Below, piece after piece: positions 1 to 64,000 of a DNA stretch of 64,000 nucleotides. Below the pieces are notes generated by a model. That model did not search any database. It had not been told where the DNA came from and saw only the letters and a list, made by a program, of their open reading frames with translations. The stretch's first letter is position 1, and the number at the start of each line of letters is the position of its first letter. The stretch covers positions 62,001 to 126,000 of the forward strand of contig DATMES010000035.1 in assembly GCA_035556555.1 (NCBI GenBank), given 5' to 3'. The DNA is from Frankiaceae bacterium (GTDB lineage Bacteria; Actinomycetota; Actinomycetes; BP-191). A program made the position numbers and the translations under genes.

Positions 1-1
1 C

Positions 2-1051
2 GCGCTGGGTGCCGCCATCCTCACGGCCGCCGTCGTCCCTGTCCTCCTCACCTCGAACGCCTCCGCCGCCGTCACCGACGGCGCGTCCGCCTCGCGCCCC
101 CCGGCGAACGACGCGGCCGCGCGCGGCATGGTGCTGCGCGACCTGCGCAAGGCGGAGCGCGGCCCCTGCGTCGGCGGGTACGACGTCGTCGGGCACCCCG
201 GCATGTGCACCCCTGGCCCCGACGCGGCACCCGAGGGCGTCGACGTCCGCGCGCCGAAGAACGGCGGCGGCACCGGCACCGGCGGCGGCGGCAAGAAGGG
301 CCCGACGGCGTCCCCCTCGCCGAGCCCGACGCCCACGTCCTCGCCTCTGCCCGCGCAGGGCCGCTGCGGCACCGACGGCGCCCGCGTGCAGGCCGTGTAC
401 GCCGTCGCCTCCGACGTCCCCGACGCGTACGACTCGCTGCTCCCCTCGCTGCGCCAGTGGGCCGCCGTGGCCGACGACGTCTACGCGCGCAGCGCCGCCG
501 AGACCGGCGGGGTCCGCCGGATCCGCTACGTCACCGACGCGGCCTGCGTGCCGACCGTCGTCAAGGTCGTCATGACGCCGACGGGCGACGACTCGTTCAG
601 CAACACGATCACCGAGCTGCGCGCCGCCGGGCTCGACCGCCTCGACCGCAAGTACATGGTCTGGGTCGACAGCACCGTCTACTGCGGCATCGGCAACGTG
701 AAGGGCGACGACCGCGCCGGCGCCGTCAACACCAACAACACCGGGCCTTCGTACGGCCGCACCGACCGCGGCTGCTGGGGCGGCTACACCGAGGCGCACG
801 AGCTCATGCACAACCTCGGCGGCGTCCAGCTCTCCGCGCCCCACTCGACCGGCGCGTGGCACTGCACCGACGAGTACGACCGCATGTGCTACCGCGAGAA
901 CGGCGCCGTCATGACGTACCCGTGCGACCAGGCGCACGACGTGGTGTTCGACTGTGGCCACGACGACTACTTCACGACGGCGCCGCAGACGGGGACGTAC
1001 CTCGGCGACCACTGGAACGCCGCGGACTCGGTGTTCCTCTCGACCGCGTGA
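2..1051 (+). CDS. Secreted zinc metallopeptidase-like protein, 5' end outside window
   Basis: The frame is open from the first complete codon, so the true start lies upstream; 349 codons are visible. The first ~25 visible residues are a hydrophobic signal-peptide core ending in an Ala-Ser-Ala-Ala type cleavage site, so the protein is probably exported. A Gly/Lys-rich then Pro-Ser-Thr linker (visible residues ~86-118) precedes the main domain. Visible residues 266-270 read HELMH followed by NLGG and a further His seven residues later, resembling the HExxH zinc site of metzincin-like peptidases. Several Cys residues around it suggest disulphides. The family cannot be fixed by eye; substrate unknown. 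It is followed by a small hairpin and another exported protein on the same strand. Confidence 0.75.
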   Translation, partial: ALGAAILTAAVVPVLLTSNASAAVTDGASASRPPANDAAARGMVLRDLRKAERGPCVGGYDVVGHPGMCTPGPDAAPEGVDVRAPKNGGGTGTGGGGKKGPTASPSPSPTPTSSPLPAQGRCGTDGARVQAVYAVASDVPDAYDSLLPSLRQWAAVADDVYARSAAETGGVRRIRYVTDAACVPTVVKVVMTPTGDDSFSNTITELRAAGLDRLDRKYMVWVDSTVYCGIGNVKGDDRAGAVNTNNTGPSYGRTDRGCWGGYTEAHELMHNLGGVQLSAPHSTGAWHCTDEYDRMCYRENGAVMTYPCDQAHDVVFDCGHDDYFTTAPQTGTYLGDHWNAADSVFLSTA

Positions 1052-1062
1052 CGATCGCGGGG

Positions 1063-1080
1063 CGTTGAGGAATCTCAACG
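1063..1080. terminator. Short hairpin after metallopeptidase gene
   Basis: CGTTGAG, loop GAAT, CTCAACG: a perfect 7-bp stem 11 bases after the stop codon. No U tract follows, so it may be a weak or processing hairpin rather than a classical terminator. Confidence 0.45.
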
Positions 1081-1159
1081 GTCGCGGCCCTACCGCCCGA
1101 CATGTCCCTCGCCCGAGGCTGGCCGACGAGCAGCAGCGTCTCGCCACCTGGGAGCGATC

Positions 1160-3463
1160 ATGCGTTCAGTCCACAACCGCAGGCTCGGCACGGTCGCGGC
1201 GGCGTCGCTGCTGCTCGTCTGGCTGATCGCCCCGGACGGCAGCGCCGTCACCGGCAACATCAACCCCGGTGCCATCGAGATCGAGAAGGCGGGCAAGGCG
1301 AACGTCGTCGCGGGCACCGCGAACGCCGACGTCTTCAACCCCGCCGCGGACCTCGACTGGGTGAAGGACGCGACGGCCAACAGCGGGACGAACTGCCTCG
1401 CGATGAGCATCGCGTCGTGCAACCAGGCGGGCGTCACCGCCGCCGCCGGAGGCACCGGGCACTGGCAGGGCGTGCGCATCGTCGACGGCATCAGCGGCGG
1501 CAACGAGCAGGACATCTTCCTCACCGGCGGCAAGGAGAACGACCTGTCGTCGTGGAACGTCGGTGGCGGCTCCGTCGGGTCGTCGAAGTACGACGCCACG
1601 CAGATGTACCTCGCCAACAACCAGACCGACCTGTTCTTCGGCATGGAGCGCGCGGGCAACAACGGCACGACGGCGTTCGACTTCGAGTTCAACCGCAACG
1701 CCCCCGCGACCGCCGGCTCGTACGTCCCGACGCGGACGGCGGGAGACGTGCTGTTCACGTTCGAGATGCAGGGCTCGGGCGGCAGCGGCTCCGTGACGCC
1801 GCACTTCTACCGCTACACCGCGGGCGGGTACACCGAGCAGGCACTCCCCGCGGGGACGTTCTCGTCGATCAACGACAACACCACGACCGCCGGCGAGCCG
1901 TGGGGCCACGTGAACTCGCACGGCAACTGGGTCCTCGGGAACCTCGACCGCAACACGTTCGCCGAGGCCGTCGTCAACCTCGCCAACGTCTTCCCAGGCT
2001 TCGCGGTCTGCGGCGACGACAGCGCGTACGTGCAGATCCGCACCCGCTCGTCGTCCACGGACACCAGCGACCTCAAGGACACCACCAAGATCTTCAACTA
2101 CGAGTTCAACCCGCCGGCGTCGCCCTCGACGCAGCTCGCGTCGACGTGCAGCCAGACGTTCACGTACAACTCGCCCGGCACCGCGAGCGCGTACGACTGG
2201 GACTTCGTCGTCTCCGCCGCGCAGGCGGCCGCGGGCGTCACGCTCTCGGGCACCGGCGTCACCGGCCCGGCCACCGCGGGCAACGGCGACAAGGTGTACG
2301 ACTCCGCGCTCCAGTCGGGCACCGTCTCCGTCAACCTGCCGAGCGGCGTCGCCTCGGCGAGCGTCGAGGTGTCGCAGACCACGACGAACGCCGCGTCCTG
2401 CGAGGCGGGGGACGGGCCGTTCACCGTCACCGTGTACCGCACGCTCGGCGTGACCGCGACGCTGGCGGCGCTGTGCGACAACCAGTTCACGTACGCCTCG
2501 ACGGTCACGGGTGGCAACGCGCCGTACACCTACGCGTGGACGTTCCAGAAGAACTCCGCGGCGGACGGCACCGGCAGCTGGTCCACGGCGGGCACGTCTG
2601 CGGCGGCGAGCGGCACGTTCACCGCGTCGTCGGCCGGCCGGTACCGCGCGCTGCTCACGGTGACCGACACCGCGGGCACCTCGACGATCAACAGCGTCAC
2701 CCCCAAGCCGGTCTGCCAGGCGCAGGCGACGTCGAACGAGGTCAACGTCTACGCCGCCGTCGGCGGCACGACCACGCTGGCGACGACCTGCGCGACCCCC
2801 GACGTGCTCTCGTACAGCGCGACGGGTACGGGCGGCAACGGGACGTACGACTACGCCTGGACCATCCAGAAGAACACGGGGACGCAGGCCAACCCCGTGT
2901 GGGTGACGGCGGGGACGTTCACCGACGGACCGACGTCCGGGGCGAGCACCGGGACCATCGACGTCGACTCGTTCGCCGTCAACAAGGGCGACGGCTTCTA
3001 CCGCGCGCTCGTCACCGTCACCGACACGCAGGGCCTGAACTGCCACGCCGACCCGGTGTCGAACGTCGTCGAGGCCGCGCACGCCCTCGGCGCGACGGCC
3101 GCGAAGACGAGCGCCGACGGCTCCACGCTCGTCGTGAACTTGACCGGTGGCGCGACCAACGGCGGGTCCCCGGCCTCCGGCGCGGCGTACTCGTACCAGT
3201 GGCAGAAGAGCACCGACGGCTCGACGTGGACGAACGTCTCGACCGCCACGGCGACGACGCTCGCGTACTCGTCGTTCGCCGCGGACGCCACGCCCTCGGC
3301 GACGTCGTTCACCGTCGCGTCGGGGGCGGCCTCGGGGTCGTACGCAGGCCAGCTCTGGACGGTGTACCTGCGGCTGCGCGTGACCCGCGCGATCAACGGC
3401 GTCGACTGCGTCGCCGAGTCGCCCGGGGTGATCGTCAAGAAGGTGACGGCCGTCGACCCGTAG
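1160..3463 (+). CDS. Secreted protein with Ig/PKD-like repeats
   Basis: The start is an ATG preceded by GGGAG. Residues ~1-31 form a signal peptide (Arg-rich n-region, hydrophobic core, cleavage near DGSA). The first ~320 residues form a beta-rich, Asn/Gly/Thr-rich domain of unknown type. After it come Ig/PKD-like repeats recognisable by recurring motifs such as YDWDF, YTYAWTFQKN, YDYAWTIQKN and YSYQWQKS, with a regularly placed Cys in each. The protein (767 aa) has no C-terminal membrane anchor or LPXTG signal, so it is probably released or held non-covalently at the surface. No enzyme motif is visible. Function unknown; an extracellular adhesin or matrix protein is inference. Confidence 0.85.
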   Translation: MRSVHNRRLGTVAAASLLLVWLIAPDGSAVTGNINPGAIEIEKAGKANVVAGTANADVFNPAADLDWVKDATANSGTNCLAMSIASCNQAGVTAAAGGTGHWQGVRIVDGISGGNEQDIFLTGGKENDLSSWNVGGGSVGSSKYDATQMYLANNQTDLFFGMERAGNNGTTAFDFEFNRNAPATAGSYVPTRTAGDVLFTFEMQGSGGSGSVTPHFYRYTAGGYTEQALPAGTFSSINDNTTTAGEPWGHVNSHGNWVLGNLDRNTFAEAVVNLANVFPGFAVCGDDSAYVQIRTRSSSTDTSDLKDTTKIFNYEFNPPASPSTQLASTCSQTFTYNSPGTASAYDWDFVVSAAQAAAGVTLSGTGVTGPATAGNGDKVYDSALQSGTVSVNLPSGVASASVEVSQTTTNAASCEAGDGPFTVTVYRTLGVTATLAALCDNQFTYASTVTGGNAPYTYAWTFQKNSAADGTGSWSTAGTSAAASGTFTASSAGRYRALLTVTDTAGTSTINSVTPKPVCQAQATSNEVNVYAAVGGTTTLATTCATPDVLSYSATGTGGNGTYDYAWTIQKNTGTQANPVWVTAGTFTDGPTSGASTGTIDVDSFAVNKGDGFYRALVTVTDTQGLNCHADPVSNVVEAAHALGATAAKTSADGSTLVVNLTGGATNGGSPASGAAYSYQWQKSTDGSTWTNVSTATATTLAYSSFAADATPSATSFTVASGAASGSYAGQLWTVYLRLRVTRAINGVDCVAESPGVIVKKVTAVDP

Positions 3464-3472
3464 GCCCGGGCG

Positions 3473-4123
3473 TCAGGAGGGCCGCCGCCACTCCACGCGG
3501 AACCGGCGGTGGCCCTCGTCGTCGCGGTAGTCCTCGAACGACTCCGTCGTCAGCAGCTGCGCCACCGGCGACAGCTCGTGCTTCGTCAGCGGCCACGGCA
3601 GGTCGCCCTCGGGCTCGTTCTCGTCGCGGCCGCGCGCGATGAGCAGCAGCGTCCCGCCCGGCGCCACGAACCCCGGCAGCGCCAGCAACGCCGCCCGCCG
3701 CGGCTCCCCGCGCAGCACCTGGACGGTGTAGATCTCGACGACGAGGTCGAACGCCTGCGCCCACTCGCCGGGCGGGTGGCACAGGTCCGCGACCTCGTAC
3801 CGCACGCCCGACCCGGCGTGCGCGGCGCGCGCCCACTCCACCGCCGACGGCGCGACGTCGAACGCCGTGACGTCGTACCCGAGCCGCGCCAGCTCCTCCG
3901 CGTCGTCGCCGAGGCCGCAGCCGACGACCAGCGCCCGGCCGCCGTGCGAGGCGCGGCGGTCCAGCCAGGACGTGAGGTTCGGGTTGGGGACGCGGTGCGC
4001 CCACGGCACCTTCGACTCGTCCTGCCCGGCCGAGGAGTACAGCGTCTCGAGCCACCCCGTCGCGTCGCCACGAGCCTGCGACTCCTCCGCGAGCCGCAAC
4101 GCCTCCGCGTGCGCGTCGGTCAC
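3473..4123 (-). CDS. Class I SAM-dependent methyltransferase (TPMT-like)
   Basis: 216 aa from a GTG start. The start overlaps the stop of the upstream gene as GTGA, so the two are translationally coupled. SAM-binding motif I (ALVVGCGLGDDAE) lies at residues ~64-76, followed by an acidic residue in DVTAFDVAPSAVEWAR and a motif resembling post-I/II (FDLVVEIYTVQVL). The overall layout, with WAHRVPNPNL just before the core, resembles thiopurine S-methyltransferase-like enzymes. The acceptor substrate is unknown. An in-frame reading continues upstream of this GTG but runs through the neighbouring gene in another frame and is not used. Confidence 0.85.
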   Translation of the reverse strand: MTDAHAEALRLAEESQARGDATGWLETLYSSAGQDESKVPWAHRVPNPNLTSWLDRRASHGGRALVVGCGLGDDAEELARLGYDVTAFDVAPSAVEWARAAHAGSGVRYEVADLCHPPGEWAQAFDLVVEIYTVQVLRGEPRRAALLALPGFVAPGGTLLLIARGRDENEPEGDLPWPLTKHELSPVAQLLTTESFEDYRDDEGHRRFRVEWRRPS

Positions 4124-4494
4124 AGCAGGACGACCCCGTGCCGGCGGGCGCGCACGACGGTCTGCTCGGGCGTCACGCGCACGATCACCTCGTCGCACAT
4201 GCTCGCCGCGAGCCGCAGGTCGCCCTGGGGGCGGTCGAGCACGACACCGCCGCACGACTCCACGACGATGTCGACGTCGTAGTCCTCGACGAACACCCGC
4301 AGCACGACGCCAGCGACGGCGCCGGTGCAGAGCTCGGTCGTGACGAGCAGCAGATCGGGGATCGCGTCGCTGCGCACGTGGCGTTCGCGCAGGAACTGCT
4401 CGACGAGCTGCCGCACCAGCCAGAACGCCCCGTCCGCGTCCGCGTCGAAGCGGTACACGAGCGAGGTCTCCTCGCGCAGGCTGGTGGCCGTCAT
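4120..4494 (-). CDS. Degenerate GHKL-type ATPase-like protein (anti-sigma-factor-like)
   Basis: 124 aa. The N-terminal half resembles HATPase_c_2/anti-sigma regulatory kinases (RsbW/SpoIIAB class): AFWLVRQLVEQFL followed by LLLVTTELCTGAV, where active family members have E-L-x-x-N-A. Here the Asn of the N box is replaced by Gly, and the DxGxG motif is not recognisable (VVESCGGVVLD), so ATP binding is doubtful. It is the first gene of a coupled pair with the methyltransferase downstream. It may be a pseudo-kinase binding partner in a regulatory switch, or have lost function; family assignment is moderate. Confidence 0.6.
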   Translation of the reverse strand: MTATSLREETSLVYRFDADADGAFWLVRQLVEQFLRERHVRSDAIPDLLLVTTELCTGAVAGVVLRVFVEDYDVDIVVESCGGVVLDRPQGDLRLAASMCDEVIVRVTPEQTVVRARRHGVVLL

Positions 4495-4552
4495 ACCCAG
4501 GAGGGTCGCCGTTCCGGACCCCCCGCAAACCCTGGCAACCGGGTGAACATCG

Positions 4553-5146
4553 CTAGGCCAGCCACCACACGCTCACCAGGGCCCACACGACGTGGGAGAC
4601 GGCGGGTGCCCGCCAGCCGCCGGACGTACGCCGCGTCATGCCGAGCACGACGCCGAGGAAGCCCGCGGAGAGCGTCAGCGCGACGTTGCCGGCAGGCAGC
4701 GTCGTGACCATGTGCGCGAGCGCGGTCGTCAGGACGGGGAGGCGTACGCGCTCGAACAGCGCCCCCCGGTAGAACAGCTCCTCCGCCGCCCCCGCCAGCG
4801 CCAGCGCGACGAGCCCGAGGGTGCTGAGCGCGCGGGCGTTGCGCTCCATCGCGTCGGCGCCGTTGTCGAGCGGCCCGATCCACGACGTCAGCCAGCCCAG
4901 CACCGCGAACGCCACCACGAGCAGCAGCCCCGTCAGCACGGGCCCGACGACGCGCAGCCGGCGGCCCCTGCCGCGGGACGGCCAGCCGCCCGAGAGGTAC
5001 GTCCCGAGCACCAGCGCGCCCGCGAGGAGGAACGACAGCGTCTCCTGCCGCGACGACCCGTTCCGTGCCGCGAACGTCTCCCGCGTCAGCCACGCGACGG
5101 CGACCATCGTCAGTAGCAGCACGAGGAGACTGCGCCGGCGGCTCAC
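4553..5146 (-). CDS. CPBP family intramembrane metalloprotease
   Basis: 197 aa, mostly hydrophobic with about six membrane segments. Motif 1 of the CPBP (CAAX protease/bacteriocin-processing, Abi) family is present as AEELFYRG near residues 121-127. Downstream His residues lie in LAHMVTT and AVSHVVW, matching the family's glutamate/histidine metal site. The chosen GTG has TACGGT seven bases upstream, a good -10 for a leaderless transcript. A GTG 39 bases further upstream lies at the edge of a repeated element and has no ribosome site. Substrate unknown. Confidence 0.85.
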   Translation of the reverse strand: MSRRRSLLVLLLTMVAVAWLTRETFAARNGSSRQETLSFLLAGALVLGTYLSGGWPSRGRGRRLRVVGPVLTGLLLVVAFAVLGWLTSWIGPLDNGADAMERNARALSTLGLVALALAGAAEELFYRGALFERVRLPVLTTALAHMVTTLPAGNVALTLSAGFLGVVLGMTRRTSGGWRAPAVSHVVWALVSVWWLA

Positions 5147-5184
5147 GCCCGGCACCGTACCGCCGCAAGTGACCGGGCCGGGCA

Positions 5185-5373
5185 CTAGGAGGGCTTGGCG
5201 AATCGCCGCGCATGATCACGTGCGGTAACGGTGCTCGGGTCGGCTCCGCAACCGGGTTGCGGGCCGTGCGGGGAAAAAGCGCAGATCGCACCCCGATCAG
5301 AGCGAAGGCGCTCACCTGGGACGCGGCCGGTCACGCTCGGCCACCATCAGGCCGTTGCGCCAAGCGCTACTAG
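5185..5373. repeat. CTAG element, copy A (189 bp, terminal inverted repeats)
   Basis: Bounded on both sides by CTAG inside 18-bp imperfect terminal inverted repeats (consensus CTAGKAGSSCTTGGCGMA). It is inverted relative to copy B, the same length within one base, and shares a conserved core: TCGGGGTGCG, a T-rich run, CCCCGCACGG, then the palindrome CGCAACCCGGTTGCG. GTGCG and CGCAC can pair around the T-rich run. No ORF is shared between copies. It occupies the whole space between the diverging CPBP and SEC-C genes. Confidence 0.8.
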
Positions 5374-5384
5374 GCTTCCGCGCC
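5371..5384 (+). promoter_or_regulatory. -10 box of leaderless SEC-C gene transcript
   Basis: TAGGCT lies eight bases before the ATG, the spacing expected for a leaderless actinobacterial transcript. The first four bases of the box are the terminal TAG of the CTAG element plus G, so the element end contributes part of the promoter. Confidence 0.5.
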
Positions 5385-6284
5385 ATGACCACCTCAGCCG
5401 AAGTCCCCGCCGTCGGAGCCCGCCAGCCCTGCCCCTGCGGCTCGGGCCGCCGCTACAAGGCCTGCCACGGGTCGTCGAAGGCCGACCGCGCGTTCGTCGC
5501 GCGGCCGTTCGAGGGCCGTACGGACGAGCCCGAGTGGGTGATGCTCCGCGAGGTCGTGCCCGCCGCGACCGCGCCCATCAAGACCAAGGACGGCCGGACG
5601 GCCACCCTCGCGACGGTGCTGCCCATGGCCTGGCCGGCGATGGTGCGCGCCGACGGCGAGGTGTTCGTGGGGCTGCAGACGCAGGGGCGTTCCGGTGACG
5701 TCGCGGCGGACTTCGCGGGCGCGCTCGCGCAGGCGCTGGAGACCGAGCCTGGCAGCGCGATCATGACGGTCGAGGCCGGGTCCGCGCCGAAGCTGCAGGA
5801 CCTCCTCGACCCGGCGCCGCTGGAGGTCACGGTCCGCGACGGTTTCGACTTCTGGGTCGAGGGCGTCGAGGACCCGGGCGGCGCGATCAGCGAGTCCATG
5901 GAACGCGCCAACGCCGCCGTCGTCCCGACCGCCCGGCTCTCCTCGGTGAGCGCGGCGTACTGGTGCCGGATGAAGGAGCGTGCGCACCTGCGCTGGGCGC
6001 TGCCGTACGACGAGGAGCAGGGCCTCGACGCGATGGCGCGACTCTCCGCCGCCCGCGAGCTCGCGCTCGGCGAGGGCACCAAGTACGTCGGGTCGTTCCG
6101 CGCCCACGGCCTGCTCGTGCCCGTCTGGGACCTGCCGCACGAGATGGAGGCCGCCGACGTCGAGGTGCCCGCCGCCGCGCTGTGGGAACGCCTCCAGGCC
6201 ACCGTCGCCGAGCCCCGCGCGCTCACCGACGACGAACGTCGCGCCCGCACCGGACTACTGTCCCGCCAGCTCACGCTGCGCTAG
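5385..6284 (+). CDS. DUF5926-like protein with N-terminal SEC-C zinc motif
   Basis: 299 aa. A SEC-C motif PCPCGSGRRYKACHG occupies residues ~15-29 (Cys16, Cys18, Cys27, His28), the same metal-binding tail found at the end of SecA and in many unrelated proteins. The remainder matches no enzyme I know. Its size, motif position and ending resemble the actinobacterial DUF5926 proteins sometimes mislabelled as SecA-related. The ATG start is supported by the -10 box just upstream. Role unknown; no other Sec gene is nearby. Confidence 0.8.
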   Translation: MTTSAEVPAVGARQPCPCGSGRRYKACHGSSKADRAFVARPFEGRTDEPEWVMLREVVPAATAPIKTKDGRTATLATVLPMAWPAMVRADGEVFVGLQTQGRSGDVAADFAGALAQALETEPGSAIMTVEAGSAPKLQDLLDPAPLEVTVRDGFDFWVEGVEDPGGAISESMERANAAVVPTARLSSVSAAYWCRMKERAHLRWALPYDEEQGLDAMARLSAARELALGEGTKYVGSFRAHGLLVPVWDLPHEMEAADVEVPAAALWERLQATVAEPRALTDDERRARTGLLSRQLTLR

Positions 6285-6316
6285 CGTTCGGCCCGACGTC
6301 GTTCAGGAGGTACGCC

Positions 6317-6799
6317 GTGCGCGACCAGCTCATCGCCGCGATCCAGCAGCGCAAGATGGTGGAGTTCACCTACGAGGGGATGGAGCGGCACGTGCAGCCG
6401 GCGGCGTTCGGCGTCGGCAACCGCAAGGGCAAGGAGACGCTGCACGCGTACCAGCTCGGCGGCGAGTCGCGCGAGGGCTTCCTCCCTGCCTGGCGCAACT
6501 TCCACGTCGAGAAGATCACCGCCCTCAAGGTCCTCGACCAGGTCTTCGGGCCGAACCCCCCCGGCTTCAACCCCCACCCGTTGCCGCAGACCCAGGTCGC
6601 CCTCGAAGGCGGCGCCCCGCCGTCGACCGGTTCGACCTCGGGCGGGTCCTCGGGCGGTTCCGGCGGCGGCAAGAAGACCGACCAGGTCATCCCCGGCGTG
6701 CCGATCACGGCCGACCAGGCGGCGAAGGCCGCGGAGGTCGCCGGCGAGGTCGCGAGCAAGGCGTTCGGCGCGCTCGGCAAGTGGTTCAAGAAGCGTTGA
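6317..6799 (+). CDS. WYL-domain-like small protein
   Basis: 160 aa from a GTG with a perfect GGAGG seven bases upstream. Residues ~1-80 resemble a stand-alone WYL-type ligand-binding fold: an N-terminal helix RDQLIAAIQQRKMVEFTYEG, then HVQPAAFGV, LHAYQLGGES and WRNFHVEKITAL. A Gly/Ser-rich linker (~105-118) leads to an Ala-rich helix and a basic tail (KWFKKR). No helix-turn-helix is seen, so it is not a complete WYL regulator. It follows the SEC-C gene by 32 bases on the same strand and may share its transcript. Confidence 0.7.
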   Translation: MRDQLIAAIQQRKMVEFTYEGMERHVQPAAFGVGNRKGKETLHAYQLGGESREGFLPAWRNFHVEKITALKVLDQVFGPNPPGFNPHPLPQTQVALEGGAPPSTGSTSGGSSGGSGGGKKTDQVIPGVPITADQAAKAAEVAGEVASKAFGALGKWFKKR

Positions 6800-6826
6800 C
6801 GAGACGCCCCCGTTTTCTGCTAACGT
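6796..6826 (+). promoter_or_regulatory. Candidate promoter of putative small RNA
   Basis: TTGACG, a 19-base gap, then an extended -10 TGCTAACGT. The gap is longer than ideal, but the extended -10 may compensate. Transcription would begin about base 6833. Confidence 0.4.
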
Positions 6827-6832
6827 CCGCCG

Positions 6833-6946
6833 GGTCGCGCCCGGGATGCGGCCGCTGAAACAAGCGGCTTCGGGACCAGCGTTCCGGCAGCCTCGCGCTG
6901 CGCGCGAGTCTCGGCCCCGGCCTCCGCTTCGGCGTTGAGGCCGGGG
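6833..6946 (+). ncRNA. Putative small RNA or structured leader ending in a strong terminator
   Basis: Between the WYL-like gene and the CocE gene lies a promoter-like sequence followed by three stems: GCCGC with loop TGAAACAA; CTCGCGC with loop TGC; and the 12-bp terminator stem. No ORF fits. It could be a free-standing ~115-nt RNA, or a leader with premature termination for the hydrolase gene ~100 bases downstream. It matches no RNA family I recognise. Confidence 0.35.
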
Positions 6947-6950
6947 CCCT
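6911..6950 (+). terminator. Rho-independent terminator
   Basis: GGCCCCGGCCTC, a 12-base loop, GAGGCCGGGGCC, then CTTT: a perfect 12-bp GC-rich stem with a short U run. Confidence 0.8.
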
Positions 6951-7047
6951 TTGAATTCCACCCCACGACGGCGCTCCCTGCGGTCGCGCCGCCGCGGGGA
7001 CCCCGGTTTGCAGGGTCCCTGCGACGGCCCGTCGAACTCCTCCCCTC

Positions 7048-8649
7048 ATGCGCCTCCGCCTGCTCGCCGTCGCCGCCGCCGTCGCGGCCTCCGTCCTCGC
7101 CGTCCCCGCGCACGCGGTCGAGTGGGTCGAGGAACGCGCCTACGTCCCGACCAAGCACGGCGAGATGTTCGTCGACTTCGTGCGGCCCAAGACCGGCAAG
7201 GCGCCGGTGATCCTCTCGATCACGCCGTACCGCTTCCTCTACGCCGACGCCGACCCGACGGCCAACCGCACCGACTTCTACCGGACGCGGTACACCAAGC
7301 AGGGCTACGCGCGGGCGTACGCCGACCTCATCGGCACCGGTCAGTCCGGCGGCTGCTGGGACTACGGCGGCAAGGCCGAGGCCGAGAGCGGCGCGGCCGT
7401 CGTGGAGTGGCTCGGCAAGCAGCCGTGGAGCAACGGCAAGGTGGGCATGATCGGCACGTCGTACGACGGCGCCATCCAGCTCGAGATCGCCACCCTCGCG
7501 CCGAAGCACCTCGCCGCGATCGTGCCGCAGGAGCCGGTGAGCTCCTGGTACGACTACAACTACGACCACGCCGTCACGCAGAACGCCACCGACGAGGAGG
7601 ACGACCCCTCCAACACCGGCTACCCGGTCGGCACGCCGGACCTGTTCGACCTCGTCCTCGGCACGACGCCGAACCTCGACCCCGAGCACGTCTCCGCGGC
7701 CGCCGCGCAGCAGCAGGCGCGCGACGCCGCGACCGGCTGCGACGTCGTCGAGCACGAGACCCGCGGGCACTACGCGCAGCCGGAGTACGGCGCGTTCTGG
7801 AAGGAGCGCGACTGGCCGCTCCGCGCGGGCAACGTCAAGGCCGCCGTCCTCTTCCAGCACGGCTGGGGGGACACCAACACCAAGCCGAACCAGTTCACCC
7901 GCTACTGGGACCGCCTGCGCAAGCCGGCCGACAAGCGCGCCATCGTCGGCCAGTGGGCGCACACGGACATCTTCTCGTCGCGTCCTGCCGGGGTGCCGTT
8001 CCCCGTGGATCCGCTGGAGTACCTCGACGCGTTCTTCGCGCGCTACCTCAAGGGCTCCAAGAGCAAGGCGCTCGACAGGATGCCCAAGGTCATGTCGCAG
8101 GCCAACGACGAGAAGTTCCGCTCGACGCTGCCCACGCTGGCTCGCCAGACGGCGTACAAGCTCGGCACCGGCTCGTTCGTCAACACCGGCACCGAGACGT
8201 CCAAGAATTTCAAGAGCGACCCGTCCGGCGGCCCGAACTTCGCGTCGTTCGCCTTCCCCGTGAAGAAGGACACCCGGCTGGCCGGCTCCGGCTCGGTGAC
8301 GCTGCGGATGACGTCGTCGCTGCCGCGGGGCCAGGTCGCGGTGACCCTGCTGGACCAGGGGCCGGAGGCCACGGCCGCCACGGTGATCACCCTGGGGCTG
8401 CTCGACCTGCGCTTCCGTGACTCCCTCGGCGTGGCCAAGGACGTGCCGACGGACAAGGCGTTCACCGCGACGGTGACGCTGCGGCCGCAGGACTACGTCG
8501 TCAAGAAGGGCCACACGCTGGTGCTCGCCGTGGCCGGTTCCGACGTGGTCTGGGGCGTGCCCGACCCGGTCGTCGGCCAGCAGCTCGCGGTGCTCGCCGG
8601 ATCGACCCTGCGTCTGCCGGTGGGTTCGGCGGGCAGCGTTCTGGGGTAG
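7048..8649 (+). CDS. Secreted CocE/NonD family hydrolase (X-Pro dipeptidyl-peptidase-like)
   Basis: 533 aa with a signal peptide cleaved near residue 23 (VPAHA). The alpha/beta-hydrolase core carries the serine nucleophile in GTSYDG (Ser138), the typical G-x-S-Y-x-G of CocE/XPD enzymes. An oxyanion-region WGDT-like segment lies near residues 271-275 (HGWGDTN), and a likely catalytic His is in GQWAHTD (~309). The C-terminal ~170 residues form the jelly-roll domain typical of the family. Members hydrolyse peptides, glutaryl compounds or esters; the substrate here cannot be told. Its 5' region holds the terminator and small-RNA-like structure. Confidence 0.88.
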   Translation: MRLRLLAVAAAVAASVLAVPAHAVEWVEERAYVPTKHGEMFVDFVRPKTGKAPVILSITPYRFLYADADPTANRTDFYRTRYTKQGYARAYADLIGTGQSGGCWDYGGKAEAESGAAVVEWLGKQPWSNGKVGMIGTSYDGAIQLEIATLAPKHLAAIVPQEPVSSWYDYNYDHAVTQNATDEEDDPSNTGYPVGTPDLFDLVLGTTPNLDPEHVSAAAAQQQARDAATGCDVVEHETRGHYAQPEYGAFWKERDWPLRAGNVKAAVLFQHGWGDTNTKPNQFTRYWDRLRKPADKRAIVGQWAHTDIFSSRPAGVPFPVDPLEYLDAFFARYLKGSKSKALDRMPKVMSQANDEKFRSTLPTLARQTAYKLGTGSFVNTGTETSKNFKSDPSGGPNFASFAFPVKKDTRLAGSGSVTLRMTSSLPRGQVAVTLLDQGPEATAATVITLGLLDLRFRDSLGVAKDVPTDKAFTATVTLRPQDYVVKKGHTLVLAVAGSDVVWGVPDPVVGQQLAVLAGSTLRLPVGSAGSVLG

Positions 8650-8685
8650 TTCGTCCGGATCCGGAAAGTCGCCAGCCCGCTCCAC

Positions 8686-8714
8686 TTTGCGCGCGGGCAG
8701 GGACCATGTATGGT
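8686..8714 (+). promoter_or_regulatory. Candidate promoter for reductase gene
   Basis: TTTGCG, a 17-base gap, TATGGT. Transcription would start near 8721, upstream of the chosen GTG of the reductase and downstream of an alternative ATG, which argues for the GTG start. Confidence 0.45.
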
Positions 8715-8783
8715 TCCCCTTGCTCGGGCGTCGCCGCGTCCCCCGTCGGCGACGCCCGGGCACCTTCTTTTTCCGAGGCAGGC

Positions 8784-9902
8784 GTGACCGGGTCATACGA
8801 CGTCGTCGTGGTCGGCACCGGCCCTGCCGGAGCCTCCGCCGCGTACGCCGCGGCCTCCTCCGGCGCCCGTACCCTCCTCCTGGACCGCGCCGACGTCCCC
8901 CGCTACAAGTGCTGCGGCGGCGGCCTCATCGGCGTCTCGACGCGGTACGCCGGCATCGACCTCGCGCCGCTCGTCCGCGACAGCGTGACGCGGATGACGT
9001 TCACGAAGGACGGCAGGCAGCGCTACACCCGGCGCGCCCGCGGCGCGCGGCCGATCTTCCGGCTCGTCATGCGCGCCGACTTCGACGCGGCGCTGGTCTC
9101 CCGCGCGGTGGCGGCAGGCGCTGTGCTGCGGACCGGCGTGGCGGTGCGGGCGCTGGCCGAGTCCGCTGACGGTGTCACCGTCTCGCTGGCGTCGGGCGAG
9201 TCCGTGCTCGCGGGCGCCGTCGTCGGGGCGGACGGGACCGGGGGGCGTACGGGCGCGTACGTCGGCGTCGACCTCGCCCAGGTCGACGTCGGGCTGGAGG
9301 GCGAGTTCCGTACGCCGCCCGCCCTCGCAGCCCACTGGCGCGGCCGCGTGCACATCGACTGGGGGCCGGTGCCGGGGTCGTACGGCTGGGTCTTCCCGAA
9401 GGGTCCGCTGCTCACCGTCGGCGTCATCGGCCCGCGCGAGCAGGGCGAGGCGATGCGGGCGTACTACGCCTCCTTCGTCGAGCGGCTCGGGCTCGGGGAG
9501 CCGGAGACGTTCAGCGGGCACCTGACGCGGTGCCGTACGCCCTCGTCACCACTCACCCGCGGGTCCGTGCTGGTGGCGGGTGACGCCGCGGGTTTGCTGG
9601 AGCCGTGGACGCGCGAGGGGATCTCGTACGCCCTCCGATCTGGCAGGGCAGCGGGCCTCGCGGCCGCGGCCGGCGACCCTGGGGCGTACGAGCGCTACGT
9701 CGCCGCCGAGCTGGAGCCGGAGATGGCGGCGGGGCGGGCCTTCCTCAAGGCGTTCGAGAGGAACAGGCAGGTCTTCCACGGCTTCCTGGCGTCGGTGCCG
9801 GGCGGCTGGCGGCTGTTCAGCCGCCTCGTCGCGGGCGAGACGACGCTCGTGCGGCAGACGCGCAAGCCGTACGTCCGCGCGGTGCTGAAGGCGCTCAGCT
9901 GA
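8784..9902 (+). CDS. Geranylgeranyl reductase family FAD-dependent oxidoreductase
   Basis: 372 aa. Residues ~5-16 form the Rossmann FAD motif VVVVGTGPAGAS, and PRYKCCGGGL (~44-53) is the typical geranylgeranyl-reductase/FixC-type signature. The second FAD motif is LVAGDAAGLLEPWTREGI. Family members saturate isoprenoid chains (menaquinone, chlorophyll side chains, archaeal lipids) or act as flavin dehydrogenases. In actinobacteria the substrate is often an isoprenoid quinone, but that is inference here. The GTG start follows GAGGCAGG; an upstream ATG would add 26 residues before the FAD motif. The last eight bases overlap the converging dehydrogenase gene. Confidence 0.85.
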   Translation: MTGSYDVVVVGTGPAGASAAYAAASSGARTLLLDRADVPRYKCCGGGLIGVSTRYAGIDLAPLVRDSVTRMTFTKDGRQRYTRRARGARPIFRLVMRADFDAALVSRAVAAGAVLRTGVAVRALAESADGVTVSLASGESVLAGAVVGADGTGGRTGAYVGVDLAQVDVGLEGEFRTPPALAAHWRGRVHIDWGPVPGSYGWVFPKGPLLTVGVIGPREQGEAMRAYYASFVERLGLGEPETFSGHLTRCRTPSSPLTRGSVLVAGDAAGLLEPWTREGISYALRSGRAAGLAAAAGDPGAYERYVAAELEPEMAAGRAFLKAFERNRQVFHGFLASVPGGWRLFSRLVAGETTLVRQTRKPYVRAVLKALS

Positions 9903-10938
9903 CGTCGAGCACGACCTTCATGGCCTCCTTGGCCTCGAACAGCCGGTACCCCTCCGCCGCCTCCTCCAGCGGCATCCGGTGGCTCACGATCACCGTGGGG
10001 TCGGCCTCGCCGGACGCGATCGCGGCGAGGGCCTTGTCCCACCAGCCCTGCACGTTGCACGAGCCGCCGAAGCGGAGCGTGATGTTGCGGGTGAAGAGGT
10101 TGCCGAGCGGCAGCGGGTACTCGAACTCCGTGTGCACGCCGATGACCGACGTCGTACCGCCCGACCTGGTGCACTCGATCGCGGTGAGCAGCGCGGGCGG
10201 CAGGCCGACGGTCTCGATGACGACGTCGGCGCCGCCGCCGAGGATGTCCTCGACCGCGACCGTGGGGGAGCGTTCGGCGCTGTTGACGGGGATCGCGCCG
10301 AGGCTCTCCGCCAGCTCCAGCCGGGACGCGACCATGTCGATCGCGACGACCCGCTGCGCGCCCATCGCGCGGGCGGCCATCGCGGAGAACGTCCCCACCG
10401 GGCCCGCCCCCACGACCACGACGTCGTCACCGGGGGAGACGGGGGCGATGCCGGCGGCGTACCACCCGGTGGTGAGGATGTCGCCCGCAAACAGGGCCTG
10501 CTCGGGTGTGAGGCTGGCCGGGATCTTCATCAGGTTGAGGTCGGCGTGGGGGATGCGGACGTACTCCGCCTGCGCGCCCCCGAGGTCGCCGACGAAGATG
10601 CCGTAGCCGAGGACGCCGAGGTCGTCGCAGAGGTTGTAGCGGCCGAGCAGGCAGGGGGCGCAGGTGCCGCAGGCGATCTGGAACGACCCCACGACCTCGT
10701 CGCCCACCGCGAACGACGTCACCTCGTCGCCCACGGCGGTCACCGTGCCGACGTACTCGTGGCCGACGACCGTCCCCTCGAACACGCCGGGCACGCGGCC
10801 GTTGTAGAAGTGCAGGTCGCTGCCGCAGATCGCGGCCTTGCGGACCTTCACCAGCGCGTCGCCCGGCGCGACCAGGGTCGGCTCGGGGACGTCCTCGACC
10901 TGGACGTTCTGCTCACCGCGGTACACGACAGCCCTCAT
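9895..10938 (-). CDS. Zinc-dependent alcohol/formaldehyde dehydrogenase family protein
   Basis: 347 aa MDR-superfamily enzyme. The catalytic-zinc Cys is in AICGSDLH (~38), with His-Glu in VVGHEYVG. The structural-zinc Cys cluster is CGTCAPCLLGRYNLC (~89-103). The nucleotide-binding motif VVVVGAGPVGTFSAM marks the NAD(P) Rossmann fold. The cysteine arrangement and ILTTGWYAA resemble the glutathione-independent formaldehyde dehydrogenase/threonine dehydrogenase-like branch. Probably oxidises an alcohol with NAD(P); substrate not predictable. Monocistronic, and diverging from the small membrane protein gene. Confidence 0.9.
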   Translation of the reverse strand: MRAVVYRGEQNVQVEDVPEPTLVAPGDALVKVRKAAICGSDLHFYNGRVPGVFEGTVVGHEYVGTVTAVGDEVTSFAVGDEVVGSFQIACGTCAPCLLGRYNLCDDLGVLGYGIFVGDLGGAQAEYVRIPHADLNLMKIPASLTPEQALFAGDILTTGWYAAGIAPVSPGDDVVVVGAGPVGTFSAMAARAMGAQRVVAIDMVASRLELAESLGAIPVNSAERSPTVAVEDILGGGADVVIETVGLPPALLTAIECTRSGGTTSVIGVHTEFEYPLPLGNLFTRNITLRFGGSCNVQGWWDKALAAIASGEADPTVIVSHRMPLEEAAEGYRLFEAKEAMKVVLDVS

Positions 10939-11030
10939 GGAACGTGACTCTAGGACTATGCGGGACTTGCTCAGGGTTGCAGTGTCCGGATCGATGGGTA
11001 CGCCCCTGGTCGTCCGAGAGAAGGCGACGC

Positions 11031-11252
11031 ATGTTCATCTACCTGGCCCTGCTGTTCCCCGTGCTGATCCTCGTGGTCCTCATCGCGATGGAGCGCGTGG
11101 AGCAGCCCCTGCGCGTGGACCAGCTCGGGCTCGACCTCGAGTCGTTCCTCGACACGGCGCGGCCGGAAGAGGTGGAGACGTTCGTCAGCGAGGGCTTCGG
11201 CCCAGCGCTGGACCGGTACTGGAAGCGGCGCGGCAAGGTCGGCGCTCACTAG
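11031..11252 (+). CDS. Small single-pass membrane protein
   Basis: 73 aa from an ATG with GAGAGAAGG upstream. Residues 2-21 form one membrane helix (FIYLALLFPVLILVVLIAM), followed by an acidic then basic soluble tail. No family recognised. Its stop codon is 11 bases before the Crp/Fnr start and coincides with a possible -10 box for that gene. It may be co-transcribed with the regulator. Confidence 0.7.
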   Translation: MFIYLALLFPVLILVVLIAMERVEQPLRVDQLGLDLESFLDTARPEEVETFVSEGFGPALDRYWKRRGKVGAH

Positions 11253-11263
11253 AGTCCGGCTCC

Positions 11264-11941
11264 ATGGAGGACCTGCTCCGCGCTTCCCCGCTCTTCTCGG
11301 GGCTGGACGACGAGGCGTGGGCCGCGCTGTACGCCCGCCTGACGACCGCGGCTCTGGCGCGCGGCGAGACGCTGTTCCGCGAGGGCGACCCCGGCGAGGC
11401 ACTGCACGTCGTGGCCGACGGCAAGGTCAAGATCTGCCGTACGTCGGGTGACGGGCGCGAGAACGTCATCGCCATCCTCGGCCCCGGCGACCTCCTCGGC
11501 GAGCTCGCGATCTTCGACTCGCAGCCCCGCGGCGCGACCGCCGCCGCCGTCGTCGACTCGACGCTCGCGGCGCTGGGCAAGGACGACTTCCACGCCTGGC
11601 TGGCCGAGTACCCGGCGGTCGCGTCGTCGCTGCTGCACGCGCTCGCCGTACGCCTCCGCCAGACGAACGAGGCCATGGCCGACCTCGTGTTCGCCGACGT
11701 GCCGGGCCGGATCGCGAAGACGCTGCTGGGCCTCGCCGAGCGCTTCGGGCAGCCGGACGACGGCGGCGGCATCCGGGTCGCGCACGACCTCACGCAGGAG
11801 GAGCTGGCGCAGCTCGTCGGCGCGTCCCGCGAGACCGTCAACAAGGCCCTGTCGGACTTCGCCGCCCGCGGCTGGCTCCGCCTCGACAACAAGGCTGTGG
11901 TCATCCTGGACCGCGAGCGCCTGGAGCGCCGGGCTCGCTAG
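11264..11941 (+). CDS. Crp/Fnr family transcriptional regulator (GlxR-like)
   Basis: 225 aa. Residues ~5-120 are a cyclic-nucleotide-binding beta roll with the phosphate-binding cassette GELAIFDSQPRGATAAA, including the Arg that contacts the phosphate in CRP proteins. The C-terminal winged helix holds the recognition helix in LTQEELAQLVGASRETVNKALSDF. No Fe-S cysteines, so it is Crp-like rather than Fnr-like. Probably a cAMP-responsive global regulator; GlxR/Crp orthologue status is inference. TAGAGT eight bases before the ATG could drive a leaderless transcript. The converging neighbour encodes an adenylate cyclase, a plausible source of its ligand. Confidence 0.88.
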   Translation: MEDLLRASPLFSGLDDEAWAALYARLTTAALARGETLFREGDPGEALHVVADGKVKICRTSGDGRENVIAILGPGDLLGELAIFDSQPRGATAAAVVDSTLAALGKDDFHAWLAEYPAVASSLLHALAVRLRQTNEAMADLVFADVPGRIAKTLLGLAERFGQPDDGGGIRVAHDLTQEELAQLVGASRETVNKALSDFAARGWLRLDNKAVVILDRERLERRAR

Positions 11942-11945
11942 CAGG

Positions 11946-11997
11946 TCGGCCCGGCCCGCCCGCCCGTCCCCCCGCCCCCCGCCCCCCGCCCCCGCCC
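11946..11997. repeat. C-rich low-complexity tract
   Basis: About 50 bases almost entirely C with scattered G and T between converging genes, directly abutting a long inverted repeat. On the minus strand it is G-rich. No coding content. Confidence 0.7.
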
Positions 11998-12062
11998 GTG
12001 CGGCGTTTCATCCACGCAACGCGCCACGGTCGACGTTCCGTGCATGAAACGCCGCACGGGCG
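11993..12062. terminator. Long inverted repeat between converging genes
   Basis: Two perfect 19-base arms (beginning CGCCCGTGCGGCGTTTCAT) separated by 32 bases, lying between the Crp/Fnr and cyclase stop codons. It can form the same hairpin in both transcripts, so a bidirectional terminator or mRNA-end structure is likely. No second copy was seen in the window. Confidence 0.65.
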
Positions 12063-12080
12063 CGGGACGCGGGGTGGGAC

Positions 12081-15000
12081 TCAGCCGGGGGCCGCCGCCA
12101 GCAGGTCGGCGAGGGCCTGCTCGGTGGCGGCTCGCTCCTGGGCCTGCTCGGTCGCGGTCGCCTCGGCCAGGGCCGCGCGGAACGCCGCCTCCGCCTCCGC
12201 CACCCGGCCGTTCGCCCGCAGAGCCGAGCCGAGAGCGCGCAGCGAGATGACGCGGGACCGTACGTCCTCCGCCGGCGTCGCCACCGCCCGCTCGGCCGCC
12301 GCCAGTGCCTCCACGGGCCGCCCGCTGTCGAGCAGCGTCCCCGCGTAGTGCGCCAACGCCTGCCGCATCGGGAAGAGGAACGTCGGCCGCTCCGGCGCCG
12401 TCGCCGCGATGTCGGACAGCGCCGCCAGCGCCTCGGGCAGCCGTCCGCGCGCGCGGTCCACCAGCGCCAGTACGACGTGGCAGCCGACCTCGGTGTGCGG
12501 CTCGACGCCCATCTCCTGCGCCAGCGCGATCGCCTCGCGCGCGGCGGCCTCGGCGGCGTCGTACGACCTCGCCCAGTACGACGTCCACGCCAGCTCGATG
12601 AGTGACACGACGCGCGATGTCGGCTGCTTCGCCTCGACGGCCAGCGCCACGGCCGCCCGCAGCCCCGCCTCGGCGCGCGCGGTCTCGCCACGGCCCTGCA
12701 GCGCCATCGCCTGCGCGACCTGCGCGAGCGCCTGGCCCCACTGGTCGTCGATCGCCGAGAACAGCGCCACCGCCCGCGCCGCCTCGTCCTCCGCGGCGGT
12801 CAGGTCGCCGAGGTCGCTCGCCGCCATCGCGTCGATCGTCAGCGTCGCACCCTCGCCCCAGCGGTCGCCCATCTCGCGCGCCCGCGGCAGCAGCTCCGCG
12901 CAGATCGCGCGCGCCTCGCGCAGCCGCCCCTGGAGCAGCCGGACGAACGCCGCCGTCCCCATCGTCCACGCCACGCCGCCGGTGTCCTCGAACGCCGTGA
13001 ACGTCTCCAGCGCCCGCCCCAGCATCGTGTCGGCGCGGTCGTAGTCGCCGCGCGTCGTGGCGTTCCAGGCGAGGTGCTGGAGCGCCCAGCCGATGCCGCG
13101 TTCGTCGCGGGCGCGCTCGGCGCGTTCCAGCGCGTCGGCGAAGCGTTCCTCGGCCGCCGCGAGCCGGCCGCCGTAGTAGTCGATCAGCCCGATCAGCCGC
13201 GTCGCCTCGCCGGCCAGCCGGTCGTCGCCCGACGACGCCACCGACTCGAACAGCGACACAGCGCCCGCCTCGTCGCCCTTCTTGCGGCGTACGTCGCCGA
13301 GCACCAGCAGCGCCTCCGGCGTCTCGTCGCCCGCGAGGAGCGCCTCGGCCTCCTCGAGCCGGTGCGTCGCGGTGTACGCCTGCGCCAGCGCCCGCCGTGT
13401 CGCGTCGTCGGGCTGGCCTAGGGCGACGGCGCGTTCGAGCAGCGCGATGGCGCCGTAGTTCTGGTCGCGGGCCAGCGCGGCCTGCCCGAGCCGGCAGAGC
13501 GCCGCGTGCCCGAGGTCGCGCGCCGACCACGCCACGTCGTCGGCATCCAGGCCCATCTCGGCGGCGAGCGCGACCGCGCGCTCGGCGTGCTGCGCGACGT
13601 ACGCGTCGACCTCGTCCTGCTGCGCGGGCAGCCCCTCGCCCGCCCAGCGCGCCACGAGCGCGTGCCGCCGCGCGCGGGCGGCCTTGGGGATGCCGGCGTA
13701 CGCCACCTCGCGAGTGAGCGTGTGCCGGAACACGTACGACCCCTCGCCCGTCGGCCGCACGATGTCGCGCTCCGTCAGCTCCGTCAGGCCGTCGGGAGCC
13801 GACAGCGCCGCGGGCCAGAACTCCGCCCCCGCCACCGCCGCGTCCCGCAACGCCTCCTTGGCCGCCGGGTCGAGCCCGTCGATGCGCGCGGCGAGGACGG
13901 CGTGCACACCCGCGGGGAGTACGTCCGCCGGCAGGTCGCCCGCGAGCCGCCAGCCGGACTCCTCGCGGCGCAGCACCCCGCGGTCCACCAGCAGGTGCAG
14001 CAGCTCGGCGAGGAAGAACGGGTTGCCCTGCGCCCGTCCGAGCAGCGCCGTCCGGGAGGCGTCATCCAGCGCGGCACCGCCGAGGTACGCGCGGAGGAGG
14101 CGTTCGGCGGCGACGTCCTCCAACGGCTCCAACGGCAGCGCCGACGGGTTCGGCAGGTCGGCCAGCCACGCCGTGTGCGCCGCCGTGAGGAGGTCGGTCC
14201 GCGCCGCCGCGACGAGCAGCAGCGGGCCGCGTACCCGCGCGAGCGCCGCCGCGAGCAGCGAGCGCAGCGGCGTACCCGACCAGTGCAGGTCGTCCACGAC
14301 GACGACGAGCGGCCCCTCGTCGGCCAGCGCCTGCAGCAGGCCGGTGACGGCGTCGACCGACTCGCGCTCGCCCGCGCCCGGGTCGCCCGGCATCGCCGAC
14401 GCGCGCAGCGACAGCACCTCGTCGTCGGCGAGCCCGAGGAACGTCGCCAGCCGGTCCACGAACATCCCCTGCGCCCACGCGCCACCGGCGGGGGAGTCGA
14501 GGCGGGCGACCGTACGGCGCACGCGGTCGCGCGCGACGTCCGGCGGGTCGCTGTCCTCGATGCCGCAGGCGGTGCGCACGATCTCCAGCACCGGCGCGAG
14601 GTCGCGGCCCTCGCCGTACGGCGTGCACCGCCCCCACAGCACCCGCGACCGCGACAGCTCGCCCGCGAACCGCCCGAGCTCGCTCGCCAGCCGCGTCTTG
14701 CCGACGCCCGCGTCGCCGGTGACGAGCACGGCGGCGGGCGCGGACGTGTCCACCGCGTCCATGAGCCGCCCGATGAGCAGCCCGAGCTCCGCCTCCCTGC
14801 CGACGAACGGCGCCTCGTCGCCGAGCCCCGTCCGCGCGGCGGGTCGGCGGCGCAGGTCGAGCAGCTCGTACGCCGCCACCGGCTCGCGCTTGCCCTTGAG
14901 CCGCAACGGAGGCAGCGCCCGCCACGACGCCGCCTCCAGCGTCGCGGCCGCCGTCGTACGCCCCGCGAGGATCGCGCCGACACCCGCCGCGTCGGACAGC

Positions 15001-15509
15001 CGCGAGGCGGTGTTCACGGTGTCGCCGACCACGGTGTACGCCAGCGCGCCCTGCATGCCGGCCAGCACCTCGCCCGTGTTGAGCCCCACGCGCAGGCCGA
15101 GACGGGTGCCGCCGCCGGACTCCGCGGCGACGAAGCGGCGTACGGCGGCCTGCATCCGGACCGCCGCGCGCACCGCGCGTTCGGGGTCGTCCTCGTGCGC
15201 CCGCGGCGCCCCGAACACCGCCATGATCCCGTCGCCCGTGAGCTTGTCGACGTGGCCGCCGTACGCGTGCACCGCCTCCGCCAGCGCCGACAGCACCCGG
15301 TCGGTCATCGCCTTCACGCGCTCGGGGTCGAGGTCCTCCGCCCACGCCGTGAAGTCGGACAGGTCGCCGAAGAGGACGGTGACGATGCGGCGTTCGGACA
15401 GCTCGTTGCCCGACGAGGCGCCGAGGTCGAGCCCGGCGCCGCAGGAGAAGCAGAACCGCGCGCCGGGCACGGTCGGCGTGCCGCACGCGGGGCAGGCCAG
15501 GTCACTCAC
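12081..15509 (-). CDS. Adenylate cyclase fused to ATPase and TPR domains
   Basis: 1142 aa. Residues ~5-23 are a zinc ribbon (CPACG...CFSCG). Residues ~40-220 form a class III cyclase domain: metal Asp in LFGDLSDF and GDGIMAVFG, Lys in DKLTGDG as in adenylate (not guanylate) cyclases, and GDTVNTASRL holding the transition-state Asn and Arg. Next is a LuxR/STAND-type ATPase with P-loop VTGDAGVGKT and Walker B VVVVDDLHW. The C-terminal half is Ala/Glu-rich TPR-like helical repeats. Probably makes cAMP under control of the ATPase/TPR region. The GTG start overlaps the stop of the MBL gene by eight bases (third gene of a coupled operon). Confidence 0.88.
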   Translation of the reverse strand: MSDLACPACGTPTVPGARFCFSCGAGLDLGASSGNELSERRIVTVLFGDLSDFTAWAEDLDPERVKAMTDRVLSALAEAVHAYGGHVDKLTGDGIMAVFGAPRAHEDDPERAVRAAVRMQAAVRRFVAAESGGGTRLGLRVGLNTGEVLAGMQGALAYTVVGDTVNTASRLSDAAGVGAILAGRTTAAATLEAASWRALPPLRLKGKREPVAAYELLDLRRRPAARTGLGDEAPFVGREAELGLLIGRLMDAVDTSAPAAVLVTGDAGVGKTRLASELGRFAGELSRSRVLWGRCTPYGEGRDLAPVLEIVRTACGIEDSDPPDVARDRVRRTVARLDSPAGGAWAQGMFVDRLATFLGLADDEVLSLRASAMPGDPGAGERESVDAVTGLLQALADEGPLVVVVDDLHWSGTPLRSLLAAALARVRGPLLLVAAARTDLLTAAHTAWLADLPNPSALPLEPLEDVAAERLLRAYLGGAALDDASRTALLGRAQGNPFFLAELLHLLVDRGVLRREESGWRLAGDLPADVLPAGVHAVLAARIDGLDPAAKEALRDAAVAGAEFWPAALSAPDGLTELTERDIVRPTGEGSYVFRHTLTREVAYAGIPKAARARRHALVARWAGEGLPAQQDEVDAYVAQHAERAVALAAEMGLDADDVAWSARDLGHAALCRLGQAALARDQNYGAIALLERAVALGQPDDATRRALAQAYTATHRLEEAEALLAGDETPEALLVLGDVRRKKGDEAGAVSLFESVASSGDDRLAGEATRLIGLIDYYGGRLAAAEERFADALERAERARDERGIGWALQHLAWNATTRGDYDRADTMLGRALETFTAFEDTGGVAWTMGTAAFVRLLQGRLREARAICAELLPRAREMGDRWGEGATLTIDAMAASDLGDLTAAEDEAARAVALFSAIDDQWGQALAQVAQAMALQGRGETARAEAGLRAAVALAVEAKQPTSRVVSLIELAWTSYWARSYDAAEAAAREAIALAQEMGVEPHTEVGCHVVLALVDRARGRLPEALAALSDIAATAPERPTFLFPMRQALAHYAGTLLDSGRPVEALAAAERAVATPAEDVRSRVISLRALGSALRANGRVAEAEAAFRAALAEATATEQAQERAATEQALADLLAAAPG

Positions 15510-16242
15510 GAGTCTCCGCGAGGTAGTCGAGCTGGGCTCGTACGGACTGCTCGGCGGCGGGCCAGAGGCGGCGGTCGACGTCGGCGTAGACGCGCTCGAC
15601 GACCTCGCGCGGTGTCGTCGCCCCGCCCTCGACGGCGGCGCGGACCTGCTCCAGCCGCTCGTGGCGGTGCCGCACGTAGTACGCGACGACCTCGGCGGCG
15701 TTCTCGATCTCCGGGCCGTGGCCAGGCAGCAGCGTCGTGGCGCCGACCTGGGCCAGCCGGTCGAGCGAGTCGAGGTAGTCGCGCAGCCGCCCGTCGGGGT
15801 GCGCGACGACCGTCGTGCCGCGGCCGAGCACGTGGTCACCGGTCAGCACCGTGCCGCCCTCGGGCAGCACGAAGCAGACGTGGTCGCTGCTGTGCCCCGG
15901 TGTCGCGAGAACGGTCACGACCAGATCGTCGACCGTCACGTGCTCGCCGTCACCGAGACCTTCGTCACCCAGCCTGTGATGCATGTCCACGGCGCGAACG
16001 GGTACGCCCAGCTCTCGCGCCAGGGTCTTCGCGCCCGCGCTGTGGTCGGGGTGGCCGTGCGTCAGCAGCACCAGCGCGATGTCCCCGCCCTCGGCCCTCA
16101 CGCGGTCGAGGTGCGACTTGTCGTCGGGGCCGGGGTCGACGACGACGGTACGGCCGCCGGGCGCGTTGAGCAGCCACGTGTTGGTGCCGTCGAGCGTCAT
16201 CGGCCCCGGGTTGGGGGCCAGCACGAGGCGGGTCTCGATCAC
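15502..16242 (-). CDS. MBL-fold metallo-hydrolase
   Basis: 246 aa. The metallo-beta-lactamase signature is THGHPDHSAG, with further ligands in ATPGHSSDH, LTGDHVLG and LPGHG. NPGPMTLDGTNTWLL near the N-terminus and the C-terminal helical extension resemble the LACTB2/RNase-Z-like hydrolase group found in many actinobacteria. The substrate (nucleic acid, thioester or lactone) cannot be told. The GTG start overlaps the NUDIX stop as GTGA, and its stop overlaps the cyclase start. Confidence 0.88.
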   Translation of the reverse strand: MIETRLVLAPNPGPMTLDGTNTWLLNAPGGRTVVVDPGPDDKSHLDRVRAEGGDIALVLLTHGHPDHSAGAKTLARELGVPVRAVDMHHRLGDEGLGDGEHVTVDDLVVTVLATPGHSSDHVCFVLPEGGTVLTGDHVLGRGTTVVAHPDGRLRDYLDSLDRLAQVGATTLLPGHGPEIENAAEVVAYYVRHRHERLEQVRAAVEGGATTPREVVERVYADVDRRLWPAAEQSVRAQLDYLAETRE

Positions 16243-17060
16243 TCCGGATAGCCGGGGTCGCCGGGCAGGAGCAGCAAGACGTCGTCGCCGTCCACGACGA
16301 TCTTCGGCAGGACGCGCTTCACGTCGCGCGCGGCGCCGGCTGCCATGACGTCGGCCACGGTGTCGTACGCCCCGACCTCCGCCAGCGTGAACACCGTCGG
16401 CGGCAGCATCGCGATCTCGCCCTTGGCATGCCGCTCCACGGCACGTTGCGGCGTCGTCCACTCGCTGTGGTCGCTCTCGCCGCGGTAGTGCACAGGCTCC
16501 TGCCCCTCCGGCAGCGCCGCGACGAAGAACCGCGTGTCGAAGCGCTTCGGCTCGATCTCCGGCGTCACCCAGTGCGCCCAGGGCCGCAGCAGGTCGGCGC
16601 GCAGCCGCAGGCCGTTGCGCGCCAGCACCTCCGCCATCGACGCCGACCGGTCGAGCAACGCCGCCTGCTCCGCCTTCCAGTGCTCCGCGCCGCCCTCGAT
16701 CGGCGAGGCGAGCAGCACCCCCGACTCCTCGAACGTCTCCCGCACCGCCGCCGCGACGAGCGCGCGCGCGAGGCGTTCGTCGGCGGAGAGCGCGCCCGTC
16801 CACTCGCTCGCCGGCGGGCCCTCCCACGCGATGTCGGCGTCGCCGTCGCGGGGGTCCACCGAGCCGCCGGGGAAGACGTACATCCCGCCCGCGAACGCCA
16901 TCGAGCCGAGCCTGCGCAGCAGGTACGCCTCGACACCCGCATCGCCGTCGCGGAGCAGCACGACGGTCGCGGCGTGCCGCGGCTCCGCGACCTCGACGCC
17001 ACCGGACGCGACCGCGCGGGCCCGCTCGTGCAGCTCGGGCGGGAGGCGGCGCAGGTCCAT
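16239..17060 (-). CDS. NUDIX hydrolase (NUDT19/RNase-type, long form)
   Basis: 273 aa. The NUDIX box is split over an insertion: GGSVDPRDGD, then ~25 residues, then AAAVRETFEESGVLL with the metal-binding R-E-x-x-E-E-x-G core. This long-insert form resembles the NUDT7/19 (CoA-diphosphatase-like) branch, but the substrate is uncertain. First gene of a three-gene coupled operon (NUDIX, MBL, cyclase). TAGCAT lies seven bases upstream of the ATG, indicating a leaderless transcript, and faces a similar box for the diverging gene. Confidence 0.87.
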   Translation of the reverse strand: MDLRRLPPELHERARAVASGGVEVAEPRHAATVVLLRDGDAGVEAYLLRRLGSMAFAGGMYVFPGGSVDPRDGDADIAWEGPPASEWTGALSADERLARALVAAAVRETFEESGVLLASPIEGGAEHWKAEQAALLDRSASMAEVLARNGLRLRADLLRPWAHWVTPEIEPKRFDTRFFVAALPEGQEPVHYRGESDHSEWTTPQRAVERHAKGEIAMLPPTVFTLAEVGAYDTVADVMAAGAARDVKRVLPKIVVDGDDVLLLLPGDPGYPE

Positions 17061-17067
17061 GCCACGG

Positions 17068-17097
17068 ATGCTACGGGGGCCACGTAGGCTGGGTCGC
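17068..17097. promoter_or_regulatory. Diverging leaderless promoters (NUDIX operon and RsbRD-like gene)
   Basis: On the minus strand TAGCAT is seven bases before the NUDIX ATG. On the plus strand TAGGCT is seven bases before the next ATG. Both spacings fit transcripts that begin at or near the start codon. Only 37 bases separate the two genes, so -35 regions must overlap the opposite gene. Confidence 0.55.
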
Positions 17098-17589
17098 ATG
17101 GACAGCAAGGCCCTCGCGGACCTGATCCTCGCTGACCTGGAGTCGGTGGTGGACCGCACGCGCGCGGCGTACCTCGCCCGCATCCCGCGGCTGGCCGAGG
17201 TGCCGCCCGCGACCCTCGACGCGGTGCTGGAGGCGACGCGGCGGACGATGGCGGCGTTCTGCCGGTACTACCTCGAGGGCACTCTCGACTCCGACGCCTG
17301 GCGCGCCGTCCGCAACGCCACCGTCGAACGCGCCGGCGAGAACTTCAGCCACGCCGAGATCCTCGAGATCGTCGACATCGCGCGCGCCACCGGCGCCGAG
17401 GCCATCGACCGCCTCGCCGAACGCCACCCCGAGCTCACCGACGAGGAGCGCGAGAAGGTCGTCACGGCGATGAGCCAGTACGTCACCGAGCTGGCCGAGC
17501 AGGAGGACCGGCTGCGCAGGCTCGCGTCGCCGCACAGCCTCGACGCGATCCTCGGCGACCTCGAGGCCGAGGGGGCCGACCTCCAGTGA
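17098..17589 (+). CDS. RsbRD-N-terminal-like helical protein
   Basis: 163 aa, all-helical. The order VVDRTRAAYLARIPRLAEVP, then TMAAFCRYYLEG, then RNATVERAGENFSHAEILEIVDIARATGAEAIDRLAE matches the N-terminal (RsbRD_N/globin-like) sensor domain that precedes PucR-type or STAS regulators. No DNA-binding or STAS domain follows here, so it is a stand-alone version. It ends in an overlap (GTGA) with the CapA lipoprotein gene, indicating translational coupling. Ligand unknown. Confidence 0.6.
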   Translation: MDSKALADLILADLESVVDRTRAAYLARIPRLAEVPPATLDAVLEATRRTMAAFCRYYLEGTLDSDAWRAVRNATVERAGENFSHAEILEIVDIARATGAEAIDRLAERHPELTDEEREKVVTAMSQYVTELAEQEDRLRRLASPHSLDAILGDLEAEGADLQ

Positions 17590-18641
17590 GTCCCGCCCTG
17601 CGCGCGGCCTCGGTCGTCGCTGCACTCGCGCTGGCCGCGTGCGGCTCGTCACCGTCGCCCCAGGCGTCACCCTCGCCCTCCGCGGCGTCTCCCACCACCG
17701 TCTCGCCGACGCCGTCACCCACGCCCTCGCCGACCCCGACGCCGTCACCGAAGCCCAAGGTCGGGCCGGTGACGATCGTGTTCGGCGGCGACGTCGACCT
17801 CGACCGCCGGGTCCGCGAGGTCATCGCGGCGCAGGGGGTGGACGCGCCATGGCGCTACCTGGCGCCGACGTTGAAGAAGGCCGACCTCGCGTTCCTCAAC
17901 CTCGAGTGCGCGATCTCGACGCGCGGCACGCCGGAGCAGAAGACGTACACGTTCCGCGGCGACCCGTCCGCTCTCGCGGGTGCCGCGCGCGCGGGCGTCG
18001 ACGTGTTCTCGCTCGCCAACAACCACACGCTCGACTACGGCTTCGACGCGTTCGCCGACACGCTGCGGCACGTCCAGGCGGCGGGCATCAAGACGACCGG
18101 CGCCGGTCGCGACCTGGCCGAGGCGATCAAGCCGGCGGTGTTCACCGTCAACGGGCGGCGGGTCGCGTTCCTCGGCCTGTCGGCGATCATCCCGCACCCG
18201 AAGTGGAAGGCCGCGCCGGGGCATCCGGGGATCGCGTACGACGACGACGCCGTCATCACGGCCGCTGTCCGCGGCGCCCGCAAGGTCGCGGACATCGTCA
18301 TCCCGTACTTCCACTGGGGGATCGAGTACACGTACCAGCCGAGCGGCGCGCAGCGGCGGGCCGCGCGCACCGCGATCCGCGCCGGCGCGACGATGGTGAT
18401 CGGCGGGCACACCCACGTGCTGCAGCCGGTCGAGGTCATGGATGGCCGGCTCGTCGCGTGGTCGATGTCGAACCTCGTGTTCCAGTCGCGGCCGGAGAGC
18501 GTCCACACGCAGCTGCTGAAGGTGACGATCAACGCCGACGGCTCCGTCGACTGGGTCACCGAGCCGTACTACATCAGCGCCGGCGTCCCTCACCCCGAGC
18601 CCGGCCGCAAGCCGCTGAAGGGCCGCGTCCCCGCCCCCTGA
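17586..18641 (+). CDS. CapA family lipoprotein (poly-gamma-glutamate-synthesis-like metallophosphatase fold)
   Basis: 351 aa from a GTG overlapping the upstream stop. A lipoprotein signal ends in LALAAC (Cys ~19), followed by a Pro-Ser-Thr linker (~20-57). The rest is a CapA/PgsA metallophosphoesterase-like domain: FGGDVDLDRRV, LNLECAIS, ANNHTLDYG, FHWGIEY and IGGHTHVLQP carry the Asp, Asn and His ligands. Family members act in capsule or polyglutamate systems, but no other capsule gene is nearby, so the role here is open. Anchored on the outer face of the membrane. Confidence 0.85.
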   Translation: MSPALRAASVVAALALAACGSSPSPQASPSPSAASPTTVSPTPSPTPSPTPTPSPKPKVGPVTIVFGGDVDLDRRVREVIAAQGVDAPWRYLAPTLKKADLAFLNLECAISTRGTPEQKTYTFRGDPSALAGAARAGVDVFSLANNHTLDYGFDAFADTLRHVQAAGIKTTGAGRDLAEAIKPAVFTVNGRRVAFLGLSAIIPHPKWKAAPGHPGIAYDDDAVITAAVRGARKVADIVIPYFHWGIEYTYQPSGAQRRAARTAIRAGATMVIGGHTHVLQPVEVMDGRLVAWSMSNLVFQSRPESVHTQLLKVTINADGSVDWVTEPYYISAGVPHPEPGRKPLKGRVPAP

Positions 18642-18644
18642 CGC

Positions 18645-18719
18645 GATGTTACCGGTGAGTACGGACTGCCACAGTCACCGCCTGAGCGTGCCTCCGAGTC
18701 CGTACTCACCGGTAACATC
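18645..18719. repeat. 75-bp inverted-repeat element, copy 1
   Basis: Perfect 23-base arms (beginning GATGTTACCGGTGAGTACGG) with a 29-base loop. Arm sequence and total length match copy 2 at 22959-23033. It lies after the CapA stop and extends into the 3' end of the converging TetR gene, whose stop codon is inside the loop. Likely a bidirectional transcript-end hairpin. Confidence 0.75.
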
Positions 18720-19406
18720 CGGCGGCGCGGCGGGGTCCGGGCGGAGCTCGTCGAGCATCCCGACGAGCTCGCGGACCATCGGGCGTACGACCGGCAGCTT
18801 GGCGACGCCGATGAGCCGCTCGACCATCGGCACGGTGCGGTCGATGAGGGAGTACGTCTTCTCGCAGTCCTTCGACGAGTCGTGCACCCAGTAGAGGATG
18901 ACGCCCATCTCGTAGAGCCAGAGCAGCTCGGGCAGGTCGGCGCGCAGGTCCTTCCCGACCCGCAGCCCCGAGCCCGCGACGACCTCGGCCATGAGCTTCA
19001 CGGCCTCGGCGCGCAGGGGCGCCGACTCCGGAGAGAACGGGGACAGGGGGCTCTCCGGGTCGGCCGCGCTGGTGAAGAGCTTCGTCGACAGGCGGCGGTA
19101 CGGCAGCGCGCTGTCGACCTTCGTCCGCAGGACCAGCGCGAGCCGGTCCTGGAAGTCCTTCACGGTGTCGAGCGCGTCGCCGAGCAGGGCCAGGTGGTCG
19201 GCGTGGTTGCGCTCGTAGAACGCGAGGATGAGCTGGTCCTTCGACGCGTAGTAGTAGTACGCGTTGCCCACCGCGACGCCCGCCTCGTCGGCGATCTGGC
19301 GCATCGTCGTCTCGGCGTAACCGCGGGTGCGGAACAGCTCCAACGCCGCGTCGAGGATGCGCTCGCGCGTCTGCTCGCCCTTGCGGGTCTTGCCCGTGGC
19401 CTCCAT
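18675..19406 (-). CDS. TetR family transcriptional regulator
   Basis: 243 aa. The N-terminal helix-turn-helix TRERILDAALELFRTRGY and TTMRQIADEAGVAVGNAYYYY is classic TetR. The ligand domain (~70-225) is helical and not assigned. The last ~14 residues (from DVTGEYG) are encoded by the right arm and loop of the inverted repeat, so the natural C-terminus was probably reset by the element. The start overlaps the stop of the DCC gene as TGATG. It most likely represses its own operon through the twin palindromes near 20242-20310. Confidence 0.88.
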   Translation of the reverse strand: MEATGKTRKGEQTRERILDAALELFRTRGYAETTMRQIADEAGVAVGNAYYYYASKDQLILAFYERNHADHLALLGDALDTVKDFQDRLALVLRTKVDSALPYRRLSTKLFTSAADPESPLSPFSPESAPLRAEAVKLMAEVVAGSGLRVGKDLRADLPELLWLYEMGVILYWVHDSSKDCEKTYSLIDRTVPMVERLIGVAKLPVVRPMVRELVGMLDELRPDPAAPPDVTGEYGLGGTLRR

Positions 19407-19762
19407 CAGGCGACGAGGTTACCGAGCGTCCTGCGGTGCCGGGACACCCACAGCACGAAGCGCTTCGCCGACGCCACCCCTCCGGGCGTCCCGAACCGCA
19501 GTGCCATGCCCCGGTACCTCCGCGTGGCCCACAGGCACATGAGCCAGCCGCGCTCCTCGTAGTAGACCTCGCCGCCGTCGCCGACGACCGTGAGCTCGTA
19601 CCGCGTCTTCTCGTGGTCGATGCCGGGGAACGCCTCCCGCGCGGCCGGGGAGCCGGCCGCGCAGAAGTAGACGGGGACGTACTTCGGCTGGTCGTTCAAC
19701 CACCCCGCGGCCTTGACGCAGAGCGGGCACGTCACGTCGTACAGCACCGTCAGGTGGCGCAC
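19406..19762 (-). CDS. DCC family thiol-disulfide-oxidoreductase-like protein
   Basis: 118 aa from a GTG. The family hallmark D-x-x-C-P-x-C is present as YDVTCPLC (Cys12, Cys15), near the start of a thioredoxin-like fold. DCC proteins are predicted redox proteins with no settled substrate. Middle gene of a three-gene operon: membrane protein (five bases upstream), DCC, TetR (overlapping). Confidence 0.75.
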   Translation of the reverse strand: MRHLTVLYDVTCPLCVKAAGWLNDQPKYVPVYFCAAGSPAAREAFPGIDHEKTRYELTVVGDGGEVYYEERGWLMCLWATRRYRGMALRFGTPGGVASAKRFVLWVSRHRRTLGNLVA

Positions 19763-19767
19763 CGGAC

Positions 19768-20223
19768 TCAGCTCGCCTTCCGCTTCGACGGTGCGGGGGA
19801 CGGGGCGGCGAACGCCGGCTCCGGCGGCTGCGGAGGCATCGCCCACGCGTTCGGCTCGACCGGCGGGGGAGCCATGCCGATCGTCGTCCGCGTGCGCAGC
19901 TTGTTGAACACGTACAGGTTGAAGAAGTGCATGCCGCCCAGCACCAGCAGGACGAAGCCGACCTTGCGCGACAGCAGCTCGATCGACTCGCCGGAGTCCG
20001 CGAGGACCTCGCCGGTCTTGAGCGCCAGCGACACGTACCCGAGGTTGATCAGGTAGAAGCCGACGACGAGCAGGTGGTTGACCGAGTCGGCCAGCTCGTC
20101 GTTGCCGTGGAAGGCGTCGACGAGGAACGTCCTGCCGTTCTTGTGCAGCGTGCGGGCGACCCACACCGTGAGACCGATGCTGATCGCGAGGTAGACCAGG
20201 TAGGTCACGACCTTGATGTTCAT
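19768..20223 (-). CDS. Small membrane protein of TetR operon
   Basis: 151 aa with about three membrane helices: residues ~5-24, ~47-68 (LLVVGFYLINLGYVSLAL) and ~86-106 (VGFVLLVLGGMHFFNLYVF). A Pro-rich, basic cytoplasmic tail follows. No family recognised. First gene of the operon, with ATG after GAGAGGACAGGGG. The promoter and both palindromic operators lie just upstream, so it is presumably the main target of the TetR protein. Confidence 0.75.
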   Translation of the reverse strand: MNIKVVTYLVYLAISIGLTVWVARTLHKNGRTFLVDAFHGNDELADSVNHLLVVGFYLINLGYVSLALKTGEVLADSGESIELLSRKVGFVLLVLGGMHFFNLYVFNKLRTRTTIGMAPPPVEPNAWAMPPQPPEPAFAAPSPAPSKRKAS

Positions 20224-20241
20224 GCCCCTGTCCTCTCGTAG

Positions 20242-20310
20242 TTGAACGTGTTCAAAACTGAGGCTAGAGGGTGCCTCGGCTGGGGTCAAGGATTTTTTGA
20301 ACGCGTTCTA
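20242..20310 (-). promoter_or_regulatory. TetR-operon promoter flanked by twin palindromic operators
   Basis: Read on the minus strand: TTGACC (20284-20289), a 17-base gap, TAGCCT (20261-20266). The palindrome TTGAACGTGTTCAA lies at the transcription start (20242-20255). A near-copy, TTGAACGCGTTCTA, lies just upstream of the -35 (20297-20310). Both share GAACGYGTTC, a typical size and symmetry for a TetR dimer. The upstream site also covers the stop codon of the dehalogenase gene. Confidence 0.7.
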
Positions 20311-21171
20311 GAAGTTGAGGACGGCCGACGCGACGGCGTCGGGCCGCATCTCCTGAAGGAAGTGGCCCGCGCCCTCGATCAGCACGAACGGCGCGGCGTT
20401 GCGCAGCCGCCGTACCCACGACTCGCCGACCTTCGCGGGGAAGATCGGGTCGCTGTCGCCGAACGCCACCGTCACCGGCCCGTCCCACGCGTCGAGCGCC
20501 TCGCGCGTGGCGAGCTGCTCGGCTGCGCCAGGGTCGTCGAGCCGAGTCGGGACGAGCCGCGGGAACGCCAGCGCACCCGCCTTGTACGTCGCGTCGGGGA
20601 ACGGCGCGTCGTACCCCGCCACGACCTCGCCGGGCAGCCAGCCGCAGGCGCGGGACAGCAGCGCGCCGACGTCGAGGTCGGTCTGCGCGCGGGCGTACGC
20701 GAGCCACGCGTCGAGCCCCGCGGACGACTCGCGGCCGCTGAACAGGCCGGTGTTGAGGATCACGATGCGCGCCACGCGTTCGGGGCGGTCCATCGCCCAG
20801 CGCAGCCCGATCGGCCCGCCCCAGTCCTGGACGACGAGCGTGACAGGCCCGAGGTCGAGCGCCTCGAGGTGCGCGGCGAGCAGGTCGCAGTGGCGGTCGT
20901 ACGTGTACCAGTCGACGTCGGCCGGCTTGTCCGAGCGCCCGAAGCCGACGTGGTCGGGCGCGACGACGCGCCGGTCGGCGGCCAGCAGCGGGGGGATGAC
21001 GTTGCGGTACAGGAACGACCACGTCGGCTCGCCGTGCAGTAGCACGACCGGCTCGCCCGCGCCCTCGTCGACGCGCGCGAGCCGCAGCCCGTCGACCTCG
21101 GTGTAGCGGGGCTCGTACGGCCAGTCAGGAAGGCCGGCGAAGCGCTCGTCGGGCGTGCGGCGTACGTCCAC
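20308..21171 (-). CDS. Haloalkane dehalogenase (HLD-I-like alpha/beta hydrolase)
   Basis: 287 aa. Oxyanion motif HGEPTWS (~46-52), nucleophile Asp in [10 protein letters not shown] (Asp116, with the halide-binding Trp117), acidic residue in FGDSDPIFP, and catalytic His in GAGHFLQE (~270). The Asp nucleophile followed by Trp is the signature separating haloalkane dehalogenases from esterases and epoxide hydrolases. The [14 protein letters not shown] cap segment fits subfamily I. Substrate range cannot be predicted. Start overlaps the RidA stop (TAGTG), so it is the last gene of that operon. Confidence 0.87.
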
Positions 21172-21629
21172 TACGACACCTCGACGACGACCTCGACCTC
21201 GACCGGGGCGTTGAGGGGGAGGACCGCGACGCCGACGGCGCTGCGCGCGTGCCTGCCCGCCTCGCCGAACACCTCGCCGAGCAGCTCGCTGGCGCCGTTG
21301 ACGACGCCGGGCTGGCCGTAGAAGCCGTCGGCGCTCGCGACGAAGCCGACCACCTTGACGACGCGGACGACGGAGTCGAGGTCGGCGACGGACGCGATCG
21401 CGGCGAGGGCGTTGAGGGCGCAGGTGCGGGCGAGGTCCTTGGCCTCCTCGGCGGTCACGTCGCTGCCGACGAGGCCCGTGCCGGTGAGCTGGCCGCCGAC
21501 CATCGGCAACTGGCCTGACGTCCAGACGAGCGAGCCGTTGCGGACCGCGGGGACGTACGCCGCCACCGGGGGCACCACGTCGGGCAGCGTGAGGCCGAGC
21601 TCGGCGAGCCGGTCGGAGACGCGGCTCAC
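21171..21629 (-). CDS. RidA/YjgF family protein
   Basis: 152 aa from a GTG that overlaps the DUF4177 stop (GTGA). It carries the longer actinobacterial form of the RidA fold, with [23 protein letters not shown] and a final beta strand [14 protein letters not shown]. The canonical catalytic Arg in the C-R-(V/I) region is not obvious: the equivalent segment reads [21 protein letters not shown]. Imine deaminase activity is therefore plausible but not certain. Middle gene of the DUF4177-RidA-dehalogenase operon. Confidence 0.82.
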
Positions 21630-21781
21630 TGCTTGGGCCGCTTCAGGTAGGCGACGAGCTGCTCGGCGTTGGGGCCGGGGACGACCTGGACGAGCTCGTA
21701 GCCCTCGTCGCCCCAGGTGTCGAGGATCTGCTTGGTCGCGTGGACCAGCAGGGGAACGGTGACGTACTCCCACTTCTGCAT
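21626..21781 (-). CDS. DUF4177 family small protein
   Basis: 51 aa. It begins MQKWEYVTVPLL and contains WGDEGYELVQVV, the two conserved strands of DUF4177 proteins, then ends [10 protein letters not shown]. Stop and RidA start overlap by four bases. Function of the family is unknown. It is shorter than common ORF cut-offs, but the clear family match and coupling make it real. Confidence 0.85.
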   Translation of the reverse strand: MQKWEYVTVPLLVHATKQILDTWGDEGYELVQVVPGPNAEQLVAYLKRPKQ

Positions 21782-21791
21782 GGGAGCGACC

Positions 21792-22475
21792 CTACTTGCC
21801 CACCGCCACGCAGCTCGGGGTGCCCGGGTCGTAGGTCCGCTTCGAGAACGCGAGGTCCTGGCTCGTGCCGACGCCGCCGCTGCCGATCCACGTGCCGTAG
21901 CCGAGGGGCGTCGACTGGCTGACCGGACCGTTGCCGACCATCTTGAACGCGCCCGCCCGCAGGTTGTGGAGGATGCGGCCGCGGACGATCGACGCGAACG
22001 GCGTGAAGTGCCGTAGCGGCGCGGTGATCCGCACTTCCCTGCGCACGGTGTCGAACGTCACCCGGGCCGGGCCGATGCCGGTGCCGGTGTACGCGCCCGC
22101 CTCGGGGCCGGCCTCGTACTCCCCGTCGACGTGGTACACGATCCCGTCGTAGCCGTTGGCCAGCGCGTGCGCGGCCATGATGAACGTCTCCTCGCCCGCG
22201 GTGAACCAGACCTCCCACGCCCGCCCCGTGGGCGAGTCGGGGCTGGTCGCGCCGCGCATCGAGACCGTACGGACGACCGCGGTGACGTAGGTCTTGTCGG
22301 TCGCGAGGTCGGCGCTGAGGATGTCGAGGTCGTTGTCCGAGCCGACCGGGGCCACGGGGTGCATGTCGCCGCGCGGGTCCTTGACCAGCTGGCACGACCT
22401 GGGCGCCGCGCCCGCGCTGGACGACAGCAGAAGCACGCCGCCGAGGGCGGCGGCGGGGACGAGACGGCGGTGCAT
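21792..22475 (-). CDS. Exported protein of unknown function
   Basis: 227 aa from an ATG with GGAGG nine bases upstream. Signal peptide residues 1-~24 (HRRLVPAAALGGVLLLSSSAGAA). The mature part is beta-rich: DPRGDMHPV, LDILSADLATD, TAVVRTVSM, AWEVWFTAGEETFIMAAH. The D-x-x-G-D start and LDILSADL pattern recur in actinobacterial exported proteins of unknown function. No catalytic motif. Eleven bases upstream of the DUF4177 gene, so possibly in the same transcript. Confidence 0.75.
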   Translation of the reverse strand: MHRRLVPAAALGGVLLLSSSAGAAPRSCQLVKDPRGDMHPVAPVGSDNDLDILSADLATDKTYVTAVVRTVSMRGATSPDSPTGRAWEVWFTAGEETFIMAAHALANGYDGIVYHVDGEYEAGPEAGAYTGTGIGPARVTFDTVRREVRITAPLRHFTPFASIVRGRILHNLRAGAFKMVGNGPVSQSTPLGYGTWIGSGGVGTSQDLAFSKRTYDPGTPSCVAVGK

Positions 22476-22559
22476 CGGTACGGACCTCCACGACGAGGGG
22501 GGCATCCCCCGGACGTACTGACAGAGCCCGGAGGCCCTCGCGTGGTTCGGTGCTCCTCG

Positions 22560-22814
22560 CTACGCCGTCCGCCTGCGCAACAGCCGGCGCCGCTGGAGCT
22601 CGTTCAGGCCGCCCCAGATGCCGTGCGGCTCGCCCACGCTCAGCGCGTGGCCGAGGCACGCCTCCCGCACGGGGCAGCCCGCGCAGATCGCCCGGGCCCG
22701 CCCCTCGCGGGCGTCCTTCTCGGGCTTGCGTTCCATGTGGTTCGGCGCGAAGAAGTGGATCGCGTCGTCCCCGCGGCACAGCGCGGCGACGCGCCATGTC
22801 GTGTCCTCGAACAT
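22560..22814 (-). CDS. WhiB family transcriptional regulator
   Basis: 84 aa from an ATG after GGGGGG. Four Cys for a 4Fe-4S cluster: ALCRG, then CAGCPVREAC in the C-x2-C-x5-C spacing, followed by the turn motif GIWGGLNE and a basic tail LQRRRLLRRR for DNA contact. FAPNHMERKPEKD before the cluster resembles the WhiB1/WhiB2-like group more than WblA, but subgroup is not certain. Stands alone with ~80 bases to the exported protein gene downstream. Confidence 0.88.
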   Translation of the reverse strand: MFEDTTWRVAALCRGDDAIHFFAPNHMERKPEKDAREGRARAICAGCPVREACLGHALSVGEPHGIWGGLNELQRRRLLRRRTA

Positions 22815-22958
22815 TGCCGTACCCCCCAACCGCCCGCCGCTGGGATGAGGCGGACCTGCTTCTGTAGACGCGAACCGGGGTGTCCCGGTTCGCGTCCATC
22901 CGGCAGTACCTCGACGCGCCGAGATCACGGTTTGGTTGCACGGCCTGGCCGGCATCCG

Positions 22959-23033
22959 GAAGTTACTGGTGAGTAGCGACGTCGCCGTTCACCAGTTCGT
23001 GCTCGCCGTCAGTCGCTACTCACCAGTAACTTC
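22959..23033. repeat. 75-bp inverted-repeat element, copy 2
   Basis: Perfect 22-base arms (beginning GAAGTTACTGGTGAGTAGCG) with a 31-base loop. Same length as copy 1, with 15 of the first 17 arm bases identical. Located after the slipin gene, between two minus-strand genes. The shifted slipin frame terminates inside its right arm. Confidence 0.75.
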
Positions 23034-23819
23034 GGCGGGGGCAGGGGACTCAGCGCTTGTCGGTGGACGCCTTCTCGAAGAAGCGCAGGATCTCCACGGG
23101 GAAGGCATGACGAGGGTGGAGTTCTTCTCCGCCGCCACCTCGACGACGGTCTGCAGCAGGCGCAGCTGCAACGCCCCCGGGTTGGCCGACATCGCGGTCG
23201 CCGCCTCGGACAGCTTCTGCGAGGCCTGCAGCTCGCCCTCGGCGGAGATGATGCGCGCGCGCCGCTCGCGCTCGGCCTCGGCCTGGCGGGACATCGAGCG
23301 CTTCATGGTCTCGGGCAGCTGGACGTCCTTGACCTCGACCAGGTCGATCTTGATGCCCCACGGGTCCTCGGTGAGGGCGTCGATGATCGCCTTGAGCTGC
23401 ATGTTGATGGCCTCGCGGTTGGACAGCAGGTCGTCGAGGTCGCTCTGGCCGATGACCGAACGCAGCGAGGTCTGCGCCACCTGGGACGTCGCGAACAGGT
23501 AGTTCTGGACGTTGACGATGGCCTTCAACGGGTCGATGACGCGGAAGTACACGACGGCGTCGACGCGCAGCGTGACGTTGTCGCGGGTGATGCCCTCCTG
23601 CGCCGGGACGCCCATGGTGACAACCTGCATGTTGACCTTCACCATGCGGTCGACGAACGGGATGATCACGTTGAGGCCCGGCCGCTTGATCTCGGCGCGC
23701 ACGCGGCCGAGGCGGAACACGATGCCGCGCTCGTACTCCTGCACGATGCGCAGGCCCATGAGGACCAGGACCAGGATGACGATGCCGACGAACAGCAGCA
23801 GCCCGCCGATCGCGTTCAT
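23016..23819 (-). CDS. SPFH/Band 7 protein (slipin), 3' frameshift
   Basis: 267 aa as read. A membrane hairpin (~5-22) is followed by a full SPFH domain: YERGIVFRLGRV, PGLNVIIPFVDRM, GITRDNVTLRVDAVVYFRV and the coiled-coil segment AEAERERRARIISAEGELQAS. It ends in the usual slipin region LLQTVVEVAAEKNSTLVMP. There the frame changes: one missing base near 23104 replaces the expected tail FPVEILRFFEKASTDKR, still readable in the next frame with a stop at 23050, by an unrelated tail ending in the inverted repeat. Either a sequencing error or a real mutation. Cotranscribed with NfeD, its usual partner. Confidence 0.85.
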   Translation of the reverse strand: MNAIGGLLLFVGIVILVLVLMGLRIVQEYERGIVFRLGRVRAEIKRPGLNVIIPFVDRMVKVNMQVVTMGVPAQEGITRDNVTLRVDAVVYFRVIDPLKAIVNVQNYLFATSQVAQTSLRSVIGQSDLDDLLSNREAINMQLKAIIDALTEDPWGIKIDLVEVKDVQLPETMKRSMSRQAEAERERRARIISAEGELQASQKLSEAATAMSANPGALQLRLLQTVVEVAAEKNSTLVMPSPWRSCASSRRRPPTSAESPAPAEVTGE

Positions 23820-23831
23820 GTACGCCCCCTC

Positions 23832-25019
23832 CTAGATCGGCTCGACGTCGAGGACCAGCGCCTCTTCGTCGACACCCGTCACGCGTACGGGTGTCCCCGC
23901 CGCGACGGGACCATCCCATTCCAGCGCCCGTGCGCGCCAGAGGGCTCCCTCGACGAGCACGTGTCCCTGCGGGTTGAGCGTGCTGCGGACCTCGCCGTGA
24001 CGGCCGACGAGCGCCTTGCCGAGGTTGGCCGACTGGCCGCGCAGCGCGCGCAGCACGACGGTCATGATCACGCCGTAGAAGACCAGCGAGCCGACGACGC
24101 CGGTGACGATCGCCCAGAGCGCGGGCCGCAGCGCGGGGCCGTCCGAGCGCACGAGGAACCACGACCCCACGGCGAGCACCGCTGCGCCGAGCCAGGTCGG
24201 GAGCCAGAGCGTGTTGCGGCGGACGTCGTACGCCATCCCGCCGACCCCCGCGAGCACCAGCGCGAGGCCGATCGGGCTGGTGGGGAGGGCCACGAGGCCG
24301 TACGCCGCGAGCAGCACGATGGCGGCGCCGGCGTAGCCCGCGGGCCCGAACCCCGGCTGGAACGCCTCGAACACGATGGCCCCGATGCCCGTCAGCAGCA
24401 GCAGGTAGACGAGCGTCGGGTTGGTCGCGAGCGCCTGGCGGACGCGCAGGATCGGGCCGGGCGCGGCGAACCGTACGGTCACCTCGGCGGGGTCGATCGG
24501 CTCGCCGCCGGAGACGTTCGCGGCGACGAGCGCGCGGATGGCTTCGAGCAGCGTGCCCGCGCCGACCGGGGTCTGGACCGTGACGGCCGGGACAGGGCCG
24601 TCGGGGCGGTCGCCGCCGATGTTCGCCGGGTCCGGCGCGCCGATACGGGTGCCGCTTGCCTGCATCCGTACGTCGCCGGCCAGCCAGAGCCGGGTCGCCG
24701 CGCCGGACACGTGCGCGCCCCGCGGGCCGACCCACGTGCCGACGGGGACCTTCGAGTCCTCGACCGCGCGGACGAGCGAGTCGACGTCGGTCTTGATGGT
24801 GCCGGAGGAGTGCAGTCGCAGCAGCACCGCGACGTCGCCCTCGCGGGCCGCGCGGGCGAGCTCCTTCTTCAGGAAGCCGGCGTACGCCGCGTCGATGCCG
24901 CCCTCGAGCTGGACGATCGTCACGGTCGGCCCGCGCGTCTCCTGCGCGTCGGCGGGAAGGGCGGTCGCGAGGACGAGGGCGAGCAGGAGCAGCCGCAACG
25001 CGCGGCGGAAGATGACCAC
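23832..25019 (-). CDS. NfeD family membrane protein (long form)
   Basis: 395 aa. Signal peptide (~1-25), then a ClpP/SPP-like domain (VTIVQLEGGIDAAYAGFLKKEL) that lacks an evident catalytic Ser-Lys pair: the usual G-G-x-x-x-S region reads LRLHSSGTIKTDVDSL. Then about five membrane helices (~195-320) and a C-terminal OB-fold NfeD domain (GRHGEVRSTLNPQGHVLVEGALWRA). NfeD and slipin form membrane-microdomain pairs. The GTG start lies nine bases after TAGAAT, suggesting a leaderless mRNA. Confidence 0.87.
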   Translation of the reverse strand: MVIFRRALRLLLLALVLATALPADAQETRGPTVTIVQLEGGIDAAYAGFLKKELARAAREGDVAVLLRLHSSGTIKTDVDSLVRAVEDSKVPVGTWVGPRGAHVSGAATRLWLAGDVRMQASGTRIGAPDPANIGGDRPDGPVPAVTVQTPVGAGTLLEAIRALVAANVSGGEPIDPAEVTVRFAAPGPILRVRQALATNPTLVYLLLLTGIGAIVFEAFQPGFGPAGYAGAAIVLLAAYGLVALPTSPIGLALVLAGVGGMAYDVRRNTLWLPTWLGAAVLAVGSWFLVRSDGPALRPALWAIVTGVVGSLVFYGVIMTVVLRALRGQSANLGKALVGRHGEVRSTLNPQGHVLVEGALWRARALEWDGPVAAGTPVRVTGVDEEALVLDVEPI

Positions 25020-25028
25020 GATGCCGGG

Positions 25029-25034
25029 ATTCTA
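25029..25034 (-). promoter_or_regulatory. -10 box of nfeD, at edge of inverted repeat
   Basis: Minus-strand TAGAAT, nine bases before the GTG of nfeD. Its first base pair is the outermost base of the 22-base repeat arm, so the element touches the promoter. Confidence 0.4.
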
Positions 25035-25194
25035 GTGTCCCGAGTCAGAAGTTCGACGACGGCTCCTGGCCCCAGCGCACCCCTGGCGGCGTTCTCGGTC
25101 GCCCGGATAGCGCTGCTATCCGAGCTCCCCGCGGCCTTGCCAGCGGCACGCCGGACCTCAGGATCCTGCCGCCGAACTTCTGACTCGGGACACT
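25034..25194. repeat. 161-bp element with 22-bp perfect terminal inverted repeats
   Basis: Arms AGTGTCCCGAGTCAGAAGTT(CG) and its exact complement flank 117 bases, which contain a smaller palindrome GGATAGC-GCT-GCTATCC... No ORF of note inside and no obvious target duplication. It fills the gap between the GGDEF gene's stop and nfeD's start. MITE-like in form; only one copy is in this window. Confidence 0.7.
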
Positions 25195-25201
25195 GCGTGC
25201 G

Positions 25202-26014
25202 CTAGGCAGGCGTCGCGCGCCGGGCCTTGTTCCCCCCGGCCGCCTTGGCCTGGTAGAGCGCCGCGTCGGCCAGTGCCATGAGCGCCGTCGGCTCGGCCTC
25301 CTCGCCGGCCAGCGCGGCCACCCCCGCGGAGAACGACACCCGCCGCGCGCCGCCCCCCCGCGACGGATGGGTGAAGTGCGAGCGCAGCCGGTCGACGACG
25401 TCGTACGCCACCTCGGCCTCGAGGTCGACGAACACGACGCCGAACTCGTCGCCGCCCCACCGTCCCGCCACGTCCCCCGCGCGCAGGCCCCGGCGCAGCG
25501 TGTCGGCCACCGTGACCAGCGCGGCGTCGCCCGCGGCGTGGCCGAGGGTGTCGTTGAGGACCTTGAAGCGGTCGAGGTCGAGCAGGACGAGCGCGACGGT
25601 AGCGCCGGTACGCCGCGCCCGCGCCGTCTCCCGGTCGAGCGCCTCGGCCAGCCCGCGGCGGTTGAGCAGGCCGGTGAGCGGGTCCGTACGGGCCAGGGCT
25701 GCCAGCTCGTCGCGCAGCACCGACTCGCTGTCGGCGGCGAGCTGCCAGACGAGGACGTCCCAGAGCCGGTCGCAGACCCGGTAGTCGTGACCTGCGGAGA
25801 CCAGCTCCTTGACGACCTCGAACCGGCAGCCGGAGAGGTCCGCGAGCCGGTCGAGGGTGCGTACGGCGGTCAGCGACGCCGGCAGCCCGGGGAGCGCCTC
25901 GCCGTCGCGCAGCGCGGTGGCCGCGCCGAGCAGCCAGCCCTTCGCGGCGTCGCGCAGGGTGGCGGCCGACCCCGTGAGGTCGATCACCCGCGCGTCCCGC
26001 TTTCGGGCATTCAC
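25202..26014 (-). CDS. GGDEF domain diguanylate cyclase
   Basis: 270 aa, GTG start after GGGGGG. Residues ~1-110 are a helical region of unknown sensory type; residues ~111-265 are the GGDEF domain. DPLTGLLNRRGL and LDLDRFKVLNDTLGH are intact, the active site reads RWGGDEFGVVF, and an inhibitory RxxD site (RAGD) precedes it at normal spacing. It should make c-di-GMP from two GTP and be feedback-inhibited. No EAL domain and no membrane segment, so a soluble enzyme. Confidence 0.9.
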   Translation of the reverse strand: MNARKRDARVIDLTGSAATLRDAAKGWLLGAATALRDGEALPGLPASLTAVRTLDRLADLSGCRFEVVKELVSAGHDYRVCDRLWDVLVWQLAADSESVLRDELAALARTDPLTGLLNRRGLAEALDRETARARRTGATVALVLLDLDRFKVLNDTLGHAAGDAALVTVADTLRRGLRAGDVAGRWGGDEFGVVFVDLEAEVAYDVVDRLRSHFTHPSRGGGARRVSFSAGVAALAGEEAEPTALMALADAALYQAKAAGGNKARRATPA

Positions 26015-26082
26015 GAACCAAGCATCCCCCCGTACGCCGCCCGGCGCGCGTTGCGACACGGGCCGTGGGTACCGTGGGCGCC

Positions 26083-27042
26083 GTGACGTTCTTCCCGGGC
26101 ATCCGGCTGCACGTCGTGACCGGGAAGGGGGGCACCGGGAAGACGACGGTCGCCGCGGCGCTCGCCGTGGCGCTGTCCCGGGGTGGCAGGCGCGTGCTCG
26201 TCGCCGAGGTGGAGGGCAGGCAGGGGCTGGCGCCGCTGTTCGGGAAGGGGCCGCTGCCGCACGGGGAGACCCACGTCACGACCACCGAGGGCGGGGGGTC
26301 GGTGTCGGTGCTGCCGGTGGACCCCGAGCGCGCGCTGATCGAGTACCTCGACCTCTTCTACCACCTGGGCCGGGCGGGCAAGGTGCTGCAGAAGATGGGC
26401 GCCGTCGACTTCGTGACGACGATCGCGCCCGGGCTGCGGGACGTGCTGCTGATCGGCAAGGTGAAGGAGGCCGTCGTACGCCGCGCCGGCTCCGGCCGCT
26501 ACTACGACGCCGTCGTCCTCGACGCGCCGCCGACCGGGCGGATCGTGCGGTTCCTCGGGGCGACCGACGAGGTCGCGCAGATCGCCAAGGTGGGGCCGAT
26601 CCGTTCGCAGAGCGAGCAGGTCATGGCGATGCTGCGCGGCGACGAGACGGCGATCCACCTCGCGACGCTGCTCGAGGAGATGCCGGTGCAGGAGACCATC
26701 GACGGCGTCGACCACCTGGTCGCGGCGGGCCTGCCGGTGGGCGCGATCGTCGTCAACAGGGTGCGTTCGGAGCACCTCGCCGGGCCCGACCTGAAGAAGG
26801 CCGCGGCGGGGCGTCTCGACGTGGAGGCCATCGGCGCGGTGCTGGGCGAGGCGGGTCTGGCCGAGCCCGGGCTGGCGAAGGTGCTCGCCGAGGAGGCGTC
26901 GGAGCACGCGCGGCGGGTGGCGTTGCAGCAGGAGATGCGCGCCGACCTCCTGGCGCTCGGCCTGCCGCTCGTGGAGCTGCCGCTGCTCACGGAGACCGTG
27001 GACCTCGGGTCGGTCACGCGGCTCGCGGAGGCGTTCGCATGA
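26083..27042 (+). CDS. Get3/ArsA-like ATPase, first of pair
   Basis: 319 aa. The deviant Walker A is VTGKGGTGKTT with the signature Lys intact. Switch regions appear as AEVEGRQGLAPLF and VVLDAPPTGRIVRF. The gene is coupled to the second ATPase (ATGA overlap). Gene order ATPase, ATPase, WhiB, PBP matches Mycobacterium Rv3679-Rv3680-whiB4-ponA2 and Streptomyces SCO3577-3580. The mycobacterial pair forms a Get3-like complex linked to envelope/glycerol metabolism. Three in-frame GTG codons (26065, 26074, 26083) could start it; the last is chosen without strong support. Confidence 0.88.
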   Translation: MTFFPGIRLHVVTGKGGTGKTTVAAALAVALSRGGRRVLVAEVEGRQGLAPLFGKGPLPHGETHVTTTEGGGSVSVLPVDPERALIEYLDLFYHLGRAGKVLQKMGAVDFVTTIAPGLRDVLLIGKVKEAVVRRAGSGRYYDAVVLDAPPTGRIVRFLGATDEVAQIAKVGPIRSQSEQVMAMLRGDETAIHLATLLEEMPVQETIDGVDHLVAAGLPVGAIVVNRVRSEHLAGPDLKKAAAGRLDVEAIGAVLGEAGLAEPGLAKVLAEEASEHARRVALQQEMRADLLALGLPLVELPLLTETVDLGSVTRLAEAFA

Positions 27043-28160
27043 CGTTCGACCTCGACGCGATGCTGGCGACGAAGAAGATCGTCGTCTGCTGCGGATCCGG
27101 CGGTGTGGGGAAGACGACAACCGCTGCGGCCCTGGCACTGCGGGCCGCCGAGCGCGGCCGCCGCGTCGTCGTCGTCACCATCGACCCGGCCAAGCGGCTC
27201 GCCCAGTCGCTCGGCCTCACCGAGCTCGACAACACCCCCCGGCCGGTCACCGGCGCGGTCTCGGGGAGCGGCGAGCTGCACGCGATGATGCTGGACATGA
27301 AGAGGACGTTCGACGACATCGTCCTCACCCACGCCGACGCCGAGCGGGCACAGCAGATCCTCGCCAACCCGTTCTACGTGATGCTCTCCGCCAACCTCGC
27401 CGGCACGCAGGAGTACATGGCGATGGAGAAGCTCGGGCAGCTCCACGCCACCGGCGAGTGGGACCTCATCGTCGTGGACACGCCGCCGACCCGTTCCGCG
27501 CTCGACTTCCTCGACGCGCCGGACCGGATGACGCGGTTCCTGGAGGGGCGGTTCCTCCGGCTCGTGCTGGCGCCGGCGAAGGCGGGCGGGCGGTTCGGCG
27601 TACGGGTGATGAACGTCGGCCTCAACACCTTCACCGGCGTCATCACCAAGATCACCGGGGCGGAGCTGCTGCGGGACCTGCGGGACTTCTTCGCGGCGTT
27701 CGAGACGATGTTCGGCGGGTTCCGCGACCGCGCGCAGCAGACGTACTCGCTGCTGCAGGCCCGGGACACGGCGTTCGTCGTGGTGGCGTCGCCCGACCCC
27801 GCGGCGCTGCGCGAGGCGGCGTACTTCGTCGAACGCCTCTCCGCCGAGCGGATGCCGCTGGCCTGCGTCGTCGTCAACCGCGTGCATCGCGTGGCGACGA
27901 CGGCTGTCACGCCGGAACGCGCGGTGGCGACGGCGGAGGTGCTGGCCGAACGCCGCGTGCGCGGGCCGGCTGCGGGGCTGCTGCGGCTCCACGCCGACCG
28001 GCTCGCGGTGGCGGCGGCGGAGCGGCGGACGATCCGCGCGTTCGCGGCGGGGCGGGCCGACGTGCCGATGCTGGAGGTGCCGGCGATGGCGGCCGACGTG
28101 CACGACGTAGACGACCTGCGGCGGATCGGCTTGGCGCTGGCGGGCGACCCCGCGGCGTAA
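27039..28160 (+). CDS. Get3/ArsA-like ATPase, second of pair
   Basis: 373 aa. The Walker A reads CCGSGGVGKTT: the signature Lys of the first partner is Ser here, as is usual for the second member of this pair. Other motifs: TIDPAKRLAQSLGL (switch I) and VVDTPPTRSALDFLDAP (switch II). A helical domain at ~95-215 could bind a partner or hydrophobic client. No arsenite Cys triad, so arsenic pumping is unlikely. Expected to act as a heterodimer with the preceding ATPase. Confidence 0.9.
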   Translation: MTFDLDAMLATKKIVVCCGSGGVGKTTTAAALALRAAERGRRVVVVTIDPAKRLAQSLGLTELDNTPRPVTGAVSGSGELHAMMLDMKRTFDDIVLTHADAERAQQILANPFYVMLSANLAGTQEYMAMEKLGQLHATGEWDLIVVDTPPTRSALDFLDAPDRMTRFLEGRFLRLVLAPAKAGGRFGVRVMNVGLNTFTGVITKITGAELLRDLRDFFAAFETMFGGFRDRAQQTYSLLQARDTAFVVVASPDPAALREAAYFVERLSAERMPLACVVVNRVHRVATTAVTPERAVATAEVLAERRVRGPAAGLLRLHADRLAVAAAERRTIRAFAAGRADVPMLEVPAMAADVHDVDDLRRIGLALAGDPAA

Positions 28161-28185
28161 GGTGCCGGCGTTCCGGGCCGGGGCT

Positions 28186-28237
28186 CGTTCTCTGCGGTTC
28201 ACGCGCCGGTCTCACGCGTGATGATCTTCAAAGAACG
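28186..28237. repeat. 52-bp element, copy 1 (forward)
   Basis: CGTTCT at the left end and AGAACG at the right, with inner arms TCACGCG and CGCGTGA and the shared core GCCGGTCTC plus TGATCTTCA. The same 52-base sequence recurs inverted at 31348-31399 and 39053-39104. Located between the converging ATPase and WblA genes. Confidence 0.8.
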
Positions 28238-28278
28238 GGTGCGGCCGGCCCCGCGGCCTAGGGGCCCCGGAAACGACG

Positions 28279-28363
28279 GAACGGCCCCACCGCGCCCCTA
28301 CAACACGGTGAAGCCGTTCACGTCGGGACCGGTGCCGCCGCCCCTACAACAGCGGCGCCGGTC
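28279..28363 (-). terminator. Two tandem hairpins with an identical 13-nt loop
   Basis: Hairpin 1 has 14-base arms (28279-28292 and 28306-28319). Hairpin 2 has 12-base arms (28327-28338 and 28352-28363). The stems are unrelated, but both loops read CGCCCCTACAACA on the plus strand (TGTTGTAGGGGCG in the WblA transcript). On the minus strand hairpin 1 is fully paired using two G-U pairs and hairpin 2 has one mismatch. Likely the transcript end of the WblA gene. Confidence 0.6.
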
Positions 28364-28376
28364 TCGATGCCGACCG

Positions 28377-28658
28377 CTAGGCGGTCGAGTAGCTCTTCTC
28401 GAAGTCCTGACGAGCGGTGAGCAGCAGAACGTTCCAGGACTTCACGTCGGGACGGCGGCGGAGCAGCGCGCGGCGCTCACGCTCGGTCATCCCGCCCCAG
28501 ACCCCGAACTCGACGCGGTTGTCGAGGGCGTCGGCCAGGCACTCGGTGCGCACGGGGCACCCGAGGCACACCTGCTTCGCGCGGTTCTGGGCCGCTCCCT
28601 GGACGAACAGCTCGTCCGGGTCGGTCGTACGGCAGCTCGCGCGGGTGGTCCAGTCCAT
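28377..28658 (-). CDS. wblA: WhiB family regulator, WblA/WhiB4-like
   Basis: 93 aa. Cluster Cys: SCRTTDP (Cys9) and CLGCPVRTEC (C-x2-C-x5-C). These are followed by GVWGGMTERERRALLRRRP, the DNA-contact region. The longer C-terminal tail (SWNVLLLTARQDFEKSYS) and the position between the Get3-like pair and a class A PBP identify it as the WblA (Streptomyces)/WhiB4 (Mycobacterium) orthologue, a redox-sensing regulator of development and oxidative-stress genes. Diverges from the PBP gene. Confidence 0.85.
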   Translation of the reverse strand: MDWTTRASCRTTDPDELFVQGAAQNRAKQVCLGCPVRTECLADALDNRVEFGVWGGMTERERRALLRRRPDVKSWNVLLLTARQDFEKSYSTA

Positions 28659-28893
28659 GTCGTGGATCCTTCGAGTGCTAGCCGAGGCAGGTGTTTTTGG
28701 TGCGGTTTCGACCGTACGGAGCCAGTCCCGGCAGGCACATCCCCTTACCGGACCCTTTCAGGTAGTCCGAACGGGTGGTAAGTCGCAGGGGACTTTGGCC
28801 ATTCCCGCCCGCCGCCCCGTGTGGGTCCGTTACGCTTGAGGATCATCCGCCGGTGCGCGCCCGCGCCCGAGACGCGGTCCCCTCTCCTGATCG

Positions 28894-31308
28894 GTGACGT
28901 TGTTGGCACGTACGGACTCGGGCAGCGCGCTGCACCGGAGCGCCCTCGTGCTGGCCGTCAGCGTGCTCGCGGGGCTGCTGCTGGCGGCGGGGGCGTTTCC
29001 GCTGGTGGGCGGCTTCGGCATGCTCGCCAGGGCGGGCGCGGAGTCGTTCGACAAGCTGCCGGACGAGCTCGAGGAGGAGCCGCTCCCGCAGCGCTCGAAG
29101 ATCCTCGCCGCGGACGGGTCCGTGCTGGCAGAGATCTTCCTCAACGAGAACCGCGTCGTCGTGCCGATCAGCGAGATCCCCGACGACGTCGTCTACAGCA
29201 TCCTGGCCGTCGAGGACTCCCGCTTCTACGAGCACCGCGGCATCGACGTGCGCGGCCTCGCCCGCGCGCTGTGGCGCAACCGGCAGGCCGGCGAGGTCAC
29301 CCAGGGCGGGTCGACGATCACCCAGCAGTACGTCAAGAACGTCCTCGTCGAGAACGCCGACGACAAGGCCGATGCCGCCAAGGCGATCGAGCGGTCGACG
29401 CAGCGGAAGATCCGCGAGGCGCGGTACGCCATCGCGCTGGAACGCCGCTACACCAAGCGCGAGATCCTCGAGAAGTACCTGAACATCGCGTACTTCGGCG
29501 ACGGCGTGTACGGCGTCGGCACCGCCGCGCAGCACTACTTCCGCAAGCCCGTCCAGAAGCTCACGCTCGGCGAGTCGGCGCTGCTGGCCGGCATGGTCAA
29601 GAACCCCCGCTTCTACAACCCCGTCGACAACCCGCGGAACGCCAAGGCGCGCCGCGACCTCGTGCTGACGCGCGCCGCCGAGGTCGGCTTCATCGACCCC
29701 GCGCGCGTCGCCGCCGCGGTGAAGAAGCCGTTGCCGAAGATCAACCCGCAGAAGCTGGCAGACCTGCAGAACAACAAGATCGCGCCGGCGTTCCTCACGT
29801 ACATGCGCGAGTACTTCCTCAGCGACCCGAAGTTCGGGGCGACGGAGGGGGAGCGCAAGGCGCGGCTGTTCCAGGGCGGCCTCGAGGTCCACACGACGCT
29901 CGACCCGAAGCTGCAGGCCGTCGCGACCGCGACGCTGAACAAGACCCTCCCGCTGCCGAACGACCCCGCCGCCGCTGCCGTCGTCGTCACGCCCGGCACA
30001 GGCGAGGTCAAGGCGATGGCCGTCGTCAACCACGACGCCAAGACCAAGCAGGTCAACCTCGCCACCGGCGGCTCGTCGGGCTTCCAGGCGGGGTCGACGT
30101 TCAAGATGTTCACGCTCGCGGCCGCCGTCGAGCAGGGCCTCCCGCTCAAGCTGCGGCTGAACTCTCCCGCCCGCTACCGGCCCGACCCGGCGAAGTGCGA
30201 CACCCCCGACGACGGCGTGTTCCAGAACGCCGGCGACAGCGAGGCCGGCAACTTCGACCTGCCGACCGCCACGTGGATGTCGGTCAACACGTACTACGTG
30301 CAGCTCCAGGACCGCGTCGGCATCCCGAGCGTCGCCGCGATGGCGCGCCGGATGGGCGTGACGCTCAACAGGGAGCCCGGCTCGCGGGAGTGCGCGTTCA
30401 CGCTCGGCAGCTTCGAGGTCGACCCGCTGGAGATGGCGGCGGCGTACGCGACGCTGGCCGCGGAGGGCATGTACTGCAAGCCGATGCCGATCACGTCGGT
30501 GAAGGCGCCGGACGAGGACGTGCAGACGTTCGAGCCCGAGTGCAGCCGCGTGCTCACCGCCGACGACGCCAACACCGTCACGTCGGTCCTGCGCGGCGTC
30601 ATCGACGGCACTCACCCGCACCGTACGGGCCGTGCCGCGTCCCTCGGCCGTCCCGCCGCCGGCAAGACCGGCACGACGACGGGGCCGAGCGCGGCGTGGT
30701 TCGACGGCTACACGCCCGACTTCGCGGCGGCCGTCTGGATGGGCCACCCGACCGCTCCCGCGTTCAACCCGCTGCGCAACGTGCACGGCGTCGGCACGGT
30801 GTACGGGGGCGGGTTCCCCGCGCAGATGTGGCGGGAGATCATGCTCGCCGCCCACGACGGCCTGCCCGTACGAGACTTCCCCGACCCGCCCGCGACGGCG
30901 TTGTTCGGCAAGCAGGTGGCCGTGCCGGACCTCCGCGGGATGACGCCGGAGGAGGCGGAGGAGGCGCTCCGCGGGCTCGGGCTGACGCTGGTCGTCAACC
31001 GCGGCTCCGTCAACGCCGCCCCGATCCCGGCGGGTGCCATCGGGTCGCAGCGGCCGTCCCCCGGGACGAACGTCGCCAAGGGCTCCGTCGTCACCGTCTA
31101 CCTGTCGAACGGCCGCTACCCGCCGGTCCAGCCGTCCCCGACGCCCACGAAGACGGCGCCGCTCACGCCGTTGCCGAGCTCGTCCACGCCTCCGCCGCCT
31201 CCGCCGAGCTGCAACGGCAACCCCAAGAAGTGCCAGACGCCCTCGCCGACCCCGACTCCCACGCCGTCGCCGAGCGGCGGTACGGGCGGCGAACAGGGCG
31301 GCGGCTAG
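28894..31308 (+). CDS. Class A penicillin-binding protein with PASTA domain (PonA2-like)
   Basis: 804 aa from a GTG. One membrane helix (~15-40). Transglycosylase motifs: VEDSRFYEHRGID and GGSTITQQYVKN. Transpeptidase motifs: GSTFKMF (SxxK), SVNTYY (SxN) and GKTGTT (KTG). A single PASTA domain (VAVPDLRGMTPEEAEEALRG) sits at ~670-735, then a Pro-Ser-Thr tail. It polymerises and cross-links peptidoglycan outside the membrane. Synteny with WblA and the Get3-like pair points to PonA2. Confidence 0.93.
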   Translation: MTLLARTDSGSALHRSALVLAVSVLAGLLLAAGAFPLVGGFGMLARAGAESFDKLPDELEEEPLPQRSKILAADGSVLAEIFLNENRVVVPISEIPDDVVYSILAVEDSRFYEHRGIDVRGLARALWRNRQAGEVTQGGSTITQQYVKNVLVENADDKADAAKAIERSTQRKIREARYAIALERRYTKREILEKYLNIAYFGDGVYGVGTAAQHYFRKPVQKLTLGESALLAGMVKNPRFYNPVDNPRNAKARRDLVLTRAAEVGFIDPARVAAAVKKPLPKINPQKLADLQNNKIAPAFLTYMREYFLSDPKFGATEGERKARLFQGGLEVHTTLDPKLQAVATATLNKTLPLPNDPAAAAVVVTPGTGEVKAMAVVNHDAKTKQVNLATGGSSGFQAGSTFKMFTLAAAVEQGLPLKLRLNSPARYRPDPAKCDTPDDGVFQNAGDSEAGNFDLPTATWMSVNTYYVQLQDRVGIPSVAAMARRMGVTLNREPGSRECAFTLGSFEVDPLEMAAAYATLAAEGMYCKPMPITSVKAPDEDVQTFEPECSRVLTADDANTVTSVLRGVIDGTHPHRTGRAASLGRPAAGKTGTTTGPSAAWFDGYTPDFAAAVWMGHPTAPAFNPLRNVHGVGTVYGGGFPAQMWREIMLAAHDGLPVRDFPDPPATALFGKQVAVPDLRGMTPEEAEEALRGLGLTLVVNRGSVNAAPIPAGAIGSQRPSPGTNVAKGSVVTVYLSNGRYPPVQPSPTPTKTAPLTPLPSSSTPPPPPPSCNGNPKKCQTPSPTPTPTPSPSGGTGGEQGGG

Positions 31309-31347
31309 CCGGACACCCGCCCGCCGCCGTCGCGGCCGGGCATGTCT

Positions 31348-31399
31348 CGTTCTCTGAAGATCGCCACGCTCGAGACCGGCGGGTGGACTGCAAGGGTCG
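31348..31399. repeat. 52-bp element, copy 2 (inverted)
   Basis: Inverted copy of the element at 28186-28237. The core GAGACCGGCG and the CGTTCTCTGAAGATC end are well preserved; the other end is diverged (AGGGTCG for AGAACG). Lies between the converging PBP and YqeY genes. Confidence 0.75.
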
Positions 31400-31414
31400 G
31401 GCAGGCGAGGGGGC

Positions 31415-31870
31415 TCAGGAGCTCAGCGCCTTCTTGACGGCGGCGGCGACGCGGCCGCCCTCGGCGCGGCCCGCGACCTGCGGCGTCACGAGCTTCATGA
31501 CGAGCCCCATCTGCTGCGGCGACGTCGCGCCGGTCTCCGCGATCGCCGTCGCGACGAGCGCGGTGAGGTCCTCGTCGGACAGCTGCGCGGGCAGGTACTC
31601 CTCGACGATCGCGCCCTCGGCCCGCTCGCGCTCCGCGAGCTCCGTACGGCCGCCGTCGCTGAACGCCTCCGCCGCCTCGCGCCGCTTCTTCCCCTCGCGG
31701 GCCAGCACCTTGAGCACCTCGTCGTCGTCCAGCTCGCGGGCCGCGCCGCCGGAGACCTCTTCGTTCTTGATCGCGGTCAGGACCATCCGCAACGTCGCCG
31801 TGCGGAGCTCGTCACGGGCCTTCATCGCGGTGGTCAGGTCGTTCTGCAGCCGGTCCTTGAGGTCGCTCAT
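31415..31870 (-). CDS. GatB/YqeY domain-containing protein
   Basis: 151 aa. It begins DLKDRLQNDLTTAMKARDELR, contains TLRMVLTAIKNEE, and ends with the tail-domain pattern GLVMKLVTPQVAGRAEGGRVAAAVKKAL shared with the C-terminus of GatB. Stand-alone YqeY proteins bind tRNA-related partners by homology but their role is unsettled. Its place beside the PBP and phosphoesterase genes is conserved in actinobacteria. Confidence 0.93.
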   Translation of the reverse strand: MSDLKDRLQNDLTTAMKARDELRTATLRMVLTAIKNEEVSGGAARELDDDEVLKVLAREGKKRREAAEAFSDGGRTELAERERAEGAIVEEYLPAQLSDEDLTALVATAIAETGATSPQQMGLVMKLVTPQVAGRAEGGRVAAAVKKALSS

Positions 31871-31905
31871 GGGCCGATCCTCGCAGGCTCGCGCAGAATG
31901 GGCCC

Positions 31906-32787
31906 ATGCGTTTCGCCGTCGCCGCCCCGCTCGCCCTCGCGGGGGCGGCGGTCGCCGGCGTCGGGTACGCGGCGGGCGTCGAGCGGAACGCGTTCGTGCT
32001 CCGCCGCTACGACGTCCCCGTGCTGCCGCCGGGCGCCCAGCCGCTCAAGGTGCTGCACGTCAGCGACGTGCACATGCTCGGGCGGCAGCACCGCAAGCAG
32101 GCGTTCCTGCGCCGCCTGGCCGACGAGGGCCCCGACCTCGTCGTCACGACCGGCGACAACCTCGCGGGCCCCGACGGGATCCCCGCCGTCCTCGCCGCGC
32201 TGGACCCGCTGCGGGGCACGCCGGGCGTCTTCGTGCTCGGCTCCAACGACTACTACGCCCCCAAGCCGAAGAACCCGTTCAAGTACTTCTTCCCGCGGCA
32301 CAAGCGCGTCATCGGCGACCCGCTGCCGTGGCGGGAGCTCGTGGACGGCTTCGAGGACATGGGCTGGACCGACCTGACGAACGACCGCCGCCTCGCGACG
32401 GCAGGCGGCCGTACGGTCGAGGTGGCCGGCGTCGACGACCCGCACCTCAAGCGCGACCGGCTCGCGGTGGCGGACAAGCCCGTCGCCGCCGGCGCCGAGG
32501 TGCACCTCGCGCTGGTGCACGCGCCGGAGCCGCGGGCGCTGGACCGGTTCGAACGCAGCGGGTTCGACCTGCTGCTCTGCGGCCACACCCACGGCGGCCA
32601 GCTGCGCGTCCCCGGCGTCGGAGCGCTCGTCACCAACTGCGGCATCGACCGCGCCCGCGCGCGCGGCCTCTCGCGCTACGGCGACGCGTGGCTGCACGTC
32701 TCCGCGGGGCTCGGGACGTCGCCGTACGCCCCTGTGCGCTTCGCCTGCCGTCCGGAGGCGTCGTTGCTCACCCTGGTCGCACGCTAG
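31906..32787 (+). CDS. Membrane-anchored metallophosphoesterase
   Basis: 293 aa. An N-terminal hydrophobic helix (~3-24) anchors it. Calcineurin-like motifs follow in order: HVSDVHM, TTGDNLAG, GSNDYY (Asn-Asp for the usual GNH-D/E), LVHAPEP and CGHTHGGQLRVP. A YkuE-like phosphodiesterase. CAGAAT six bases before the ATG may be a leaderless -10 box. Its TAG stop is part of a TAGACT box that could drive the tRNA-Pro. Confidence 0.9.
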   Translation: MRFAVAAPLALAGAAVAGVGYAAGVERNAFVLRRYDVPVLPPGAQPLKVLHVSDVHMLGRQHRKQAFLRRLADEGPDLVVTTGDNLAGPDGIPAVLAALDPLRGTPGVFVLGSNDYYAPKPKNPFKYFFPRHKRVIGDPLPWRELVDGFEDMGWTDLTNDRRLATAGGRTVEVAGVDDPHLKRDRLAVADKPVAAGAEVHLALVHAPEPRALDRFERSGFDLLLCGHTHGGQLRVPGVGALVTNCGIDRARARGLSRYGDAWLHVSAGLGTSPYAPVRFACRPEASLLTLVAR

Positions 32788-32805
32788 ACTCTCGCTCTGC
32801 TGCAT

Positions 32806-32883
32806 CGGGATGTAGCGCAGCTTGGTTAGCGCGCCACGTTCGGGACGTGGAGGCCGGGAGTTCGAATCTCCCCATCCCGACCA
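32806..32883 (+). tRNA. tRNA-Pro (anticodon CGG)
   Basis: Acceptor CGGGATG pairs with CATCCCG. The anticodon stem is CCACG/CGTGG with loop TTCGGGA (anticodon CGG). The T arm is GGGAG-TTCGAAT-CTCCC. Discriminator A and an encoded CCA end complete it. All four arms are standard. Confidence 0.97.
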
Positions 32884-32894
32884 CCGTACGACGC

Positions 32895-32924
32895 CGGCTC
32901 CGGTCCCTCTCGGGGCCGGAGCCG
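32895..32924. terminator. Hairpin after tRNA-Pro
   Basis: CGGCTCCGG, a 12-base loop, CCGGAGCCG. A 9-bp GC stem a few bases after the tRNA and before the converging gene's stop; it can serve both directions. Confidence 0.65.
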
Positions 32925-32932
32925 CGTGCGTT

Positions 32933-33757
32933 CTACAGCGGCGGGCCCTCCGTCTCGCAGCTCGCCTGGGCCGGCGTGCCGGTGGCGGGGTTGGCGAGGA
33001 TGACCTCGCACGTCGTCCCCGCGCCGTCCGTACGGACCTGGATGCGGGTCCCGTCCGCCGTGACCGTCTCCCGCCGGATCAACGGCGTGGGTGTCCCTTC
33101 AGGGTCCCTGTCGGTGCCGGGGATGCGGTCGGCGAGGACCGTGCCGCGCTCGGCGCGCACGACGACCCAGGTGGCCGTACGGCCCGCGGCGACGGGCACC
33201 AGCGCGCCGCCGCGCGCGGACACCCGTATCCGCTCCGCCTTCGGCGCGCCGATCGCGGCGGAGGTCACGACGACGCTCGCGGCGTCCGGCGCGACGACGA
33301 CCACCGCGCTCCGGCCGGCCTCCTCGACGTGCTCGGTGACGACGCGCTCGCGGTCGTCCAGGGTGCGCGCGCTGACGCGCCGGGCCTCGTCGTCGCGCAC
33401 GACCAGGACGGCCACCGTGACGTGGTCGGCGTACGGCATCGCGAGGACGACGACACTGCCGCCGGCCTCGCGCCAGTCCTCGGCGTAGAGCGTCGCCGCC
33501 TGCTCCAGCGTCACGCTCGCGTCCCGCTCCGCCCAGCCCCGCACCGCCGTCTCGCGCAGGGCCTGGTCGCCCGCGCGTGACCCCGCCGCGGGCCAGCCGG
33601 GCAGCGTCGGAGGTGGTGGCGGCGGAGGTACGGGCTCCGGTCGCAGCGCCACGTACGCCCCCGCCGCGGCCACCACGACGGCCACGACGACGCCGAGCGC
33701 CACGATCCAGCGCGGCAGCGGATCGCGTTCCGGTGACTCGAGTACCTCGGCCGTCAT
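32933..33757 (-). CDS. Membrane-anchored protein of unknown function
   Basis: 274 aa. One membrane helix (~17-36), then a Pro run (PPPPPPP) as a spacer to an extracytoplasmic domain. The domain has GSRAGDQALRETAVRGWAERD, then regularly spaced beta strands rich in Val (GGSVVVLAMPYADHVTVAVLVV; SAVVVVAPDAASVVV), and two Cys near the C-terminus (TTCEVILANP and ASCETEG). No family recognised. Diverges from two tandem membrane-protein genes that may be functionally linked. Confidence 0.7.
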   Translation of the reverse strand: MTAEVLESPERDPLPRWIVALGVVVAVVVAAAGAYVALRPEPVPPPPPPPTLPGWPAAGSRAGDQALRETAVRGWAERDASVTLEQAATLYAEDWREAGGSVVVLAMPYADHVTVAVLVVRDDEARRVSARTLDDRERVVTEHVEEAGRSAVVVVAPDAASVVVTSAAIGAPKAERIRVSARGGALVPVAAGRTATWVVVRAERGTVLADRIPGTDRDPEGTPTPLIRRETVTADGTRIQVRTDGAGTTCEVILANPATGTPAQASCETEGPPL

Positions 33758-33849
33758 GGTGCCGTACCCCCGTCGTGGTCGAGTGGCGCGCACGGTAACG
33801 TGCCGCCACAGCGGCGGCCAGGGCGGCGACGAGAACGGGGTGGGTCCGG

Positions 33850-34848
33850 GTGGACGTGTTCGAGTCGCTCCATGTCAACCACTGGGCCGGGCTCATCGAC
33901 GCGGCCGCGGTGCTCCTCGTCCTCGGCGTGTGGCTGCTTATCGACGCGTCGTTCGCGTTCCTCCGCGCGGTCCTGCGCGTCGCCGGTGCCGCGCTGCTCG
34001 TCGCCGCGGCAGGCGTCGTCGTCCAGCGGGCCGTCGGCCTGGTCCACGCCGGCGTGCTGCGCGAGACGTTCGCCGCCGCGACCGGCGAGGAGAGCACGGG
34101 CGACCGGTCGCTCGTGGTGCTCGGGGTCGCCGCGGTGGCGCTCGTGGCGGGCGTGGTGCTGGCGACGCTCGGTGCCGAGGACGACGACGAGGCGTACGAC
34201 GCCGACCTCGACGACGAGGAGGAGGACGACGAGCCGGTGCCCGCACCGGTCGCGCCGCCGCCGTCCGCGTGGTCGCGTACGGAGGTCCTCGGCGACGCCC
34301 CCGAACGCGGCCGCTGGGACCCTGACCCCGAGCCGGAGCCGTCGGAGCCGCTCGGCCTCACGCCCCGCGCCCACGCGGTGCCGCTCCTCGCGCTCGCCGT
34401 CGCGCTCGCGCTGCCCACGGCATCCCGCGTCGGCGAGGCGCCGCTCGACGCCATGCCGTTCCTCGGCGACCTCGGGGTGCTCCAGGCCGCGGGGCACGCC
34501 ATGACCGGCCTGCTCGCCGGGCTGGCCCTGCTCGGCGGCGTTCTCGCGCTCGGCGTGGACGAACGCCGCGTCGTCGTCCCCGCGTTCGCCCTCACGGCGA
34601 TCGGCGCGGGGCTCGGCGGCGCGTTCCTCCCCGCGCTCGCCAACGAGCACTGGGTCGCCGGCGCCACCGGTGCGATGGCCGGGCTGCTGCTGCCTTCGGG
34701 GTATCGCGTGCTGCGCAGGCTGCCCGCCGCGTCCCGCGGTGCGCTGGTCACCGGGGTGCTGGGGGCGGCGGCGCTGCTGGCGGCGTCGATGTTCCTGCGG
34801 GCGCACGCGGTGAAGGCACTGTTCGAGGAGCAGTTCCTGCGGTTCTGA
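33850..34848 (+). CDS. Multi-pass membrane protein, first of tandem paralogues
   Basis: 332 aa from a GTG. About seven membrane helices, split by a long acidic cytoplasmic or external linker (~112-168, with runs such as DLDDEEEDDE and DPDPEPEPSEP). After the linker comes ALANEHWVAGATGAMAGLLL, which matches the neighbour's VANEHWAMVATGLAAGLLA in the same relative place. No transporter or enzyme motif. Twelve bases separate it from the next gene, so they form an operon. Confidence 0.7.
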   Translation: MDVFESLHVNHWAGLIDAAAVLLVLGVWLLIDASFAFLRAVLRVAGAALLVAAAGVVVQRAVGLVHAGVLRETFAAATGEESTGDRSLVVLGVAAVALVAGVVLATLGAEDDDEAYDADLDDEEEDDEPVPAPVAPPPSAWSRTEVLGDAPERGRWDPDPEPEPSEPLGLTPRAHAVPLLALAVALALPTASRVGEAPLDAMPFLGDLGVLQAAGHAMTGLLAGLALLGGVLALGVDERRVVVPAFALTAIGAGLGGAFLPALANEHWVAGATGAMAGLLLPSGYRVLRRLPAASRGALVTGVLGAAALLAASMFLRAHAVKALFEEQFLRF

Positions 34849-34860
34849 CGAGGAGGAACG

Positions 34861-35718
34861 ATGGTGGGGCAGATCGGGCCGCTGGACGCGTGGCTCGTCG
34901 TGGCCGACGTCGCGGGCGTGCTGGCCGTGCTCGCCGCGTGGCTGCTGCTCTCCGGGGCCGGCGACCGGGCCAGGGCGTACGGCGCCGCCGCCGGTGCCGC
35001 GCTCGTCGCGCTCGGGCTCGGCAGCGCGCTGTTCCGGGTGTCGGGCAACGTCTCGAACCTCACGCTCGACGCCGGCCTCCCTGGCAGCAACATCGCGGCG
35101 TACGCCGTCCTGCTGGTCGCCGGCGTCGCGGCCGGGGTGGGTGCGGTCGTGGCTGCCCGGCGCCGGGAGACGGGGACGGGGCGGCTCCCGCTGGAGCTCG
35201 CCGTCGTGGCGGTCGCGGTGGCGTTGCCGTCCCTCGTCCACCCGGCCGGGGAGCGGGCGCCCGACAGGTGGGAGGTCACCGCGGCCGTCGTCGCCGTTCA
35301 CGTGCTGAGCGGCGTGGTCGTGGCGGGCGGGCTGCTCGTCGTGCTGGGCTACGACGACGACCCGCCGGCGGGGGCCGTGGCCGGCGCGTTCGCGCTGGTC
35401 GCTGTCGTCACCGTCGCCGGGTGGGTCTGGCAGGAGCAGGTCGCCAACGAGCACTGGGCGATGGTCGCGACCGGCCTCGCCGCCGGGCTGCTGGCGGCGG
35501 TGGCGCTGCCGCTGCTGCGCGACGTCGTGCCCGCCGACGCCTCGGCGGTCGTCGCGGGTGTGCTCGCGGTGCTCGTCGTGCTCGTGCTGGCGGGGCTCGC
35601 CAACGGTCAGGCGTTCCGCGAGTACGGCGAGCTCCAGGGCGAGCGGAGCCTCGACCTCGTGGACGAGGGCAACGACGGCCCTCGGAGCCTCCCGTACACC
35701 GAGCTGCCGACGCCCTAG
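34861..35718 (+). CDS. Multi-pass membrane protein, second of tandem paralogues
   Basis: 285 aa, ATG start with GAGGAGGAA upstream. Eight or so membrane helices and no linker like the first protein's. The shared NEHW-x4-ATG-x-x-AGLL motif and a similar N-terminal helix (DAWLVVADVAGVLAVLAAWLLL) suggest ancient duplication. Its TAG stop is formed by the left CTAG end of the repeat element that follows. Confidence 0.7.
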   Translation: MVGQIGPLDAWLVVADVAGVLAVLAAWLLLSGAGDRARAYGAAAGAALVALGLGSALFRVSGNVSNLTLDAGLPGSNIAAYAVLLVAGVAAGVGAVVAARRRETGTGRLPLELAVVAVAVALPSLVHPAGERAPDRWEVTAAVVAVHVLSGVVVAGGLLVVLGYDDDPPAGAVAGAFALVAVVTVAGWVWQEQVANEHWAMVATGLAAGLLAAVALPLLRDVVPADASAVVAGVLAVLVVLVLAGLANGQAFREYGELQGERSLDLVDEGNDGPRSLPYTELPTP

Positions 35719-35900
35719 TAGCGCTTGGCGAAGCGCACTGGTTGGTGACGCGGGGTGACACGCCGTGCTCCCGTGACCGCCGCCGGGGCGTTCGGGGTGC
35801 GAATTGCTCCTTTTCCCCGCACGGGCCGCAACCCGGTTGCGTACGTGACCGGCGGTGCGGTTACGGCGGGTGACCGCAGGTGGAGTTTCGCCAAGGCCTC

Positions 35901-35904
<4 letters not shown>
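35715..35904. repeat. CTAG element, copy B (190 bp)
   Basis: Best-preserved copy. Left end CTAGTAGCGCTTGGCGAA, right end TTCGCCAAGGCCTCCTAG: 18-bp imperfect terminal inverted repeats. The core shared with copy A includes TTCGGGGTGCG, CTCCTTTTCCCCGCACGG and CCGCAACCCGGTTGCG. Both CTAG ends serve as stop codons: TAG of the membrane-protein gene on the left and, on the other strand, TAG of asd on the right. Confidence 0.85.
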
Positions 35905-38212
<2,308 letters not shown>

Positions 38213-38219
38213 TCGGGCC

Positions 38220-38229
38220 AGTCTACGAT
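38220..38229. promoter_or_regulatory. Overlapping diverging -10 boxes (lysC and lipoprotein)
   Basis: TAGACT on the minus strand is seven bases before lysC ATG. TACGAT on the plus strand is six bases before the lipoprotein GTG. The two boxes share the central TA, so both promoters cannot be occupied by polymerase at once. Confidence 0.55.
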
Positions 38230-38235
38230 CGGCGC

Positions 38236-39036
38236 GTGCGTACCCGGCCGCTGCTGCTCGCGTTGCTCCTCGTCGCGCTTCCCGCGTGCACCGAGGACAA
38301 GAAGCCGCCGTACGACCCCGACGCGCCGCTGAAGGAGGCGCGGGCCCGCCTGGCGGTGCTCGCGCAGGCGACGGCGAACGGCGCGTACGACGCGCAGTAC
38401 CGCTTCCTCCAGCTCCCCTCCAACACCGCCGGCGTCATCCGGATCCGGCAGTCGCCGCCGCAGTACCGCATCGACATCGTGTCCAAGGACGGCGCGTCGT
38501 TCTTCGCGCTGAAGAGCGGCATCGTGTCGTGCTCCTCGAAGGCGTCGAAGAAGACCTGCTTCCTCGTGGCGCGGCCCGGCGAGGAGGTGCCGGCGCTGTT
38601 CGACCCGGGCGTGCAGCGGCTGTTCCGCGACGCCGTCGAGGACCTCGCCGCCAACCCCAACGGCTACATCGTCCGCCGCGTCGACCCCGTCCCGACCGCG
38701 ACACCGGTGTCGGCCACGCCGACGCCGACTCCGACGAAGACGCCGTCGAAGAAGCCGGTGTCGCCCACGCCGTCCCTGCTCCCGATCCCCGTGGGCGAGT
38801 GCTTCGAGGTGACGCGCACCATCGAGACGCCGGACCCGCAGCAGCCGTCGGGGTTCGAGAACGGCACGTACTGCTTCGCCGAGCAGGGCGTCGCGACGTC
38901 CATCAACGTGAAGTCGGGGACGATGACGCTGGTGAAGCTGCTCGGCCCGCCGCCGGCCGCGGCGTTCAAGCCGCCGGCGAAGGTCCAGAAGCTGCCCGAG
39001 CTCACGCCGACCCCGACCCCGTCGAAGAAGAAGTAG
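38236..39036 (+). CDS. Lipoprotein of unknown function
   Basis: 266 aa from a GTG. Lipobox ALPAC (Cys ~16). The N-terminal domain (~30-145) has [21 protein letters not shown], reminiscent of outer-face lipid- or sigma-associated lipoproteins, with Cys pairs in [12 protein letters not shown] Pro-Thr-Lys linker (~150-180) leads to a second small domain with GECFEVTRT and [10 protein letters not shown]. No enzyme motif. Inserted on the plus strand between lysC and recR, which are adjacent-type genes in many actinobacteria. Confidence 0.78.
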
Positions 39037-39052
39037 ACGCGCCCCTGCTACC

Positions 39053-39104
39053 CGTTCTTTGAAGATCACCACGCGCGAGACCGGCGTGCGGGCTGCAGAG
39101 AACG
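39053..39104. repeat. 52-bp element, copy 3 (inverted)
   Basis: Inverted copy, closest to copy 1: ends CGTTCT/AGAACG intact and core GAGACCGGCG intact. Lies between the converging lipoprotein and recR genes, 16 bases from each stop. Confidence 0.8.
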
Positions 39105-39119
39105 AGCGGGGGGCGGGGG

Positions 39120-39719
39120 CTACACGTCGAGGAGCCTGCGGCCCTCGAACGCCCTGCCGAGGGTGACCTCGTCGGCGTACTCCAGGTCCCCGCCCACCGG
39201 CAGCCCGCTCGCGAGCCGCGTCACGCGCATGCCCATCGGCTTCACGAGCCGCGCCAGGTAGGTGGCCGTGGCCTCGCCTTCGAGGTTCGGGTCGGTGGCG
39301 AGGATCAGCTCGGTCACGGAGCCGTCGGCGAGGCGCAGCATGAGCTCGCGGATGCGCAGGTCGTCGGGGCCGACGCCCTCGATGGGGCTGATCGCGCCGC
39401 CGAGCACGTGGTAGCGGCCCTTGAACTCCCGCGTCTTCTCGATGGCGACGACGTCCTTCGGCTCCTCGACGACGCAGATCACCGTGAGGTCGCGGCGGGT
39501 GTCGCGGCAGATGCGGCACTCCTCGGCCTCGGCGACGTTGCCGCAGACCCGGCAGAACTTCACCTTGTCCTTGACCTCGGTCAGCGCGTGGGCCAGCCGC
39601 TTCACGTCCGCGGGGTCGGCGGCGAGCAGGTGGAACGCGATCCGCTGCGCGCCCTTCGGCCCGACCCCGGGGAGGCGGCCGAGCTCGTCGATGAGGTCCT
39701 GGACCGGGCCTTCGTACAC
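39120..39719 (-). CDS. recR: Recombination protein RecR
   Basis: 199 aa, normal RecR length, from a GTG. Helix-hairpin-helix [19 protein letters not shown], the C4 zinc finger CRVCG...CRIC (~57-72), then a TOPRIM domain beginning [15 protein letters not shown]. The C-terminal Walker-like [15 protein letters not shown] is intact. Acts with RecF/RecO in loading RecA on gapped DNA. Normally directly after ybaB; here a plus-strand sigma cassette separates them. Confidence 0.96.
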
Positions 39720-39772
39720 CCCGTCAGTCTCTCGCGGAACGCCGCCCTCCGCCGGTCGCCGCGCGGACCCGG

Positions 39773-39807
39773 GGCAACCATTCGGGGCTCCCATCCGGTC
39801 GTACGCT
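39773..39807 (+). promoter_or_regulatory. Candidate ECF-type promoter of sigma cassette 1
   Basis: GGCAACCATTC, then 18 bases including GTCG, then TACGCT. The sigma cassette 2 promoter has the same two parts at the same 29-base offset (GGCAACCGTTT and TAGGGT). This suggests a shared recognition sequence, possibly autoregulation. Confidence 0.45.
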
Positions 39808-39834
39808 CGGCGACGGCGAACGAGAGGCGGCGGG

Positions 39835-40350
39835 GTGGGCGAGGCGGCGCGGGAGGCGTTCACGGAGTTCGTCCGTGCGCGCGGCACGGCGCTGCACCGC
39901 ACGGCGTTCATGCTCACCGGCGACTGGGCGCTCGCCGAGGACCTGCTGCAGACGGCGCTGGCGAAGTCGTACCTGCGCTGGGACCGCGTCGCCGTCGAGA
40001 ACCCGGAGGCGTACGTCCGCCGGGTCCTCGTGACGACGTACGCCTCGTGGTGGCGCCGCCGCTGGCGTGGCGAGGTGCCGACGGAGGCGCTGCCCGACAC
40101 GCCGAAGCCGGACGGCTGGGCCGACGTGGACGCGCGCGACGCGCTGCGCAGTGCGCTGGCCCGGCTGCCGCGGCGGATGCGCGCGGTGGTGGTGCTGAGG
40201 TTCCACGAGGACATGACCGAGGTGGCCGTCGCGGAGGCGCTCGGCGTCTCGGTCGGCACCGTGAAGAGCCAGGCCGCGAAGGGCCTGGCGAAGCTGCGCG
40301 CCGACGCCGGGCTGACCGGCTACGCGCACGCGGTGACGGAGGCGGAGTGA
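39835..40350 (+). CDS. SigE-family RNA polymerase sigma factor 1
   Basis: 171 aa from a GTG. Region 2: [33 protein letters not shown], with [16 protein letters not shown] at its end. Region 4: [36 protein letters not shown]. This is the SigE-family (TIGR02983-type) ECF-like architecture common in actinobacteria. Start codon of the next gene overlaps its stop (GTGA). About 75% identical by eye to sigma factor 2 located 2 kb away. Confidence 0.92.
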
Positions 40351-41441
40351 CCATCCACGACGAGCAGGACCTGCGCGAGCGGCTGCTCGCGGTCAGCGCG
40401 GCGACCCCGCCTGCGCCGGCGTCGCGCGCGGACTCGGCGGTACGCCGCGCCGCAGGGATCCAGCGCCGCCGCGCGGCCGTGGCGGCGGTGGCGGTGCTCG
40501 TACCTGCGTTCGTCGTGGGCGCCGTGGCTCTGCGGCCCGCGCCGTCCGTGGACTACGCGTCGCCGGCGTCGTGGCCGGACCGTCGCGACCCTGCGCTGGC
40601 CGACCTGGAGGAGCCGGCGGTCGCCGACTGGGCGAACTCCGCGGGCCTCGCCCCCGGCGAGCGCGTGCACTGGCTCTGGTCGGGCCGTGTGCCGGCGACG
40701 GGCTACGTCGTCATGGCGTTCGCCGTCTGCGCGGAAGACACGTGCGGCAGGACCGTGCTGCAGTACGGCGACGAGGACCTGCTCAGGGAGCCGGGCGAGA
40801 ACGCGTGGCAGACGACGTCGTGGGACATCGCGCCCGGCACGCCGGCGCCGCCGCTGTCGGAGTACCTCGTCACCGACGCGACGTACCGGGCCGGACCGAG
40901 GACGGTGCTGTTCGTGCTGCCCGCGCCCGACGCGGCGGAGGTGTCGTACGACTCGCCTGCGCGTGCGGGCCGGGGCGGCGCGGCGGGTCGTCTCGCACCG
41001 CTGGACGGGGCGTTCGCCGGGGACGTCGGCTACCTGGCCGAGCACGCGACGATCACCGTGCGGGACGAGGGCGGCAGGGTCCGCCACACCGGCCTGGTCG
41101 GTGACGAGGACAGCGTCGGCAGCGCCGAGCGCATCGACACCGTCGCCATCCCCCCTGGCTACGACGCCGTCGCGACGCAATGGAACCAGATCGGGACGAC
41201 CCCGGAGACGAACGCGCACCTCAACGCGTCGCGCCGCGAGCGCGCGCTCTTTCTGCGCTGTGCCGCGATCGCCCCGATGCGGGTCGTCGTCAACGGGGTG
41301 GAGACCCAGGTGCGGTGCGACGGCATCACGCGCATGGTCGCGCCACCGGCCCTGCCGCTCGGCGGGACGTACGAGTACACGCTCAGCTCGGACGACCCGT
41401 ACGCGGTGTACGTCGCGACGGAGGCCGTCGCCGTGCCGTAG
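40347..41441 (+). CDS. Membrane-anchored partner of sigma factor 1
   Basis: 364 aa. A cytoplasmic N-terminus of ~45 residues (EQDLRERLLAVSAATPPAPASRADSAVRRA) precedes one membrane helix (~48-65) and a large outer domain with Cys pairs (FAVCAEDTCGR; LFLRCAAIA; TQVRCDGI). The gene arrangement suggests an anti-sigma-like sensor, but no zinc-anti-sigma motif (HxxxCxxC) is present. Paralogue of the protein paired with sigma factor 2. Confidence 0.75.
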   Translation: MTIHDEQDLRERLLAVSAATPPAPASRADSAVRRAAGIQRRRAAVAAVAVLVPAFVVGAVALRPAPSVDYASPASWPDRRDPALADLEEPAVADWANSAGLAPGERVHWLWSGRVPATGYVVMAFAVCAEDTCGRTVLQYGDEDLLREPGENAWQTTSWDIAPGTPAPPLSEYLVTDATYRAGPRTVLFVLPAPDAAEVSYDSPARAGRGGAAGRLAPLDGAFAGDVGYLAEHATITVRDEGGRVRHTGLVGDEDSVGSAERIDTVAIPPGYDAVATQWNQIGTTPETNAHLNASRRERALFLRCAAIAPMRVVVNGVETQVRCDGITRMVAPPALPLGGTYEYTLSSDDPYAVYVATEAVAVP

Positions 41442-41777
41442 CTACATCCCGGGCAGGCCGAGGCCGCCGCCGAGGCCGCCCGCGAGCGGGCCCATCTTCT
41501 CCGCGGCCAGCTCCTGCGCCGCGCGGCTGGCGTCGCGGACGGCGGCGACGACGAGGTCGGTCAGCGTCTCGACGTCCTCCGGGTCGACGATGCTCGGGTC
41601 GATCGTCAGCGCGAGCAGGTCGCCGGCGCCGCTCACCGTCGCCTTGACCATGCCGTTGCCGGCCTGGCCCTCGACCTGGGCGTTGCCGAGCTCCTCCTGC
41701 GCGGCCAGCATCTGCTGCTGCATCTTCTGCGCCTGCTTCATGAGCTGCTGCATGTTCGGCGGGCCGCCGGGTCGCAT
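41442..41777 (-). CDS. YbaB/EbfC family nucleoid-associated protein
   Basis: 111 aa. [30 protein letters not shown], then [41 protein letters not shown], the typical EbfC fold that binds DNA as a dimer. Gly-rich C-terminus [12 protein letters not shown]. Usually between dnaX and recR. Stop codon abuts the converging partner-protein gene with no spacer. Confidence 0.94.
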
Positions 41778-41815
41778 CGGGTTCTCCGTTCGTCGCGTTC
41801 GTCCGAGCGTACCCG

Positions 41816-41850
41816 GGCAACCGTTTCCGGACGTCACCGTGTCCTAGGGT
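41816..41850 (+). promoter_or_regulatory. Candidate ECF-type promoter of sigma cassette 2
   Basis: GGCAACCGTTT, then 18 bases including GTCC, then TAGGGT. The two boxes are at exactly the same offset as in cassette 1. A 25-base leader separates the -10 from the ATG. Confidence 0.5.
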
Positions 41851-41875
41851 CCGACAAGAGGGGGTTGGGCCCGGA

Positions 41876-42379
41876 ATGGACGTTCTGGAGCGCACGGACT
41901 TCACCGAGTTCGTCCGCGCGCGAGGCACGGCACTGCACCAGACCGCGTACCTGCTGACCGGCGACTGGTCGCTCGCCGAGGACCTGCTGCAGACGGCGCT
42001 GGCGAAGTGCTACCCGAAGTGGGAGCGCATCGAGGCGGAGGACCCCGAGGGGTACGTCCGCAGGACGCTGCTCAACACGTACGCCACCTGGTGGCGGCGC
42101 CGCTGGCGCGGCGAGGTGCCGCACGGCGTACTGCCCGAGGGCGCGGTCGTGGACCGGTGGGCCGACGTGGACGCGCGCGCCGCGCTCCACCGGGCGCTCG
42201 GCCGGCTGCCGCGGCGGATGCGCGCGGTGATCGTGCTGCGGTTCCACGAGGACATGACGGAGACCGCCGTCGCCGAGGCGCTCGGCATCTCGGTCGGCAC
42301 GGTGAAGAGCCAGACGGCGAAGGCGCTCGCCAAGCTCCGCGGCGACGCGGCGCTCGCGGGCTGGACCGAGGGACGGTGA
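41876..42379 (+). CDS. SigE-family RNA polymerase sigma factor 2
   Basis: 167 aa. Region 2 [27 protein letters not shown] and region 4 [36 protein letters not shown] are nearly the same as in sigma factor 1. They differ mainly in the linker (PHGVLPEGAVVDRWADVDARAA). Likely a tandem duplicate now separated by ybaB. Should direct transcription of a small regulon including itself. Confidence 0.92.
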   Translation: MDVLERTDFTEFVRARGTALHQTAYLLTGDWSLAEDLLQTALAKCYPKWERIEAEDPEGYVRRTLLNTYATWWRRRWRGEVPHGVLPEGAVVDRWADVDARAALHRALGRLPRRMRAVIVLRFHEDMTETAVAEALGISVGTVKSQTAKALAKLRGDAALAGWTEGR

Positions 42380-42384
42380 ACGGG

Positions 42385-43455
42385 ATGACGCTGGACGAGA
42401 ACGACCTCAGGGCCGGACTGCACGCGCTGACCGCGTCGCCGCCCCCCGCCCCCGCGGACCGCGCGGCGGTCAGCGTACGGCGCCTGCGCACGCAGCGACG
42501 CCGGCGTACGGGCTTCGCCGTCGCCACGGCGTTCGCCGTCGCGCTGCCGCTCGTGGCCGTCGTGACCCGCGGACCCGAGCAGGTGACGGAGCACGTCGTC
42601 GCCCAGGAGCCGCTCGCCACGGCACTGCTGGAGTGGCCCACGCGGTACGGCGAGGGCAGCAGGGAGTTCGGGCAGTACGCCGTGGACTACGAGAGCAGGT
42701 CGAAGGATCCGGGAGCGGTACGCCTGCTCTACGCGGGCAGGGTCGGTGACTTCGAGGTCGCGGTCGTGGCGCGCTGCGGCGCGACCGCGTGCCGCGAGGT
42801 CAACCTCATGTACCACGACCTCGGTCAGAAGGGTTCGGAGCTGGTCGAAGGCGGTCGCCTCGCCCCCGCCGCGAAGGCGCAGCCGATCGGCTGGTACTTC
42901 CCTGCCGACGGGGGGTCGAGGCTGTTCGTGCTCGGCCCGCCGGAGAGCCGGCGCCTGCGGGGCGACGGCATCGACGTCACGGACGGCGAGGGCGTGTTCG
43001 AGACCCGCATCGGCTGGCGCGAGTCGTACCTCGACGTCCGGGTCCTGGATGGGGAGTCCGGGATCGTCGCCTCCGGCCGCCCCGGCCTGCCGAGTGTGGA
43101 TCCGGTCGACGCGGTGCCCTACGCCGAGCCGCCGGTCACCCCCGCGCGGGTGCCGGACGGCTACCGCGCCGGCCCCGTCTACACCAGGCAGGTCGGCACG
43201 AACCGCGGCGAGTTCCACGAGGCGTTCGCGGAGCGCGGCGTCACGGGGCCGTACCGCGTGTTCGCGGTGTGCCGCGGCCCCGCCAAGGAGGTCACCGTGC
43301 TCACCCACACTGTCATCTCAGGAAAGGTGCCGTGCGACGGCCGGGTGCACGCGGGCCCGCTGGACGAGTTCGAACGTCCGGGAGCGAGCTTCGACGTCTA
43401 CGCGGAGGACCCGTTCGTGACGTACTCCGTGGCGGTGGGCTACCCGGAGGACTAG
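42385..43455 (+). CDS. Membrane-anchored partner of sigma factor 2
   Basis: 356 aa. Start chosen by alignment with its paralogue (TLDENDLRAGL against [12 protein letters not shown]); a GTG nine bases earlier overlaps the sigma stop and is equally possible. Membrane helix ~42-60. The outer domain contains Cys pairs in VVARCGATACREV and RVFAVCRGP plus KVPCDGRV. No known anti-sigma motif. Last four bases overlap the converging dnaX stop. Confidence 0.75.
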   Translation: MTLDENDLRAGLHALTASPPPAPADRAAVSVRRLRTQRRRRTGFAVATAFAVALPLVAVVTRGPEQVTEHVVAQEPLATALLEWPTRYGEGSREFGQYAVDYESRSKDPGAVRLLYAGRVGDFEVAVVARCGATACREVNLMYHDLGQKGSELVEGGRLAPAAKAQPIGWYFPADGGSRLFVLGPPESRRLRGDGIDVTDGEGVFETRIGWRESYLDVRVLDGESGIVASGRPGLPSVDPVDAVPYAEPPVTPARVPDGYRAGPVYTRQVGTNRGEFHEAFAERGVTGPYRVFAVCRGPAKEVTVLTHTVISGKVPCDGRVHAGPLDEFERPGASFDVYAEDPFVTYSVAVGYPED

Positions 43456-45212
43456 TCGTCCACCGACGAGATGACCTGGGCGCCCAGGCCCGACTTGAGC
43501 AGGGCCATCGCCGGGTCCTCCCCGCTGCGTACGGCGGGCGCGGCCTCGTCGTCGGCCGCCTCGCGCGGGTCGAACTCCTCCTCCGGCGGCGCCGGCGGGG
43601 GAGCCGGGCGCTCAGGGGCGGCGGCCGGAGCGGCGGTGCCGTCGCCGAAGTCGACGCGCACCACCCAGTCGACCCCGAGCACCTCGGCCAGCGCGTCGTG
43701 GACGACGTCGTGGTTGGGCGGCTTGTCGAACTGCCTCGCCAGCGGCGAGTGCTGGAACGTCAGCGTCAGCTCGCGGCCGTTCAGCGCCGTCACCTGCGCG
43801 GTGTCGAGCAGCGCGCGGGTGGTGCGCTTGCGCTGCGCCACGGCGTCGAGGACGGCGTCCCAGACGCGGCGTACGGCGGCCGCGTCGAGGTCTCCCGACG
43901 CCACCGGCGGCGGGCTCGGCGGTGCCTCGGTCATCGGCGGCGGTACGGGCTCCGGATCCGGCTCCACCACGGGTGCCGCGGCCTCGGCGGGCGGCGCCGC
44001 GGGAGCGGCCTGCGGGGGGGCCGCGACCGGCGCCGGGGCGGGAGGGGCGTCGCCGGCGATGGAGAGGCGGCGTTCGAGCCGGTCGAGGCGCGCGAGCGTG
44101 GCCTGCTCGTCGGCGGCCGAGCCGGGCAGCAGGACCCGCGCGCAGATCAGCTCCAGCACGAGCTTGGGGCTCGTGGTGCCCCGCATCTCGGTGAGGCCCG
44201 CGTAGACGAGGTCGGCCGCCCGCGACAGCTCGGCCGGGCCGAAGCGCGTGGCCTGCTGCTGGAGACGGGGCAGCTCGTCGGGGGGTACGTCCACGAGCTC
44301 GCGTTCGGCGGCGTCGGGCGCGCGCTGCAGCACGATGAGGTCGCGCAGCCGGTCGAGCAGGTCGCTCGCGAAGCGGCGCGGGTCGTGCCCGGCCTCGACC
44401 ACGCGGTTGACGGTCCCGAACACCGCCGCCCCGTCGCGCGCCGCGAACGCGTCCACGACCTCGTCGAGCAACGCCGCGTCGGTCACGCCGAGCAGCGCCG
44501 CCGCGAGCGGGTACGTCACGCCGTCCGGCCCGGCACCGGCGATGAGCTGGTCGAGGACGGACAGCGCGTCGCGGACGGAGCCGCCGCCGGCGCGGACGAC
44601 GAGCGGGATCGCCCGGCGGTCGATCTCGATGCCCTCGGACGTGCAGATCGACTCCAGGTGCGCGGACATCTTGCGCGCGGGCACCAGGCGGAACGGGTAG
44701 TGGTGCGTCCGCGACTTGATGGTGCCGATGACCGCCTGCGGCTCCGTCGTCGCGAACACGAACTTGAGGAACTCCGGCGGCTCCTCGACCACCTTGAGCA
44801 GGGCGTTGAAGCCCGCCGAGGACACCATGTGCGCCTCGTCCACGATGTAGACCTTGAAGCGCGCCGAGACCGGCGAGAAGAACGCCCGCTCGCGCAGGTC
44901 GCGCGCGTCGTCCACGCCGCCGTGCGACGCGGCGTCGATCTCCACGACGTCGAGGGACGTACCGGCGGTGATCGCGACGCACTGGTCGCAGGTGCCGCAC
45001 GGCTCGGGGGTGGGGCCGTTCTCGCAGTTCAGCGAGCGCGCGAGGATGCGCGCCGAGGACGTCTTGCCGCAGCCGCGCGGGCCGGAGAACAGGTACGCGT
45101 GGTGGACCCGCCCGGAGCGCAGCGCCTGCTGCAGCGCCTCGGTGACGTGCTCCTGGCCGACGACCTCGGCGAACGTCGCCGGGCGGTAGCGCCGATACAG
45201 AGCGAGAGTCAA
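43452..45212 (-). CDS. dnaX: DNA polymerase III subunit gamma/tau
   Basis: 586 aa from a TTG (LTLALYRRYRPATF...). P-loop GPRGCGKTSSA, zinc module Cys in CENGPTPEPCGTCDQC, Walker B VYIVDEAHMVS, sensor 1 in VFATTEP. Followed by the collar domain, an Ala/Pro-rich linker (~390-460) and a tau-like C-terminal domain. No ATG is available at the usual place and upstream codons run into the SRP RNA, which supports TTG. Clamp-loader ATPase at the replication fork. No tau/gamma frameshift site noticed. Confidence 0.94.
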   Translation of the reverse strand: MTLALYRRYRPATFAEVVGQEHVTEALQQALRSGRVHHAYLFSGPRGCGKTSSARILARSLNCENGPTPEPCGTCDQCVAITAGTSLDVVEIDAASHGGVDDARDLRERAFFSPVSARFKVYIVDEAHMVSSAGFNALLKVVEEPPEFLKFVFATTEPQAVIGTIKSRTHHYPFRLVPARKMSAHLESICTSEGIEIDRRAIPLVVRAGGGSVRDALSVLDQLIAGAGPDGVTYPLAAALLGVTDAALLDEVVDAFAARDGAAVFGTVNRVVEAGHDPRRFASDLLDRLRDLIVLQRAPDAAERELVDVPPDELPRLQQQATRFGPAELSRAADLVYAGLTEMRGTTSPKLVLELICARVLLPGSAADEQATLARLDRLERRLSIAGDAPPAPAPVAAPPQAAPAAPPAEAAAPVVEPDPEPVPPPMTEAPPSPPPVASGDLDAAAVRRVWDAVLDAVAQRKRTTRALLDTAQVTALNGRELTLTFQHSPLARQFDKPPNHDVVHDALAEVLGVDWVVRVDFGDGTAAPAAAPERPAPPPAPPEEEFDPREAADDEAAPAVRSGEDPAMALLKSGLGAQVISSVDD

Positions 45213-45239
45213 CGGGCGTCCCAGGGGTCGGAAAGCGGG

Positions 45240-45331
45240 AGACCCCCCGCGCACCCGCCAGAGCCCGCTTACCCTTGCTGCCTTCCGGCCCTGGGGGAGT
45301 TCACAGGATGAGCGCCGCGCGGGGGGCTGCC
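45240..45331 (-). ncRNA. ffs: Signal recognition particle RNA, small bacterial type
   Basis: Minus strand holds the conserved tip GGCCGGAAGGCAGCAAGGGTA with both asymmetric loops (GGAAG... AGCA), preceded by CTGTGAACTCCCCCAGG. It is closed by complementary arms (CCCCCCGCGC with GCGCGGGGGG). Ends are approximate. The gene is directly upstream of dnaX, the usual actinobacterial location. Binds Ffh for co-translational membrane targeting. Confidence 0.92.
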
Positions 45332-45359
45332 ACCGAGTCTAGTCGGCGCGGGACGGACA

Positions 45360-45405
45360 GTGGCCGGCCGCGTGCCGGCCCCCGTAACGGCACGCGACCG
45401 GCCAC
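45360..45405. terminator. Strong hairpin after small ORF
   Basis: GTGGCCGG and GCGTGCCG pair with CGGCACGC and CCGGCCAC across a 10-base loop with a 2-base internal bulge. It lies 10 bases after the stop of the small minus-strand ORF and upstream of the SRP RNA. Confidence 0.6.
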
Positions 45406-45415
45406 GCCGCACGGG

Positions 45416-45595
45416 TCAGGCGGCGTCCCCGAACGGGGAGTCGTCCCGTCGCGGGAGCACCACGAGCGGACGTCCGGTGAAGTGACGTACCGCACCGCGA
45501 GCCAGCTCGCGCGCCCGGGCCGAGAGCCCACGCGGCGCGGAGCCGTCCTCCGTGCTCTCCGGCGAGGCCGGCTGGTGCGGTGCGTCACCCCACAT
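45416..45595 (-). CDS. Small protein of unknown function (59 aa)
   Basis: Begins MWGDAPHQPASPE and ends TGRPLVVLPRRDDSPFGDAA, with a helical centre SARARELARGAVRHF. Codon third positions are G/C-rich as in neighbouring genes, a GGAGCGGGA ribosome-site-like run lies upstream, and a strong hairpin follows the stop. No family recognised. Between SRP RNA and tRNA-Ser; other frames here are open too, so coding status is likely but not proven. Confidence 0.5.
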   Translation of the reverse strand: MWGDAPHQPASPESTEDGSAPRGLSARARELARGAVRHFTGRPLVVLPRRDDSPFGDAA

Positions 45596-45628
45596 GGGGC
45601 GTACTGTCCCGCTCCGCGCGGCCCGTGT

Positions 45629-45646
45629 CTGTCGGGTATCCGACAG
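45629..45646. promoter_or_regulatory. 18-bp palindrome between small ORF and tRNA-Ser
   Basis: CTGTCGG-GTAT-CCGACAG followed by TTT. It could be an operator for the diverging transcripts or a short terminator; sequence alone does not decide. Confidence 0.4.
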
Positions 45647-45699
45647 TTTGGAGACGGCCGGGGTGAGGAAGCGCCGGGGCGCGGCTATCCTTCCCGGCG

Positions 45700-45787
45700 G
45701 AGGATTCGCCTAGTTGGCCTAGGGCGCACGCTTGGAAAGCGTGTTGGGGGCAACCCCTCGCGAGTTCGAATCTCGCATCCTCCGCCA
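45700..45787 (+). tRNA. tRNA-Ser (anticodon GGA)
   Basis: Acceptor GGAGGAT pairs with ATCCTCC. Anticodon loop TTGGAAA (anticodon GGA), a long variable arm TTGGGGGCAACCCCTC typical of serine tRNAs, and a T arm with TTCGAAT. Discriminator G and encoded CCA. TATCCT just upstream may be its -10 box. Confidence 0.96.
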
Positions 45788-45812
45788 CGGCCGGCGGCGC
45801 GGCGCCCGTACG

Positions 45813-46754
45813 TCAGGGCGCCGGGTCGACGGTGCCCTCCTGCTCCTCGTACCACCGCCGCTGGTACTCGTACGACTCCAGGCTGGTCATGGTCCGGTCC
45901 TCCGGGGGCGCCTCGATGCCGACGTCGTCGCCGTAGTCGTAGAGCAGCAGCTCGAGCGTGGCGTCGAAGCCGGAGTGCTTCCTGTCGTCCTCGGTGAACC
46001 CCATCCCGATGCGCTGCGCCAGGTCGGCGAAGACGAACGTCGACGCGACGCGCAGTGGCCGGTCCTTCGCGTCCATGGCGAACGTCACCTCGAGCCGCGT
46101 GCCGAAGTCCTGGATCACCGAGGTCGTGACGTGGTACTCCGCCGCGCGTACGCCACGGACCGTCGTCTGGCCGACGTAGCGCACCTCCTCGGCGAACGCC
46201 TCGGCGATCCGCAGCCAGCGGATCGCGTCGGCGACGTCCGGCGGAGCGCTCTCCCGCTCCCCGCGGATCCACCACTCGCCCGGCGGCAGGCCGACCGCGT
46301 GCGACCTCGAGTACACGACGCCGTCGACGACGATCTTGTCCTCGGGGTTGTTCCCCGGCGCGCTCACCATGCTCGCGTCGCCGTCCTTCGTCGCGGCGCC
46401 GGTGAACCACGGGATGAACGACCCCAGGGACGCGGTCTCCTCCGCCGTGATCTCCTCCGCGGCCGTCAGGGACAGCTTCCAGCGCAGCGACTCGGCGTCG
46501 GCGAGGGCGTCGGCGACCCTGTCGATCGGCCTGCTCACCGGCTCGACGGGGCCGTCGTCCCGCCGGCCCACGGCCGCCGCCACGCCGACGACGAGGAGGA
46601 CGCCCGTGACCGCCCCGACGGCCTGTACCCAGAGCCGCGCGCGCTGGCGGCCGGCCCGGTGCTTGATCATGTCCAGCCGGTGCGGCACGTCGGGCACCTC
46701 GGGCACCGTGTCGCGCAGGAGCGTGATGACCCGCTCGTCGTCGTACGCGCTCAT
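45813..46754 (-). CDS. Membrane-anchored partner of sigma factor 3
   Basis: 313 aa. Cytoplasmic segment ~1-40, membrane helix ~41-62, then an outer domain containing SLRWKLSLTAAEEITAEE, KIVVDGVVYSRSHAVGLPPGEWW, VRYVGQTTVRGVRAAEYHV and DAKDRPLRVAS. This is a pattern like the LolA/LppX-type fold used by several sigma-linked membrane proteins. The start overlaps the sigma stop (ATGA). Not closely related to the other two partners, so the third cassette has a separate history. Confidence 0.75.
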   Translation of the reverse strand: MSAYDDERVITLLRDTVPEVPDVPHRLDMIKHRAGRQRARLWVQAVGAVTGVLLVVGVAAAVGRRDDGPVEPVSRPIDRVADALADAESLRWKLSLTAAEEITAEETASLGSFIPWFTGAATKDGDASMVSAPGNNPEDKIVVDGVVYSRSHAVGLPPGEWWIRGERESAPPDVADAIRWLRIAEAFAEEVRYVGQTTVRGVRAAEYHVTTSVIQDFGTRLEVTFAMDAKDRPLRVASTFVFADLAQRIGMGFTEDDRKHSGFDATLELLLYDYGDDVGIEAPPEDRTMTSLESYEYQRRWYEEQEGTVDPAP

Positions 46755-47260
46755 GACCTGACCTCTCGCAACGCGTTCTCCTCCAGCGCCTCGCGCAGCC
46801 TCGCGAGGCCGCGCGCGCACTGGCTCTTCACGGTGCCCACGGAGCAGCCGAGCGTCGTCGCGACGTCGGCCTCGCTCATGTCCTCGTAGTGCCGCAGTAC
46901 GACGACGGCGCGCTGGCGGGCGGGCAGCGTCAGCAGCGCGCGGCGCAGGCGGTCGCGGTCGTCACTCGCCCCGACGGCGTCCGGCGCCGCCGAGTCCGGT
47001 ACGGAGGCCGTCGGCCGCTCGGCCCTCCACGCGCGGCGCCACCGGCTGGTCTGCGTGTTGACCATGACCCGGCGCACGTACGCGTCGAGGTTCTCGCGGT
47101 CCGCGAGCCGCGCCCACTGCCGGTACACCTTCGCCAGCGACGTCTGCAGCAGGTCCTCCGCGTGGCCCCAGTCGCCGGTGAGGAGGTACGCCGTCCGCAG
47201 GTAGCTCGGGGACCTGCCCACGACGAAGTCGCGGAACGCGTCCTCGTCTCGTACGGGCAT
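46751..47260 (-). CDS. SigE-family RNA polymerase sigma factor 3
   Basis: 169 aa, ATG after GAGAGGGGG. Region 2 FVVGRSPSYLRTAYLLTGDWGHAEDLLQTSLAKVY and region 4 [36 protein letters not shown]. More distant from sigma factors 1 and 2 than they are from each other. Upstream on its own strand is GGCAACCTTTC, like the -35 parts of the other two, but a matching -10 is not clear. Confidence 0.92.
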   Translation of the reverse strand: MPVRDEDAFRDFVVGRSPSYLRTAYLLTGDWGHAEDLLQTSLAKVYRQWARLADRENLDAYVRRVMVNTQTSRWRRAWRAERPTASVPDSAAPDAVGASDDRDRLRRALLTLPARQRAVVVLRHYEDMSEADVATTLGCSVGTVKSQCARGLARLREALEENALREVRS

Positions 47261-47357
47261 CCGGGCCCCCTCTCGCCGGTGAACACGCATCGGCGCGCGG
47301 GAAAGGTTGCCGGGAGGGTGAGTGTTCGCCGCAGGGTTACCCGGCGCGTACGGCGAA

Positions 47358-48887
47358 ATGCGTGTCATGCGTCTGCGTCCGCTCGTCCTCGCGCTGGTCC
47401 TCGCGCTGCCCGCGCTGCCGGGCGCCGCGACCGCGAAGCCGAAGCCGCCCGCCGGCTGCACGACGGTCGTGCGCGGCATCGACCTCGACCGCGCCACGAT
47501 CAAGGACCTCGGCGTGGCGATGTACTACGGGCGCATCACGAGCGTCGACCTCGTCGAGGCGTACCTCGCGCGCATCAAGGCGTACGACCAGGGTCCCGGC
47601 AAGCTCAACAGCATCCGTTCCCTCAACCCCGACGCGCGCCGCCAGGCCGCCGCGCTGGACAAGGAACGCCGCCGCGGCAGGGCACGCGGCTGGCTGCACG
47701 GCATCCCGATCCTGCTCAAGGACAACGTCGGCACCAGCGAGCTGCCGACGACCGCCGGCTCGATCGCGCTGGCCGGCAGCGCGCCGAAGAAGGACGCCGC
47801 TATCGTCGCCAAGCTCCGCAAGGCCGGCGCGATCGTGCTCGGCAAGACCAACCTGTCGGAGTTCGCCAACTGGGTCGACCTCTCGATGCCGAACGGCTAC
47901 TCCTCGCTCGGCGGCCAGGTCGTCAACCCGTACACCGAGGGCGACCCGAGCGGGTCGTCGTCGGGGTCGGGCGTCGCGGCGGCGATGACGTTCGCGGCGG
48001 CGACGATCGGCAGCGAGACCTCGGGCAGCATCCTCAGCCCGAGCGAGGCCAACAGCGTCGTCGGCCTCAAGCCCACCCTCGGCGCGGCGAGCACCGCGGG
48101 GATCATCCCGCTGGCGCCGAGCTTCGACGTGCCGGGCCCGATGGTGCGCAGCGTCACCGACGCCGCGGTGGTGATGGACGGCATGACCGGGGGCTCGTAC
48201 ATGAACTCCCTCGACCGGCCGCACGACCTGCGCGGCGTACGCCTCGGCGTCCCGAGCGCCGGCAACCGCCCCTCCGGCGCGCGCGGGCAGCTCTTCGAGG
48301 CGGCGCTGAAGAAGCTCACCGCTCTCGGCGCCACGCTGGTCGAGACCGACGTCGTCGGCACCGCGGGCCTCGCGTCGATCACCGAGCTCGGCGCGATCCC
48401 GAACGAGTTCAAGGAGTCGCTCAACCGCTACCTCGCCACCGAGGCGCGGCCCAAGACCGGCGTGAAGACGCTGTCGGACATCGTGGCGTACAACAAGAAG
48501 CACCCCGGCAAGGTGAAGTACGGCCAGCGGCTCCTCGAGGCATCGGACGCCACCCCGGGCAACGCCGTCCTCGCCACCGCCGTCGCCACGCCGATCCGCG
48601 CGCAGGCCGCCGCCGTCATCGACGCGGCGCTGTTCCAGGACGAGCTCGACGCGATCGTCGACGTCGGCGCCGCCAACGCCAACGTCGGCGCGGCGGCCGG
48701 CTACCCGAGCGTCACCGTGCCGATGGGGTACGTCAACGACACCGTCCCCGCGGGGCTGACGTTCACCGGGCACAAGGGCTTCGACGGCAAACTGCTCGGC
48801 TACGCGTACGTCTACGAGCGGGCCTCGCGGATGCGGCGTCCGCCGGTCGCGCTCAACCCCGACCTCAGGCCGTCGCGCTGCCGTTAG
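47358..48887 (+). CDS. Secreted amidase-signature family hydrolase
   Basis: 509 aa. Signal peptide ~1-26 (LALVLALPALPGAATA). Amidase-signature catalytic triad: Lys in PILLKDNVG, cis-Ser in GSSSGSGVAAA and nucleophile Ser in GSETSGSILSPS. Hydrolyses amide bonds; substrate unknown. Export is unusual for this family but common in soil actinobacteria. Either of two ATGs three codons apart could start it. TAG stop lies within the left end of the degenerate CTAG element. Confidence 0.9.
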   Translation: MRVMRLRPLVLALVLALPALPGAATAKPKPPAGCTTVVRGIDLDRATIKDLGVAMYYGRITSVDLVEAYLARIKAYDQGPGKLNSIRSLNPDARRQAAALDKERRRGRARGWLHGIPILLKDNVGTSELPTTAGSIALAGSAPKKDAAIVAKLRKAGAIVLGKTNLSEFANWVDLSMPNGYSSLGGQVVNPYTEGDPSGSSSGSGVAAAMTFAAATIGSETSGSILSPSEANSVVGLKPTLGAASTAGIIPLAPSFDVPGPMVRSVTDAAVVMDGMTGGSYMNSLDRPHDLRGVRLGVPSAGNRPSGARGQLFEAALKKLTALGATLVETDVVGTAGLASITELGAIPNEFKESLNRYLATEARPKTGVKTLSDIVAYNKKHPGKVKYGQRLLEASDATPGNAVLATAVATPIRAQAAAVIDAALFQDELDAIVDVGAANANVGAAAGYPSVTVPMGYVNDTVPAGLTFTGHKGFDGKLLGYAYVYERASRMRRPPVALNPDLRPSRCR

Positions 48888-49199
48888 ACCGCTTGGCGAA
48901 CGGGGTCGCGTGCACGGAGCGTGACCCTCGCGCTTGCCTGGGCGGACTCGCCCCGATCGGGGTGCGTTTTACGTCGTTTCGGCGCACGGACCGCAACCCG
49001 GTCCTGCGCGGGGGTTACCGGTGGTTATGGACGATCGTTCGTGCTCGAGGGGTGACTTTGGCGGTCCGAACTCACCGCTCGGAGCGTCGGTCGATCGGGC
49101 TACCCCACGCCAGGATGGAAAGGGCTCCCGGTTGCGACAGGACGGTGGAGGCGGGCACTGCGGGTGACCGCGCGTCGCGTCTCGCGAAGCCCTGCCACC
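48883..49199. repeat. CTAG element, copy C (degenerate, with ~120 bp extra)
   Basis: The left end GTTAGACCGCTTGGCGAA matches the terminal repeat. The core CCCCGATCGGGGTGCG, TTTCGGCGCACGGACC and CGCAACCCGGT is clear. The right end TCTCGCGAAGCCCTGCC matches 13 of 18 bases and is preceded by CGGGTGACCGC as in copy B. The middle is longer than in copies A and B. It is the main content of the 390-bp gap between the amidase and the DUF4062 gene. Confidence 0.6.
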
Positions 49200-49224
49200 C
49201 CGGCGCTTCGGTGGGAAGGCAATT

Positions 49225-49284
49225 TTCGTGATCTTGGCAACGTTTCTGCTGCCCGGGCAGCACAGACGCAGCCAAGATCACGAA
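49225..49284. terminator. Nested inverted repeat at 3' end of DUF4062 gene
   Basis: Outer 14-base arms TTCGTGATCTTGGC/GCCAAGATCACGAA, with an inner palindrome TGCTGCCCGGGCAGCA in the loop. AT-rich bases (AATTTT) follow on the transcript's 3' side. The stop codon of the DUF4062 gene lies inside the arm. Confidence 0.65.
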
Positions 49285-51800
49285 GTCGGGCCGGCGGGAC
49301 CCGCGCCAGCCGCCACCAGCTCCTCGACGTCGGTCAGGTCGAGGACGGTGTTCGGCGGTACGTCGCCGAGCGCGAGCGCGACGACGCCCGCGAAGTCCAG
49401 CGCCGCCCCGCGCGCCCGCGCCGCCTCGTAGTCCTCCCGCGGCAACGCCGCCGCGATCGCGGCCGCGCGGCGCTCGTACTCCGGCAGCTCCGACAACGGC
49501 AGCCGGGCGCCGAGCCGGTCGCGCATCGCCTCGGACGCGGCGTACACGGCGGCGGCCTTCGAGGGGTCGCCCGACTCCAGCGCGACCATCGCCACGTCGT
49601 CGAGCGAGTCGGTCGCGTCCCACTCGTCCCCCAGCGCGAACCACATCGCCAGAGCGCGGTGCGACAGCACGGTGGCGCGCGCGAGGTCGCCGGTGGACAG
49701 GTGCAGGCGGCCGAGGTTCATGAGCGCCCGGGCGATGCCGAGCTGGTCGCCGGTGCGCGCGAACGGCCGCAGCGTCGCGGCGTACAGCTCGCGCGCGTCG
49801 TCGTAGCGGTGCTGGACGTACGCGAAGACGGCGAGGTTGTTCAGCGCCCGCGCGGTGAGGTCGTCGTCGCCGGCCTCGACGGCGTAGTCGTGCGAACGCT
49901 GCGTGGCCCTGACCGCGCCGTCCACGTCGCCCTCGTCGTACGCGATGGCGCCCCGCTCGCGGCACGCGCGCGCGAGACCCGCCGGGTCGCCGCCCGCCTG
50001 GGCCTCGGTCTCGGCCTCGGCGACGTACGCCTTCGCGGCGTCGAAGTCGGCACGGATGCGGGCCAGCACGGCGGCCGCGATGAGGACCCGTACGCGGTCG
50101 GGGATCGGCTGTCCCTCGGAGTGCGCGAGCGCGCTCTCCACCGCCTGCCGCGCCTCCGCGAACGCCGCCCGCGCCAGCCAGTACGGCGTCAGCTGCGCGC
50201 AGAGCTCGACCTCCATGACGGCGTCGCCGACGGCGCCGGCGTGGGCGAGCGCGGCGCGGACGTTGGCGCGGTCGGCGTCGATGCGCACCATCGCGCGGCG
50301 GCTCTGCGAGCCCACGAGCGACGTCGCGCAGCCGCGGACGAGGCCCGCGAAGTGCTCCGCGTGCGCCTGCTCCGCGAGGGCTTGCTCGCCGCTCTCGGCG
50401 AGGCGTTCGAGGGCGTACTCGCGGACGGTCTGCAGCATGACGAACCGCAGCTCGCTGGCCGTGTGGTCGCGGTGCAGCAGGCTCTTCGAGACCAGCGACT
50501 CGACGCCGTCGTACACGTCGATGGAGAGGCCGCCGCCCGCCGCGGCGAGCGCCTCCGCCGCCTCGAACGTGCACCCGCCGTCGCACGTCGCGAGCCGCCG
50601 GAACAGCGCGCGCTCCTCGCCGTCGAGCAGGTCGTAGTCCCAGTCGAGCGCCGCGCGCAGGGTCTGCTGGCGCTCGGGCAGGTCGCGCGGGCCGCCGGTC
50701 AGCAGCGCGAGCCGCGACGTCAGCCGCGACAGCAGCGCGGCAGGGGTGAGCATGCGGGTCCGCGCGGCCGCGAGCTCGATGGCGAGCGGCAGGACGTCGA
50801 GGCGGCGGCAGACCTCGGCCACGGCCTCGCGCGCCTCGGCGGTGAGGACGACGTTCGGGTTGACCTGCTCGGCGCGGTCGACGAACAGGCGTACGGCCTC
50901 GTCCACCGGCAGCGGGTGGACCTCGACGTCGTGCTCGCCGCGCAGCCGCAGCACCGAACGGCTCGTCGCGAGCACGCGCAGCCCAGGGCAGGCGGCGAGC
51001 AGCTCCGAGACGCGCGGGCCTGCCGCGAGGACGTGCTCGCAGTTGTCGAGGACGAGCAGCTCGCGGCGTTCGCGGAGCCGGTCGATGACAGCCTCCAGCG
51101 GCGTGCGGTCCGGTGCCTCCCTGACCCGCAGCGCGTTGGCGATCGCGCCGACGACGAGGCCGGAGTCGCGGACCCCGCCGAGACTGACGAACGTCACCCC
51201 GTCGGGGAAACTCCCGCCCGCCCTGTGCGCCGCCTCGATGGCGACCCGGCTCTTGCCGACGCCCCCGGGGCCGGTGAGCGTGACGAGGCGGACTCCGTTG
51301 CGGCACAGCAGGTCCAGCACCTCGGCGACCTCGGGCTCGCGGCCGACCAGCGCGGTGTACGGCTCGGGGAGGCCGGGTGCGCGCGGCCGTGTCTCCTCCT
51401 CGGCGGGCGGCGCGGCGAGGGCGTTCTCGAACCCCTCCGTGAGCATCACCGCGAGGTCGTCCGCGACCAGCTCCTCCAGCTCCTCGGGCGTCGTGAACGG
51501 CCGGTACGACACCCGGTCGTCGGTCTGGATCTCCTTGAGCAGGACGGTGAGCCGCGGGTCGCGGTCCGGGGCCGGCGCCTTGACGTAGATGAGCGTCGGG
51601 CGGTCGCCGGAGAGGCGGTACTCCTCGTGCGTCTCGTCGTACGCCTGCCAGTACACGCCGACGAACACGTGCGCCTCGTCCAGGAACGTCCTGTGGTCCA
51701 CCGGCACGAGCCGCAGCTTGTCGACGGCGCGGCGGACGGCGGCGCGTTCCTCGGCCAGCTCGCCGAGAGCCGAGGACACGAAGACGCGGAGCCTGCTCAC
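49278..51800 (-). CDS. DUF4062-NTPase-TPR protein, second of tandem pair
   Basis: 840 aa from a GTG overlapping the upstream stop (GTGA). Residues ~1-85: DUF4062 (LRVFVSSALGELAEERAAVRRAV and HVFVGVYWQAYDE). Residues ~150-450: NB-ARC/STAND-type NTPase with P-loop LTGPGGVGKSR, Walker B LLVLDNCEHV, sensor LRVLATSR and CRRLDVLPLAIELAAAR. Then winged-helix-like and TPR repeats to the end (ALNNLAVFAYVQHRYDDARELY; ALMNLGRLHLSTGDLARATVLS). Likely a signal-transducing switch; effector activity of DUF4062 is unknown. No DNA-binding domain seen. Confidence 0.85.
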   Translation of the reverse strand: MSRLRVFVSSALGELAEERAAVRRAVDKLRLVPVDHRTFLDEAHVFVGVYWQAYDETHEEYRLSGDRPTLIYVKAPAPDRDPRLTVLLKEIQTDDRVSYRPFTTPEELEELVADDLAVMLTEGFENALAAPPAEEETRPRAPGLPEPYTALVGREPEVAEVLDLLCRNGVRLVTLTGPGGVGKSRVAIEAAHRAGGSFPDGVTFVSLGGVRDSGLVVGAIANALRVREAPDRTPLEAVIDRLRERRELLVLDNCEHVLAAGPRVSELLAACPGLRVLATSRSVLRLRGEHDVEVHPLPVDEAVRLFVDRAEQVNPNVVLTAEAREAVAEVCRRLDVLPLAIELAAARTRMLTPAALLSRLTSRLALLTGGPRDLPERQQTLRAALDWDYDLLDGEERALFRRLATCDGGCTFEAAEALAAAGGGLSIDVYDGVESLVSKSLLHRDHTASELRFVMLQTVREYALERLAESGEQALAEQAHAEHFAGLVRGCATSLVGSQSRRAMVRIDADRANVRAALAHAGAVGDAVMEVELCAQLTPYWLARAAFAEARQAVESALAHSEGQPIPDRVRVLIAAAVLARIRADFDAAKAYVAEAETEAQAGGDPAGLARACRERGAIAYDEGDVDGAVRATQRSHDYAVEAGDDDLTARALNNLAVFAYVQHRYDDARELYAATLRPFARTGDQLGIARALMNLGRLHLSTGDLARATVLSHRALAMWFALGDEWDATDSLDDVAMVALESGDPSKAAAVYAASEAMRDRLGARLPLSELPEYERRAAAIAAALPREDYEAARARGAALDFAGVVALALGDVPPNTVLDLTDVEELVAAGAGPAGPTS

Positions 51801-54463
51801 GAGACCTCGGCGGCGATGCGGCGTTCGAGCGCGGCGTCCACGGTCGCGTCGTCGAGGTCGAGCAGCGGGGGGTCGGCGATCGCGAGCGCCGCGGCGACCG
51901 CCTCGTCGGCGCCCATCCCGCGGCCCGTCTGCCACTCGGTGTCGGCGCGCGGGCCCAGCGCCGCGCGGACGGCGGCGGCGTTGGCGGCGCGGGCCTCCTG
52001 CAGGTACGGCGCCGCCGGCGCGCCGAGCTGCTCGCGCAGCGCCTCGGCCGCGCCGAGCAGCCGTGCCCCCAGCGCGGGGTCCCCGGTCGTCGGGGCGATG
52101 TGCTCGAGCGAGTCGGTGATGTCCCAGCGGCTGCCGAGGCGGGCGTAGCGCGCCAGCGCGCGCAGCATCGCGTCGCGCGCGAGGTCGGTCGCGCCGACCT
52201 GCGCGAGCGCGCCGCCGACGTTGTTCAGCGTGCGCGCCACCGACAGCGAGTCGCCGAGCTCGCGCAGCACGGCCAGCGCCTCGGCGTACATCGGCAGGCT
52301 GCCGCGCACGTCGCCCGCCGACTCCGTGGAGAGCGCGAGGTTGTTGAGCGACTGGGCCTCGCCGACCCGGTCGCCGATGGAACGGAACGACACGATCGCC
52401 TGCCGGAAGTACTCGCGCGCCGTGTCGTGGTCGTCCGACTCGCCCGCGACGATGCCGAGGTCCTTGAGGCAGCGCGCGCGGCGGCAGAGGTCGCCCAGCT
52501 CCTCGTCGATGCGCAGCGACTCCGCGAGCAGTTCGCGCGCCGTCTCGAAGTCGAGCCGCGCCCGCGCCAGGTGCGCCGCGCCCGTCAGCGCCTGCGAGCG
52601 CTGGACGCTGACCTCGCCGCGGGTGCGGACGAGGGCGTCGTTCAGCCAGAACGCCCCCTCCGCGAGGTGCCCGTGCATCTCCCACAGCGGCGCGAGGCCG
52701 GCCGCGAGACGCAGCGCGACCGCATCGTCCCTGGCGTGCTGCAACGCCTCGAGGACGTTGCGGCGCTCGGCCTCCAGCGCGTCGACCCAGCGGACCTGCT
52801 CGGGTCCGTACGGGTCCGCCGACTCCAGGAACCGCACGAGGTACGCCGCGTGCGCCTGCCGTACGGCCGCCTCCTCGCCGGACGCCGCGAGGTGGCCGAG
52901 GGCGTACTCGCGGACCACCCCCAGCATCGCGAAGCGCGGCTCGCCGCCGGTGTCGTGGCGGACGAGGCTCTTACCGACGAGCGAGGCGACGATGTCCAGG
53001 GGGTCGCCGGTCAGACCCTCGGCCAGCGCCTCGGCGAGCTCCAGCGTGAAGCCGCCCGCGCAGACCCCGAGGCGACGGAACACCGTCTGCTCGTCCGGCG
53101 TCAGCAGCTCGTGGTCCCAGTCCAGGGTCGCGCGCAGGGTCTGGTGGCGTTCGGGGAGGTCGCGGGCGCCGCCGGTGAGGACGGCGAGGCGGTTGGCGAG
53201 CCGGTCGCGCAGCGCCGTCGGCGAGAAGATCCGGATGCGCGCGGCGGCCAGCTCGATGGCCAGCGGTACGCCGTCCAGCGCGCGGCAGATGTCGACCAGC
53301 GCCGGCGCGTCGTCCTCGCTCGGCTCCCAGTGCGGCACCGTCGACCGCGCGACCTCGAGGAACAGCCGCCCCGCCCCCGTCTGCTCCAGCACCGCGAGCG
53401 TCGCGCGCTCCGCGGGCACGTCGAGCGGCGCCAGCGGGTACTCGTGCTCGGCCCGGACGTCGAGCACCGCGCGGCTCGTGACGAGGACGCGGACGTTGCG
53501 GCACAGGCGAAGCAGCGTCGTCAGGGCGGCGGCCGCACCGAGCAGGCGTTCGCCGCCGTCGAGCACCACGAGCAGGTGCCGGTCCCCGATCGCCGCCGCG
53601 ATCGTCTCCTCCGCGGGGCGGCCCGGCTGCTCGCGGATGCCGAGCGACTGCAGCACGGCGACCGGTGCCAGCGTCGCGTCGGAGAGGTCCGAGAGGCCGG
53701 CCCAGACGACCGTACGTCCCTCGGCCACCTCGCGTTCGGCGACCTCCAGCGCGACGCGGCTCTTGCCGATGCCGCCGGGCCCGCTGACCGTGACGACGCG
53801 GACGTCGTCGCGGGCGAGCAGCGCGCGGACCCGGTCGACGTCGCGTTCGCGGCCGACCAGCGGCGTCGGCGCGACGGGCAGTGCCGTCGGCTCGACGCGC
53901 ACGGTGTCGTGCGCCGGCTCCGCGTCCGTCGCGCGGCTGACCTCGAAGACCTCGGTGAGCAGTGCGGCGAGGTCGTCGGCGACCAGCTCCTCCAGCTCCT
54001 CCGCCGTCGTGAAGGAGCGGTAGGAGACGCGATCGTCGCTCTTGATCTGCTCGAGCAGCTCCGCCAGCCGCGGCTCCCTGTCGGGGGCCGGGGCCTTGAC
54101 GTACATGAGCTTCGGGCGGTCGCCGGAGAGGCGGTACTCGTCCTCCAGGCCGCTGATCGCCTCCTCGGGCGCGACCCAGCCGTACCGCTGCCAGTAGACG
54201 CCGACGAAGACGTGCGACTGGTCGAGGTACGCGCGGTACAGCTCGCGCGGCGGGTGGGGTCTCGCCCCGGCCTCGAACATCACCGGCGCGAGCCGCAGCT
54301 TGGTGACGGCGCGGCGTACGGCGGCGCGTTCGGTCGCGAGCTCGCCGAGGGTGGAGGAGATGAAGACGCGGAGCCGCTGGTCCGGGGTACGGATCACCGA
54401 ACGGCGTGCGCGCGGCGCGGGCACGTCGACCGCGGGGACCTCGGTCTGGCTCACCGCGTCCAC
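51797..54463 (-). CDS. DUF4062-NTPase-TPR protein, first of tandem pair
   Basis: 888 aa; GTG chosen, start uncertain by up to ~40 residues. DUF4062 at ~28-125 (LRVFISSTLGELATERAAVRRAV; HVFVGVYWQRYGW). NTPase: VSGPGGIGKSRVALEVAE, HLLVVLDGGERLL, VRVLVTSRAVLDVR and CRALDGVPLAIELAAARIR. C-terminal TPR repeats (SLNNLALSTESAGDVRGSLPMY; TLNNVGGALAQVGATDLARD). The two proteins share layout and many motifs but differ throughout, indicating an old duplication with the pair kept together and coupled. Confidence 0.85.
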   Translation of the reverse strand: MDAVSQTEVPAVDVPAPRARRSVIRTPDQRLRVFISSTLGELATERAAVRRAVTKLRLAPVMFEAGARPHPPRELYRAYLDQSHVFVGVYWQRYGWVAPEEAISGLEDEYRLSGDRPKLMYVKAPAPDREPRLAELLEQIKSDDRVSYRSFTTAEELEELVADDLAALLTEVFEVSRATDAEPAHDTVRVEPTALPVAPTPLVGRERDVDRVRALLARDDVRVVTVSGPGGIGKSRVALEVAEREVAEGRTVVWAGLSDLSDATLAPVAVLQSLGIREQPGRPAEETIAAAIGDRHLLVVLDGGERLLGAAAALTTLLRLCRNVRVLVTSRAVLDVRAEHEYPLAPLDVPAERATLAVLEQTGAGRLFLEVARSTVPHWEPSEDDAPALVDICRALDGVPLAIELAAARIRIFSPTALRDRLANRLAVLTGGARDLPERHQTLRATLDWDHELLTPDEQTVFRRLGVCAGGFTLELAEALAEGLTGDPLDIVASLVGKSLVRHDTGGEPRFAMLGVVREYALGHLAASGEEAAVRQAHAAYLVRFLESADPYGPEQVRWVDALEAERRNVLEALQHARDDAVALRLAAGLAPLWEMHGHLAEGAFWLNDALVRTRGEVSVQRSQALTGAAHLARARLDFETARELLAESLRIDEELGDLCRRARCLKDLGIVAGESDDHDTAREYFRQAIVSFRSIGDRVGEAQSLNNLALSTESAGDVRGSLPMYAEALAVLRELGDSLSVARTLNNVGGALAQVGATDLARDAMLRALARYARLGSRWDITDSLEHIAPTTGDPALGARLLGAAEALREQLGAPAAPYLQEARAANAAAVRAALGPRADTEWQTGRGMGADEAVAAALAIADPPLLDLDDATVDAALERRIAAEVS

Positions 54464-54597
54464 GATAGGAACGCCGCGCGTGGCGCGTCCCGGGAACGCC
54501 CGAAACGCCCGCCCGGCTTGCGCCGTTCGCCCCGGTTTGCGCTCGTGACTCGCTGAAAGTGCTGCGCCACAGCGCGTTCCGGCGCACACTGTCCGGC

Positions 54598-55134
54598 ATG
54601 CTCCGCAAGACTCTGGCCCACGCCGCTGTCGCGTGCGCCGTCGCGACGGGTGTCGTCGCCGGCGCCGCGGCGCCCGCGTGGGCGCCCAAGTACATCCTCG
54701 GCGCGCTCGCGTTCGGCGACTGCGAGGTGGCGGGGGAGCCGTTGTTCAACGGCGACTTCACCATCGAGTCGTTCGGGGCGAAGGACGGGCAGCTGCTCGC
54801 GACCGCGATGGTCAACGGTTCCTGCGTCGACGGCCTCGACGTCGTCGGCTCCGTACCGCCGGGCGTCTACACGTTCCCCATCACGGTGACGACCGAGTGC
54901 GTGACCGAGTCGGCGGTCATCGAGATCCGGCCTGGCGCGACGACCGTCGCGGGCGCCGTCGGCGACGAGAAGGTGGACTTCACGCTCGACCTGTCGCGCA
55001 CCGTCGTGGACGTCATCTGGATGGAGGGCGACCCCGAGTCCGAGCGGGCGAAGATCTGCGCGGTGGCGCGCGCGTCCGGCCGTACCGCCACCCAGCAGGC
55101 GCGCCTGCTCAACGCGCTGTTCCTGCGGATCTGA
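54598..55134 (+). CDS. Exported protein of unknown function
   Basis: 178 aa. Signal peptide ~1-30 (HAAVACAVATGVVAGAAAPAWA). Mature part: FGDCEVAG, FTIESFGAKDGQLLATAMVNGSCVDGL, TTECVTESAVIEIRPG, DFTLDLSRTVVDVIWMEGD, a beta-rich pattern with four Cys that could form two disulphides. This layout is common in actinobacterial exported proteins without known function. Stop overlaps the next start (TGATG). Confidence 0.78.
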   Translation: MLRKTLAHAAVACAVATGVVAGAAAPAWAPKYILGALAFGDCEVAGEPLFNGDFTIESFGAKDGQLLATAMVNGSCVDGLDVVGSVPPGVYTFPITVTTECVTESAVIEIRPGATTVAGAVGDEKVDFTLDLSRTVVDVIWMEGDPESERAKICAVARASGRTATQQARLLNALFLRI

Positions 55135-55484
55135 TGGAACGCGCACTCGGCATCGGCGGCGTGTTCTTCCGGGCGAAGGACGCGGAGGCGCTGAACCGCT
55201 GGTACGCCGAGCAGCTCGGCGTCGCGGGCATCGAGATCTGGCACCAGGAGCCGGGGCCGACGGTGTGGTCGGCGTTCGGCGAGGACACGACGTACTTCGG
55301 CCGCGCCGAGCAGCAGACGATGGTCAACTTCCGCGTCCGCGACCTCGACGCGATGCTCGCGCAGCTGCGCGCGGCCGGTGCCGACGTGGACGACAAGACC
55401 GAGTCGGACGAGCAGGGGCGCTTCGGCTGGGCGAGCGACCCCGAGGGCAACCGCTTCGAGCTCTGGGAGCCCGCGGACGCCTGA
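55134..55484 (+). CDS. VOC family (glyoxalase/bleomycin resistance-like) protein
   Basis: 116 aa single VOC module. GIGGVFFRAKDAEALNRWYAEQLG is the first beta-alpha unit and DPEGNRFELWEP the end motif with the metal-site Glu. QQTMVNFRVRDLDAMLAQLRAAGADVDD is the second unit. Metal-dependent lyase, isomerase or binding role; substrate unknown. Coupled to the exported-protein gene by a one-base overlap. Confidence 0.88.
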   Translation: MERALGIGGVFFRAKDAEALNRWYAEQLGVAGIEIWHQEPGPTVWSAFGEDTTYFGRAEQQTMVNFRVRDLDAMLAQLRAAGADVDDKTESDEQGRFGWASDPEGNRFELWEPADA

Positions 55485-55605
55485 CCGGCCCGCGCGCCGC
55501 CCCCGCTTGCCCAGCTTCCCGTGCGCGCGAGCACGCGAGGAGTCGTCCAGCACTGGAAGCTCGGGTCCGGGCCGGGCGCGCCAGGGGGGCGTCGCGCGAC
55601 GACGG

Positions 55606-56802
55606 CTAGCGCGCCACGCCGGGCTGGCACCACAGCGTGCGGCGGCCCGCGGGCACGAACTCGATCTTCCGCGGCGCCGGCGGGCGGACCGGCGCCTTCG
55701 CGGGCGTTCCGCTCCGGTCGTACCGCAGGATGTCGATGCCCTTCTCGATGTCGACGGCGTAGACGATCTCGGGCGTGATCCAGTACGCCGCGATCGTCGC
55801 GCCGGCCACGGGGGCGTAGTAGCCGACCTCGTCGATGCCGCCCTTGCGGTCCACGTCGAGGAAGCGGACGCCGTGCTCGAAGAAGCCGGCCGCGATCAGC
55901 CCGCCGTCCTTGAACGTCGGGTGCTGCTGGAACCACATCGCCGTGCAGCCCGCGGCGCCGGCGGCGGGGGAGCCGTCGACGAACGTGCCGTTCGAGACGC
56001 GGAACTCGCCGACCTTGCGGAACGTCTTCGCGTCCCACGTCATGATCGCGCCCGAGTCGCGGTCGCAGATGCCGCTGAACGGCGTCTCGCCCTGCACGAG
56101 GAAGAACTTGTCGCGGCCCTGGCGCGGCCACCGGTTGGAGTGGATGAGGCGGTTGTCGCTCGTCGTGCCGGTCTTGACGACGCGCGGCTTCGTCGGCGTA
56201 CGACGCGCGTCGAGGAGGCGGATCGTGCGGCTCGCCGTGAGCACCATGCCGGGGGAGACCTCGGTGACGTCGAAGCCGTCGTTCTTCGGCAGCGAGCCCC
56301 AGCTGCCCGCGACGCGCGGGGCGGACGGCTTGCGCAGGTCGACGATCGTGCCGCGCGAGCCGTACGCGTAGGCGCACTTCAGCACGCAGGTGAACGTGTG
56401 GTCGCGCATGTTCGGCAGCGAGGCGATCTGCTTCGGCGCGGCCTTGTTGCTGACGTCGTAGACCTGCAACGTCCCCAGCGCGCCCTGCTCGTCGTTGAGC
56501 AGCAGGATCTTGCCGTTGGTGTCGACGTCCTCGGCGGGGAAGTTGAAGCCGACCGGCGTCACCGACAGCGGCTTCGGCAGCGCGGGGTCGGAGACGTCGT
56601 AGATCGAGAACGACTTCGAGCCGGAGACGTAGAGCGTCGTGCCGAGCAGCCGCGCGCCGGTGGCCGCGCCCGCCTCGAGCGGGATCGTCGCGACGAACGT
56701 GACGTTCGGGGACGTGACCACGGAGTCGTAGGGCCGCGCCTCGCTCACCGGGGCGGAGACGGCGAGCGCCGTGACGGCGAGCGCGACGGTGACTGCTCTC
56801 AT
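55606..56802 (-). CDS. Secreted LVIVD-repeat beta-propeller-like protein
   Basis: 398 aa with a signal peptide (~1-22). Repeats of the type LLGTTLYVSGSKSFSIYDVSDPALPKPL, TLQVYDVSNKAAPKQIASLP, and GTIVDLRKPSAPRVAGSW match LVIVD-type blades. These are seen in surface and secreted proteins and probably form a beta-propeller. Contains a Cys cluster FTCVLKCAYAYG. No active site recognised. Diverges from the PQQ-type dehydrogenase gene, another propeller protein. Confidence 0.82.
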   Translation of the reverse strand: MRAVTVALAVTALAVSAPVSEARPYDSVVTSPNVTFVATIPLEAGAATGARLLGTTLYVSGSKSFSIYDVSDPALPKPLSVTPVGFNFPAEDVDTNGKILLLNDEQGALGTLQVYDVSNKAAPKQIASLPNMRDHTFTCVLKCAYAYGSRGTIVDLRKPSAPRVAGSWGSLPKNDGFDVTEVSPGMVLTASRTIRLLDARRTPTKPRVVKTGTTSDNRLIHSNRWPRQGRDKFFLVQGETPFSGICDRDSGAIMTWDAKTFRKVGEFRVSNGTFVDGSPAAGAAGCTAMWFQQHPTFKDGGLIAAGFFEHGVRFLDVDRKGGIDEVGYYAPVAGATIAAYWITPEIVYAVDIEKGIDILRYDRSGTPAKAPVRPPAPRKIEFVPAGRRTLWCQPGVAR

Positions 56803-56908
56803 GCCGCACGCGATTCGACGTGCGGGAGCCGCGTCCTGCCGTCGCGCGAGGAACCGGGGTGAGCGCCGTCACCTGTGCGGGGGGTCACCGACCTGGGAGG
56901 GAACGCGC

Positions 56909-58090
56909 ATGGCGAGGACGACGAAGGCGTTCGGGGCTCTCTGCCTGACGGCGGCGCTGCTGCCGATGACGCAGACCGCGACCGCGCTGCCCGGGGTGGG
57001 TGTGGTGGCGGTGCCGGTGGCGGTGTTCACGACGCCGACGTACCTGACGCACGCCCCCGGCGACCCCACCGGGGTCTACGTCACCGAGCGGGCCGGCACC
57101 ATCAAGGTGGCGCGCGGCAACCCGGCGGCGACGACGACGTTCCTCGACATCACGACGCGCGTCAGCATCACCGGCGAGGGCGGTCTGCTGTCCGTGGCGT
57201 TCGCGCCCGACTACGTCACCAGCGGCAAGCTCTACGTCTACTACGCCAACCTCGACGGCGACATCGAGATCGACGAGTTCACGCGCAACGGCGCCGTGGC
57301 CGACCCGGCGTCGCGCCGTACCGTGCTCGTCATCCCGCACCGTGACTTCTCCAACCACTACGGCGCGCAGCTGCAGTTCGGGCCAGACGGCTACCTGTAC
57401 ATCGGCACGGGCGACGGCGGTGGCGGCGGCGACCCGCTCGGCAACGGGCAGAACCTCGGCGCGCTGCTCGGCAAGATGCTGCGCATCGACCCGCGCCAGT
57501 CGGGCACGGCGGCGTACACCGTGCCGGCGTCGAACCCGTTCGTCTCCGTGTCGGGGGCCCGGCCGGAGATCTGGGCGTACGGCCTGCGCAACCCGTTCCG
57601 CTTCTCGTTCGACCGCGCCAACGGCGACCTCACCATCGGCGACGTCGGGCAGAGCACGCGCGAGGAGGTCGACTACGTGCCGGCCGGCTCCGCGGGCGGC
57701 TTCAACTTCGGCTGGAACATCTTCGAGGGGACGTTCCAGTTCCGGCCGGGCACGCTGACCAACCACACGCCCCCGGTCCTCGAGCGGCCGCGCAACATGG
57801 GCTTCTGCACGTCCATCACCGGCGGGTACGTCATCCGCGACCCCGGGGTGCCGTCGCTGCAGGGCGACTACGTGTACGGCGACTACTGCACCGGCTCGCT
57901 GCGCGTCGCGCGCCTCCAGCTCCCGGGTGCCGTCAACGACCGTGCGCTCAACGCGAACGTGCCCAACCTGTCGTCGTTCGGCGAGGACGCGGCGGGCTGC
58001 GTGTACGCGATCTCGCTGTCGGGCCCGGTGTTCCGGCTCGTGGAGGACCAGACGTCGCTCACCGCGCCGTGCGCCCTGCCGGTGCGGTGA
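56909..58090 (+). CDS. Secreted PQQ-dependent sugar (aldose) dehydrogenase family protein
   Basis: 393 aa; ATG after GGGAGGG. Signal peptide ~1-28. Six-bladed propeller motifs of the soluble glucose/aldose dehydrogenase (YliI/Asd-type) family: VYVTERAGTIKV, GEGGLLSVAFAPDY, the region around HYGAQLQFGPDGYLYIGTGDGG, IDPRQSG, EIWAYGLRNPFRFSFD and GDVGQSTREEVDYV. Probably oxidises a sugar outside the cell with PQQ, though no PQQ-synthesis genes are in the window. Two C-terminal Cys may form a disulphide. Confidence 0.9.
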   Translation: MARTTKAFGALCLTAALLPMTQTATALPGVGVVAVPVAVFTTPTYLTHAPGDPTGVYVTERAGTIKVARGNPAATTTFLDITTRVSITGEGGLLSVAFAPDYVTSGKLYVYYANLDGDIEIDEFTRNGAVADPASRRTVLVIPHRDFSNHYGAQLQFGPDGYLYIGTGDGGGGGDPLGNGQNLGALLGKMLRIDPRQSGTAAYTVPASNPFVSVSGARPEIWAYGLRNPFRFSFDRANGDLTIGDVGQSTREEVDYVPAGSAGGFNFGWNIFEGTFQFRPGTLTNHTPPVLERPRNMGFCTSITGGYVIRDPGVPSLQGDYVYGDYCTGSLRVARLQLPGAVNDRALNANVPNLSSFGEDAAGCVYAISLSGPVFRLVEDQTSLTAPCALPVR

Positions 58091-58119
58091 CCCGGGCCGG
58101 AGCGTTCGTCCGGCCCGGG
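58091..58119. terminator. Bidirectional hairpin between converging genes
   Basis: CCCGGGCCGGA, 7-base loop, TCCGGCCCGGG: perfect 11-bp stem directly after the dehydrogenase stop and eight bases from the converging gene's stop. Confidence 0.75.
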
Positions 58120-58127
58120 CCCTGCCG

Positions 58128-59669
58128 TCACTGGTCGCGCGTGTAGATCAGGCTGCGCAGCGCCGTGGAGCCGGGCATCGTGCCCGCGTTGGCGACGTAC
58201 GCGAAGTCCGCCGAGTTACCGCCTGCGTCGTCGACCAGGTAGAACGTCGCGTTCTTGTCCCAGCTCGTGTTGTAGATCTGCAGGTAGTAGTAGCGCCCGG
58301 GCGTGAGGAAGCAGTTCCAGTCCGGGATCGCCGTGGTGAAGACGTTGTCGAGCACCTGGATGCCGTGCTTCGAGCACACGTGCTGGTTGACCTCGCGGTT
58401 CGCCCAGATGTGGAGATCGACGATGCAGTATCCGCATCCGGCGACGAACGCCACGCGGTCGAACATCGCCTTGCTCGCGACGAACGGCTGCGCCAGCCAT
58501 CCTCGCGGCCGGAGCGTCACGCGGAGGTCGACGCCGGCGCGCGTGTGAGGGAGCGCGTTCCAGTTGTAGTCGAGCCGGGTGCGGTTCCACAGCGTGGCGC
58601 CGTTCGGCGTCGTCCTCGGCACCTCCCGCTCGTGCACGACGAAGTCCGGTGCCGCGAGAAGCCGCCAGTTCGTGTTGCCGCAGTACGGGTCGTACTTCGT
58701 CGTCGCGACGGGGAACGTGAACTGCCTGCCGTCGCGGTGGACGATCGGCCTGTTGAAGTACGCGCGCACGAGGTCGGTCGAGCACTGCGCGGTCAGGTCG
58801 ACCTCCTTGATCTCGCTGAAGAAGCCGGAGTGCGCGATCGCGTTGCCGTTGATCCTGATGGTGGCGATCTGCCGGTCCACGCCGTCCCACATCGCCCACA
58901 CGGTGAAGTCGCCCGTGGTCGCGGTGTACGCCGTCCGCCAGGTGCGGACACGGATCCACTTGCCGGCGGGCAGGTCCGGGGCCGGCGTCGTCTTGGGGCC
59001 GGTGGGCTGGCCGTTGTTGTAGCCGCCGACGTTCATCCGCCACGTGCTGTCACCGGCGTCCTTGCCGCGTACCGGCCCGATGTGGATCGCACTCCCGGCG
59101 GTCGTCGTGTCGTACTGCATCGCGTAGAACCAGAAGCACTCGAAGGAGTACCCCTCGTAGTCGCACTCGTTGACCTCGTTCTCCTGCGGAGCGTCCAGCC
59201 AGATCTGGTAGTCGCTCGCGTACACGTCGTTCGGGTGGTCGGTGAGGTGCAGCCCGTCGCTCTGGTAGCCGCCGTAGCCGGGGCTCTCGGCCATGAGCTG
59301 CCGGGAACCGTCGGTGTCGCGCGACGGCCCGCTCACGCCGGCCACCGCGGGCAGCGGTGGCAGGTCGGGCCTGACCGGCCGCGCGCGCTTGTCGCCGCGC
59401 GCCGTCCAGGCGCGGTCCGCTCGCCGCATCGCGGCGGCGACCTTGGCGTCGTACGCGGCGAGCGTGCGGCGGGCTTCGGCGCGCTCGGCCGCCGGCAGCC
59501 AGTCGAAGTCTGGCCTGCGCCTGCTGTCGGGCGGCAGCACAAGGGGCGCCTGCGCCTCGGGTGGCGCCGGCCGGCTGCTCGCCTCCGCCGGTGTGGCGAC
59601 CGCGCCGGCGGCGGTCAGCAGCAGCGCGAGGCCGAGTCGCACGGACGTCCTGCGGGTTCCTCTTCCCAT
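58128..59669 (-). CDS. Large exported protein of unknown function
   Basis: 513 aa. Signal peptide ~1-31 (LGLALLLTAAGAVATPAEA). A helical segment with DFDWLPAAERAEARRTLAAYDAKVAAAMRRADRAW follows, then a Trp/Tyr/Asn-rich beta region (NECDYEGYSFECFWFYAMQYD; GKWIRVRTWRTAYTATTGDFTVWAMWDG) containing at least eight Cys. No catalytic pattern. The DNA here has slightly lower third-position GC and more aromatic residues than its neighbours, which may reflect the protein rather than transfer. Confidence 0.78.
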   Translation of the reverse strand: MGRGTRRTSVRLGLALLLTAAGAVATPAEASSRPAPPEAQAPLVLPPDSRRRPDFDWLPAAERAEARRTLAAYDAKVAAAMRRADRAWTARGDKRARPVRPDLPPLPAVAGVSGPSRDTDGSRQLMAESPGYGGYQSDGLHLTDHPNDVYASDYQIWLDAPQENEVNECDYEGYSFECFWFYAMQYDTTTAGSAIHIGPVRGKDAGDSTWRMNVGGYNNGQPTGPKTTPAPDLPAGKWIRVRTWRTAYTATTGDFTVWAMWDGVDRQIATIRINGNAIAHSGFFSEIKEVDLTAQCSTDLVRAYFNRPIVHRDGRQFTFPVATTKYDPYCGNTNWRLLAAPDFVVHEREVPRTTPNGATLWNRTRLDYNWNALPHTRAGVDLRVTLRPRGWLAQPFVASKAMFDRVAFVAGCGYCIVDLHIWANREVNQHVCSKHGIQVLDNVFTTAIPDWNCFLTPGRYYYLQIYNTSWDKNATFYLVDDAGGNSADFAYVANAGTMPGSTALRSLIYTRDQ

Positions 59670-59839
59670 GTGATCCCCCACTCGGAAAGGACCGGGATGG
59701 CGTCTCCGGTCCGAGGTGGTCCACTGTCCGCTCCCCGGGGACGTCGTAGGGGCGTTCTGCAGAACTGGGGGCTCGACCGGAGCGCCCGTTTCGCCTAGGT
59801 TTGCGTTCCCCCGACCCCCTCACGGAGGAGCCCCTCTCC

Positions 59840-60025
59840 ATGCGCAAGATCCTTGCTGGCGCTGCCCTGCTCGCGGTGCCGTTCGCCGGTGTCGTCGCGA
59901 CCGACGCGGCGGCGTACTGCGACCCGAAGTACAAGCCGCTGTGCACCAACGACTGCCAGATGCGGCCGCCGACGATCGACCCGAAGGACCCGCTCGGCGA
60001 CATCGTCCGCGCCTGCCCCGAGTAA
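59840..60025 (+). CDS. Exported Cys-containing peptide 1 (61 aa)
   Basis: ATG after GGAGGAG. Signal peptide ~1-25 (RKILAGAALLAVPFAGVVATDAAA). Mature ~36 residues: YCDPKYKPLCTNDCQ, then PKDPLGDIVRACPE, giving four Cys. The next gene encodes a close relative with the same Cys spacing at the start. Likely a small disulphide-bonded extracellular peptide; activity unknown. Confidence 0.8.
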   Translation: MRKILAGAALLAVPFAGVVATDAAAYCDPKYKPLCTNDCQMRPPTIDPKDPLGDIVRACPE

Positions 60026-60043
60026 CCCCAGGAGAGCCCCCTC

Positions 60044-60214
60044 ATGCGCAAGCTTCTTCTCGCCGCTCTCGTGGCGGTGCCGTTGGCGGCGCTCGCGCCG
60101 AACGCGTCGGCCGTCTGCGACCCGGACTTCCGGCCGATCTGCGTGAGCGAGTGCCTCACCCAGGTGCCGGACGTCCGCGACCCGCTCGGTCACCTGCAGG
60201 CCTGCCCGCGTTAG
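60044..60214 (+). CDS. Exported Cys-containing peptide 2 (56 aa)
   Basis: ATG after AGGAGAG, 18 bases after peptide 1. Signal peptide ~1-23 (RKLLLAALVAVPLAALAPNASA). Mature ~33 residues: VCDPDFRPICVSECL, then VRDPLGHLQACPR, again four Cys. Shares CDP-x-(Y/F)-(K/R)-P-(L/I)-C and DPLG-x-(I/L) with peptide 1, so the pair arose by duplication. Followed by a strong terminator. Confidence 0.8.
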   Translation: MRKLLLAALVAVPLAALAPNASAVCDPDFRPICVSECLTQVPDVRDPLGHLQACPR

Positions 60215-60228
60215 CCGTCCGGCCGGCG

Positions 60229-60267
60229 AGAAGCCCCGCCCGGCGTGTGCCGGGCGGGGCTTCTTTC
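60229..60267 (+). terminator. Strong terminator after peptide pair
   Basis: AGAAGCCCCGCCCGGC, loop GTGT, GCCGGGCGGGGCTTCT, then TTC: a perfect 16-bp stem. It lies 13 bases before the converging gene's stop and may work in both directions. Confidence 0.85.
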
Positions 60268-60279
60268 GCGCGATGACCC

Positions 60280-62031
60280 TTAGACCGGCAGCGGGTCGTT
60301 GTCGACGATCGAGATCGTCGCGGCGTTGTCGGTGACGTTCACCGTGTCACTGCTGGCGATGGCCAGCGTGAACGTCTCCGTCAGCGGGTCGTGCAGAGCG
60401 TCATTGGTGATCGGGATCGCGATCACCTTGCTCGCCTCGCCGTTGAAGCTCAGCGTTCCCGTCTGCGCCGAGTAGTCCAGCCCGCCGGCCGACGTCGCCG
60501 TGCCGTCCAGCGTGGAGTACGTGAGCGACCACGGGTACGAGACGCCGTGCGACATGGACACGGTGACGTACGCCATGCCGGCCGCTTCGTTGACCGTGAC
60601 GTCCGAGACCCAGACGTCGGGGGTGAACCCGGTGTCGGAGTCGGGCGCCTCGGCCAGCGTCTGGCTCGACGACGCGGCGTACCGCGGCGTCGGGGAGATC
60701 GGCATGCCGTAGCCGACGAGCGCGCCGCCCCGCGACGTGAGCGGGTTGTAGAACGACGTGCGTACGACGGTGTCTGGGCCTTCGTTGCCGCCGACCGTGC
60801 GGATCCAGCCGTCGGCGCGTACGTCGATGACGATGTTGACGTGGCTCACGTTGCTGCTCTTCCAGATCGCGACGTCACCGATCTCGGGACGCGCGCTCCG
60901 GCCGCGGAAGCGGTTCTGCGCCTGCGCCTTGTCCCGGAACGCGCTGACTGCGGAGATCCACGACCAGTCCGTGACGCCGGACTTGATCCACACGTAGCTC
61001 GCGAAGTCCGCGCACCAGGCGCGGGTGACGTACGTGCCGTTGTGCGTGAAGTTGTGGTTGTTCTCGCTGGGTGTGTTGTAGCCGACCCACGAGTTCGCGC
61101 GGGTCACGATCGCCGAGCGCAGCGTCGCGGCCGCGGGGGTGCCGTTGCCGGTCGCGGGCTCTCCGCTGACCATCGAGCCCTGGAACGGCGCGCTGCCGAA
61201 CGCGAACAGCCCGCCGTCCGCGGCCGCCATCCAGTAGCCGTTGCCGCCGGGGCCGGCGGCGATGCCGACGACCGGAGCGGCGAGCGCGATGCTGCCGGTG
61301 GAGCCATGGAAGCCGACGTTGAACGCGAAGATGCCGCCGTCGGAGCCGACGAGCCAATAGCCCTGGCCCGTGGGGTGTGCCGCGATGCCGACGATGGGCT
61401 TGTTGAGCGGCTGGCCGCCCATGGAGCCGTGGAAGGCGACGTTGAACGCGAAGATGCCGCCGTCGGAGGCGACGAGCCAATAGCCCTGGCCGTTGGGGTG
61501 CGCGGCGATGCCGACGATGGGCTTGTTGAGCGTCGTGCCGCCCATCGAGCCGCGGAAGACCGCGTCACCGTAGGCGTAGATGCCGCCGTCCGCCCCCGCG
61601 AGCCAGTAGCCGGCGCCGGTCGGCGTCGTCGCCATGCCGATGATCGGCTTGTTCAGCGACTGCCCGGCCATCGACCCGCGGAAGACCGCGTCGCCGAACG
61701 CGAAGACGCCGCCGTCCGCGGCGACGAGGAAGTAGCCCGCCCCCGTCGGCGTGGCCGCCATGCCCACGATGGGCGCGTTCAGCGCGATGCCGCCCGTGGA
61801 GCCGTGGAACGTCGCGTTCCCGAACGAGAACACGCCGCCATCCCTGGCGTACATCCAGTAGCCGCCGCGGTCCGGCGTGGCGGTGACGCCGACGATCGGC
61901 TGGTTGAGCGCTTCCGCGGGCCGCGCACCGGAGACGGTGAGCGAGACCAGGAGGAGCGCGAGGGCGACGAGCGTTCCGATCACTCGCCGGGTCGTGCGGG
62001 CGCTTCGTCGCGCCACGCAGATTTCAGACAT
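60280..62031 (-). CDS. Secreted repeat protein with CHAP-like and Calx-beta domains
   Basis: 583 aa. Signal peptide ~1-41 (VIGTLVALALLLVSLTVSGARPAEA). Six ~42-residue repeats (~42-290) with the pattern LNxPIVGIAAxPTGxGYWLVxxDGGIFAFG, found in actinobacterial wall-associated proteins. A CHAP-like amidase segment follows, with Cys in WCADFASYVW, GDVAIW, and His in SHVNIVIDV. A C-terminal Calx-beta-type domain (DYSAQTGTLSFNGEASKVIAIPITND) ends it. Probably binds and cleaves or remodels peptidoglycan; activity not proven by motif alone. Confidence 0.85.
   Translation of the reverse strand: MSEICVARRSARTTRRVIGTLVALALLLVSLTVSGARPAEALNQPIVGVTATPDRGGYWMYARDGGVFSFGNATFHGSTGGIALNAPIVGMAATPTGAGYFLVAADGGVFAFGDAVFRGSMAGQSLNKPIIGMATTPTGAGYWLAGADGGIYAYGDAVFRGSMGGTTLNKPIVGIAAHPNGQGYWLVASDGGIFAFNVAFHGSMGGQPLNKPIVGIAAHPTGQGYWLVGSDGGIFAFNVGFHGSTGSIALAAPVVGIAAGPGGNGYWMAAADGGLFAFGSAPFQGSMVSGEPATGNGTPAAATLRSAIVTRANSWVGYNTPSENNHNFTHNGTYVTRAWCADFASYVWIKSGVTDWSWISAVSAFRDKAQAQNRFRGRSARPEIGDVAIWKSSNVSHVNIVIDVRADGWIRTVGGNEGPDTVVRTSFYNPLTSRGGALVGYGMPISPTPRYAASSSQTLAEAPDSDTGFTPDVWVSDVTVNEAAGMAYVTVSMSHGVSYPWSLTYSTLDGTATSAGGLDYSAQTGTLSFNGEASKVIAIPITNDALHDPLTETFTLAIASSDTVNVTDNAATISIVDNDPLPV
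61175..61905 (-). repeat. Six in-frame DNA repeats (~125 bp each)
   Basis: They encode the LNxPIVG repeats. Units around 61310-61430 and 61430-61545 are nearly identical at DNA level, suggesting recent duplication or gene conversion, while outer units have drifted. Confidence 0.75.
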
Positions 62032-62036
62032 GCGAA

Positions 62037-62057
62037 AATCCCCCCTAGGGATTTTGA
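62037..62057 (-). promoter_or_regulatory. Hairpin sequestering the ribosome site of the repeat protein
   Basis: AAAATCCC, loop TAGGG, GGGATTTT just before the ATG (minus strand). The G-rich Shine-Dalgarno run is inside the hairpin. Its loop also holds the stop codon of a 35-codon upstream frame, so translation of the leader could open it. Confidence 0.45.
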
Positions 62058-62207
62058 GAGCCGTGTCGTGGACACGGCAAGCCGCCGAGATTCGGCGGGT
62101 ACCCCCTGACAACGCGCCACCGCACAATGCGGTGCGGAGCACTTTCCTCCATCGTCGTCTGCCGAAAACGTGACGGCAATTACTCAGGCCGAACGTGCAG
62201 GTGCCCG

Positions 62208-63008
62208 CTAGGTCAGGCGCTCCGTCAGGAAGGTGATGACGTCGCCGAACGCCTGCTCCAGGCGCGCGGCGGCGGCACTGCCCGCCGGGTAGTTCGCGGG
62301 GGCGACCGCGAGCACCGAGTGGTCGCTCGCCGCGAACCCGAACTCGTTGTCCGGGTACGACGGCAGCTCGTCGATCGTGACGTTCTCCGTGCCGAACTTC
62401 TGCTTGATGGCCTGGAGGCGTCGCCGCGGGCTCGTCCTGTCCTCGGTGAAGCGGGCGACGTAGATCCCGGTGTCGCCTGTCGCGAGCCTGGCCTCGAGGT
62501 CCTCGACATCTTTGCGGTCGAGGCCCAGGTCGCCCGCGCACCAGGGCTTCAGCGGTGCGTACGGCAGGCTCGGCTGCGCCGCGACGCCCGCCAGCACGGG
62601 CTCGTCCGCGGCCAGCGCCAGCGCGAACCCGCCGCTGAAGCACATGCCGACCACGCCCGCGCCGCGCGTGCCGGCCTTGTCGGTGGCGTACCGCGCGAGC
62701 GCCCGTAGCGGTGTGACGATTGGCGACGTCGCGCCGCTCTTCAGCAGGTGGATCTCGCGGGAGACGCAGACCCCGAGCGCCGCTTTCAGCATGTCGCCAC
62801 GTGACGTCGCGGGTGCGGGGCCGGAGAGGACCGGCAGGTACACCGTGAAGCCGCTGTCGACCACGCGGCGGGCGAACGCGAGCGCCGGCGGCGTGAGGCC
62901 CATGAGCTCGTGCAGCACGAGGACCGGCGGGCCGCTGCCGTCGGTGTAGACCGGCCACGGCGCACCCGCGTCGCGGTCCAGCAGGAAGCCGCTGACCTCG
63001 TCCGTCAT
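62208..63008 (-). CDS. Dienelactone hydrolase family protein
   Basis: 266 aa. Alpha/beta hydrolase with the DLH nucleophile elbow GMCFSGG (Cys nucleophile), oxyanion region HELMGLTP, and a His in ASDHSVLAVAP. The acid appears in GIYVARFTEDRTSP-like context but is not certain. No signal peptide, so cytoplasmic. Substrates of the family are lactones and esters from aromatic or other breakdown; no pathway genes are nearby. Confidence 0.88.
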   Translation of the reverse strand: MTDEVSGFLLDRDAGAPWPVYTDGSGPPVLVLHELMGLTPPALAFARRVVDSGFTVYLPVLSGPAPATSRGDMLKAALGVCVSREIHLLKSGATSPIVTPLRALARYATDKAGTRGAGVVGMCFSGGFALALAADEPVLAGVAAQPSLPYAPLKPWCAGDLGLDRKDVEDLEARLATGDTGIYVARFTEDRTSPRRRLQAIKQKFGTENVTIDELPSYPDNEFGFAASDHSVLAVAPANYPAGSAAAARLEQAFGDVITFLTERLT

Positions 63009-63289
63009 GCCGCGACCGTACGACGGCCAGCCCGAAAACTGTCACACCCCGTTTCGAGGACCGGCCGGTTCTGAGCCTGATGGCGCGCCCGGCCTGGTCT
63101 TGTAGGAGTCCGTTCGTGCGGGGGAGGTCCGGTAGTTTCCGGGATCGCGGGTCGTGTCCCTGCTCGACCACCGCTCGCGCGCCCACGACGCTGAAGCGCG
63201 CGTTCTCTCCCACCTGACGCGGAATCGCCCCCGCCGCAAAGACGCCACCTGGCACCTGCCGGGCGGTCCCTACAGAACGAGGAGCACAC

Positions 63290-64000
63290 ATGCGGCGTAT
63301 CGCACGCCCGCCCCTACAGCGCCTGATCGTCATGGCATCGGCCACCACGGCCGCTGCCGTGCTCGGGTCGCTGCTGAACGCCCACCACGCCGCAGCCGTT
63401 CGCGACCCGAACATGCTCGCCACGCGGGCCACCTTTCCGGGCGGCGCACCCGCCCCCGGAGCCGAGTTCACGCTGCGCGCGCAGCCCGACCCGGTCCTGC
63501 CTACTGCGCCCGTCACGGACCCGGCGAACGACGCCCGGCTCATGCCGGAGCAGGTTGCCGGGACTGGCGTCGCCGACGCGAACGGCTACGTCACGATGGC
63601 CGTTCAGGAGACGCCCGCACTCGTCGCCCTTGCCCGCGAGCAGGGCGGCGTGGTGAAGGCGGTTCTCGGCACCACCGCCCAGCAGGACGTGGGCGGCGTG
63701 CCCGTCTACTTCAAGGTCGTCTCCCCCGTCTCGCTCCGCTACGACGAGACGGCGCGCGAGTTCCTGGTGCCCGAGGTCGGGTACCAGGGGGTGCTCCCGA
63801 TGCCCGAGTACGACGCCACGATCCTCCAGCAGCTAGGGGAGAAGACTCTGGCCGAGGTAGGCGTGCTGGCCGGCATGGCCGATCCCGTCGTCGCCAAGGC
63901 AGCCGTGGCGTTGCAGCAGGCGATGAACGAAGAGGGGTTCGTCACCGACAACGAGTTGCTCGCCTACAACATCCACACGGCGGACGGCATGGTGACCTGG
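63290..64000 (+). CDS. Exported protein, 3' end outside window
   Basis: 237 codons visible, open to the window end, ATG after GAGGAG. A twin-Arg-containing n-region (RRIARPPLQR) and hydrophobic core end near HHAAA (~37), so it is exported. Mature part: a beta region (GAPAPGAEFTLRAQPDPVLP; GYVTMAVQETPALVALA) then an Ala/Glu-rich helical region. Codon choice is a little less GC-biased (GAA, CTA, GTA, TTG appear) than in most genes here. Family not recognised. The 280 bases upstream hold no other gene I can support. Confidence 0.75.
   Translation, partial: MRRIARPPLQRLIVMASATTAAAVLGSLLNAHHAAAVRDPNMLATRATFPGGAPAPGAEFTLRAQPDPVLPTAPVTDPANDARLMPEQVAGTGVADANGYVTMAVQETPALVALAREQGGVVKAVLGTTAQQDVGGVPVYFKVVSPVSLRYDETAREFLVPEVGYQGVLPMPEYDATILQQLGEKTLAEVGVLAGMADPVVAKAAVALQQAMNEEGFVTDNELLAYNIHTADGMVTW

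Follow-up and report, generated by a model that had tools for sequence, protein, structure and literature searches.

A 52-bp palindromic repeat occurs in at least 120 dispersed copies, almost all of them just past gene ends, in the 3.98-Mb genome of an uncultured actinomycete (G000) akin to the Frankiaceae MAG BP_191. This genome is the source of the 64,000-bp stretch of DNA analysed here (the window). The repeat is best interpreted, with a probability of about 0.6, as a non-autonomous, REP-like mobile palindrome retained at the ends of transcription units, where it possibly acts as a bidirectional mRNA-end signal. For comparison, two relatives of the same genus were used: G001, very probably Frankiaceae bacterium BP_191 (JAVEEC01), and G002; with G000 they constitute the whole order (three genomes, one genus) in the collection used.

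Three copies of the element lie in the window, where the sequence-only reading had placed them; they align across 52 bp, and the core occurs three times vs 0 expected (100 shuffles). The copies and adjoining genes are given below; genes were called with our own codon-based caller and are uncurated, and gene names are by-eye readings of the translations, not profile matches.

27039-28160, plus strand: gene (own gene call), 3' end toward copy 1
28186-28237, plus strand: element copy 1, with its two ends intact and a hairpin on either strand (z -3.2 and -4.2)
28377-28658, minus strand: WhiB-like gene (CxxC pattern seen by eye in the translation), 3' end toward copy 1
28948-31308, plus strand: penicillin-binding-protein-like gene (by eye), with 39 bp between its 3' end and copy 2
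31348-31399, minus strand: element copy 2, with a decayed left arm (CGACCC) and no remaining hairpin
31415-31870, minus strand: conserved 151-aa gene (82% identity in G001, 80% in G002), with 15 bp between its 3' end and copy 2
38236-39036, plus strand: gene adjoining copy 3, 3' end 16 bp from the copy
39053-39104, minus strand: element copy 3, both ends intact, best covariance-model score genome-wide
39120-40259, minus strand: RecR-like gene (by eye), with 15 bp between its 3' end and copy 3

The CGTTCT/AGAACG ends, described earlier for all three copies, are present in copies 1 and 3; copy 2 (CGATCTTCA) carries only one of them, its minus strand starting with CGACCC. Nor is there one common core, as copy 2 has GCGATCTTCA instead of TGATCTTCA. 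All three copies do lie between converging genes (28160/28377, 31308/31415 and 39036/39120). At the junction of copy 2 the G001 genome lacks the element, and 6 bp separate the two stops.

The patterns used to collect copies derive from the 52-bp element itself, so that very diverged copies escape them. With this limit, the core pattern gave 149 matches in G000 at up to 3 mismatches (the reversed pattern gave 0), and a covariance model recovered at least 150 copies in G000 and 97 in G001. A chance or compositional repeat, for which only the high GC content of the genome could be cited, is refuted by the reversed-pattern and shuffle counts. About 27 of the G000 copies lie within a MITE-like repeat of approximately 237 bp, the remainder being solo. 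This larger repeat has 26-bp inverted ends (CGCAACCGGGAGCCTTTTCCATCCTG) and was observed at loci L041-L052 (around position 1350-1583), with the 52-bp element inside; several assembly contigs terminate in it.

The distribution among genomes is narrow. No copy was found in G002, the third species of the genus, nor in the 294 other genomes of a 297-genome sample of the class, and scanning 395 genomes of the class for the half-site revealed only single scattered matches elsewhere. A scan of the collection identified a related form in MAG PMV_6.36, likewise at gene ends. Searches of phages, plasmids and viral contigs gave no convincing match, and Rfam no match at the gathering threshold (weak chance hits only, E 0.3-1.6). 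The core differs species-wide (GCCGGTCTC in G000, GCCCCTCTC in G001), which fits separate amplification.

Placement relative to genes was studied in 464 kb (background stretches of 400 kb plus the window) and around almost every listed copy. The 116 solo copies of G000 that could be placed comprise 58 in tandem, 50 in convergent and 8 in divergent gaps; background gaps of 52 bp or longer number 115, 36 and 49, respectively. Thus, the element is enriched in convergent gaps (odds ratio 3.5, p 2e-6) and depleted in divergent ones (odds ratio 0.23, p 6e-5). Essentially no copies are intragenic: the coding matches have 2-3 mismatches and lack the element ends, the exceptions being two matches in short, doubtful gene calls. 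The genome-wide pattern search proposed earlier yielded many further copies and essentially none within genes, whereas exclusive location between converging genes holds for the window and not for the genome; the three convergent copies of the window are a small-sample effect (0.43^3, about 0.08). The element typically begins 15-30 bp past a stop codon. Copies in tandem gaps follow the upstream stop at a median of 29 bp (94 bp for random placement in the same gap type), and in convergent gaps the element lies a median of 17 bp from the nearer stop (48 bp for random placement). G001 copies show the same positional picture. Since two genes end at a convergent junction and one in a tandem gap, the split between them is about as expected from 3'-end placement, and there is no need for a special preference for convergent pairs.

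Such positions could also result if insertion were purely selfish and the copies had no function; in this variant of the main reading, insertion would occur anywhere, and the only survivors would be copies between genes and away from promoters. The depletion of genes and divergent gaps, the polymorphic sites and the decayed left arms of G000 copies (both described below) agree with this. However, copies crowd into the first 30 bp or so from stops more tightly than if placed at random in the same gaps, and the right half of the element is nearly invariant across more than 100 diverged copies. We regard absence of function as a serious possibility, albeit not the one we would choose.

Comparison of orthologous junctions points to separate gains. 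None of the seven G000/G001 junctions with orthologous genes on either side and the element in at least one genome is filled in both, so copies were gained lineage by lineage. Another six junctions carry the element in G000, and three in G001, where the G002 counterpart is empty. A looser, earlier comparison had given two junctions filled in both G000 and G001, in opposite orientation, which also fit separate gains. At several junctions, alignments show an extra 85-125 bp in the filled site relative to the empty orthologous one; as these insertions are not exactly 52 bp, the true mobile unit may be wider than the element as set here. At empty convergent junctions the stops are often abutting or overlapping. 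We infer a transposition-like mode of spread. At the ends of the 52-bp element, target-site duplications (lengths of 2-9 bp) did not exceed those of shuffled flanks; duplications may still occur at the borders of a wider unit.

REP-like repeats are best described in Proteobacteria, together with RAYT transposases. No Y1 (PF01797)/RAYT transposase was detected in G000, G001, G002 or G395, while positive controls were found in five reference genomes, and mobilisation of the element by a RAYT enzyme was rejected on this ground. The stretches between close copies contain ordinary genes only, with no transposase-like gene flanked by two copies that could represent an autonomous partner.

The same data bear on the proposal that the element is a site for a DNA-binding protein (chromosome organisation or regulation), multiplied by selection rather than by mobility. 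The half-site GCGTGNTGATCTTCANRGAACG is near-invariant in two species and has a related form in a third genome, as such a site might be. Selection on a binding site would nevertheless not account for presence and absence with 85-125-bp insertions at otherwise empty junctions, for carriage within a MITE or for absence from G002, and we consider this origin very unlikely.

The ends of the element form a 9-bp terminal inverted repeat (CGTTCTNTG/CANRGAACG); in the PMV_6.36 relative the arms are near-perfect over 15 bp. The left arm CGTTCTGTG is kept in 54 of 68 G001 copies and has drifted in G000, where the right half (GCGTGNTGATCTTCANRGAACG) is the part conserved. Single copies fold with a mean z of -1.3 in G000 and about -3.5 in G001. 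Folding exceeds that of column-shuffled copies in both species, in a test that is inflated by the relatedness of the copies and, for G001, mixes two lengths. RNAalifold found no consensus structure, and pair counts on 37 sequences were close to those of shuffles. An extended stem formed by copy-specific complementarity of the flanks was rejected, as complementarity was not above that of swapped partners; the left flank is merely C-rich and the right merely G-rich. On the minus strand, frequent C-A mismatches turn into G-U pairs, and in tandem pairs it is this strand that is transcribed in 54 of 85 cases (p 0.017), which together are suggestive, no more, of a role in RNA. The near-invariant right half, combined with modest hairpins in G000, suggests sequence recognition beyond folding.

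High-GC actinobacteria have hairpin terminators without a U-tract. The sequence-only reading had offered, as an alternative to a REP-like element, a dedicated bidirectional terminator or mRNA 3'-end protector; in its full form such a signal would be placed by selection, with a termination or RNA-processing factor recognising the conserved half. The positions are compatible with it: copies lie 15-30 bp past stops, their convergent/tandem split about matches that of gene 3' ends, and the minus strand prevails among transcribed tandem copies. Convergent gaps of 70-160 bp show strong hairpins where the element is missing (mean z -3.8, n = 13) and weak ones where it sits (mean z -1.0, n = 22), as if one had been substituted for the other. 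This difference is consistent with replacement of a terminator hairpin by the element or with insertion where none existed. On the other hand, many G000 hairpins are weak, many copies lack the left arm and do not fold, and T4 or longer follows in only 0-3% of element-bearing 3' regions. Moreover, G002, with the same genus and the same genes, does without the element, and purging of insertions elsewhere would give the same positions. A dedicated signal is an unlikely origin of the family.

The element is not the only palindrome at gene ends. At least three other families occur there in G000, two of them in the window:

18649-18715: diverged member of a second family of palindromes, between converging genes
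22963-23029: member of that second family (TTACTGGTGAGTAGCG ... CGCTACTCACCAGTAA; roughly 67 bp long), at the 3' end of a gene
49228-49281: member of another palindrome family (GTGATCTTGGCNNCG ...; GTGATCTTGGCTGCGTTCGTGC ... GCACGAACGCAGCCAAGATCAC), between converging genes

The second family (TTACTGGTGAGTAGCG) is present in G001 and G002 too, and some hairpins of element-free gaps are themselves repeated palindromes (TTACTGGTGAGTAGCG, GATCACCTGTGTCC and GTGATCTTGGCTGCG). The family GTGATCTTGGCTGCGTTCGTGC ... GCACGAACGCAGCCAAGATCAC was also seen at locus L071 (about 7693 and 10042), at convergent and tandem gene ends, and an intergenic family GATCACCTGTGTCC ... GGACACAGGTGATC at L071 (17439), L074 (15075) and L083 (1374), G000 loci only. 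GATC adjoins the arm in three of the four palindrome families. A different structure, at 11941-12081 of the window, is a single large hairpin (stem >20 bp, no T-run) between converging genes and is likely a U-tract-less terminator. Of the 36 convergent gaps that measure 52 bp or more, the four families jointly fill 16, nearly always with one palindrome to a gap, a pattern statistically indistinguishable from independence at these numbers. It is conceivable, if rather improbable, that several unrelated palindrome families, moved by something other than Y1 enzymes, colonise transcription-unit ends one per junction and assume the job of bidirectional terminators. Were this so, termination signals would be portable and replaced species by species.

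For the mobile palindrome retained at transcription-unit ends, we propose the following course. An ancestral palindrome of about 52 bp with inverted ends of 9-15 bp (CGTTCTGTG...CACAGAACG) would have been spread by an enzyme, separately in each species, and its copies would have been retained almost solely a short way past stop codons, where transcription units end. Transcription through a copy in either direction would produce a hairpin, which may serve as a mild bidirectional terminator or mRNA 3'-end boundary; this would help to explain retention at tight convergent junctions with no other hairpin. The family matters as a well-delimited one from uncultured actinobacteria, for which orthologous sites are seen both filled and empty, a sister species is element-free and no Y1 enzyme was detected. 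It brings two questions within reach of testing: which agent moves palindromes that lack tags, and whether landing at gene ends is tolerated or put to use.

Among known systems, the MITEs resemble the element in being short and non-autonomous, with terminal inverted repeats and insertion polymorphism; they differ in that no target-site duplication was detected at the 52-bp ends and no parent transposon between close copies. The U-tract-less hairpin terminators of actinobacteria share its location after stops and, at convergent junctions, a hairpin readable on both strands. Unlike them, the element has a conserved primary sequence, is dispersed and folds more weakly than the hairpins of element-free junctions. 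The closest resemblance is to REPs, which in a published survey are intergenic, mostly tandem or convergent and grouped in species-specific families, those at convergent sites lying <20 bp from both stops of the ORFs (PMC3733652). The REP-like character suggested from the sequence is accordingly borne out in copy number, intergenic location, 3'-end bias, palindromic ends, lineage-specific spread and stop spacing (PMC3733652), but not in the Y1/RAYT link. Members of the GTAG and CGTC super-families are 20-40 bp long and terminate on one side in a GTAG or CGTC tag that stays unpaired, and the CGTC super-family has no dedicated transposase (PMC3733652). The element is like both in being a dispersed intergenic palindrome of tandem and convergent gaps, near stops (about 20 bp), with a species-specific consensus; it differs from them in its length of 52 bp, the rarity of dimers, the lack of Y1 in the genomes searched and the lack of either tag on its ends (consensus read by eye). 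It is thus REP-like by position and spread, yet outside the GTAG and CGTC super-families and without a RAYT link. Untagged REP-like stem-loop families have been described in M. tuberculosis, D. radiodurans, Bordetella and Brucella (PMC3733652); by description these too are dispersed palindromic repeats without conserved terminal tags, from which the element is probably separate by sequence. We therefore class the element as an untagged, REP-like palindrome family of its own, new in sequence and known in type.

Follow-up and report, generated by a model that had tools for sequence, protein, structure and literature searches.

A clade-limited hairpin family with a nine-nucleotide loop recurring on changing stems, found largely at gene 3′ ends

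Within the 64,000-nucleotide stretch of a Frankiaceae bacterium genome analyzed here (the window), two hairpins stand in tandem behind a WhiB-family gene, and the question they raise is why one loop should recur on stems of unrelated sequence. The first-pass annotation had reported this arrangement with an identical 13-nt loop, and the arrangement is real: the exact 13-mer CGCCCCTACAACA occurs twice on the plus strand, each copy is flanked by complementary arms, the arms of H1 and those of H2 are unrelated in sequence, and both hairpins fold better than shuffled sequences on either strand (z of -5.7 for H1 and -4.0 for H2 on the minus strand, and of -4.9 and -6.1, respectively, on the plus strand). 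The minus-strand fold adds two U.G pairs inside the loop, leaving GUAGG at its tip. Past the 16-bp inner stem of H1, 4 T are found within 8 nt.

The WhiB-family gene, which we take to resemble wblA and to which Pfam assigns Whib only, is oriented such that its transcript would read through into H2 and then H1, and a convergent ArsA-type ATPase gene faces the hairpins from the other side. An Rfam scan of positions 26000-31000 returned no family matching the locus and three sub-threshold matches to animal RNAs alone. In addition, a 13-nt exact repeat, TTCACGTCGGGAC, is shared by the H1/H2 junction and the 3′ coding end of whiB; this repeat might stem from template switching as the hairpins arose.

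Table 1. Locations of the hairpins, their neighboring genes and related features. Positions given without a contig are those of the window; G000 is the home genome, and G001 and G002 are the other two genomes of the genus.
Feature	Location	Strand	Detail
Hairpin H2, proximal to whiB	28327..28363	-	Main stem and loop; begins 13 nt past the whiB stop codon
Match of model R2 to H2	28329-28360	-	41.4 bits; H2 is among the 14 sequences from which R2 was built
Hairpin H1, distal	28274..28325	-	Long stem interrupted by one bulge; separated from H2 by 1 nt
Match of model R2 to H1	28283-28314	-	39.9 bits; H1 is among the 14 sequences from which R2 was built
Invariant loop TTGTAGGGG of H2	28341..28349	-	
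Invariant loop TTGTAGGGG of H1	28295..28303	-	
Exact 13-mer CGCCCCTACAACA	28293-28305 and 28339-28351	+	
Exact repeat TTCACGTCGGGAC	28317-28329 and 28441-28453		
WhiB-family gene	28377..28658	-	Pfam Whib, 5.2e-26
ArsA-type ATPase gene	27072..28160	+	Putative start codon
Loops after whiB	Centers 32 nt (H2) and 78 nt (H1) after stop		
Loop after 141-aa ORF before msrB (L197)	Center 31 nt after stop		No Pfam match
Loop after DUF5667 gene	Center 40 nt after stop		
Loop after MS_channel protein gene	Center 107 nt after stop		
Loop after 131-aa gene	Center 36 nt after stop		No Pfam match
Loops after bldC	Centers 34 and 77 nt after stop		
Loop after Transgly_assoc gene	Center 31 nt after stop in G002, 30 nt in G001 counterpart		
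Loop after membrane protein gene	Center 25 nt after stop		No Pfam match
Hairpins L199 and L205	G000 C46:48998 and 50956		
9-mer copy L101, CCCCTACAA	G000 C33:22026-22034		
9-mer copy L100, CCCCTACAA	G001 C107:16582-16590		
Second hairpin family	G000 C1 (69817, 142270, 190373, 291749), C46 (50242, 64824), C20 (111717)		
Third hairpin family	G000 C1 (107713, 110063), C2 (109244, 125453, 125778), C24 (25064, 103808), C46 (36754, 63380, 77070, 180732)		

A hairpin family defined by its loop

A genome search for the loop inside hairpins, a check proposed with the first-pass annotation, was strongly positive. The 13-mer CGCCCCTACAACA has three copies in the 3.98-Mb home genome, all of which are hairpin loops, the third lying in a different hairpin on another contig. 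The 11-mer core, GCCCCTACAAC, is found in eight exact copies, each of them within a hairpin; the weakest of these hairpins are L041 (8-bp stem) and L040 (bulged stem). At 39 places the sequence differs from this core by one mismatch; 22 of these loci were readable, and pairing reaches at most 10 of 14 positions in 21 of them and 12 of 14, around a longer loop, in L046. The 9-mer CCCCTACAA, read as TTGTAGGGG on the opposite strand, has 22 copies across the genus (10, 4 and 8 in its three genomes); 17 of these are hairpin loops, and the stems that adjoin them span from 7 positions to 12 or more. The other five (L100, L101, L103, L112 and L109) lie outside family hairpins, L109 forming a small hairpin in another register, in which CCCC pairs with GGGG. 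A fixed rule defined presence in a hairpin for the counts from the home-genome sample, and folds were read for the 22 copies. The two window loops do share the 13-mer, whereas the invariant part of the loop is the 9-mer.

The home-genome sample consists of 80 stretches of G000 (1,581,330 bases, 39.7 per cent of the genome) drawn from contigs named by earlier searches, and it therefore overstates the genome-wide density of the family, leaving comparisons between words unaffected. Within it, TTGTAGGGG sits flush in a 9-nt loop in 7 of 8 copies, as compared to 5 of 1861 occurrences for the 503 other words that match it in composition; the stem of the remaining copy, L213, is bulged. Single-base variants of TTGTAGGGG occur in such hairpins in 0 of 125 cases, and together with the seven flush copies this means that every one of the nine positions of the word is fixed within the sample. 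In a census covering 717 hairpins, no 9-mers are more enriched than CCCCTACAA and its one-base shifts. Across the genus, fixation of the loop falls just short of complete, as hairpins with the variant loop CTGTAGGGG exist in G001 (L204) and in G002 (L214).

The stems show no such constancy. Among the 17 hairpins, the mean identity of the 5′ arms is 0.37, as compared to 0.36 for shuffled arms (0.39 in the largest of 300 shuffles), and in three pairs the 5′ arms match at 9 or more positions out of 12. Tandem family pairs are limited to H1/H2 in G000, 1 nt apart, and L203/L209 in G002, and 13 of the 17 exact hairpins stand without another copy of the same loop beside them. The hairpin family is real, sharply defined and limited to one clade.

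Individual sites are gained and lost fast between species. Among the three genus genomes, the loop follows whiB in the home genome only, and the G002 whiB 3′ end has a different strong hairpin; the first-pass annotation had named a loop not kept in close relatives as evidence against its reading, and this holds for the whiB locus, as CCCCTACAAC is present in 0 of the 29 readable whiB loci from 59 relatives searched, both same-genus genomes included. At the 3′ end of the Transgly_assoc gene, which is presumably GlsB-like (Pfam shows only Transgly_assoc), the family loop is found in G001 and G002, and the G000 hairpin there bears a different loop. Past the 131-aa gene, the loop reads CTGTAGGGG in G001 and TTGTAGGGG in G002 and is a different one in G000. 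The 3′ end of the gene that we take to be bldC (Pfam shows only HTH_17/MerR) has two family hairpins in G002, other-loop hairpins in G000 and, as the second hairpin in G001, a TGTAGGG loop on nearly the same stem as in G002. Between G001 and G002, these orthologous sites keep the loop or its core, and the surrounding letters differ. The leader of a short MerR/HTH_17 (bldC-like) gene carries the complete loop in two of the genomes, G000 and G002, and in G001 it has GTAGGGG on a weak stem. This leader is kept in blocks across the three species (L320, L321 and L322), with the loop word or the GTAGGGG core about 30 nt ahead of the start codon.

Model searches place the same limit on the family. 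Model R1, made from three hairpins, gave E <= 1 in 23 of 98 genomes; G001 had no match, and matches below E 0.03 were confined to G000 and G002. Fourteen of the 17 sites went into building model R2, whose scores for those sites follow by construction, and the counts that carry the argument rest on the plain 9-mer. The R2 survey scored 18 candidates per genome in 393 genomes of the class, recovered all eight exact G000 hairpins and missed only L219 (E 1.9) among the 17. Matches with E <= 0.1 were found in 11 genomes: the three genus members, with 8, 6 and 3 matches and as the sole representatives of the order, and eight others with one weak match each (best E 0.002), such that nothing comparable was found in the 390 other class genomes. 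In 80 named whiB loci (945,391 bases), R2 gave one match (E 0.55), and the exact 9-mer occurs twice, neither time with a continuous stem. Open-access literature searches with the loop word gave, among the matches listed, no work on bacterial hairpins as judged by title, and as far as these searches show we did not find the family described.

Two other dispersed hairpin families were seen in the 1.58-Mb sample of the home genome. The second family is intergenic, with a constant core, GAYAGC-AGC-GCTRTC (once with TGC in the middle), a variable outer stem and seven copies located 70-90 nt from the nearest predicted gene boundary. The third comprises 11 copies of palindromes built around CGTTCGTG and CACGAACG; their loops span 10-14 nt and often resemble CTGCCCGGGC, and the copies mostly lie 40-53 nt past a predicted stop codon.

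Gene ends, probable transcribed strand and termination features

The placement at gene 3′ ends that the first-pass annotation had described for the window holds for 11 of the 17 family hairpins, in which the loop center lies 25-107 nt past a same-strand stop codon, the gene calls being ORF scoring made for this analysis. None of the 17 lies within 110 nt past the stop of an opposite-strand gene alone, and two of the 3′ sites (DUF5667 and the G001 Transgly_assoc counterpart) are also within 40 nt of the stop of a convergent gene. Of the remaining six, two belong to the bldC-like leader, three have an unclear context, and one falls within the leader or the initial codons of an ECF sigma ORF. Other intergenic hairpins of the sample often lie at similar distances and have very varied loops. 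The pair formed by the ECF sigma factor and DUF5667 genes has a family hairpin at each end (L199 and L205).

Base pairing in the stems carries a strand signal. With TTGTAGGGG taken as the sense strand, the 17 stems contain, within 12 positions of the loop, 169 Watson-Crick pairs, 15 G.U pairs, 3 A.C pairs and 3 other mismatches. The excess of G.U over A.C (sign test p 0.0075) favors an RNA transcribed from the TTGTAGGGG strand, and omitting the U.G that four hairpins share as their second pair leaves 11 versus 3 (p 0.057). The functional strand at the window locus is probably the minus strand, and the proposal that a constant loop on changing stems reflects selection at the RNA level gains from this asymmetry.

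A terminator module had also been suggested for the window. A stable hairpin does follow the whiB stop codon closely, H2 first and then H1, as at the other gene-end sites. Canonical U-tract terminators were absent from positions 28000-28900 (0, as compared to a shuffle mean of 0.5, with loops of 3-8 nt and 5 T in 8 required), though H1 has its short T-rich tail. At least 3 T in the 8 nt past the stem are found in only 3 of the 17 hairpins (H1, also designated L211, L196 and L203), and H2 is not among them. In both tandem pairs, the distal member (H1 or L203) has 4 T in 8, the proximal member (H2 or L209) has 1 and 0 T, respectively, and each proximal member carries a sense A.C; the distal hairpin is thus the more terminator-like for the upstream gene in both pairs. 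Similar to the hairpins described here, intrinsic terminators of GC-rich actinobacteria, including a class lacking U, are characterized in the available text of one report as strong GC-rich hairpins near the stop codon, usually with little U-tract (PMC8269248), and Term-seq of S. clavuligerus gave 353 structured ends lacking U versus 182 that are U-rich (PMC8269248, same text). Clusters of two hairpins are described in part of another report as common at gene ends (PMC8355165), so the tandem layout is in itself ordinary. Unlike the family loop, a 9-nt word that recurs unchanged, terminator loops are short, with a median of 4 nt in each species (PMC12207403), and the available portions of these sources describe no constant loop sequence.

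Readings of the loop

The reading that we prefer, with a probability of roughly 0.55 as judged from sequence, is that these are lineage-specific RNA hairpins at transcript ends, in which the loop, UUGUAGGGG as RNA, would be a strict recognition site for a putative trans-acting factor. The hairpins would be transcribed from the TTGTAGGGG strand, and most would form just past a stop codon at the mRNA 3′ end; judged from position, termination or protection of the end by the hairpin is likely. The UUGUAGGGG loop would be read in trans by a sequence-specific RNA-binding protein or by a small RNA pairing with it, and the factor would act on the transcript ends of a few genes, regulators among them (whiB, bldC-like and the ECF sigma/DUF5667 locus). 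Function through recognition of the loop is likely on the sequence pattern: a factor that reads an RNA loop best explains a word that is fixed in the sample and found almost only in loops, on free stems, with a sense-strand bias and at gene ends. The earlier suggestion of a loop-recognizing factor or a pairing RNA is a fair inference from the loop pattern, and no partner turned up.

The hairpins could instead be plain structural terminators, UUGUAGGGG being merely a favorable terminator loop with two U.G pairs and a GUAGG tip and having no specific partner. This reading, which we consider unlikely, draws on the distances of 25-107 nt past stop codons, on the other-loop hairpins at the same place in orthologous G000 genes, on the U.G extension, which folding backs, and on the T-rich tails of the distal tandem members. 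Stability alone should, however, allow some single-base variants in hairpins, and there are 0 of 125; the other 3′ hairpins of the genome vary widely in loop, two copies lie in a 5′ leader, and a T-rich tail is present in only 3 of 17.

Compared with a loop-reading factor acting on RNA, an element working at the DNA level has a small probability. The 9-mer, exposed in a cruciform or single-stranded hairpin, would be the site of a DNA enzyme (HUH-type nicking or transposition, or recombination), and gene ends would be where such sites are tolerated. HUH replication origins have an invariant nonanucleotide in a hairpin loop, to which the family loop may be likened, and an identical loop on changing stems, fast turnover between species and the 6 of 17 hairpins away from gene ends would all fit. 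The G.U bias is nevertheless one-stranded (15 versus 3), hairpins with a stop close by share the orientation of the upstream gene, and 0 of 10 scanned neighboring proteins match a mobile-element family.

A slightly smaller chance attaches to a base-pairing system, in which the loops would be seeds that pair with CCCCUACAA in the 5′ regions of other mRNAs or in a small RNA. The 9-mer copy L101 lies directly ahead of a Shine-Dalgarno-like GGAG and ATG, and L100 lies upstream of a putative start; both are copies of CCCCTACAA, the complement of the loop, and are candidate pairing partners. The proteins encoded downstream of both look secreted by eye. Against pairing, only 5 of the 22 9-mer copies lie outside family hairpins, the genes after L100 and L101 differ by eye, an exact 9-mer search found no complementary RNA common to the three genomes, and the loop of 6C RNA, UAUCCCCCC, is complementary only at GGGG. 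Chance, or shared ancestry of H1 and H2 through local duplication, is very improbable despite the tandem layout and some short repeats in the region, as the stems are unrelated and the genome-wide counts, with more copies on other contigs and in other species, refute it.

Known RNA classes and the meaning of the family

Similar to this locus, the target RNAs of ANTAR proteins are actinobacterial tandem hairpin pairs with conserved loop residues and variable stems, some of them beside terminators (PMC8164766, PMC3369931). As defined in the available parts of those reports, their loops are hexanucleotides with A1 and G4, a definition that does not describe UUGUAGGGG, which has 9 nt, or GUAGG with both U.G pairs formed. 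ANTAR RNAs are also defined by two stem-loops with a linker of 2-25 nt; H1 and H2 are two hairpins 1 nt apart. The present family differs in having a 9-nt loop fixed at all positions in the home sample, in the 13 of 17 hairpins that stand without a second loop copy and in the 11 of 17 that follow genes.

The 6C RNA (RF01066), which these genomes also contain, resembles the window pair: it has two hairpins in tandem whose loops, on one strand, are C-rich, nearly identical and about 9 nt long. It differs in the loop, UAUCCCCCC, and in stems that are conserved among the three genomes; RF01066 had no match at positions 26000-31000 up to E 5, and the copy in this genome lies elsewhere (G000 contig C33). 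REP-type palindromes are likewise short, dispersed, mostly intergenic and lineage-specific hairpins. REP elements are repeats with conserved stems, and the 5′ arms of the present family are scarcely more alike than shuffled arms (0.37 versus 0.36).

Hairpins that are defined by the loop and free in the stem usually imply a dedicated reader, as in the case of the ANTAR proteins. Actinobacteria are not generally known to encode Hfq or ProQ, so a lineage whose tagged transcript ends form a strict and countable set would offer a clean route to a candidate RNA-binding regulator, and the family, with 17 exact hairpins in three genomes, is small enough to be tested completely. More tentatively, the hairpins may mark a post-transcriptional regulon in a poorly known actinobacterial order, in which the putative factor would read UUGUAGGGG only in a hairpin loop and set the fate of the mRNA ends of whiB, bldC-like, sigma-factor and stress-type genes under shared regulation, with sites gained and lost by the tagging of ordinary terminators.
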